Part shown: positions 1-28,111 of the stretch, piece by piece
How positions within the stretch are numbered: position 1 is the first letter of the stretch
Layout: each line of letters starts with the position of its first letter
Notes under the pieces: generated by a model
Seen by the model: only the letters and a program-made list of their open reading frames with translations
Database searches by the model: none
What the model was told of the DNA's origin: nothing
Origin: a virus
Direction: 5' to 3' (one strand)
Length of the DNA stretch: 28,111 bases
Virus record (IMG/VR): IMGVR_UViG_3300044591_000524
Span: 1-28,111 of that record
Position numbers and translations under genes: made by a program

Positions 1-23
1 AAAACCAACTCTTCGTCAGTTGG
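1..23 (-). terminator. Probable intrinsic terminator after the homing endonuclease gene
   Basis: Bases 5-10 (CCAACT) and 18-23 (AGTTGG) form a perfect 6-bp stem around a 7-base loop. Read on the minus strand, the stem is followed by at least four T residues (bases 4-1) before the window ends. It lies 30 bases past the stop of the HNH gene, where a terminator would be expected. The T tract may continue outside the window, so its strength cannot be judged. Confidence 0.5.
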
Positions 24-52
24 TGGCTGCAAAATAGGATGTTTTCTCCACT

Positions 53-574
53 CTAGCATGTAGCAAACTCCCCTCTATACTCCTTGGCTTTTTCCAGATA
101 AGCCTCAGAGGCTTTTTGCTTGTCAGCAAATCTTCCAATATAAATGGTTTTTCTGTTAACCATTATTCGTGATGCCCATTTCTTTGTCTCCTTGCAAAAC
201 ATTACACCCTTGAGTCCAGAGGTGTTGTTTTTATTTTTACCTCGATTAAACATATTTTCTGATCTGCTAGCGTGACGCAGATTGCAGATTCTGTTGTCTG
301 ACTTGTTTTGGTTAATATGGTCAACATCCAAAGTCGGCCATTCACCATGAGACATTGCCCATGCAAGCCTATGAGCATAGAATCGCAGGCCATTAATCGA
401 TATGGATCTGTAGCCACGGCAGTTTACATTGCCAGCAATATTTCCAATTTTTCCGCTTCTAGCGGTATTCACTTTCCAGATAAACGCTCCAGTTTCTGGG
501 TCGTAATGCAAGTAATCGAATAATTGTTTGACATCCAGAGCATTCTCTGGCTTTATTTTTTCAGCACTTTTCAT
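53..574 (-). CDS. HNH homing endonuclease with C-terminal AP2 DNA-binding domain
   Basis: A 173-aa free-standing homing endonuclease, expected to cut and spread its own gene among related phages. Residues 66-80 (AHRLAWAMxHGxWP) and 83-100 (DVDHINxxxxDNRxxNLR) form the HNH_3 ββα-metal nuclease core, with His86 and the two Asn as likely active-site residues. Residues about 118-168 (GLKGV...W.S.I...YIGRF....AS.AY) form an AP2 domain that would grip the target. The gene is AT-rich (a sampled 60-base line is 37% GC, against about 62% in the nearby terminase gene), which fits recent insertion. It has its own promoter and is probably inserted between the small terminase region and a large terminase gene expected further left. 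The start is the first ATG after an A/C-rich leader without Shine-Dalgarno. Confidence 0.93.
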   Translation of the reverse strand: MKSAEKIKPENALDVKQLFDYLHYDPETGAFIWKVNTARSGKIGNIAGNVNCRGYRSISINGLRFYAHRLAWAMSHGEWPTLDVDHINQNKSDNRICNLRHASRSENMFNRGKNKNNTSGLKGVMFCKETKKWASRIMVNRKTIYIGRFADKQKASEAYLEKAKEYRGEFATC

Positions 575-595
575 AGTGGTTTATGTTTTGTGTTA

Positions 596-659
596 GAGTG
601 CCTCTAGACCGCATATCTAGATGGCACTCGCTTTTTATCATGTGTAGAGATTGTGTCAA
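596..659 (-). promoter_or_regulatory. Sigma70-like promoter with overlapping dyad operator for the homing endonuclease
   Basis: On the minus strand TTGACA (659-654) is followed after 16 bases by TAAAAA (637-632), preceded by TG one base upstream, as in an extended -10. The predicted start falls near 625. There a large dyad lies at 596-629: arms GAGTGCC (596-602) and GGCACTC (623-629), inner arms TCTAGA (603-608) and TCTAGA (616-621), with T622 unpaired. A repressor bound there would block initiation. On the plus strand the same hairpin is followed by GCTTTTTAT and would also act as a rightward terminator. The 81-base gap between genes contains nothing else. Confidence 0.6.
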
Positions 660-1030
660 GAAGCTATTTGCTTGGTTTTGTACGCCCCAGTCTCCATCAG
701 GATGTCCTTGATGTGGTAGACGCTGTCGCAATCATCACACCCAAAGGTGTCGTCCTCTGGTGGAAATGACCCACGGTTGCCACCCACAAGGTGAAGCTCG
801 CGGTGTTTCTTGCGGTTCTGGCAGTGCTGACAGACTCCTATAAATGGCTTTATGTGCTTCTCCAGCACCACATTCCAAACCTTGGCGTTGAACTTCTCGG
901 CCAAGTACGAGGCGTAGGATAGCGTGTGGCACTTGTGCTGAACGCCGTCATGCTCGACCATGTAGTGGCGAACGAGGTTGCCACCGTCCTTGAGGTGGTC
1001 TGCGTGTCTGGATTCTGGTTCTTGTATCAT
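656..1030 (-). CDS. Cys-rich protein of unknown function next to the small terminase
   Basis: A 124-aa protein not assigned to a family. It has two CxxC pairs (VCQHC near residue 67, and GCDDC near residue 98) plus several His residues, so a zinc-binding knuckle is likely. The fold between the pairs includes a basic patch (NRKKHRE), which could favour nucleic acid binding. An HNH-type or packaging-accessory role is possible from context, but no complete HNH motif is visible. Its ATG overlaps the TGA of the small terminase gene (ATGA), so it is translationally coupled to it. The -35 of the downstream endonuclease promoter overlaps its last codons. Confidence 0.75.
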   Translation of the reverse strand: MIQEPESRHADHLKDGGNLVRHYMVEHDGVQHKCHTLSYASYLAEKFNAKVWNVVLEKHIKPFIGVCQHCQNRKKHRELHLVGGNRGSFPPEDDTFGCDDCDSVYHIKDILMETGAYKTKQIAS

Positions 1031-1566
1031 TGGATTATTTCAGCCTCGACTGCCTTCGCCTTCACCTTGCTAGCGATGCGAGATTTAGCCTCTGCGATCA
1101 TCTTGGCGGCATCGTCGATAGATGCACCCTGCCTGTGTTCCACGACCGCAGTAGCCATGCCAGAGAGTTGCATGGACTTGTCCGTTAAAACTCCCACGGT
1201 GATCGCCAGTCGGTCGGGGGAGATGTTCTTGAGTTGTTCGGGATCGTCGGACAACTGGTCTGCCTTCGCGAACAGCAAGTCGGTGTAGGTTTCAGCAGCC
1301 ATCGCATATTTCTGGCTGAACTCCTTCCGCTTCGTCTCCAGAGTGTCAGAATGCCGCCACATGAGCGACCGCACGGTGTCACGGGCAAGCCCGGTGATCT
1401 CGGAGGTGCTTTTGATGCTCTTCCCCTGCGCCAGTAGCCATAGACACTTTGCCGCCGCCTGTGGGTTCCAGAACTCCACACGCTGCCTGTTGCCGTGCTC
1501 CTCGGCTCGACGCATGACCTCTGCGAACCATTCCTGATCTGGTTCTGCGGTTAGTTTCTCGCTCAT
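1027..1566 (-). CDS. Putative terminase small subunit
   Basis: A 179-aa protein that would recognise viral DNA at the start of packaging. Residues 37-71 (AAAKCLWLLAQGKSIKSTSE followed by ITGLARDTVRSLMWR) have the length and spacing of a helix-turn-helix: a 'no repeated cycles of target-site choice' type segment with a loop at GKS and a recognition helix at ARDTVRSLM. The rest is long amphipathic helix with a charged, Ala-rich C-terminus, as expected for an oligomerising small terminase. It follows the ejection-protein genes and precedes a gene-order position where the large subunit is usual; that gene is not in the window. No sequence-specific signature exists for this family, so the call rests on HTH plus helical body plus context. 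An RNA polymerase-associated HTH protein is an alternative. Confidence 0.6.
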   Translation of the reverse strand: MSEKLTAEPDQEWFAEVMRRAEEHGNRQRVEFWNPQAAAKCLWLLAQGKSIKSTSEITGLARDTVRSLMWRHSDTLETKRKEFSQKYAMAAETYTDLLFAKADQLSDDPEQLKNISPDRLAITVGVLTDKSMQLSGMATAVVEHRQGASIDDAAKMIAEAKSRIASKVKAKAVEAEIIQ

Positions 1567-1569
1567 TGG

Positions 1570-1722
1570 TTATTTCGGATTGCGAATAGACTTGATGATG
1601 TCGCTTTTTTCTTTGTCGGTGAGTTTGCGTTTAAGGTTTTTCTCTGCCTCTTCAATCATTAACTGAATAATTTCAGAAGAGTCATCAATGTCGTCGGTAA
1701 AATCTCCGGGGAATAAGTTCAT
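1570..1722 (-). CDS. Small charged protein of unknown function (50 aa)
   Basis: The frame from ATG at 1722 overlaps the TGA of the 2045-aa gene by the ATGA junction typical of this phage and ends in TAA three bases before the small terminase ATG. This fills an otherwise empty 152-base gap. The product begins MNLFPGDFTDDIDDSSEIIQ and continues as a Lys/Glu-rich helix (EEAEKNLKRKLTDKEKSDIIK). The acidic N-terminus and basic C-terminal helix suggest a small binding partner of a neighbour, but no family is recognised. Confidence 0.75.
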   Translation of the reverse strand: MNLFPGDFTDDIDDSSEIIQLMIEEAEKNLKRKLTDKEKSDIIKSIRNPK

Positions 1723-4700
1723 CGTTTTGAATAGTTAAACACACCATTACTCAAAGTCAATCGAGTAATTTCATCTCCAGCACCAGATGTACCCTCAACA
1801 AAAGCCTCAGTATTGTTTACAAACTTCAAGAAGTTGTCAGAGGTTAGTTTAGAAAAGTCACCATCACTGGCGTATTTTTTTATGAAGTTCTTGGTAATGT
1901 CAAGGGATGAATGACCAACTGCCTCGTTCTTAATGGCATTCCAAGACAACCAATGCAACCCACCGGGGTCGGCGTGATTTCCAAGCAATTTCTGCATTGC
2001 GGGAGACGAATCAATCGCAATTTGAGAAACTCTATCCATTGCAGAATACAGCATCAAGCTAAACAATGACTGGTTATTTTCTAAAGTTCCATAGTTTTTG
2101 TAAATTCCAATTTTATCAACTGGAACATTTTTGGATTTGCCTTCGTATTTGAAGTATTCTCTTGGTGTTTTTGCTCCAGTTAACTTCATTGCATCATCGA
2201 GATACATGTCAACAAACCTCCATCTATCTAGCACATTTCCCTTAATGCCAAATGTAAGTCCAATAAAGCTTTGCACCTTATTCTTAATGCCAGTTGCACC
2301 GTGACCAAGCGTGTTAAATGCGTATCGCATTTTTACTGGATCGCTATTTTGATAAACATCTGAAACCTCATTCCATCTTCCATTGTGTTTACTTAGCATC
2401 AAGTAGAAGCTATTAGCATTAGATGTAGCGTTCTCACCCAGCTTCCCGTATGTGCCAACGGTTTCTGTCCTAGCACTAGAAACGATGTTTTTCCATTGGT
2501 CTGGAGTTAAGTTAAATGTGCCATCAATGGATGCCTTGATTTGATCCATGACCTTTTTGTTGACAATCATTCTCATCCACAACGCTTCTTGTTGTAATGG
2601 TGGTAATTGTTTAGATAGCGTACCCCAAAGGTGGTGTAGTGCTGTAATTAACTCTGGTGGTCTACCTTTAATAAGGTCTCGCATTTCAACCACAGCATCC
2701 AATCCAGACATAGCAGATTCACGAATGCCGGGTACTGTTTTGTCTCCATGATAACCACCGCTTAACAAAGCGGCAAAGGCATCTGGGTCATTTAACATAA
2801 TTCTTAATGACGATGGTGGAATTAACACATCTCCAGCTACGCCAGATTTTTTCATTATTTCTGCATACCCGCGAGTATCTACAAACTTAAACGGGTCGTT
2901 TTCTATATCTTGAACGGCAGAATTGATTTTCTCCAAAGAATCCAAAACATTTGCCGCTGCGACCTGTTGCTTTTTGACCTCCTTAGGATCATTGGATGGT
3001 GCTTGAGAAGCACTTAATGCGTTTCCTATCAGGTCTTGATTCTGCACCGAAAAGTCTTTTGTTTTCTCAACCTTAATGTTTGGCAACGGGGTTAGATAGT
3101 TTCCTTTTAAAATTCTAAGCGGCCCATCCATTACTTTCCAAGGATCATCCTTGCCAGTTCGAGCAACAAACTTAGGAACACTTTTTGTATCGGTAGGCAA
3201 ATTGGATGATTTAATCTCAACATTCTTTCTGAGTTCACCCAAAGATCCAATTGGTGCGCTAACCCCCTTGTCGCCATCCACATCTTTCTCTGGCATAAAC
3301 CGCATCTGACCAGTCTGGTTTTCTGTAACACCATACTCTGATAGAACATTTTTAGGAACAGGTAACCCGGCCTCAACTGCATTCATAACTATCTCCCTAT
3401 GGCTTTTTTCTTTGCTAGCCAAAGATCCTAAATAATTTGAAAGCTTTTTAGCTGAAATCTCTTCTGGGTCATTTTTATATTCATTCTCAAAGGCTCTATC
3501 ATCATCAATAATTTTGCGTATATCTGCCTTGCGAATATTGCGTCCTTTAGCCCTTCGCATTTGATGAGCCGCTTCTTCCCAAAGCGTGCCAACCATGCGT
3601 TTATTAGGGTTAATGAAAATAGTAGGTTTCCCTTGGAATGTTCCAGATGCCCCATCGAAATCGTATTTATCTCCAGCAACAATTTTCTTACCTTCTTGAA
3701 CAGGAGTTCTAATTATCATTATCGGAACATCCAATACTGGTGACAGAATAGCTCTTGTTTTTTCTCCGTGAACCACATCACCAATAGTGCCAATAATCGT
3801 GCCATCTTTCGCTGATTCCGCTTGGATAAATTTACGGGAAATTTGCGGATGGAAAAATTCCTTTTTAGTCATACGCCACGGCTCAGTTGCTCCCTCTGGC
3901 ATGAAGCGGGTTTGCGCCTCTGGCTCCATCCACCCAATAGCATCCGCAGGATACGACTCCAGCATCGCCTTGGATGTGATGGGAATCAGCTTCTCATCCA
4001 TTTCGTTGATAGCAAACATCTGCTTGCCGTCTGCCCATCGTCCTTGAGCCTCCTGTGCGTTGGCTACGGGGTTGAGGTCTTCTGGGGAGATACCCTCTGG
4101 CATCGCTCGCTGGGCTTCTGGCATGCGGACTTGGCTCACTGCCTCGTAGCTGAACGGCATTGCTGCGTACTCCTCTGGGGCCATTGGGACTGCCTTGCTA
4201 ACGCGATCTGCGCGGTAGGTGCGGTAGACATTGTCCTTGCTCTTAATGCCATCCTCCAGAAGCATGGGGTTGAGGACTGCCTGCTCCTTCTTGTTGAGCA
4301 GGCCGAACATGGTGTTGATGAACTTCTTGCGCTCATCGGCCTCGACCGCTCCATATTTCTGCTTGAAAAACTCAATGCTGTCCAAGCCTTGCTTGTGGTA
4401 GTCCATCATCGCCTGCGTGTCGCGCAGGATTAAATCCACATTGCCACCATACAGCTTCTTGCCGCGCCTGTCCTGTGAGCGTTTCTGGATATTCTCATGA
4501 AGCTTGGTTACGGACATAAGTCCGAACAGCAAGTTGCCGTCCTTGGAGATGGTGACAGCGACTGGAACCGTGTCGCGTAGAGTAGCACCCTGCGGCTTGT
4601 AAACCACCTTCCCAGCCTTGTTGCGGGTAGTAGCGGGGAAGTTGATCATGACCACGCGATCACCAGCACCCTTGCGGATTAGCTTGTTCATCTCGCGGAT

Positions 4701-7700
4701 GATACGCTTCTGCTCTGGGTTGTACTTGTTCTTGGCAAACATCTCGGTGATGACATCGTTGGACAACCATCCGGGCTGGAATTGCCCCTCGTCGTCCACA
4801 TGCGCCTCGCCCTTTTCTGGGGCATAGTTCTCCGCCCTCTTCCTCCTCATCACCTCGACAGCAGTAAGCCCTGCAAGCGCACGCGAAAGCTCTGTAGCCC
4901 TATCCAGTGCCACAGGCTTGCCGTCCTTCATGATCGGCTTGTTGGCATCGTCAACCTGCACCAGCGGGTGAAGAAGCTCGGCATCAATGCTGTCAGATGG
5001 GTTGAGAAGGATCGGCGCACCAGAGTCTGGCTTGTCGCTCATGAGAGGGTCAAATTGCCCCGGCACAAGCCCGGCACTGCGCCTGTTCATGTCGCGGAAC
5101 ATCTTGCTAGTGATTGGGTCACGCTTGACTCCATCTGCGTCTAGGATGCCGTTTCCAGTCACCCACGCACCATTCTTGTCGATCATCCCACCACTTTTGA
5201 AGTGGAGGTCTTTGAGGACTGGAATCCTCGGCAGGACGGTCTCAAGGATTGATCCAAGCTTGCGCCCAGCAGCACCACTAGAGGCAACCGCGCCAAGCTC
5301 ACCACTTTCAGCCATTGCTGCGTACTGGTCAGCGTGCTTCTCGATGAAGTACTCCACCGCAATCTTGTCGAGCGGGTAGATGGCATCTCTCTCGGCGTTG
5401 GACATGCCCTCGACACCAAGACGCTTGTAATAACCATCGCGGAATGCCTCAAAATTAGGGTCTAGCTTGCCATCCCTAGAACGGAACAATCCACCAACCG
5501 TGTTGTTCTTGGTGTCACCTAGGAACAGGGCAGCGATGCCGGGTTCCATGTTGTTCTTGATGACTGTGTGGTGGAGTGTTTCGTGTGCAACCAGTGCCTT
5601 GATCGGGTTGGTTGAATTAACATTGATAACTGCCGTGTTGGTGTTGGGGTCGTACCTGCTAGCACCAGAGTCCTTAAAGGTGTAGTTGAGGGTAGGGTTA
5701 GCAATTGCATAAGTGGAAATAGCCCTGCGTGTTCCAGCGGGAATTGCCTCAAACAATGCCTTCTGGCGCGGGTCAGTAAGATCACGCCTAAAGTTAATCT
5801 CATCACCAATGGAAAGCTCACGCATGCGTTTCTTGGTTCCCATGAATGCACCACCACCAGCAGCAAACGAACCACCAATAAAGAATGACTCCGAACCTGC
5901 TTGATACAAGGTCTCTGGACGCATGTCAGCACCGTCAGATAGGTACTCAAACATCAAGTCCGTAGGTGCGGCTGCGGCAATACCACGACCAGCCCTGCGG
6001 ATTGTGTCAGATGTGACACCACCTAGGTCTAGCATGTTGAATGTGTGTGCAAATCCACGACTCAAGGAACCGGGTGCGGTGTGTCTCGCCACACGCTTCC
6101 AGAATGGCATCTGAGCTCGAACATTCTCCATCTCTTTTCCTACATAACGGAATAGCTTCCCGTAGTTGGACAGAACCTTGCCAGTCTTGAGTGCTGCCGC
6201 CCCAGCTCCCAGTGCGCCAATGATTGGGTTTCCAGCCAAACCTACTACCCCGGCTGCGCCTACGGCAGCTGTGTACATTTGATCCAAACCACGCTCTTGC
6301 AGGAAGTTTGTGACTGCCGTGTCAGTCTTTGAAATTGTATCACCAACACGCTCCAAGGTTGCGCCAACTGCCTTTGCTGGCATGGAACGCATCTGCCTTC
6401 CAAGCTCCATCGTTTGCAGAACCTTCTGTGAGTACGCCTCTGGAATGCGAGTGGCTAGGCTATTACGCTTTGCGACAAGACTTTCCAATTCCGTAGTTAC
6501 GGTTGGAAGTGTTGCCCTAATTTGGTTGGCACTATCAGAAATTCTGCTGGCAACTTGAGATGCTTGGTTAGCCCTAGCAACCAACTCTGGGCTTGCTCCT
6601 GCGCGCGTGGAAATGTCGAAAGCTAGACGATTCGCAACACTCACGGTTGCGGCTTCTTTTTTCAAAACAGCATTAGCCGCCTCGATAGCTGTTTGCGCTT
6701 CAGCAATTGCCAAATCTTGAGCGGCAATACTCGCCATTCTTTTTTGTGCGGTAATTGCCACCCTGTTTGCAAGTGGTGCTGTTCTAGCAGCCTTTACGGC
6801 AATGGACGCTGGGATAGCATTAGTTGGGTCTAGTGCCAGTTGTGAAAATGCGCTTGTTTGACCATATTGCTTGTCAAACTCCTCTTTACCAATCCTGCTT
6901 TTTGCAGATTCAGCTTCAGCTACAGCATTGTCCATTCCAAGAACAGCTTCTGCTATTTCACCCGTACTTAAATTGACGATGTTTTGTTGGGTTTGCCATT
7001 GGCGTTGACGAGCAGCATACAATGCTTGCTCTGCCTCGTTTTCCATTCCATCAGGAAGAACATCATAAAGCTTTTTACCGATCCAAGCCGAGCCGATATC
7101 TGCGATTCCAGCCCACCCCGCAAGGTTTTCTACAGCACCCTCAACGAGACCAAGACCGCTTGCGGTCATTTTGTCTCTCAATTCTTGAGGTCTGAGATCA
7201 GTTCTTCCAAGTGCGCTATCCCATGTTTGGGAGTTGTGCCAAAACGATTGGGCTTCTTGGCCTATTCTTGTTGCACCTCCTAACGCAGCATCAACAACAA
7301 ACTTACCCGTGTTGCTTGCGATTTCTCCAAAGGTTGCGTTTGGTCTTATGACTTCATCATCCCAAAGAATCTGAAATGCTTTTAGATTCTCTTCTTTTCC
7401 AATGTCAGCAATTGGAGTAAGATAAGCCTGACCCTTTTCGTTGATCGTCCCATCCTCGTTGAATACTCCAGACTCCTTTAGGTTGAAGAAAAGCTCTCCG
7501 CGAGGTGTGGCGTTTCCTTCAGTATCTACCAGCCCAACTGCTTTTGCCCGATCTGCATTAAGTGGCTGTGAAAACAACTCATTTGCATTGCGGTAGATTG
7601 TGCCGTCTGGCATCCGCAGGGAATCAATCTCCATCCTCCGTGCCATTTGAGGATCTACCGTCACCATGTCAGATGGTGGAACCTGTGTGAGTTCCGCTTC

Positions 7701-7856
7701 TGAAATGGGTTGGTTGTACGCCTCGACAAGCGAATCTGCTGATTCTAGCTCAATTTGTCTAAGCTTATCAGTTACATCAGCATTCAGCAGTTCAAGGCTT
7801 CCCTTGACCTTTTTGTTGAACTCTGGCTGCTGGTCGGGCGGTACATTGAATGGCAT
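1719..7856 (-). CDS. Giant internal virion / polyvalent ejection protein with zincin-like domain
   Basis: A 2045-aa protein, by far the largest here, in the position of T7 gp16 or similar giant proteins carried in podovirus heads and injected with DNA. Residues 1-500 are mainly helical with long Ala/Gln coiled stretches. Residues about 525-548 form a Gly/Ala-rich hydrophobic segment that could insert in a membrane. At about 758-764 there is a zinc-protease HExxH motif (HETLH, after ALVA), with downstream VEYFIEKHADQ offering an acidic third ligand. A second zincin-like site near 1425 reads LWEEAAHQ and has lost the first His. The peptide R(F/A)MPE or RMPE occurs at 1244, 1250, 1317 and 1519, apparently between modules. 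GC content changes sharply along the gene (33% in the line at 2041, 60% in the line at 4801), suggesting mosaic assembly. No lytic transglycosylase or polymerase domain was recognised. Confidence 0.8.
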   Translation of the reverse strand: MPFNVPPDQQPEFNKKVKGSLELLNADVTDKLRQIELESADSLVEAYNQPISEAELTQVPPSDMVTVDPQMARRMEIDSLRMPDGTIYRNANELFSQPLNADRAKAVGLVDTEGNATPRGELFFNLKESGVFNEDGTINEKGQAYLTPIADIGKEENLKAFQILWDDEVIRPNATFGEIASNTGKFVVDAALGGATRIGQEAQSFWHNSQTWDSALGRTDLRPQELRDKMTASGLGLVEGAVENLAGWAGIADIGSAWIGKKLYDVLPDGMENEAEQALYAARQRQWQTQQNIVNLSTGEIAEAVLGMDNAVAEAESAKSRIGKEEFDKQYGQTSAFSQLALDPTNAIPASIAVKAARTAPLANRVAITAQKRMASIAAQDLAIAEAQTAIEAANAVLKKEAATVSVANRLAFDISTRAGASPELVARANQASQVASRISDSANQIRATLPTVTTELESLVAKRNSLATRIPEAYSQKVLQTMELGRQMRSMPAKAVGATLERVGDTISKTDTAVTNFLQERGLDQMYTAAVGAAGVVGLAGNPIIGALGAGAAALKTGKVLSNYGKLFRYVGKEMENVRAQMPFWKRVARHTAPGSLSRGFAHTFNMLDLGGVTSDTIRRAGRGIAAAAPTDLMFEYLSDGADMRPETLYQAGSESFFIGGSFAAGGGAFMGTKKRMRELSIGDEINFRRDLTDPRQKALFEAIPAGTRRAISTYAIANPTLNYTFKDSGASRYDPNTNTAVINVNSTNPIKALVAHETLHHTVIKNNMEPGIAALFLGDTKNNTVGGLFRSRDGKLDPNFEAFRDGYYKRLGVEGMSNAERDAIYPLDKIAVEYFIEKHADQYAAMAESGELGAVASSGAAGRKLGSILETVLPRIPVLKDLHFKSGGMIDKNGAWVTGNGILDADGVKRDPITSKMFRDMNRRSAGLVPGQFDPLMSDKPDSGAPILLNPSDSIDAELLHPLVQVDDANKPIMKDGKPVALDRATELSRALAGLTAVEVMRRKRAENYAPEKGEAHVDDEGQFQPGWLSNDVITEMFAKNKYNPEQKRIIREMNKLIRKGAGDRVVMINFPATTRNKAGKVVYKPQGATLRDTVPVAVTISKDGNLLFGLMSVTKLHENIQKRSQDRRGKKLYGGNVDLILRDTQAMMDYHKQGLDSIEFFKQKYGAVEADERKKFINTMFGLLNKKEQAVLNPMLLEDGIKSKDNVYRTYRADRVSKAVPMAPEEYAAMPFSYEAVSQVRMPEAQRAMPEGISPEDLNPVANAQEAQGRWADGKQMFAINEMDEKLIPITSKAMLESYPADAIGWMEPEAQTRFMPEGATEPWRMTKKEFFHPQISRKFIQAESAKDGTIIGTIGDVVHGEKTRAILSPVLDVPIMIIRTPVQEGKKIVAGDKYDFDGASGTFQGKPTIFINPNKRMVGTLWEEAAHQMRRAKGRNIRKADIRKIIDDDRAFENEYKNDPEEISAKKLSNYLGSLASKEKSHREIVMNAVEAGLPVPKNVLSEYGVTENQTGQMRFMPEKDVDGDKGVSAPIGSLGELRKNVEIKSSNLPTDTKSVPKFVARTGKDDPWKVMDGPLRILKGNYLTPLPNIKVEKTKDFSVQNQDLIGNALSASQAPSNDPKEVKKQQVAAANVLDSLEKINSAVQDIENDPFKFVDTRGYAEIMKKSGVAGDVLIPPSSLRIMLNDPDAFAALLSGGYHGDKTVPGIRESAMSGLDAVVEMRDLIKGRPPELITALHHLWGTLSKQLPPLQQEALWMRMIVNKKVMDQIKASIDGTFNLTPDQWKNIVSSARTETVGTYGKLGENATSNANSFYLMLSKHNGRWNEVSDVYQNSDPVKMRYAFNTLGHGATGIKNKVQSFIGLTFGIKGNVLDRWRFVDMYLDDAMKLTGAKTPREYFKYEGKSKNVPVDKIGIYKNYGTLENNQSLFSLMLYSAMDRVSQIAIDSSPAMQKLLGNHADPGGLHWLSWNAIKNEAVGHSSLDITKNFIKKYASDGDFSKLTSDNFLKFVNNTEAFVEGTSGAGDEITRLTLSNGVFNYSKR

Positions 7857-7867
7857 TTTGGGAAGGG

Positions 7868-9793
7868 TTATTTATTTAGGCTTCGGAAGTAGTTGTTTGC
7901 CTCAACTGCTGCTTTGTCTTGAGCGGTTTGAGGGGAACCATCGGGATTAACTAGCTTGTTGCCAGTAATACGCTCTTTACCTAATTTGACAACATCAATC
8001 ACCTCGTTGATTTGAGCAATGGCATCTTCTTCTGGCATATCTGGATCAAGTCCAGTAAATGCAATTGATGCCCTAGCTCCTTCAGAGTCAGAAAGCGCAC
8101 CCAAGCCCTTCATATCCTTAATGGCCTCCATGAAACCCATCGCCTCCACTTGCCTAAACAATGCCTTCGCTCCAGCACCCTTGGTTCCAGAGATGCTTGG
8201 AGACAACCATGTAGCACCAAACAAACGGCTAAATCCTTTGTGCGACTTTAATTTTTCTAATGCGGCGATAAACCGATCAGACTTATCCTTTGCTGCGGCC
8301 ATTGATTGCTGCATCTCCCTTTGAGACAGCTCTGCCTTTTGCTTTTGCTCTGCGGTTGGTGGTGCAGACATCACCTGTGCATCAGCTAGAGATCCATCTG
8401 GATTCCTTTGAACCTTGTAGGTTCCCATCGGGTCTAAACCGAACGCTTCGGCCTCTTGGCCTTTGACAATCTTAACTGCCTTTTGTTGCTTTGCTCCAGC
8501 TACTGGAACAAATCCCGGACGAACTTGATATTGCGGTGCTTGCTGGGCTGCTGGTTGAGGCTGAGCCATTCTCGGTTCAGTCGGCATGGCTCCACTTGGC
8601 GCGGCCTGTGATGTTGCCATTCCAGAACCTTCTTCAATCATACGGGCAACTTCAGCCTGTTGGTCTGGAGTCCCCATAGCCTGTTGGCTCATGTCTCCAC
8701 TCATGGAAAGTGCACCATCAATTTGAGAAGCGTTTGAACTTGTGCTGTAATCTGGCACATTGCTATATTGTTCAATCAATTGAGACATACCCTCCTTCGT
8801 TTTAGGGATTTTGTTTTTAGATATGGACCCAATAATCGAAAGTCTCTTGTTTGTCTTCCCACCAGTGTAATTTTCTGGGTTCTGGAAGAAATCAATCACC
8901 CTTGAATCCTTGTTTCCATGTCGATCTGCGGCTACATAGACCTTTCCGCTTTCTGCATCCTTAAATATAGTACCAAGTGGATACTTATTGGTATTTACGG
9001 CAACAACACCCTCAACAAGATTGGGACCAGTTGATGTATATCCTTTATTTGTCCACTTGTCTTGTAATTCATCTGGACCACCAACAGCTTTTCCAAAACT
9101 ATACGCAGTAGATGGTGCTATAATATCATTTTGAGAAGTCGGAGTCGGCATCGCCTCACCATCAACATAAGATGACTCGCCAAATCCCCACTTGTTAATA
9201 TCCTTAATGTACTTCCCAGCATCTGGGTCAAAAAACATTCCCTTCTCTTTATCGTAAGGGATGTCCATTTCAAATGTCTCTCCATCTGGAGAAGTAATGG
9301 TTGCTTTTTTGAGATCAAATGTTGGTTTTGCGCCTTGCGCAGCACTAAACTCAGTCGCCCTGGTGCGCCTTTCCTCCATCCCAAGCTTTTGTTGCTTGTA
9401 AATGGCCTCAGCCATTGCTTGTTCTTGCTGGATGGACATGTTGGAGCGATTCCGCATCTCACCAACACCCATGTTGATTAGGTTTGCAACCACCTCAGCT
9501 TCTGCAGCACGGTCAGAAAGTGGGATATTCTCATCACGCATCCGTTCTTTTGCGCTTTGAAGCGATGGAGCAAGATCTGGGAACAACTGGAGCGCAGCGT
9601 CAATCTGAAGGCTGCTTTGTTTGACAAGCTTCTTTTTCTCCCCCTGCTGCTTGAAGTAGTCCTTAACCTGCCCAGTTAGATCGGAAATTGATTGCTGCTG
9701 CTGCGCGTTTACCAGCGCATTAGCTTGGATTACTTGATTGTAATTTGGTGCTTGATACCCAGCCGTTTGTACTTGTCCTCCGTATAGTGCCAT
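7868..9793 (-). CDS. Internal virion (ejection) protein with 3D / double-psi beta-barrel peptidoglycan domain
   Basis: A 641-aa protein in the T7 gp15-like slot. Residues about 1-140 are coiled coil rich in Gln. At about 255-305 the pattern GVVAVNTNKYPLGTIF, followed after a short gap by YVAADRHGN and then VIDFF, matches the 3D domain (MltA/RlpA-type double-psi barrel), where PLGT and the two Asp (ADRHG and IDFF) mark the catalytic groove. This suggests a lytic transglycosylase that would open peptidoglycan during DNA ejection. The second half holds a Gln/Pro/Ala-rich linker (about 400-440) and a helical C-terminus. It starts at ATG 9793, five bases below the gp14-like gene, and ends 11 bases before the giant gene. 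The middle (8690-9360) is noticeably more AT-rich than its flanks. The 3D call is by motif only. Confidence 0.75.
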   Translation of the reverse strand: MALYGGQVQTAGYQAPNYNQVIQANALVNAQQQQSISDLTGQVKDYFKQQGEKKKLVKQSSLQIDAALQLFPDLAPSLQSAKERMRDENIPLSDRAAEAEVVANLINMGVGEMRNRSNMSIQQEQAMAEAIYKQQKLGMEERRTRATEFSAAQGAKPTFDLKKATITSPDGETFEMDIPYDKEKGMFFDPDAGKYIKDINKWGFGESSYVDGEAMPTPTSQNDIIAPSTAYSFGKAVGGPDELQDKWTNKGYTSTGPNLVEGVVAVNTNKYPLGTIFKDAESGKVYVAADRHGNKDSRVIDFFQNPENYTGGKTNKRLSIIGSISKNKIPKTKEGMSQLIEQYSNVPDYSTSSNASQIDGALSMSGDMSQQAMGTPDQQAEVARMIEEGSGMATSQAAPSGAMPTEPRMAQPQPAAQQAPQYQVRPGFVPVAGAKQQKAVKIVKGQEAEAFGLDPMGTYKVQRNPDGSLADAQVMSAPPTAEQKQKAELSQREMQQSMAAAKDKSDRFIAALEKLKSHKGFSRLFGATWLSPSISGTKGAGAKALFRQVEAMGFMEAIKDMKGLGALSDSEGARASIAFTGLDPDMPEEDAIAQINEVIDVVKLGKERITGNKLVNPDGSPQTAQDKAAVEANNYFRSLNK

Positions 9794-9797
9794 AATT

Positions 9798-11138
9798 TTA
9801 GATGTAGCTATATCTTACATTTCCCCAAGGGCTTTGTGCGGTTTGCATTCCAGCACCGCCACCTCCACCGCCAAAGTTAAATCCACCACCACCCATGTTC
9901 ATTCCAGCACCTATCATGGAGTTTCCAATGTTGCTCCACATTGCTGCTTTATTGGCTTCATTCTGAGCGTTGATGGCATAGTTTGCGGAATTTTGCTGAT
10001 TCGTCGCCCCACCCATTTCTCGTGCAAGGTTAAGCGGAAGGTTGTAATCAAGGTTAGCACCCATTGTGTTACCAAGGTTAAGACCAATGTTTGCCATGTT
10101 AGTCCCAGCGGTGTAGGACTGTGGCGTTTGGTTAAGTAGATTCAGACCCGGAGTGGTGTAGAATCCTCCTGCTGCATTGTAAGCATTTGTCGCCGCTGTT
10201 CCAGCATCGTTACGCATATTCGCACGCATCTTCTCAATGTCTTGAAGCTGATTGAGTCCAGCCTGTTGCATGTCTGCGGTTGTGGTTGCGCCAGTAATGC
10301 CTTGATTAAACAACGCTTGTTGCTCTTGGAATCTTAGGTTGGCAAGATTTTGGCGTTGATCGAATGCCTGTTGCCCAGCCTGTGATGCTTGCGCCCTGCG
10401 TCCAGCTAATGCTGACTCACGGTTTTGGATCTCTGATGCAATTGCGGCATTGCCACCCAGCCTTCCAGCCGATTGTGCGGCCTCCCGTGCTGTCTGTTGT
10501 GCCAAGCGTTGTTCTTGTGCAGAGAGCGTGCCGCGACGAGCATAGGCTTCTTGCGCCATTTGGTTTGCCATTGCGGCATCTTGCTCTGCGGCTTGGATGG
10601 TGGGGTTGAAGGTCTGCGGACGAATCCCGTATGTCCCAAGTGCCTCCCCCATGCGCCCAGCATAAGCCCCTTCAGCACCCGCTGCTTGGCCTGCTAGATC
10701 TTGCATGTTTTTGACCTGTGCCGCTTGTTCTGGGGAAAGTGACTCCATGAGTCCACGGGTCATTCCAGCCTGATCGGTCATCGTCCCCAAGTCCGCTTCA
10801 CGAAGGCGAGCTATTGCATCCGATTCGCCACCAGCAGCCAGATCACGAAGTCCTTGGAATCCAGTCACTCCTTGCTGACCAAACTCAAAGCCTTGTTTAA
10901 TGAACTCTGGGGAATACTGCTTGTTAAGGTCTAGAAAATTCGGAAGCGCACTACCGTAGTACCCAACGGTTCCTGCTAGTTGCTTTTCTGCAATGCTTTT
11001 GCCACCCTTTGTGCCTCTTTTGAATATATCAACTGGAGCAGGAGCTGGGCCTCCACCTTTTCCTGCTCGACTTGCACCATAAATTGAAGCTCCCGCCCCA
11101 ACAACCGCTGTGCCAATCCCAATAGCAGCCATACTCAT
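9798..11138 (-). CDS. Internal virion protein, T7 gp14-like
   Basis: A 446-aa protein starting with a short Gly/Ala hydrophobic segment (residues 3-22, AAIGIGTAVVGAGASIYGAS) that could cross or insert in a membrane. A long Ala/Gln/Arg-rich helical region follows (about 100-330), and then an Asn/Gly-rich tail ending in Gly repeats (FNFGGGGGGAG). The layout of small hydrophobic N-terminus, Gln/Ala helices and Gly-rich end is common among podovirus ejection proteins made first of the gp14-gp15-gp16 series, and here two larger ejection-type genes follow directly. Its start overlaps the preceding stop (ATGA at 11138). Low complexity makes homology from motifs impossible; the call is from order and composition. 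Confidence 0.65.
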   Translation of the reverse strand: MSMAAIGIGTAVVGAGASIYGASRAGKGGGPAPAPVDIFKRGTKGGKSIAEKQLAGTVGYYGSALPNFLDLNKQYSPEFIKQGFEFGQQGVTGFQGLRDLAAGGESDAIARLREADLGTMTDQAGMTRGLMESLSPEQAAQVKNMQDLAGQAAGAEGAYAGRMGEALGTYGIRPQTFNPTIQAAEQDAAMANQMAQEAYARRGTLSAQEQRLAQQTAREAAQSAGRLGGNAAIASEIQNRESALAGRRAQASQAGQQAFDQRQNLANLRFQEQQALFNQGITGATTTADMQQAGLNQLQDIEKMRANMRNDAGTAATNAYNAAGGFYTTPGLNLLNQTPQSYTAGTNMANIGLNLGNTMGANLDYNLPLNLAREMGGATNQQNSANYAINAQNEANKAAMWSNIGNSMIGAGMNMGGGGFNFGGGGGGAGMQTAQSPWGNVRYSYI

Positions 11139-11680
11139 GGTGTCACCCCGCTTTCAAGATTTAATGGATGTTCTTCAATTTTAATCATATCGTCAATTGC
11201 GTTAATTGTTACAGAACTAGATACATTCTTGCTCCATGCTAGGGCCATGTCTTCATCATCCAGCAAAGGATTGTGTAGTTTTTCTGAAACTGTTTTTACG
11301 ATCTCGTCTGGATCTGTTATATTTTCTGGGTTTGGGTGAAATGTAGTCCATGTGGTGTCTTGTTTCACATGCAAAAACCTTTTGGTTCCGGGGTTAGTTA
11401 CCCCCATGTATGGTGCAATATAGGTAATTGGCCCATCTGGGGTAATGACATCAACCTCTCCATAGCTTATTACAAACGGATGCTTTGTGTTGTGAGTAAC
11501 AGACATCACCAATGAACCAGCAGGCATGAATATGGTTCTGGTGTATAACCCCGGCGTAAAAACATGAGTTAAAGGCAGGTCAACCTTCTCATTAGATTTG
11601 CACATCGCATACTCAATCTTATCCACCTCGCTACAGGTAGCGAGTACATCTGGGTCGATGTGTGATAGATCAATGTTCAT
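11135..11680 (-). CDS. Cupin-like phage structural or assembly protein
   Basis: A 181-aa protein whose centre (residues about 36-115) reads as a small beta-barrel: LPLTHVFTPGLYTRTIFMPA, then GSLVMSVTHNTKHPFVISYG, then a strand ending VITPDGPITYIAPY, and a further strand with TKRFLHVKQDTTWTTFHPN. The spacing of G, H and the xHPN ending resembles single-domain cupins found among phage tail genes. The His residues (THNTKH and FHPN) could hold a metal, but no enzyme activity is inferred. The C-terminal 60 residues are an acidic helix. It lies between the fiber and the gp14-like gene, so a tail or assembly role is the simplest view. The leader before ATG 11680 has no Shine-Dalgarno. Confidence 0.6.
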   Translation of the reverse strand: MNIDLSHIDPDVLATCSEVDKIEYAMCKSNEKVDLPLTHVFTPGLYTRTIFMPAGSLVMSVTHNTKHPFVISYGEVDVITPDGPITYIAPYMGVTNPGTKRFLHVKQDTTWTTFHPNPENITDPDEIVKTVSEKLHNPLLDDEDMALAWSKNVSSSVTINAIDDMIKIEEHPLNLESGVTP

Positions 11681-11710
11681 ATATTGCTATTGCTTTTGCT
11701 AAATGCTGGT

Positions 11711-12964
11711 TCATCGAATCACCATGATATTTATCTCTGGGGAATCTACAAGGCCACCAGTAGAGTGAACGCGAATTTGAAATGATGATGTTGTTTTAGT
11801 CCCGTTAGATACGGCAGATACAAAGTAATTTCCCGGGCTTGTGCCAGCATCCCTAGCAAACCCAACAATTGCGTAACTTGTGTCATCCATCGGTGTAGTG
11901 AGATTTATTGTGTACTGCCCAGTTCCAGTTCTTGAAACCGAATCAACATTCCCATCTTGTCTTATTGCAACTGAACCTGATGTCCCGTTAAAATTAACCC
12001 ACGCTCTAACACCAAAAATCGGAGCAAGACCACTTTGGTTGCCATCTAGCTTGGATGCGGTAATAGCGGAGTTGCTTACGGTTGAGGCGGATGACGCATT
12101 GCCAGTCACATTGCCAGTCAAAGGCCCAGAGAATGCGGTTGCGGTTACGGTTCCGTTGACATCAAGTTTAGTGCTTGGATTATTCATCCCAATCCCCACA
12201 TTCCCGCTTGAGCTAATGCGCATGCGTTCTGCGGCGTTAGTTCCAAAAACTAATGGTAACGCTCCATATGACGCTACTGAAAACGAATTATCAGAACCAG
12301 TTCCAAACCAAGTTGCATAATTGCCAATAAATCCAACCAAAGACTCTTGGTTTGTTAGCATCATCCCACATGATGTGTTTGTGCTAGAGTTTATAGCAAA
12401 CTTTTGTTGTGGATTTGCTGTCCCAATCCCCACATTCCCGCTTGCGGTGATACGCATGCGTTCTTGGGCTGATGTTTGAAGCGTCACCGCACCCGCGCCA
12501 TAATGAACAATAGATACAATCCCGGTTCCTGTATTTTCAATTGCAAAATTACCATTTGCCCCATCCCCACGAATTATTCTTGATTCATAATCAGTCCCCG
12601 GAACGGCATGAAAGTCAATATAAGAACTTTGATTGGTTGTAATGCCGCCGCCTAGTTCTAATGCGGGTTGCACGGTGGTTACTCCGCTTGACCATGTGGG
12701 TGCGTATGTAGACAACTTCTCTGGGGTAACATTGCCATTGGTAATGGCAATGGTTGTAACCGAATTTGACGCAAGTCGGCTTGAGTTGATGGCATTAGCA
12801 GAGATGCTCAACTTGCCAGACGCAATATCCAGTCCACCGCTTCCACCAGATCCACCAAGAACAGCGTCACCAGTCATCACGGTTTCGTCGATGATGTTAT
12901 TCATCTTCGTGCTAGTGATCGTGTCAGTAGCAGTAAAGGTGTATGTTGTATTAACCGCGCCCAT
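11711..12964 (-). CDS. Tail fiber / receptor-binding protein
   Basis: A 417-aa protein with the features of trimeric beta-structured fibers. The N-terminal part is Thr/Ser/Asn-rich (residues 1-90). Two related repeats follow, each with ERMRI.(A/S)SGNVGIG..NP at about 166-185 and 245-265, and then LDVNGTVTATAFSGPLTGNV and TGNASSAS at about 268-295. Such repeats are widespread in phage fibers and usually form the shaft. The last 110 residues (from about WVNFNGTSG) contain a compact beta domain ending in IMVIR, likely the tip that binds the cell surface. No chaperone or autoprotease signature is visible. It is separated from the nozzle-like gene by three bases and is more AT-rich than its neighbours (38% GC in one sampled line). 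Confidence 0.85.
   Translation of the reverse strand: MGAVNTTYTFTATDTITSTKMNNIIDETVMTGDAVLGGSGGSGGLDIASGKLSISANAINSSRLASNSVTTIAITNGNVTPEKLSTYAPTWSSGVTTVQPALELGGGITTNQSSYIDFHAVPGTDYESRIIRGDGANGNFAIENTGTGIVSIVHYGAGAVTLQTSAQERMRITASGNVGIGTANPQQKFAINSSTNTSCGMMLTNQESLVGFIGNYATWFGTGSDNSFSVASYGALPLVFGTNAAERMRISSSGNVGIGMNNPSTKLDVNGTVTATAFSGPLTGNVTGNASSASTVSNSAITASKLDGNQSGLAPIFGVRAWVNFNGTSGSVAIRQDGNVDSVSRTGTGQYTINLTTPMDDTSYAIVGFARDAGTSPGNYFVSAVSNGTKTTSSFQIRVHSTGGLVDSPEINIMVIR
12187..12444. repeat. Two copies of a 23-bp direct repeat inside the fiber gene
   Basis: Bases 12187-12209 and 12422-12444 are identical and continue with close similarity for another 20 bases (both include CGCATGCGTTC). They encode the GNVGIG part of the fiber shaft repeat, so they are best explained by duplication of a protein module. 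Such repeats could allow recombinational change of the fiber. Confidence 0.85.
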
Positions 12965-12967
12965 AAC

Positions 12968-15436
12968 TTATTTCTGTGAGATGATTTGTCTATTTGTTAC
13001 TGATCCAGCAACTTTGATTGAGTTTATCTTGGCTGAACCCTGTGTCCTTGTCAAGATCATGGTTCCTGTATAGCCCCTAATGCCACCAAGCCTGCACCTA
13101 ATGCTTGCGGTTTCAGCCTCTTGGTTGATTGATTGTAGGATTTGTCCATCAAGGAATTGAGTGGTAGTTCCAATAGTCGATGAGTTGTCTGGGTCTTCAG
13201 CGGCGAACTCAATTAGGTATTCAGAATTCTGGCTCGGCAACCCCTGCATATTGATCTGCGAGTCTGTGTACCTTTTCCGCTCCAATGTCTCAAGGTCGTA
13301 ACCACGGGTGATTAGTTTGGACAGAATTGGTGCAGATGTTTTGACATCATTGGTGTTGGACACGCTGATGTTGTCATTTGAGTCATCAAATGCCTCCAAT
13401 TGGTGCAATCCACCGTTAGCGGTAACAGCATATAGGTTGTTTCTAACCCCCGCTGAACCAACAATAAGGTCTTCGATCAAAAATCTAGTGTCACCAAAGG
13501 TATCTAGCGACTCCCAGCCTCCATTTAGGAAGTTGTATACCAAAATTGAGTTGTTCCCGCGAGCATCGTTAACGCCCGGAGCGGAATCCAGCGGAACCGC
13601 AAGGTAGTACCTGTTATCAAACAAGATTCCAACTGACTTGTTGGACAAATCCTTGTTGAGCCTGTCAATGTAAGGCTGGATGTTCTTGGAAATTGGCTCC
13701 TCGGCCCCGCGAAGGTTGTAATCGTTAAGGAACTCCACACCATACACCCCATCATCCGACAGGAACATCATGGTGTTGGCCCTCATGACCACAGACTTGC
13801 GAGCTAAGCAGCCAACCTCGGAGGTTAGTTCTGTAACCCTAGTGTCTAGAAGCGTCCCCTGCGTCCCCTTAATCTGGTGGATGCTGTTCCTGTTGAGGAC
13901 AATCAACGCATCGTCGTAGAACCCATGCATCCCAACCACATAGTCAGCAGTACCACCAGAAATACGAAACTGGTTTTCGATCTGGTCAAAGGTCGTGGTG
14001 TCAAGAATGTCGGATACGGCAATCTCGTCTGTGATCTTGCGGTCGGTGTAGGTGACTGCGTTGTAAGCCCCAGACTGGTCGTAGTAGTACGGAACCCACA
14101 GGCGGCGTTGAAAGTGAACACCCCAAGGCGCACCCGGTTGATGCATAAACCCACCACCCTCGCTGAACCTACCACCAAACTCAATCTGACCAGTGGAACC
14201 ACTTGCCGTGATGTTTGCCACAGGCGCAAAGAATTTGATATTTGTCAGCGTTGCAGACGACACTTGAAAGTCTTTTCCAACAATTGCAGAGAATTCTGGA
14301 ACCGTGCTTTCGTAAACCCTAATAACATCACCAGCAAATACTGTATCATTGGATACGCCAAGGTTTAAGGAAACCTCTCCATTAGAAACCGAAACTTGGT
14401 TACCGCTAGAGTTAAATACTTGTGGTTGAGTGTAAGCCCCGCCCGGAGAGAAGGTGAATCCGTCAGTCATGGTGGCGGCAGTTACCACAAAGGTCTGGGT
14501 CTGACTTGTAGTAAAGGTATATTGGAACTGGTCTTGAGTTAGACCCGCGCCAGAAAGAACCGTAAATGTTCCATTGGCTGGAGTGCCACCAGTTAGACCA
14601 GCAATCACCACAGATGTGCCTGCCACAAGCCCGTGTTCACGGACGCGCATTGTAACGGTGGTTCCACTCTGTGACGCAGAAAGAATGGGCCTACCATTAG
14701 GATACCACTCCAACGCCTGCTGCCCCTCTCGGAATAGCATCACCTTGTCAAACACTTGAATCATGTCGGTGTCCGCGCCCAAGGCAGTTCCAGCTGGATA
14801 TGCGATATTCTCTGGAACATAGGCGGAATTAGACTCAACAGCAGCCAAGTCAATCTTCTTAGCAACCGTGTCCAACGCCACAATCACATATTCTTTATTA
14901 TTGGTGTTGGGGTCGCTGAACAGACAGGAGGCTCGGACATTGGCGTTAGCTGCATCGTTAATCGGCATCTGGGACAATGTGCCAGTCCCGGAAACCGCAG
15001 TCACCCCAGTTACGGGGAAGCTCAATTGGTTCGCTGAAACATAAGTCAGCACCTTGGCCCCGTTGTTGTTAGTGCCAGTAAAGGTCAGTCCAGCTACTAC
15101 AGCATACCCGCTAGAACCTGCCTCAAACCCATGATTGGCGGACATGGTAATCGTTACCACATTTGAGGCGTATGTCGCTGACGAGATGGTCTTGGCAACA
15201 TCAATCAAATAGAATGGCAACTGCAACGGATCACCACCAACGGTCAATGCCCCAGTTCTAGAAACCACCACCTTGCGGGGCTTCCAGTAACCCTCCATGC
15301 GCCCGTTCAAGGACTCTCTAACCTCTCCGGGCTTCAACTGGTTTAGCTGCAACCTCTGGTTCACGCCAACAAACCCACGATCACCATCCTCGGCAATCGA
15401 GTCATCCATCCCACCAGTGGATCGGAACTGCGACAT
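12968..15436 (-). CDS. Large beta-rich tail protein, nozzle / tubular protein B-like
   Basis: An 822-aa protein. The N-terminal 60 residues resemble the start of podovirus nozzle proteins (GFVGVNQRLQLNQLKPGEVR and then ESLNGRMEGYWKPRKVV). The next 250 residues contain three Ig-like or carbohydrate-module-like repeats, each with a GL.G......NGT or G..FTGTNNNGA pattern. From about 440 onward come blades of a beta-propeller: HFQRRLWVPYYYDQSGAYNA, FRISGGTADYVVGMHGFYDD, ALIVLNRNSIHQIKG, DNRYYLAVPLDSAPGVN and ILVYNFLNGGWESLD. This arrangement suits the hexameric distal tube that carries the fibers. Its ATG shares bases with the stop of the small upstream gene (TAATG). The exact T7 gp12 equivalence is inferred from fold-like motifs and position. 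Confidence 0.7.
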   Translation of the reverse strand: MSQFRSTGGMDDSIAEDGDRGFVGVNQRLQLNQLKPGEVRESLNGRMEGYWKPRKVVVSRTGALTVGGDPLQLPFYLIDVAKTISSATYASNVVTITMSANHGFEAGSSGYAVVAGLTFTGTNNNGAKVLTYVSANQLSFPVTGVTAVSGTGTLSQMPINDAANANVRASCLFSDPNTNNKEYVIVALDTVAKKIDLAAVESNSAYVPENIAYPAGTALGADTDMIQVFDKVMLFREGQQALEWYPNGRPILSASQSGTTVTMRVREHGLVAGTSVVIAGLTGGTPANGTFTVLSGAGLTQDQFQYTFTTSQTQTFVVTAATMTDGFTFSPGGAYTQPQVFNSSGNQVSVSNGEVSLNLGVSNDTVFAGDVIRVYESTVPEFSAIVGKDFQVSSATLTNIKFFAPVANITASGSTGQIEFGGRFSEGGGFMHQPGAPWGVHFQRRLWVPYYYDQSGAYNAVTYTDRKITDEIAVSDILDTTTFDQIENQFRISGGTADYVVGMHGFYDDALIVLNRNSIHQIKGTQGTLLDTRVTELTSEVGCLARKSVVMRANTMMFLSDDGVYGVEFLNDYNLRGAEEPISKNIQPYIDRLNKDLSNKSVGILFDNRYYLAVPLDSAPGVNDARGNNSILVYNFLNGGWESLDTFGDTRFLIEDLIVGSAGVRNNLYAVTANGGLHQLEAFDDSNDNISVSNTNDVKTSAPILSKLITRGYDLETLERKRYTDSQINMQGLPSQNSEYLIEFAAEDPDNSSTIGTTTQFLDGQILQSINQEAETASIRCRLGGIRGYTGTMILTRTQGSAKINSIKVAGSVTNRQIISQK

Positions 15437-15690
15437 TAGGCGCGGTAACCAATAACAACACCAGATGTCACGGCAAAGCTGTTGATCGTACCACCAAGGC
15501 CAAACCCAGCAGGGATCGTAATGGTGATCAACTTGGAACCAGAATCCGTAAGGTTAGGCGCAGAGATTGCACTCAACACCGTGTCGTTCACGAACTGAAC
15601 CCAACGGAACGGGCCTACAGCACTGCCACCAGCATTGTACACTTGGCCGCCACCTTGACCCTGCAAATCGTATGAATCGCCTCTAGGCAT
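15436..15690 (-). CDS. Small beta-rich virion surface protein
   Basis: An 84-aa protein, the first of the leftward virion operon in this window. It has an N-terminal Gly-rich loop (LQGQGGGQVYNAGGSAVGPF) and alternating strands ending in SGVVIGYRA. The pattern of W..FVNDTVLSAI....L, ITIPAGFGLGGTINSF and VTSGVVIGYR resembles small phage spike-base or decoration proteins that form a beta-sandwich. No enzyme motif is present. Translational coupling to the nozzle-like gene (TAATG) suggests they act in the same structure. The ATG at 15690 follows an AT-rich leader (TTGATACTTTATTACGATT) without Shine-Dalgarno. Confidence 0.65.
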   Translation of the reverse strand: MPRGDSYDLQGQGGGQVYNAGGSAVGPFRWVQFVNDTVLSAISAPNLTDSGSKLITITIPAGFGLGGTINSFAVTSGVVIGYRA

Positions 15691-15881
15691 AATCGTAATA
15701 AAGTATCAACCCAACACCATGTCGGGCATGCTTCTCAAATGCGGAGGGAATCACCATGCGTCAAGGGGGAACTTGTGGGTGTCATTGACCCCCCATTCAC
15801 CCCACCCCAGTATATAGAGGATACAGAGGATACAGAAGAAGGTGTGATAGAGAAGACAAAGAAGATTGAGACGAAGTGGAA

Positions 15882-15910
15882 TTGACACGCAGGGGATGAA
15901 CCACTACCAT
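15882..15910 (+). promoter_or_regulatory. Candidate sigma70 promoter for tRNA-Asn
   Basis: A perfect -35 box TTGACA (15882-15887) is followed after exactly 17 bases by TACCAT (15905-15910), four of six matches to TATAAT. The orientation is rightward and the predicted start is about 50 bases before the tRNA. No plus-strand protein gene follows, so the tRNA is the only obvious target. Confidence 0.5.
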
Positions 15911-15969
15911 CCAGCCAACAACACCTCCCACGCCTCTCTACGATGCGCACCAAGGGGGGTTGCTTTTTA

Positions 15970-16044
15970 TCCTGTGTAGCTCAGGGGCAGAGCAAGCGAC
16001 TGTTAATCGCTAGGTCGTTGGTTCGATCCCAACCGCAGGAGCCA
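15970..16044 (+). tRNA. tRNA-Asn(GTT) with encoded CCA
   Basis: A full cloverleaf can be drawn by eye. The acceptor stem is TCCTGTG (15970-15976) with CGCAGGA (16034-16040), including one G-T pair. The D arm is GCTC/GAGC, and the anticodon stem AGCGA/TCGCT surrounds the loop CTGTTAA with anticodon GTT at 16002-16004. A 5-base variable loop and a T arm GTTGG/CCAAC with loop TTCGATC follow. G16041 is the discriminator and CCA is encoded at 16042-16044. It lies on the strand opposite to every protein gene. A phage tRNA that reads AAC/AAU is the plain interpretation; tRNA genes are also common phage attachment sites, but no integrase or repeated tRNA end was seen. Confidence 0.95.
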
Positions 16045-16061
16045 TAAGTCAAGCGTAAGTG

Positions 16062-16116
16062 CCACCCACGGGTTCGCGTGCCGAGTACCAAACGCTCTTG
16101 CAGAGGCGCGGGGTGG
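16062..16116 (+). other. Foldable three-way-junction-like element just behind the tRNA
   Basis: Outer arms CCACC (16062-16066) and GGTGG (16112-16116) enclose two hairpins: CACG/CGTG (16067-16070 with 16077-16080, loop GGTTCG) and CGCTCT/AGA-GCG (16093-16098 with 16102-16108, one bulged G, loop TGC). The element begins 17 bases after the tRNA CCA, so it would be in the same transcript. It has no T tract and is not a canonical terminator. It could be a small structured RNA, a tRNA-processing or 3' stability element, or chance. Confidence 0.3.
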
Positions 16117-16152
16117 TAGCGTCAAATTGCAGGGGGAACGCCAACTTGGCAA

Positions 16153-16168
16153 GTTCCCAGTCGGGAAC
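16153..16168. promoter_or_regulatory. Perfect 6-bp-arm palindrome, operator candidate
   Basis: GTTCCC (16153-16158) and GGGAAC (16163-16168) are perfect inverted arms around AGTC. A related palindrome with the same TTCCCAGTC and GGGAAC words lies at 17411-17428 on the other side of the HNH gene. The adjacent AACTTGGCAAGTT (16143-16155) is also a dyad. A shared dimeric regulator is possible; as an RNA hairpin it has no T tract. Confidence 0.35.
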
Positions 16169-16221
16169 ATCGGGGGGATTGGAGGGGGGGGAATGGGGAA
16201 ATGTGCGTGAGCGGGAATAGG

Positions 16222-17100
16222 CTAGTCGTGGAAACCTGCTGGAACATTCGCAGCGATAAACTCAAACGGGTCTAAATCACGCTTTCTGGAGTTGCATGGA
16301 TGGCAGGCAAACACGAAATTTGACACGCAATGCGCCCCACCTTTGGCCAATGGCTCAAAATGATCCAAGGTTAACTCGGCCTTCTTGCCGCAGTAATAGC
16401 AACGGTCTCCCGCTAGTTTTCTGCCGTCCTCCACCATTTTGGGTGTAGCCTTTACCTCGCAATTGTTGATCCTAGCCCTGCGGACATGCTTGTAGTTGCG
16501 CTTCTCAAGCTTTCTCTTCTCCTTCCGCTGCTCTTCAGTTAGCGCAATCCTTTTGGGGCGCAAGGATTTAGCCAACGCCTTTTCAGCAGCGATCTTAGCC
16601 TTTTCAATGCGCCTAGCCTCGGCTTGTTCTTGCTTGATCTTTTGTAGGGATTCTTGCTCGGCCTTGCGCTTGGCCCTCTTTTCAGCATTGATTGCCTTTT
16701 GTTTCTCGTTGTACCGCTTGCGAGCGCGAGCTTGTTTGGCCCTGTGCTTCTCCAGCCTAACTGGATCAAGCAACATTTTTGCGTAAATTCTTTTGTGGTA
16801 ATCTGGATCAAGCTTCTTTCTTTTTTCTTTATATTCCTTGTATGCGAGGCGATCTCGATCCGCCCTCTGCGTGTCGGTTAGGGTGGCAAGGTATGCCATA
16901 TGTGCATGCCATTTTTTCCTGCTTTCATGTTTGGCTTTCTGTCTTTTCAATCTGGCATTTCTGCGCTCAAAAAAATCATTGCCTCGTTGCATTAAGAATT
17001 TATCCAGTGATGTCCATTGCTCATAAGTTCTGCCATTTTTGCGTTTGCTGTACCCAGTAAACACATAACCATCATCCCTTATGTCTCCCATTTTTAACAT
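16222..17100 (-). CDS. HNH endonuclease with long basic coiled-coil N-terminus
   Basis: A 292-aa protein. The C-terminal 60 residues form a zinc-knuckle HNH nuclease: CYYC (about 234-237), LTLDHFEPLAKGG (His about 247), then NFVFACHPCNSRKRD with the second Cys pair and the final Asn. Before it lie about 180 residues of Lys/Arg/Glu/Ala-rich helix (for example EKRAKRKAEQESLQKIKQEQ), likely an extended coiled coil that binds DNA or positions the nuclease. It is alone between two gene-poor regions, past the terminator of the replication operon, and may be a selfish or packaging-linked nuclease. ATG 17100 was used; a second in-frame ATG at 17091 (MGDIRDD) is equally possible, and neither has a Shine-Dalgarno. 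Confidence 0.9.
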   Translation of the reverse strand: MLKMGDIRDDGYVFTGYSKRKNGRTYEQWTSLDKFLMQRGNDFFERRNARLKRQKAKHESRKKWHAHMAYLATLTDTQRADRDRLAYKEYKEKRKKLDPDYHKRIYAKMLLDPVRLEKHRAKQARARKRYNEKQKAINAEKRAKRKAEQESLQKIKQEQAEARRIEKAKIAAEKALAKSLRPKRIALTEEQRKEKRKLEKRNYKHVRRARINNCEVKATPKMVEDGRKLAGDRCYYCGKKAELTLDHFEPLAKGGAHCVSNFVFACHPCNSRKRDLDPFEFIAANVPAGFHD

Positions 17101-17534
17101 GTTGCAATGCTTTCAAGAATCACCGATCCAGTCAAGCCCCCTTTGGAAAATTTTAAATTCCGCCACTAATCGTCCCCGCTTTTTTCCGCCCCGGCAAATG
17201 CGACTCCCCCCGCCCCATCCTATCGCTACAACTTGTTACTATATACATAATGCGGAGTCCTGTTCCACGGAAATCCCCAGCATCCATCGGTGTTCCACGG
17301 GATTGGGTGCGGAGTCTGTTCGTGCTGCCGTGTTGAGTAGCAGGGTGGACACTAGATATGGTGGTGGTGACCCAGCCTCGCGTGCGTGTTTGTAAGTTTC
17401 TGCGAGAAAGTGGGAACGATTCCCAGTCCCTATTCCCCATCCAATCCACTTGATTCCTATCCCCAACTCCCACTTCGCACCAGAATGCCCTGTACGCTCT
17501 TTGCCCATCATATGGGATCATCACCCACAAGAAA
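17101..17534. promoter_or_regulatory. Gene-poor region with direct repeats and a palindrome upstream of the HNH gene
   Basis: No believable protein is encoded; the longest minus-strand frame (17153-17530) has the composition of random translation. TGCGGAGTC-type repeats occur at 17251-17265 and 17308-17321, and TGTTCCACGG occurs at 17261-17270 and 17291-17300. TGGGAA (17411-17416) and TTCCCA (17420-17425) form a palindrome with a 3-base centre. An AT-rich spot (ACTATATACATAAT, 17238-17251) just left of the repeats could hold a -10 for the HNH gene. This looks like a control region, but the promoter is not certain. Confidence 0.4.
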
Positions 17535-17565
17535 GCCCCAGACGCTGTGTGAGCGATTCTGGGGC
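17531..17565 (-). terminator. Intrinsic terminator of the replication operon
   Basis: GCCCCAGA (17535-17542) pairs with TCTGGGGC (17558-17565), extended by CGCT/AGCG around a GTGTG loop with a 2-base bulge. Read leftward the stem is followed by TTTCTTG. It lies 50 bases past the stop of the DnaB-like helicase gene, so it closes the long right-hand operon. Confidence 0.8.
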
Positions 17566-17614
17566 AATCTAGAGGGTATCTGGCGCGGTTTGGTGGAAGA
17601 TGTTGGCTGGATAG

Positions 17615-18850
17615 TCAGACGAACTCCTGATATTGGCCATTGAGACGCAGGGGCAGGACTACATCGCGCCTGCCGTTGCGTAGCTTGCCGATCTTGATTC
17701 CATCGTCGGCTAGGAACAGCAGGGCATCTGCGTCCTGCTCGATAGCGCGTGACTCGCGCACCTGATTGTTGTCGTTCAACTGCGAGGCTGAAATGACTGG
17801 GCATTGGAGGTGCTTGGCCAACTGCTTGAGTCCACCAGAGACTCTAGCGACTTCCTCTTCCCGTGACTCTCGGCTTGAGCGTGAGCCACGAATGAGCTGC
17901 AGGTAATCGACCACAACCAGATCCAGACTGCCATGCAGGTCACGGATGCGCTCTGCCTCTGCCGCGATGCTGTCGATGCTCTGGTTGGAGCTAGAGTCAA
18001 TCCACAGGGGAGCGGAACTGATCTGCTCAACGCCTGTCTGTATTTTCTGTAGTTCGTGCTTGGCTGCTGTGCGCGGCTGGGTGATTGACCCGTAGTTCGT
18101 GTGAGTCATGGTCGAGATGAGTCTGCCGATAACCTCATGCGTCATCATCTCCAGCGAGTGGATTGCGACTGGTCTTTGGTCTGCGATAAACTTGCTGGCG
18201 ATCTGGAGCATGAGGACTGACTTGCCTCGGCTTGGCTTTCCAGCAATGACCCAAAACTCACCCGGTCTCATGCCACCGCAGATTTCGTCCAACTCTGCGA
18301 TGCCTGTACTCATGCCCGGCAATCCGCCAGAGTTGTAGTCACGGAGCATGTTCGCAATGAATGCCTTGGATGCCTTCTCTGCGTCGATGGATCTCTGCTT
18401 TCCACTCACCACCTGCTGAAGGCTGTGGAGTGCGGTACGGAACGAGTCGATAGCACTAGTGGCATCCTCGGCATCGGCAATCTGCCTTGCGGCCTGCTGG
18501 GCAAGCCTGCGTGCTTGAAATTCCTTGAGCGTTAAAACCCACTGCGTCCATCCTGCGGGTGTGGGTGCGTAATTGTAGCACTCGACCACCTGACCGGGGC
18601 CGCCGATACGATCAAGCTTCCCAGCCTCGTTTAGGTGCTGGATGAGCGAGATAAGGTCATACTGGTTATTGTCGCTAGCTGGAAGCTCGCGGCAGGCTTC
18701 CCAGAGTGTCCTAGTGTCTGGGTGGTGGAATGAATGTGCGGTGATGCCGTCTGCGGCTGCACGCTTGAGCAGGTTTGCGTCCTTGAGGACGGACGAGATT
18801 ACTGCCTTCTCGGAAGTGTGGGCGGATGGGATGGTTTGTTCTGTGTTCAT
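17615..18850 (-). CDS. dnaB: Replicative DNA helicase, DnaB-like
   Basis: A 411-aa hexameric 5'-3' helicase for the phage fork. Residues 12-95 correspond to the DnaB N-terminal domain (SEKAVISSVLKD...FHHPDTRTLWEA). A linker follows, and then the RecA-like motor from about 178. This has Walker A GKPSRGKS at 204-211, a glutamate in HSLEM at about 231-235, Walker B LDLVVVDY at about 309-316, and SASQLN at 354-359 (H3 loop), ending with the KLRNGRRD segment that usually carries the Arg finger. The length is slightly short of bacterial DnaB (about 450-470), as in many phages. Its start lies nine bases after the initiator stop, forming an O/P-like pair, and transcription ends at the terminator downstream. 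Confidence 0.95.
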   Translation of the reverse strand: MNTEQTIPSAHTSEKAVISSVLKDANLLKRAAADGITAHSFHHPDTRTLWEACRELPASDNNQYDLISLIQHLNEAGKLDRIGGPGQVVECYNYAPTPAGWTQWVLTLKEFQARRLAQQAARQIADAEDATSAIDSFRTALHSLQQVVSGKQRSIDAEKASKAFIANMLRDYNSGGLPGMSTGIAELDEICGGMRPGEFWVIAGKPSRGKSVLMLQIASKFIADQRPVAIHSLEMMTHEVIGRLISTMTHTNYGSITQPRTAAKHELQKIQTGVEQISSAPLWIDSSSNQSIDSIAAEAERIRDLHGSLDLVVVDYLQLIRGSRSSRESREEEVARVSGGLKQLAKHLQCPVISASQLNDNNQVRESRAIEQDADALLFLADDGIKIGKLRNGRRDVVLPLRLNGQYQEFV

Positions 18851-18858
18851 GTTTCTGG

Positions 18859-19449
18859 TTAGATTCCGAACTGGTCGGAGGTTTGTGGTTTGGTGGTTTG
18901 CTTGTCACGGGCTTGCCAAGTGCGGATAGCTGACTTCCAGCACTTCATCGGAGCCTTGCCCACAACCCAGCCTTTTGACTCGTAGTAGTCAATGAATTGT
19001 TGGGCCTTGAGGAACTTTGGGGTGAGGCTGGAACCGTAGGCTAGAACATCCGCCACGGATGGTTTTTGGAACCTCTTCTGTGGTGTCTCTGGATTGTTTG
19101 TTGTCCCTATATGTTCTATTGACGGTTCTTTAATATAGGAGAGGTCTCCAGTACGGACTTCTAGAGGTCTCCGCTGCGGACTTCTAGAGGTCTCCAGTAC
19201 GGACTTCTGGATTGTGTAGATGACCTCGTTTCGTCCACGATGACGCTCAACGATGCCACTCTCTTCCAGAGCATTCAATGCCTTGAACACGCTGCTCCTC
19301 GCCAACCCGGTCTCGGCGGCAATGGTCTCGATATGTGGCCAAGCCACACCCTGATCGTTCGCATTATCCGCTAGCTTCAGCAGGACAAGCTTAGCCTTGG
19401 CATCGGCTACGGGTGTCTTCCATGCCTGTGATATGTAGTGGATGCTCAT
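18859..19449 (-). CDS. Helix-turn-helix replication initiator (O-like)
   Basis: A 196-aa protein. Residues 12-75 form an HTH_36-type winged helix (AKLVLLKLADNANDQGVAWP, ETIAAETGLARSSVFKAL, LEESGIVERHRGRNEVIYTI). A low-complexity middle (81-125) contains three DNA iterons. The C-terminal part (130-185) has FLKAQQFIDYYESKGWVVGK and MKCWKSAIRTWQARD, the W..a.rtW pattern seen at the end of phage O-type initiators. It would bind the iterons and recruit the helicase encoded immediately downstream. Its ATG overlaps the stop of the ribbon-helix-helix gene (ATGA). A transcription regulator is a less likely alternative. Confidence 0.8.
   Translation of the reverse strand: MSIHYISQAWKTPVADAKAKLVLLKLADNANDQGVAWPHIETIAAETGLARSSVFKALNALEESGIVERHRGRNEVIYTIQKSVLETSRSPQRRPLEVRTGDLSYIKEPSIEHIGTTNNPETPQKRFQKPSVADVLAYGSSLTPKFLKAQQFIDYYESKGWVVGKAPMKCWKSAIRTWQARDKQTTKPQTSDQFGI
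19090..19209. repeat. Three 23-bp iterons plus AT-rich tract: candidate replication origin
   Basis: Tandem copies lie at 19141-19163, 19164-19186 and 19187-19209. Each has arms GAGGTCTCC and CGGACTTCT around a 4-base centre (AGTA, GCTG, AGTA), and the arms form an imperfect dyad. On the left is an AT-rich tract (19091-19140) bearing CCTATAT (19106-19112) and ATATAGG (19133-19139) as an inverted repeat. The arrangement parallels phage lambda, whose iterons and AT-rich element lie within gene O. The repeat period is not a multiple of three, so conservation is at the DNA level. Confidence 0.75.
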
Positions 19450-19655
19450 GCCTCGTACAGGTACAGGTACTTCTCGCAGTTTCGCACGAAATGCTCTACT
19501 GCCCGGCTCCTAGTCTTCTTCGCCCCTCGGAAATGCTCTACGCAGATGCGGTCGAGGATTGCCCATGCCTCTGGTGACATGGTGATGCTGGAGGCGATGC
19601 GGTGTTCACCAACGGGTAGTGGCTTACGACCCACTTTGGCTTTGTTCTGATTCAT
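19446..19655 (-). CDS. Ribbon-helix-helix-like DNA-binding protein
   Basis: A 69-aa basic protein. GEHRIASSITMSPEAWAILD (17-36) fits the beta-strand and first helix of RHH regulators (short strand with alternating residues, then a helix starting at SPE), and RSRAVEHFVRNCEKYL fits the second helix. A probable dimeric regulator of this operon or of the nearby origin. It starts inside the preceding gene (32-base overlap) and is coupled to the initiator gene by ATGA. Confidence 0.7.
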   Translation of the reverse strand: MNQNKAKVGRKPLPVGEHRIASSITMSPEAWAILDRICVEHFRGAKKTRSRAVEHFVRNCEKYLYLYEA

Positions 19656-19815
19656 AGATTTGTTCTGCGATGTCTTGTATGGCTAGCTCAAGCAGGTTCA
19701 ATTCGTGCGTGAGTCTCGGTGTCGATCCTAGCTTCTCCCTCTTGAGTCTGCGGAAGTACGCTTCTTTCAGACAGGCTAGGATTAGCCCTCTTGCGGTTAT
19801 TGGTTGTTCTGTCAT
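19624..19815 (-). CDS. Small helical protein of unknown function (63 aa)
   Basis: The ATG at 19815 (MTEQPITARG) gives two amphipathic helices: GLILACLKEAYFRRLKREKL and LTHELNLLELAIQDIAEQIYESEQ. No family is recognised. Its first 128 bases overlap the zinc-finger gene in another frame. The regular heptads speak for a real protein that probably dimerises. Longer starts exist upstream in the same frame but would overlap the neighbour further. Confidence 0.55.
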   Translation of the reverse strand: MTEQPITARGLILACLKEAYFRRLKREKLGSTPRLTHELNLLELAIQDIAEQIYESEQSQSGS

Positions 19816-19909
19816 GGCATTTGTGGCAACTGGGCGACGAGCGGAACTCTGAGATTGCTTTCGGGAGTCCGCAGGTCGCACAGATACGCCAGCGTATTGG
19901 TTCTGTCAT
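19688..19909 (-). CDS. Small zinc-ribbon protein
   Basis: A 73-aa protein. Its N-terminal 35 residues hold CATCGLPKAISEF and CHKCHDRTTNNRKR, a C-x2-C...C-x2-C knuckle like those found in small phage nucleases or adaptor proteins, but with no full HNH. The rest is polar and overlaps the next gene by 128 bases, so the zinc part is the believable domain. It is coupled by ATGA to the preceding gene. It begins ATGACAGAACC, part of a recurring start-region motif. Confidence 0.55.
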   Translation of the reverse strand: MTEPIRWRICATCGLPKAISEFRSSPSCHKCHDRTTNNRKRANPSLSERSVLPQTQEGEARIDTETHARIEPA

Positions 19910-20196
19910 TGGTAATTTCTAGAGTCGTTGTCATGGTCGGGCGAGCAGAATGGATCGGCATCGTATGGCCAAGTGATGACACGCTGGATGTACAATTCCT
20001 TCTCCTCAAGTTGCTCCTGCAATCTCTTGTTCTCGACGATCAGCGCATGCTCCCGTTGCTGCGTCTCCCGCAGGATTCGGCACAGGCTAGTGACGCTGAT
20101 GTGTTCTGATGCTTGGTTGCCGCAGCATCCGCACTCGTAGTCCGGTGCTACCCAGTCCTGCTTACAGGTAGGGCATTCGTTGTGTTCTGTGTTCAT
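19906..20196 (-). CDS. Zinc-ribbon / coiled-coil protein of unknown function
   Basis: A 96-aa protein: CPTCKQDW...YECGCCGNQ at residues 8-26 (paired CxxC knuckle), then a coiled coil LCRILRETQQREHALIVENK RLQEQLEEKELYIQRV at 36-71 and an acidic end. ATG 20196 follows TAACAGAACC with no Shine-Dalgarno; an in-frame upstream ATG (20253) would run through the previous gene and was not used. A role in DNA binding or protein bridging is possible, but nothing specific is known. Confidence 0.65.
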   Translation of the reverse strand: MNTEHNECPTCKQDWVAPDYECGCCGNQASEHISVTSLCRILRETQQREHALIVENKRLQEQLEEKELYIQRVITWPYDADPFCSPDHDNDSRNYQ

Positions 20197-20203
20197 GGTT
20201 CTG

Positions 20204-20395
20204 TTAGATGCTATTGTCTTCGATGAACTCGCGTTGGAACATGGACTCCACAATATCTGGATGCCATGACATGTAGGTCATTAGTGTGCGGAATACTGTG
20301 ATCATTTCGTCCAGAGGTGCATCGCGTGAAAACACAAATTCCATTCGTGATCCTTCGTTGAGGATCTCAATCTTTATTTTTCGGTCGTATTGCAT
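20204..20395 (-). CDS. Small acidic protein of unknown function (63 aa)
   Basis: Residues 1-25 form strands (KIKIEILNE, MEFVFSR), followed by a helix (PLDEMITVFRTLMTYMSW) and the end HPDIVESMF. Similar short strand-helix proteins are common in phage early regions, without known function. The start ATG 20395 follows an ACAACCAACACCACC leader and overlaps the previous gene by 22 bases. Confidence 0.6.
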   Translation of the reverse strand: MQYDRKIKIEILNEGSRMEFVFSRDAPLDEMITVFRTLMTYMSWHPDIVESMFQREFIEDNSI

Positions 20396-20505
20396 GGTGG
20401 TGTTGGTTGTGGTGTTGGTTTGTCTTTTCTGAAAATTTCTTCGTAGTTTTGCCCGTAAACCTCGGCGTTGACCGGGCGCGGGGAGTCACCCTTGCCTGCA
20501 CTCAT
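20374..20505 (-). CDS. Conserved small phage protein with GKGD-PRPV motif (43 aa)
   Basis: A 43-aa product beginning MSAGKGDSPRPVNAEVYGQN and then YEEIFRK. The GKGDxPRPV...Y..NYxxIF pattern recurs in many phage genomes as a tiny protein of unknown function. The gene has a strong Shine-Dalgarno (AAAGGAGG) and an ATGA overlap with the coiled-coil gene before it. The Pro/Thr-rich end (PTPQPTPP) is translated from the leader of the next gene, with which it overlaps by 22 bases. Confidence 0.8.
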   Translation of the reverse strand: MSAGKGDSPRPVNAEVYGQNYEEIFRKDKPTPQPTPPCNTTEK

Positions 20506-20711
20506 GGCTGACCTCCTTTCCATGCGGCGAGGGCATCCCCAGCCTTGTACAGCGATTCGGTGATGTCGCGTGGTTTTTCATTCAGCAATGTTTCACATAG
20601 CTCCCGCAAAGCCTCCGCCAGCCTGTCGCGTTGCTCTGTCACAGCATCGAGTTCAGACTCAAGCCGATCAAGATCAAACGCGCTGATTATCACATCATGT
20701 GTCCTGCCCAT
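20502..20711 (-). CDS. Coiled-coil protein, TEQRDRLAEA family copy 2
   Basis: A 69-aa helical protein: residues 12-45 form a coiled coil (FDLDRLESELDAVTEQRDRL, AEALRELCETLLNE). It shares the segment TEQRDRLAEA, with nearly identical DNA, with the gene just upstream. A Shine-Dalgarno (GAAAGGAGG) precedes ATG 20711, within the end of the previous gene. Function unknown. Confidence 0.65.
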   Translation of the reverse strand: MGRTHDVIISAFDLDRLESELDAVTEQRDRLAEALRELCETLLNEKPRDITESLYKAGDALAAWKGGQP

Positions 20712-20953
20712 GACTGGCCTCCTTTCACGGCGGCGGTAAAGACGGCAATAGCAGCATCTACGCGCTGCGCATCCTCATACTTTTGCCAAAGATATTCACC
20801 ACCCCACTGAGAACGACGATCTTCGTATTCTTCAGCCAGTATTTTTCCAGCCTCCGCCAGCCTGTCGCGTTGCTCGGTCATAGTTGTCAGGTCGACTTCC
20901 AACTTCCAATAAGCTTCCCAAGCTGGATGCAGTGTAAACTTTTCTTCACTCAC
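20690..20953 (-). CDS. Coiled-coil protein, TEQRDRLAEA family copy 1
   Basis: An 87-aa protein starting at GTG 20953, chosen because a perfect AAAGGAGGTG lies just upstream and because it overlaps the preceding stop (GTGA). The product starts SEEKFTLHPAWEAYWKLEVD and then has a coiled coil with TTMTEQRDRLAEAGKILAEE, and ends in an Ala-rich helix (VDAAIAVFTAAVKG). Function unknown; it probably pairs with its neighbouring paralogue. Confidence 0.65.
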   Translation of the reverse strand: MSEEKFTLHPAWEAYWKLEVDLTTMTEQRDRLAEAGKILAEEYEDRRSQWGGEYLWQKYEDAQRVDAAIAVFTAAVKGGQSWAGHMM

Positions 20954-21144
20954 GCTGCACCTCCTTTGTACTGAATGTAACACCAGATGAGTCCAACCCA
21001 CCATGCTATTACTGCGGCGATGATTGCCACCCGATCCCAGCGGACATAACGCTGGCGGCGGGGTGGTGGGATTATCGGTAGTGGAAGTGGATGCTGTTCC
21101 AAGTATCCAAGTGTGTTTTTGTTTTCTAGTCGGAACGATTTCAT
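20950..21144 (-). CDS. Small single-pass membrane protein (64 aa)
   Basis: The N-terminal half is polar and Pro/Arg-rich (LPLPIIPPPRRQRYVRW). It is followed by one hydrophobic helix (about residues 39-58, VAIIAAVIAWWVGLIWCYIQ) and a short KGGAA tail. Basic residues before the helix favour an inside N-terminus. It could be an accessory membrane protein; position far from the endolysin makes a holin less likely. The leader is A/C-rich (AACCAACAAACAACC). Confidence 0.65.
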   Translation of the reverse strand: MKSFRLENKNTLGYLEQHPLPLPIIPPPRRQRYVRWDRVAIIAAVIAWWVGLIWCYIQYKGGAA

Positions 21145-21157
21145 GGTTGTTTGTTGG

Positions 21158-21262
21158 TTAGTAGCTATGCACGAAGGTGTGGAGCAGGATTGCAGCCTTC
21201 ACGCTGAACCATCCGATGGCGCAGCAGGCGAGGATTTGGGTGAGGAGGATTAGTGCTTTCAT
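21158..21262 (-). CDS. Very small membrane peptide (34 aa)
   Basis: From ATG 21262 the product is MKALILLTQILACCAIGWFS plus a second apolar stretch and HTFVHSY, almost entirely one membrane segment. A longer in-frame version would start at TTG 21391, but the leader before ATG 21262 carries the AACAGAACC motif seen at other starts, so the short form is preferred. No family is recognised. Confidence 0.5.
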   Translation of the reverse strand: MKALILLTQILACCAIGWFSVKAAILLHTFVHSY

Positions 21263-21415
21263 GTTGTTTGGTTCTGTTGGTTGGTTCTGTTGGGTGTCGC
21301 TCGCGGCGACGAGAAGAACTTCCCACACATGTGGAATAAACTCAACAGAAAAATGCAGAATTACTGAAAATAATTCCAGAATCCGCTGCAACCCGCTTAA
21401 ACACTAGGAATTTTC
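21263..21415. promoter_or_regulatory. Intergenic stretch with palindrome and tandem start-region motif
   Basis: These 153 bases contain the palindrome CCACACATGTGG (21322-21333) and two direct copies of an 11-base GGTTCTGTTGG (21270-21280 and 21283-21293), the latter being the AACAGAACC motif read on the gene strand. AGGAATTTTCCT (21407-21418) is a further small dyad at the end of the neighbouring gene. An internal promoter or operator is possible; no convincing -35/-10 pair was found. Confidence 0.3.
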
Positions 21416-21802
21416 CTACTCCAATTCGTCGTCGAGGCCGGGGTAATCGGGCAATTTGGACGGTTCCGGGACAGGCTCGGAGGCAAATCCCCGCTCGTCG
21501 ATGATCAGTGCCTTGGCCAATATTGCGTAATTCACAAGGTCGAGACAGGCATCCTCGGCTGACTCATTCGGCACAGCCAACTTGCCGTCATTCGCAAATG
21601 ATTTCAGTCGCTGTAGCTTGTCCTGCATGCGTAGTAGCAGCCCGGTGATTGGGTGCAGTCCTAGTGACTCTGATGCTTTGAAGTTAGCAAGCGCATCATG
21701 CGCAGACTCGCCCCCAGAGTAGTCGTTATTCTTTACATCCATGATCGCCAATGCTTGGCGGCATGTTTCGTTGTGTACCTTCAGTAGTGCTTGTTTGTTC
21801 AT
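21416..21802 (-). CDS. Nmad1 / DUF1599-type nucleotide-associated protein
   Basis: A 128-aa protein. Residues 10-100 match the DUF1599 (nucleotide modification associated domain 1) pattern: CRQALAIMDVKNNDYSGGE, then ALANFKASESLGL, then LLLRMQDKLQRLKSF, then ESAEDACLDLVNYAILAKAL. Such MazG-like helical domains bind or process nucleotides and often lie near base-modification genes, but no modification enzyme is visible here. Acidic residues in KNNDYSGGES and ESAEDACLD could bind metal. The start ATG 21802 is inside the preceding frame (77-base overlap); the region upstream of it lacks similarity to the domain. The tail is acidic and Pro-rich. Confidence 0.8.
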   Translation of the reverse strand: MNKQALLKVHNETCRQALAIMDVKNNDYSGGESAHDALANFKASESLGLHPITGLLLRMQDKLQRLKSFANDGKLAVPNESAEDACLDLVNYAILAKALIIDERGFASEPVPEPSKLPDYPGLDDELE

Positions 21803-21953
21803 GTCGTTTGTTCCATGTTTTATAGTTATTCTCGTCAGCAAAAAATGGGTCATTGGCTAGCAACCATCGCTCGCATGCGCGGCGGACATCTAGGTACATC
21901 TCCTGCGGGAGACCATCTTCGGCTAGTGTTGGGTTTCGGACAAACCTAGGCAT
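21726..21953 (-). CDS. Small protein of unknown function (75 aa)
   Basis: The first 50 residues (MPRFVRNPTLAEDGLPQEMY, DVRRACERWLLANDPFFADE) look like a folded helical protein with a Trp and several Arg. The last 25 residues lie over the start of the Nmad1 gene in another frame and look disordered. It fills the gap between two surer genes, which is the main reason to accept it. No family recognised. Confidence 0.5.
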   Translation of the reverse strand: MPRFVRNPTLAEDGLPQEMYLDVRRACERWLLANDPFFADENNYKTWNKRHEQTSTTEGTQRNMPPSIGDHGCKE

Positions 21954-22032
21954 GCGTGTTGTTGTTAGGTGGCATTAACAATAATGCAGCCACCATTGCA
22001 ATAACCAAAAAGTATGCGATGTCCTCATGCAT
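21946..22032 (-). CDS. Very small membrane peptide (28 aa)
   Basis: From ATG 22032: MHEDIAYFLVIAMVAALLLM followed by PPNNNTHA, then TAG. It is one clean transmembrane segment that fills the gap between two genes, overlapping both by eight bases. The alternative ATG at 22028, which makes an ATGA junction, gives a 17-codon frame without recognisable features. Function unknown. Confidence 0.45.
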   Translation of the reverse strand: MHEDIAYFLVIAMVAALLLMPPNNNTHA

Positions 22033-22258
22033 TGATCAGGCGATGTTTGATTTTCGACATATGCTCGCATGCCTCAACAAACTCTCTTGCGTCATGCGTG
22101 TTGGTGAGTGCAGCTAGGTCATCCTCTAGGCAATCCAAGCACACCATGCCACCCCTTGCCGCCTTTTCGCACCCATCACGCTCGCAGGTGCTGTATGTGC
22201 TTGGCCACAGCGGGAACTGGTATTGGATGTCGTAGATAAGTTGGTCAATGGTTTTCAT
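22025..22258 (-). CDS. Small Cys-rich protein (77 aa)
   Basis: CERDGCEKAARGGMVCLDCL at residues 25-44 gives four Cys in a zinc-ribbon-like order; flanking helices are DQLIYDIQYQF and REFVEACEHMSKIKHRLI. The ATG overlaps the previous stop. Probably a nucleic-acid or protein-binding adaptor, with no family assigned. Confidence 0.65.
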   Translation of the reverse strand: MKTIDQLIYDIQYQFPLWPSTYSTCERDGCEKAARGGMVCLDCLEDDLAALTNTHDAREFVEACEHMSKIKHRLINA

Positions 22259-22467
22259 AGTCCTCGCATTCTATTCCTTTCCTGCTCGATAAGTTGTTTC
22301 CATGCCGTCACTTGGAAGTTTTCGTCCGCCAGTTCCCTCCAGCGTTCCGCCTCGGCCTTCCAGAGGTCTCGTTGCTCTGTCACGGACTCAAGCGTGGTTT
22401 GCGAAACTTTGAGCAGGTTTTCCAAGTACTCAATCCTGTCGGTCGCTGTCATTTGGTCGATGATCAT
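22255..22467 (-). CDS. Coiled-coil protein with a TEQRD segment (70 aa)
   Basis: The ATG at 22467 overlaps the nuclease-like gene's stop (ATGA). Residues 8-60 are one continuous coiled coil (RIEYLENLLKVSQTTLESVT, EQRDLWKAEAERWREL). The VTEQRD part recalls the two coiled-coil proteins at 20502-20953, suggesting a small paralogous group. Function unknown. Confidence 0.65.
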   Translation of the reverse strand: MIIDQMTATDRIEYLENLLKVSQTTLESVTEQRDLWKAEAERWRELADENFQVTAWKQLIEQERNRMRGL

Positions 22468-22784
22468 GATAGGTCTAATACTTTGAGTTCGTAGCGGTTG
22501 GTCTTCTCGTTCTTCTTCCAGCCGTGGATCAGCACCTTCCACCCTGCCCGGCGGAGGCAGTCTAGGTAAGGTGACTCCGACATCTTCTTTGCCCTCGCTG
22601 ACACATTGTTCCAGCTAGTGGTCTGGACGGCAATGGTCTCACTCCCAGCGCATGCCAGCACATCCACGAAGCCGAAGAGATCCTTGCGGCGGCGGGAGAA
22701 CTGACACCAATGCTCGACCACCTGCACGCAGTCTGTGGCCTTGCGTAGCTCCTTGAGGGTTAGCTGGGTGGGTGAGGTCTTCAT
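22464..22784 (-). CDS. Small PD-(D/E)XK-like nuclease (VRR-NUC / resolvase-like)
   Basis: A 106-aa protein. The core CQFSRRRKDLFGFVDVLACA, then ETIAVQTTS, then NVSARAKKM carries the features of compact restriction-fold nucleases: DLFGFVDVL supplies the metal-binding Asp pair, and VQTTS replaces the usual E-x-K strand with Q-x-T. LRRAGWKVLIHGWKK gives the terminal helix and strand. Similar phage proteins are annotated as VRR-NUC or Holliday-junction-resolvase-like. It lies between the DnaA-like gene and the accessory run, and may process recombination intermediates. Since the catalytic Lys is not obvious, activity is uncertain. Confidence 0.6.
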   Translation of the reverse strand: MKTSPTQLTLKELRKATDCVQVVEHWCQFSRRRKDLFGFVDVLACAGSETIAVQTTSWNNVSARAKKMSESPYLDCLRRAGWKVLIHGWKKNEKTNRYELKVLDLS

Positions 22785-23131
22785 GCCTTTAGGCGTTGCA
22801 GCACAAACTTAGCCTTAGTGCGGAATGACTCATTCTCCCTAGTGAGCATGTCTGCCCGGTGCTTAGCGGAGATGATAGTAGTGTGATCCTTGCGTTGAAA
22901 TATACGGGCAGTTTCTGCGAGCGTGTGGTGTTCGCTGACGAGTGCCATTGCAAGCGTCCTAGCCTGCGAGGGAGCAACCTGCTTATCATAGGCGAAGATT
23001 TGGCTTGGGTGTACGCCAAAAATATCCGCAACAATGTTGATGGTACGATACGCTTTATTACTCGACATCCTGCGGTCAAGTTCGGCGCATAGTTCGTCGG
23101 TGGTGAGGTCGTTGACATGTGTGACTTTCAT
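22781..23131 (-). CDS. Stand-alone DnaA domain IV-like DNA-binding protein
   Basis: A 116-aa protein. Residues 30-97 follow the C-terminal (Bac_DnaA_C) domain of the initiator DnaA: NIVADIFGVHPSQIF, SQARTLAMALVSEHHTLAET and ARIFQRKDHTTIISAKHR, the RKDHTTI part being the signature (RDHTTV) that contacts the DnaA box. There is no AAA+ domain, so it can bind DNA but not open an origin alone. It may mark the phage origin, compete with host DnaA, or regulate genes. Its leader carries a putative pseudoknot (23132-23172) that is repeated before the next upstream gene. The start ATG 23131 follows TTTTAA with no Shine-Dalgarno. Confidence 0.85.
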   Translation of the reverse strand: MKVTHVNDLTTDELCAELDRRMSSNKAYRTINIVADIFGVHPSQIFAYDKQVAPSQARTLAMALVSEHHTLAETARIFQRKDHTTIISAKHRADMLTRENESFRTKAKFVLQRLKA

Positions 23132-23172
23132 TTAAAAGTGTTTGCCCTGCGTGCAACCCTCGGGCCAAGGGA
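23132..23172 (-). promoter_or_regulatory. Conserved leader element A, putative H-type pseudoknot
   Basis: On the gene strand: CCCT (23170-23167), GGCCC loop, then AGGG (stem 1), a 9-base connector and GGGC 12 bases before ATG 23131. The loop GCCC can pair with GGGC, making an H-type pseudoknot. The same words in the same order occur before ATG 23475. It would block or tune ribosome access. Confidence 0.5.
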
Positions 23173-23202
23173 CAGAACCCACCTGCACACTGGTGGTGAT
23201 TG

Positions 23203-23475
23203 TTATGCGTGATTAGCTACAGCGTCAATGGCGGAGCAGCGTACGATGATGCCGTTGCCTCTAGCTGGGGCAAACTTGTCAACCCGATGCTCTAGGTTGC
23301 GGAGGTATGCTACTTCTTTTGCGTTGGCTGGAATGACCCGGTAGAAATCACCCTTGATTTGCGTCGAATTATAGACAGGTGTTCCGTACCTCAAATCCTT
23401 CTCCTCTCGGATGATATCGGGGTTTTTGACCTTGGTTTTTGCGCCAAAATTTAGCGTGCGTTTGATAAGTCTCAT
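23203..23475 (-). CDS. Conserved-leader protein of unknown function (90 aa)
   Basis: A 90-aa basic protein (MRLIKRTLNFGAKTKVKNPD..., then FYRVIPANAKEVAYLRNLEH and PARGNGIIVRCSAIDAVAN). No family recognised. The mix of beta strands and basic residues could suit nucleic-acid binding. It sits between the SSB-like gene and the DnaA-like gene, and shares with the latter a 71-73 base leader containing the putative pseudoknot. ATG 23475 was chosen over the upstream in-frame ATG 23535, because the latter would translate the conserved leader. Confidence 0.65.
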   Translation of the reverse strand: MRLIKRTLNFGAKTKVKNPDIIREEKDLRYGTPVYNSTQIKGDFYRVIPANAKEVAYLRNLEHRVDKFAPARGNGIIVRCSAIDAVANHA

Positions 23476-23516
23476 GAAAGTGATTTGCCCTGTGATGAAC
23501 CCTCGGGCCAAGGGAT
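23476..23516 (-). promoter_or_regulatory. Conserved leader element B, putative H-type pseudoknot
   Basis: A copy of element A: the 15-base CCCTTGGCCCGAGGG (gene strand) is identical, the 9-base connector is different in sequence but equal in length, and GGGCAAA follows 11 bases before ATG 23475. Constancy of the four arms with change in the connector is what a pseudoknot predicts. Confidence 0.5.
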
Positions 23517-23548
23517 GAAGTACGCATGTCACCACTCATGCATGGGAA

Positions 23549-23773
23549 TCAGAAGGGGATCTCGTCGGTCTCTTCTGTTGCCGCAGGTTTAGCCGCAGCC
23601 TTGTCGTCAACCTTTAGCGAGATGAACTTGCCGCTCTTGCCCTCGCGGAGCCAACCAGCAAGTTGATATTCCTTGCCTTCGATGTCGATTTTGCCCTTGT
23701 ATGCAGGACGCTTGGGGTTGTCACCCACATCGTTCTTAAACAGAATGCCCGTATTTGTGTTGTCGTAGCTCAT
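23549..23773 (-). CDS. Small SSB-like protein with acidic DEIPF tail
   Basis: A 74-aa protein: NTGILFKNDVGDNPKRPAYK and then GKIDIEGKEYQLAGWLREGK and SGKFISLKVDD give a short beta-strand barrel pattern. It ends in TDEIPF. The last five residues (DEIPF) closely resemble the DDIPF tip by which bacterial single-strand binding proteins recruit partners. The barrel is too short for a complete OB fold of the usual kind, so it may be a minimal SSB or an SSB mimic. The neighbours, a RecE-like exonuclease and an Erf annealing protein, fit ssDNA handling. Confidence 0.7.
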   Translation of the reverse strand: MSYDNTNTGILFKNDVGDNPKRPAYKGKIDIEGKEYQLAGWLREGKSGKFISLKVDDKAAAKPAATEETDEIPF

Positions 23774-23776
23774 GGT

Positions 23777-24583
23777 TTACTTTTGTTTTAATGCCCATTT
23801 TGGGGGGGAGATTGTTTGTAGCCCGTCAATTGCTGGCGGGAAATGTTTGTTTTGTACGCACTGGTTCCACTTGGCTAGTGCCTGCATGTAACCCTCGCGG
23901 CCCAACTTGATGAAGTCCTCGTCGAGCAGGACGGTTGCCATCTCGAAAGGACGGTCAACTGCCATGAAGACGATAACGAACTCATTGCGGTTGTCTCCAG
24001 AGGCTAGGTTCCACAGGTCGAGGTACATCGCAGCCTGCCAGTGGTAACCCCGGTTGATGATCAGTGATGTCAGTTGCTCCAGCGATTCGATGCTCTGGGT
24101 GGTCTTGAGGTCGATCAGAGACAAGCCCTCGGAAGGAACTAGGTCGATCATGCATTTGCAGTTCGTTCCAAAAACCTCGGCAAACACCGCGACCTCGGTC
24201 GTGTAGTCTGGTAGATGTTCGATTGCAGGGTTTTTCCGAAACGCATACCCGGCACTCTCGGCGCGGATGTATTCGTCAGCAGTGATGACCTGAATGCCAG
24301 TCATGCTGTCACGCCACTCCCTAGCCTCCTTGGTGCGGAAGTCGGAGTATGGGCTTACAATGTAACTGGTCTCCAGCTTGTGCGGCTCCAAGCATGCTGT
24401 GTGGTACAGCGTGCCAGTCCGCATGGCGGGGGTGGTCTCCTTGTCGCGGCTTTTGTTGTACCACCGATATGGACTCTGGTTGAAATCCCAGAGCAGGGAC
24501 TTGGATACTGGGCCTGATAGGTCTCTGGGGGTTGCGGTGCGGGAGTAGTATTCCTCGCCCAATCCGTGGATGATCTTGCTCAT
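23777..24583 (-). CDS. RecE-like PDDEXK exonuclease
   Basis: A 268-aa protein of the exodeoxyribonuclease VIII-like (PDDEXK_1-type) family, expected to resect double-stranded ends. Motifs are GTLYH at 57-61, E130, MIDLVP with D147, LIDLKTT with D158 and K160, and the family's Q-x3-Y (QAAMY, 183-187). It pairs with the Erf annealing gene directly upstream, the standard exonuclease-annealer arrangement. The start ATG 24583 overlaps the Erf stop and has a GGGAGGTG Shine-Dalgarno. Stop at 23777, four bases before the SSB-like ATG. Confidence 0.88.
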   Translation of the reverse strand: MSKIIHGLGEEYYSRTATPRDLSGPVSKSLLWDFNQSPYRWYNKSRDKETTPAMRTGTLYHTACLEPHKLETSYIVSPYSDFRTKEAREWRDSMTGIQVITADEYIRAESAGYAFRKNPAIEHLPDYTTEVAVFAEVFGTNCKCMIDLVPSEGLSLIDLKTTQSIESLEQLTSLIINRGYHWQAAMYLDLWNLASGDNRNEFVIVFMAVDRPFEMATVLLDEDFIKLGREGYMQALAKWNQCVQNKHFPPAIDGLQTISPPKWALKQK

Positions 24584-25161
24584 GCTGCACCTCCCAACTT
24601 TTTAGCCTTGGCATCCAAAGATGCGTTAGCCTTGACCAGCACGGGCTTGGTGATCTCGCTGAGGGACTTTACCGCGAGGTACTTGAGGAAGGCTTCCTCG
24701 TCAACGCCAAGCCCCTCCATGCGGGTCTTGAGGGATGCTACATCCTCCTTGGTCGCTGGAGCCGCAGGCTTGTTGTGGGACGCTGCCTGCCCATCGTCGT
24801 CTTCCTGCGCGATGCCAGTCATTGCTGCCAGAGCATAGCGGCGAAGGTAGGTGGTCGATGCGCCAATTCCCTGTGCGTCTGCCTTTGCTGGGACGCATGA
24901 TGCGGTGGAACTTATATGTCCACCCTCGGAGTGGAGGATGGTTGTAGTTACGCTGACAAGCGATCCGTCATAAGCAGTGCTTTGGATGATCGACAAGCCA
25001 TTGGCGGCAAACACCGGGCGAACGGTGTTAAGCACCTCGGCCAAGTCTGCGTAGCGGTTCTTGAAGTGCGGGTTGACGCTACCTTTGGTAGCATTCTCAA
25101 CTTCACTCTGGGCTTTGGAAAGGGCTTTTTGCAGCCCTGCGGTTGTATGTTCTAGGTTCAT
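24580..25161 (-). CDS. erf: Erf-family single-strand annealing protein
   Basis: A 193-aa recombinase mediator. The ERF core runs from about residue 5 to 125 and includes GSVNPHFKNRYADLAEVLNT and the conserved DAQGIGASTTYLRRYALAAM then TGIAQEDDDG. A flexible Ala/Pro linker and a C-terminal helical domain follow. ATG 25161 was chosen because the Erf pattern starts there (MNLEHTTAGLQKALSKAQSE) and a A/C-rich leader precedes it; the in-frame ATG at 25215 adds a non-conserved stretch. It works with the exonuclease downstream to repair or recombine phage DNA. Confidence 0.92.
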   Translation of the reverse strand: MNLEHTTAGLQKALSKAQSEVENATKGSVNPHFKNRYADLAEVLNTVRPVFAANGLSIIQSTAYDGSLVSVTTTILHSEGGHISSTASCVPAKADAQGIGASTTYLRRYALAAMTGIAQEDDDGQAASHNKPAAPATKEDVASLKTRMEGLGVDEEAFLKYLAVKSLSEITKPVLVKANASLDAKAKKLGGAA

Positions 25162-25228
25162 TGTTGGTTCTATTGGTTTCTGGTATTGTGACCAGATGTG
25201 GATACGAGACATCAAGAATGCGTGTCGG

Positions 25229-25447
25229 TCAATATCTTTTTTTCAAAGAAATATAACCAGTTGAATTCCAACGCCTTACGACTTCTTTTGGAGTCCAGTC
25301 TGCCATGAATGAGCGGGGACTTTTGTCGCAAGCGCAAATGATGTAGGTAACGCCGGGGTCATAACGCAACTCGTTACTGGGTTTTTTGCATGAGCATTTA
25401 CGCATGAGGCGGCGAGCCTCATCGAACTCATGATCGAGGTCGGTCAC
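25229..25447 (-). CDS. Lar-like small zinc protein
   Basis: A 72-aa protein. CSCKKPSNELRYDPGVTYII and CACDKSPRSF followed by W...EVVRRWN matches the shape of restriction-alleviation (Lar-like) proteins: two Cys pairs and a terminal W..A...WN helix. The family in phage lambda Rac modulates type I restriction; that activity is inferred here only from form. The start is GTG 25447, overlapping the previous stop (GTGA). Confidence 0.6.
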   Translation of the reverse strand: MTDLDHEFDEARRLMRKCSCKKPSNELRYDPGVTYIICACDKSPRSFMADWTPKEVVRRWNSTGYISLKKRY

Positions 25448-25659
25448 GCGAGGGAATAGTAATACCCCTTGGGTGTTTTACGCATGACGAACTTGCCATC
25501 TCTTACTGCGCGGTGCAGTAGCCTTCGTGCGCTTTCCACATGCATGTCCGCCTTGTCGGCAAACTCGGACGTGGTGAACTCATCGTCGCGTTTTGGACAC
25601 TCAAGTGCCGTTAATTTCAACGCTTGTTCTAATGCGGTTAGTGCTTTGTTCGTTTTCAT
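25444..25659 (-). CDS. Small winged-helix-like protein (71 aa)
   Basis: DEFTTSEFADKADMHVESAR and RLLHRAVRDGKFVMRKTPKG, then YYYSLA, form a helix-turn-helix with wing, as in many phage early regulators. ATG 25659 (MKTNKALTALEQAL) was preferred over the in-frame ATG 25749, which lies inside the phosphoesterase gene and shows no domain. A transcription regulator or DNA-binding adaptor is likely. Confidence 0.7.
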   Translation of the reverse strand: MKTNKALTALEQALKLTALECPKRDDEFTTSEFADKADMHVESARRLLHRAVRDGKFVMRKTPKGYYYSLA

Positions 25660-25699
25660 TGTTGTCGTTCGGATACATTGGTTTGATGTTGGTGATCGG

Positions 25700-26431
25700 C
25701 TACAGGATTCCCATTGGTGAGATCCAGTCGTTCCCTTCCTTGATGACATTCCAAGCCTGCCATGATCCAGTCTTCTCGTTGATCATGCCATAAAGGAATC
25801 CATTCCTCCAAGCCAGTTTGGCTGGGGTTCTATCGGCGTAGGATAGCTGGTCAATATCAGCAAGGCATCCCACACTGAATGCCGCTTGCCCATCCACATG
25901 GCGGCCCACATAGACATCTGGCTTGTGGACATGACCGTGGATACATGGCCCCCAGTTCTCAAAATGGCTCTTAGCTGGGTACATTGTGGCTCGGAACCCG
26001 TGGATAAACTTCGGCCCACCTTCTGGCAACATGAGATACTTGCTCACATGGTACGGGCAGGTGGCGATCTTGAGCTTCTTGAACTCGTCTTCGATGTCGT
26101 GCCACAGGGCGGCACACCTCTCGCGGATCATGCCGTCAGAGCAACTTGTGGAGTGCAGGGCTAGACGATCATCGTGATTCCCGATGGTGAGGTAGTTAGG
26201 CTTGAACTCTTTGAGGAACTCCATGCCCATCATGACATCGTCGGAAATGCCGTCCGCACGCTCTTCTGAGGATGCTCCTCTCCGCAATGGAGCAAGGTCT
26301 ATAAAATCACCAAGGTGGATCTTGTAGTGCGGTTTCCAACTTTTAGCGAAGTCGAGTATCTTCTTTTTAGCCTCTTCCGAGACTAGGCTGCCGTGGTTAT
26401 CCGCAGCGACGAGGAACTTTTTGTAGCTCAT
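25700..26431 (-). CDS. Calcineurin-like metallophosphoesterase
   Basis: A 243-aa binuclear metallophosphoesterase. All family motifs are visible: D11-N-H13, GDFID (41-45), GNHDDR (84-89), H145 in KFIHG, and GHVH (166-169). Substrate is unknown; phage members include nucleases of the SbcD/Mre11 type and cyclic-nucleotide or protein phosphatases, and the length fits a single domain without an accessory cap. It starts with an ATGA overlap at 26431. The upstream in-frame ATG (26470) lies within the HExxH gene. It lies in the early or middle part of the long operon. Confidence 0.93.
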   Translation of the reverse strand: MSYKKFLVAADNHGSLVSEEAKKKILDFAKSWKPHYKIHLGDFIDLAPLRRGASSEERADGISDDVMMGMEFLKEFKPNYLTIGNHDDRLALHSTSCSDGMIRERCAALWHDIEDEFKKLKIATCPYHVSKYLMLPEGGPKFIHGFRATMYPAKSHFENWGPCIHGHVHKPDVYVGRHVDGQAAFSVGCLADIDQLSYADRTPAKLAWRNGFLYGMINEKTGSWQAWNVIKEGNDWISPMGIL

Positions 26432-26730
26432 TTTGTTTTTCGTTTTGGTTTGGCGATCACCTTCTCCCACGCAGGGAAAAAGATGTTCTCAAGACAACGG
26501 ACTACACACTCCTCCATGTCCTCAAATGTTTTTGAGTGAGAGATACCCGCAATGCTGAATGCAGCATGCATCATCTCGTGGCGCAATGTGGACTCCATAA
26601 TGTCTGTGTCCGCACTACGCAGAGTTATTCGCATGTCGTCAAGACAAAAAAGACCATATTCTGCTAAATCTTTTTCGATGACAATTTCGACCTCCTGCCC
26701 ACCAATGCTAACTGATGGTGGTATTTTCAT
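26428..26730 (-). CDS. Small HExxH metalloprotease-like protein
   Basis: A 100-aa protein. RHEMMHAAF at 50-58 is a zincin motif (HEMMH at 51-55), and E73/E74 (FEDMEECV) is well placed to be the third zinc ligand. The first 45 residues form short strands (VEIVIEKDLAEYGLFCLDDM). Such minimal zincins are widespread in phages; targets are unknown. It is coupled by ATGA to the endolysin gene above and the phosphoesterase gene below. The start at 26730 was chosen because of the overlap; the earlier in-frame ATG (26787) is within the endolysin gene. Confidence 0.8.
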   Translation of the reverse strand: MKIPPSVSIGGQEVEIVIEKDLAEYGLFCLDDMRITLRSADTDIMESTLRHEMMHAAFSIAGISHSKTFEDMEECVVRCLENIFFPAWEKVIAKPKRKTK

Positions 26731-27290
26731 CGCGTGGCTTGGAAATGCTGAGCATCGTAATTCCAAAAAGCACCTGCTGGAAGCCAAGCCTCCTTGGCAA
26801 ACGCTTCCATCACTTCAATCGGCATGTTCGCGGATCTAGGCCACGACTCACGGAATTGGTTGGTACTGGGCGCAAGGTCAATGGCAGCACCTCTAGCATG
26901 CAGGGAGGGCAAAGATCCACCCCTCATCGGGCGATTGTTAAACACCCCAGCGTACTCTTTAAGCACCCACGCATGGGGTGTCTTGGCAATGTTCTCCAGT
27001 ACCCTGCGGAGGCTAGGAGCTACCTTGTGGTGACACCTAATGGACTTAACATTCTTCCCATCATAGCGGATGTCGAGGTCGTTGACGGCAAGGTTGACCA
27101 ATTGGGACTCGTCTCCAGCCCTGCCGTAGAACTTGGTGAGTGCCGCTTGATCCTGCGTAGGCCACGGGTGGTCTTTGGGCATGAGACTGCGGAGGTACTC
27201 CTTGCACTTGGCTGCGGACTTCTCCCCCCAGAACCCGTCTGGAGTGGCTCCTACACGCTTTTGTAGCTCGATGATCTGGTGGTATTGCAT
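26727..27290 (-). CDS. Endolysin, M15-type peptidase
   Basis: A 187-aa cell-wall enzyme. The C-terminal catalytic part has SLHARGAAIDLAP with His131 and Asp138, and the third zinc ligand is His182 in YDAQHFQ; this matches D-Ala-D-Ala carboxypeptidase / L-alanyl-D-glutamate endopeptidases of the VanY/M15 type. Residues about 1-40 (IIELQKRVGATPDGFWGEKS) resemble a peptidoglycan-binding repeat. No signal peptide is visible, so a holin is needed; two small membrane genes lie just upstream. The start at 27290 (MQYHQI) is the first ATG of the frame. Confidence 0.92.
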   Translation of the reverse strand: MQYHQIIELQKRVGATPDGFWGEKSAAKCKEYLRSLMPKDHPWPTQDQAALTKFYGRAGDESQLVNLAVNDLDIRYDGKNVKSIRCHHKVAPSLRRVLENIAKTPHAWVLKEYAGVFNNRPMRGGSLPSLHARGAAIDLAPSTNQFRESWPRSANMPIEVMEAFAKEAWLPAGAFWNYDAQHFQATR

Positions 27291-27335
27291 GACTGTTTGG
27301 ATATTACACCATAGGTCAAGACCACCTTGACCTAC

Positions 27336-27512
27336 TCAACGCTTTCTAATCAAATTCCAAAGCGAAAGCAAGCCCACGACCAGACCAATGGTCAGCGAGG
27401 TCATTCTCATTCCCCACTCCAGTTGCTCTTGGAACGAGGTGATAACCCCCAGTGCGGGGGCTACAGTCCCTGCGATGCCGTGCAGGATGTCTCTTCCAGT
27501 GTCAGTTGTCAT
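27336..27512 (-). CDS. Putative holin (58 aa, single membrane helix)
   Basis: The product starts MTTDTGRDILHGIAGTVAPA and has the apolar segment MTSLTIGLVVGLLSLWNLI (about 37-55), then RKR. A moderately apolar first part (GIAGTVAPALGVITS, residues 12-26) could be a second helix. Position directly before the endolysin and a charged end fit a class II/III holin. It starts by ATGA overlap with the gene above. Too short for routine gene finders. Confidence 0.65.
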   Translation of the reverse strand: MTTDTGRDILHGIAGTVAPALGVITSFQEQLEWGMRMTSLTIGLVVGLLSLWNLIRKR

Positions 27513-27661
27513 TTGTTGTCGCGAGCTTTGATTAGGCCGATGCCTGCGGTTACGGCGGCAAATGCGCCCATGAAGTCTGGAGCGCCACCTTTGAGGATTT
27601 GAATGCCAACGCTAGAAAGAGTGGCGACGATTGTTAAGATGCCTAGTGCGGTAGTTTTCAT
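27509..27661 (-). CDS. Second small membrane protein of the lysis cassette (50 aa)
   Basis: The product is MKTTALGILTIVATLSSVGI, then a short linker KGGAPDF and an apolar MGAFAAVTAGIGLI, ending KARDNK. Two short membrane segments with a tight turn and a charged tail are typical of small holins, antiholins or phage membrane accessory proteins. It overlaps the next gene (ATGA). Either this or the next protein could be the true holin. Confidence 0.6.
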   Translation of the reverse strand: MKTTALGILTIVATLSSVGIQILKGGAPDFMGAFAAVTAGIGLIKARDNK

Positions 27662-27680
27662 ATTGTATTATGTGTTGAGA

Positions 27681-28004
27681 TTATGCCCACCAGATGTTGG
27701 GGACATCGTCAGAGATTGGTCTTGGGACTGGGACAGGGTTGCCGTCCTCGTCGTCCACGGTGAAGTCGGATGCCCAGTAGATGAACTGCTCGCCGCCCTC
27801 AGGAATCGGGATGCCCACAAGATCTCTGAACAGCACCCACCATTGTCCATCGCCGTTGTGCTCGCCAATGATGCAAAGCGCGTATTCGTGGGACGCAAGT
27901 GTGATTTGCTCATCGCCGTCCTCGTCGATTATCGCAAAGCCATTCGCCAGCCCGAACTGGACTGCGGTGGCGCGGTCGGGAAATTTTAAGAGGTAGTCCG
28001 TCAT
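27681..28004 (-). CDS. Small acidic protein of unknown function (107 aa)
   Basis: Rich in Asp, Glu and Trp (for example AIIDEDGDEQITL, DEDGNPVPVPRPISDDVPN). Its short strand-loop pattern fits a beta-structured tail-associated or chaperone protein. The start ATG overlaps the stop of the tail protein above, which supports a tail-assembly role. No family recognised. Confidence 0.75.
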   Translation of the reverse strand: MTDYLLKFPDRATAVQFGLANGFAIIDEDGDEQITLASHEYALCIIGEHNGDGQWWVLFRDLVGIPIPEGGEQFIYWASDFTVDDEDGNPVPVPRPISDDVPNIWWA

Positions 28005-28111
28005 GCCGTGAGTGCTTGGAGTTTGGCGTTGGGAAGGCGTTTCTTGTAGTAGCGGATGGCGGCGATGGTTCCGTTAAGGTGGAAGTTTCCGCTAAAAGCA
28101 TTTCCGATGGT
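28001..28111 (-). CDS. C-terminal end of a LamG-like tail protein (partial)
   Basis: The last 36 codons are visible, reading TIGNAFSGNFHLNGTIAAIR then YYKKRLPNAKLQALTA. The pattern F.G.(I)..IRYY.K.L.NA.LQ.LT is the usual end of phage tail proteins carrying a concanavalin/laminin-G domain that binds sugars. The rest lies to the right of the window. ATGA overlap with the 107-aa gene. Confidence 0.8.
   Translation of the reverse strand, partial: TIGNAFSGNFHLNGTIAAIRYYKKRLPNAKLQALTA

Follow-up and report, generated by a model that had tools for sequence, protein, structure and literature searches.

In the IncI/IncB repZ/repA system, a short G+C-rich pseudoknot lies just upstream of the start codon and beside the stop codon of an upstream frame. 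The preQ1-I-type riboswitch is likewise a small pseudoknot whose 3' arm is close to the translation start, and in both the fluoride (crcB) riboswitch and the pistol ribozyme the loop of a 5' hairpin pairs with a strand further downstream. Expression of repA in the I-complex plasmids requires translation of a leader peptide (PMC10286972), and the repZ pseudoknot is attributed to Asano and Mizobuchi (1998), as cited in PMC10286972. Among phages, the pseudoknot to which T4 gp32 binds lies about 67 nt upstream of the gene for gp32 itself (PMC3014915), and a UUAAA-rich stretch separates the single pseudoknot from the ssb gene in T4, T2 and RB69 (PMC3014915, PMC535899). The site of the gene 32 leader pseudoknot is adjoined by segG, a homing endonuclease gene (PMC535899).

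The window analyzed here, the whole 28,111-nt stretch of viral DNA, carries two similar leaders, copy A and copy B, for which a preliminary description had proposed one shared pseudoknot and control resembling that of T4 gene 32. The leaders measure 71 and 73 bases, as that description gave them (23202-23132 and 23548-23476), and its naming of the neighboring genes as SSB-like and DnaA-like is borne out by the family matches listed below. Profile searches gave no significant family for the 90-aa protein, in agreement with its having been called unknown. Among INPHARED phages, no match was found to the DnaA-like protein, to the 90-aa protein or to the region. The genes and the parts of each leader map as follows.

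23549..23773, minus strand: SSB-like gene (74 aa) with an EIPF tail, lying upstream of copy A (phage SSB family phrog_18154, E 6e-15)
23476..23548, minus strand: copy A, intercistronic leader of 73 nt, from the SSB-like stop codon to the ATG of the 90-aa gene
23537..23541, minus strand: copy A, P1 5' arm GCAUG (aligned and covarying)
23529..23535, minus strand: copy A, L1 GUGGUGA, the PK1 5' arm; the base just before it, at 23536, is the conserved loop A
23524..23528, minus strand: copy A, P1 3' arm CAUGC
23510..23514, minus strand: copy A, P2 5' arm CCCUU
23505..23508, minus strand: copy A, loop GCCC, the predicted PK2 5' arm (near-invariant)
23500..23504, minus strand: copy A, P2 3' arm GAGGG
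23492..23498, minus strand: copy A, PK1 3' arm UCAUCAC, within what had been called the connector
23487..23490, minus strand: copy A, predicted PK2 3' arm GGGC, 11 nt before ATG 23475
23203..23475, minus strand: 90-aa gene led by copy A (no significant family match)
23132..23202, minus strand: copy B, intercistronic leader of 71 nt, from the stop codon of the 90-aa gene to the ATG of the DnaA-like gene
23192..23196, minus strand: copy B, P1 5' arm CCACC
23184..23190, minus strand: copy B, L1 GUGUGCA, the PK1 5' arm; the base just before it, at 23191, is the conserved loop A
23179..23183, minus strand: copy B, P1 3' arm GGUGG
23167..23171, minus strand: copy B, P2 5' arm CCCUU
23162..23165, minus strand: copy B, loop GCCC, the predicted PK2 5' arm
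23157..23161, minus strand: copy B, P2 3' arm GAGGG
23149..23155, minus strand: copy B, PK1 3' arm UGCACGC
23144..23147, minus strand: copy B, predicted PK2 3' arm GGGC, 12 nt before ATG 23131
22781..23131, minus strand: DnaA domain-IV-like gene led by copy B (Bac_DnaA_C, PF08299, E 1.6e-10)

Copy A precedes ATG 23475 of the 90-aa gene and copy B precedes ATG 23131 of the DnaA-like gene. Both contain the 15-base block CCCTTGGCCCGAGGG on the minus strand, at 23514-23500 in copy A and 23171-23157 in copy B, directly followed by a 9-base connector (TTCATCACA in copy A, TTGCACGCA in copy B) and then by GGGCAAA and CACTTT; each of these parts lies where it had been reported. With up to three mismatches allowed, just two sites in the window match the block, each on both strands because the block is a near-palindrome. 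Dinucleotide shuffles gave a mean of 0.64 block matches, with none of 100 reaching four, and the whole 28.1-kb virus record holds no third copy. The connector, described earlier as changing in sequence but not in length, is not free: it forms a 7-bp pairing with loop bases of P1, a hairpin further upstream that had been overlooked. The pseudoknot proposed earlier would be one of two interlocked pseudoknots, the other having gone unseen.

The resulting element spans ~55 nt and consists of two interlocked H-type pseudoknots. Its 5' part comprises hairpin P1, with an 8-nt loop made of an A and seven bases (L1), and a linker of about 5-13 nt; its 3' part comprises P2 with GCCC in its loop, 1-2 bases, seven bases complementary to L1, usually an A, and GGGC. 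PK1 joins the P1 loop to the strand after P2 by 7 bp, and PK2 would join the P2 loop GCCC to the downstream GGGC. We evaluated this architecture with model R1, which was built from 20 sequences and aligned 51 matches, of which 49 distinct rows were counted; P1 and PK2 were not entered as pairs in the alignment model. Across the 49 distinct sequences, 95.5% of cells are paired in the named structure with its pseudoknots. Double-changed cells number 244, compared with a mean of 68 after shuffling and at most 47 in slid controls, and the covariation score is 0.616 compared with 0.200 and at most 0.116, respectively, although neither type of control fully removes sequence relatedness. Double changes occur in all five pairs of P1, five of the seven of PK1 and four of the five of P2. 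PK1 is represented by 23 distinct arm pairs, and an arm is fully paired with its own partner in 91% of cases versus 11% with others. The 64 G-U cells, together with the constant sense orientation, favor RNA rather than DNA as the conserved form. The P1/PK1/P2 structure is well supported by comparative sequence analysis, and the earlier proposal that the two genes share a conserved pseudoknotted leader is upheld. Energy-based nested folding does not reveal the structure, with unremarkable z-scores of 0.57 and -0.35.

PK2 reads GCCC/GGGC in all rows but one, which carries GGGU and hence a G-U pair; some rows carry GCUCC, where pairing is still possible through a bulged U or a G-U pair. Because GCCC/GGGC is nearly invariant, covariation cannot test PK2, and the search models themselves reward these bases, which biases what gets found. 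PK2 is accordingly a predicted pairing, based on conservation and geometry. All four arms had been described as constant: for the P2 arms (CCCT/AGGG) relatives supply compensatory changes, and for GCCC/GGGC they supply near constancy with the single G-U variant. Conserved unpaired bases are few, the nearly constant ones being the first loop A, the A preceding GGGC and the AA following it.

Rfam 15 gave no match overlapping either copy on the same strand, also when E values up to 10 were admitted, and related loci had no Rfam match at gathering score. A search covering mainly literature outside subscription found no description of the element, and an earlier description may exist. Elsewhere in the window, an abiF RNA (RF03085) lies at 15924-15960 on the plus strand (46.8 bits, with the gathering threshold at 37). 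A tRNA-Asn follows directly at 15970-16044, and no gene for an AbiF-like protein was recognized next to the abiF RNA.

An exact IMG/VR scan for the block plus GGGC gave 14 contigs, 12 of which are clear members of one phage group. Leaders before relatives of the DnaA-like gene differ in sequence and keep the architecture. Two motif-blind surveys, anchored on neighboring protein genes for a PD-(D/E)XK exonuclease and a RuvC-like nuclease, yielded more divergent members, some recognized with a covariance model and others with a descriptor or by eye. By our count, the element occurs in about 60 IMG/VR contigs besides the window, all of them uncultured phage records, for which a freshwater origin is no more than our conjecture. 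A genome scan with a 16-base core returned 120 rows, of which the lowest-score matches alone remain after the descriptor, and we judge these to be chance. Model R2, applied with stricter filters to 395 + 398 genomes of two phyla, gave just three matches of 25-26 bits, which are unconvincing. One 65.6-kb, apparently unrelated phage contig (L016), whose ORFs by eye resemble terminase and portal, carries two tandem copies of CCCTTGGCCCGAGGG...GGGC at 14339-14482, with hairpins CCGCG/CGCGG and CCGTG/CACGG and a 6-bp PK1 (GUACAG with CUGUAC and CUGUGC). These copies score weakly, follow an SPFH-like gene and lie far from the next AUG, and their homology to the element is uncertain.

Many related phages lack the element, which is therefore dispensable. 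In some of these relatives, ssb runs almost directly into the next gene, and in three (L271, L272 and L320; about 4140-4670) an HNH homing-endonuclease gene takes exactly the element's place, separating ssb from the gene that follows; it has a promoter-like TTGACA at its start and ends at a shared CACTTTCC. An ERF gene is present in 14 of 18 element-bearing contigs versus 2 of 11 without the element, a difference confounded by relatedness and incomplete contigs; gene-content comparison as a route to a trans factor was set aside on these grounds.

The element fills the intercistronic gap and is always found on the sense strand before a gene. Among the 51 members, P1 mostly starts 6-7 nt past the upstream stop codon (4-12 nt in most), with distances of 19-21 nt in two members and 47 nt in one; in four members (L322, L355, L371 and L373) the stop codon lies within P1. 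At the other end, the cis-acting position just before start codons seen in the window recurs widely, GGGC ending 9-12 nt before the AUG in 39 of the 51 and 19-37 nt before it in 12, a compact spacing that is partly due to the short intergenic gaps of phages. In copy A of L044, a small hairpin, ATCACAAATTGTGAT, inserted between GGGC and AUG accounts for the longer spacing. A coding leader was rejected, given varying lengths and frames and a downstream frame that is closed in 37 of 50. Absence of a Shine-Dalgarno sequence was likewise rejected as a mark of the two genes, as other ORFs in these phages also lack one: the frequency is 14% in their ORFs, many of which may be spurious, versus 16% in random stretches. 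In the window, a few small early genes, at about 20503, 20711 and 20959, have strong AAAGGAGG sites; most genes have none.

The genes that follow the element include the 90-aa gene, the DnaA-like gene, a 66-70-aa family, a PAPS-reductase-like gene and a 60-aa gene, with no clear common theme. Most copies before 90-aa or 66-70-aa genes sit directly after an SSB-like gene, and the SSB-like proteins upstream (phrog_18154, phrog_4932/DUF3127, phrog_24909 and phrog_18187) have no detectable relationship between groups. The RNA core is kept while the SSB-like genes upstream and the genes downstream are swapped for unrelated ones. The upstream neighbor of copy B and of the L241 copy is not ssb.

The best reading of these data is a new cis-acting intercistronic element. 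We consider it probable that the leaders are copies of a cis-acting structured RNA outside Rfam, which most likely controls translation of the downstream cistron. In the mechanism we envisage, the element would occupy the gap between two cistrons of a phage replication/recombination cluster, and the folded RNA, ending mostly 9-12 nt before the AUG and hence within the expected 30S footprint, would hinder initiation. It is this placement within the expected initiation footprint that leads us to favor control at translation initiation, and a conserved, covarying structured domain 9-12 nt from the AUG in most members is a riboswitch-like trait. Folding may be tuned by a metabolite, or by a protein of phage or host, that binds the near-invariant PK2/A core, and also by ribosomes terminating at the stop codon next to or within P1. 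The near-invariant PK2 core suggests a specific partner, and the adjoining stop codon suggests an influence of upstream ribosomes; repression by folding, a trans factor and coupling to upstream translation are, like function and ligand generally, inferred from sequence. A more tentative proposal, which we think rather unlikely, is that two H-type pseudoknots chained together form a new class of aptamer. Such an aptamer would either detect a metabolite or contact the initiating ribosome directly, and would thereby set initiation of phage genes in hosts whose use of Shine-Dalgarno sequences seems limited.

Several other explanations draw on the same observations. Abutment of P1 on the upstream stop, which even falls inside P1 in four members, would suit a ligand-free translational coupling in which upstream ribosomes open P1 and PK1, or allow PK2, and thereby switch initiation at the next AUG; the dependence of repA on leader-peptide translation offers a parallel (PMC10286972). 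This account is possible at best, since a plain hairpin would do, the near-invariant GCCC/GGGC and flanking A's are left unexplained, and the stop lies 19 nt or more before P1 in three members. Compact interlocked pseudoknots also occur in self-cleaving and exonuclease-resistant RNAs, and the intercistronic position would fit a processing or stability element, whether a cleavage site or a barrier to 5'-3' exonuclease, by which the 5' end of the downstream mRNA would be fixed. Such a role would not require the tight AUG spacing, and with no Rfam ribozyme match and few conserved unpaired bases for an active site we regard it as improbable.

An autogenous SSB operator modeled on T4 gene 32, the analogy drawn in the preliminary description, would account for a pseudoknot in an RNA leader and for the many copies directly after an SSB-like gene. 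It is nonetheless very unlikely: the element lies downstream of ssb and leads other genes, its core survives exchange of both the SSB family and the downstream gene, and neither copy B nor the L241 copy comes after ssb. The near-palindromic P2 block and the replacement of the element by an HNH homing gene in several relatives could instead point to DNA, namely an operator, promoter or homing target common to the sites. Against this highly unlikely reading, the PK1 arms, ~30 nt apart, covary in register with P1 and P2 and include many G-U pairs, and without exception the element precedes a gene in sense orientation. A pseudoknot 6-7 nt after a stop codon has the spacing of recoding pseudoknots, which would stimulate readthrough or frameshifting of the upstream gene, but gap lengths modulo 3 are distributed 19/18/13 with no conserved frame relation across the stop, all three stop codons are used, readthrough extensions range from 1 to 139 aa, and the stop lies inside P1 in four members. 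Recoding and fusion were rejected on the frame and extension data, and we give recoding almost no chance.

If translational control is the correct reading, the element gives a handle on the timing of replication genes in phages where Shine-Dalgarno sites are scarce. It represents a richer leader pseudoknot, with strong covariation, absent from Rfam and present in some 60 contigs, where it precedes no fewer than five kinds of gene, and it is a small RNA whose pairs can be individually broken and restored.

Like the fluoride (crcB) riboswitch and the pistol ribozyme, the element has a 5' hairpin loop that pairs with a downstream strand; unlike them, it adds the P2-loop/GGGC pseudoknot and an AUG-proximal position, and it has no Rfam match to either. 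With preQ1-I-type riboswitches it shares a small pseudoknotted form and a 3' arm near the translation start, whereas its sequence differs, with no Rfam match and very few conserved unpaired bases. The IncI/IncB repZ/repA switch also has a short G+C-rich pseudoknot near the start and a stop codon adjoining the structure, but that pseudoknot is long-range and under antisense RNA control, whereas the element is a local, self-contained double pseudoknot. To our knowledge, it has no antisense RNA. As in gene 32 of T4, T2 and RB69, where an H-type pseudoknot in a phage mRNA leader controls translation, the structure stands in an mRNA leader, and the HNH gene at its site in some relatives recalls segG. 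In contrast to gene 32, two interlocked pseudoknots lie downstream of ssb and lead other genes, and in place of a UUAAA-rich stretch of >40 nt before the AUG there are 9-12 nt in 39 of 51 members. Among phage systems, T4 gene 32 control comes closest in spirit but differs in gene, distance and architecture, and the I-complex repA/repZ switch is the nearest system for a pseudoknot that adjoins a stop codon.
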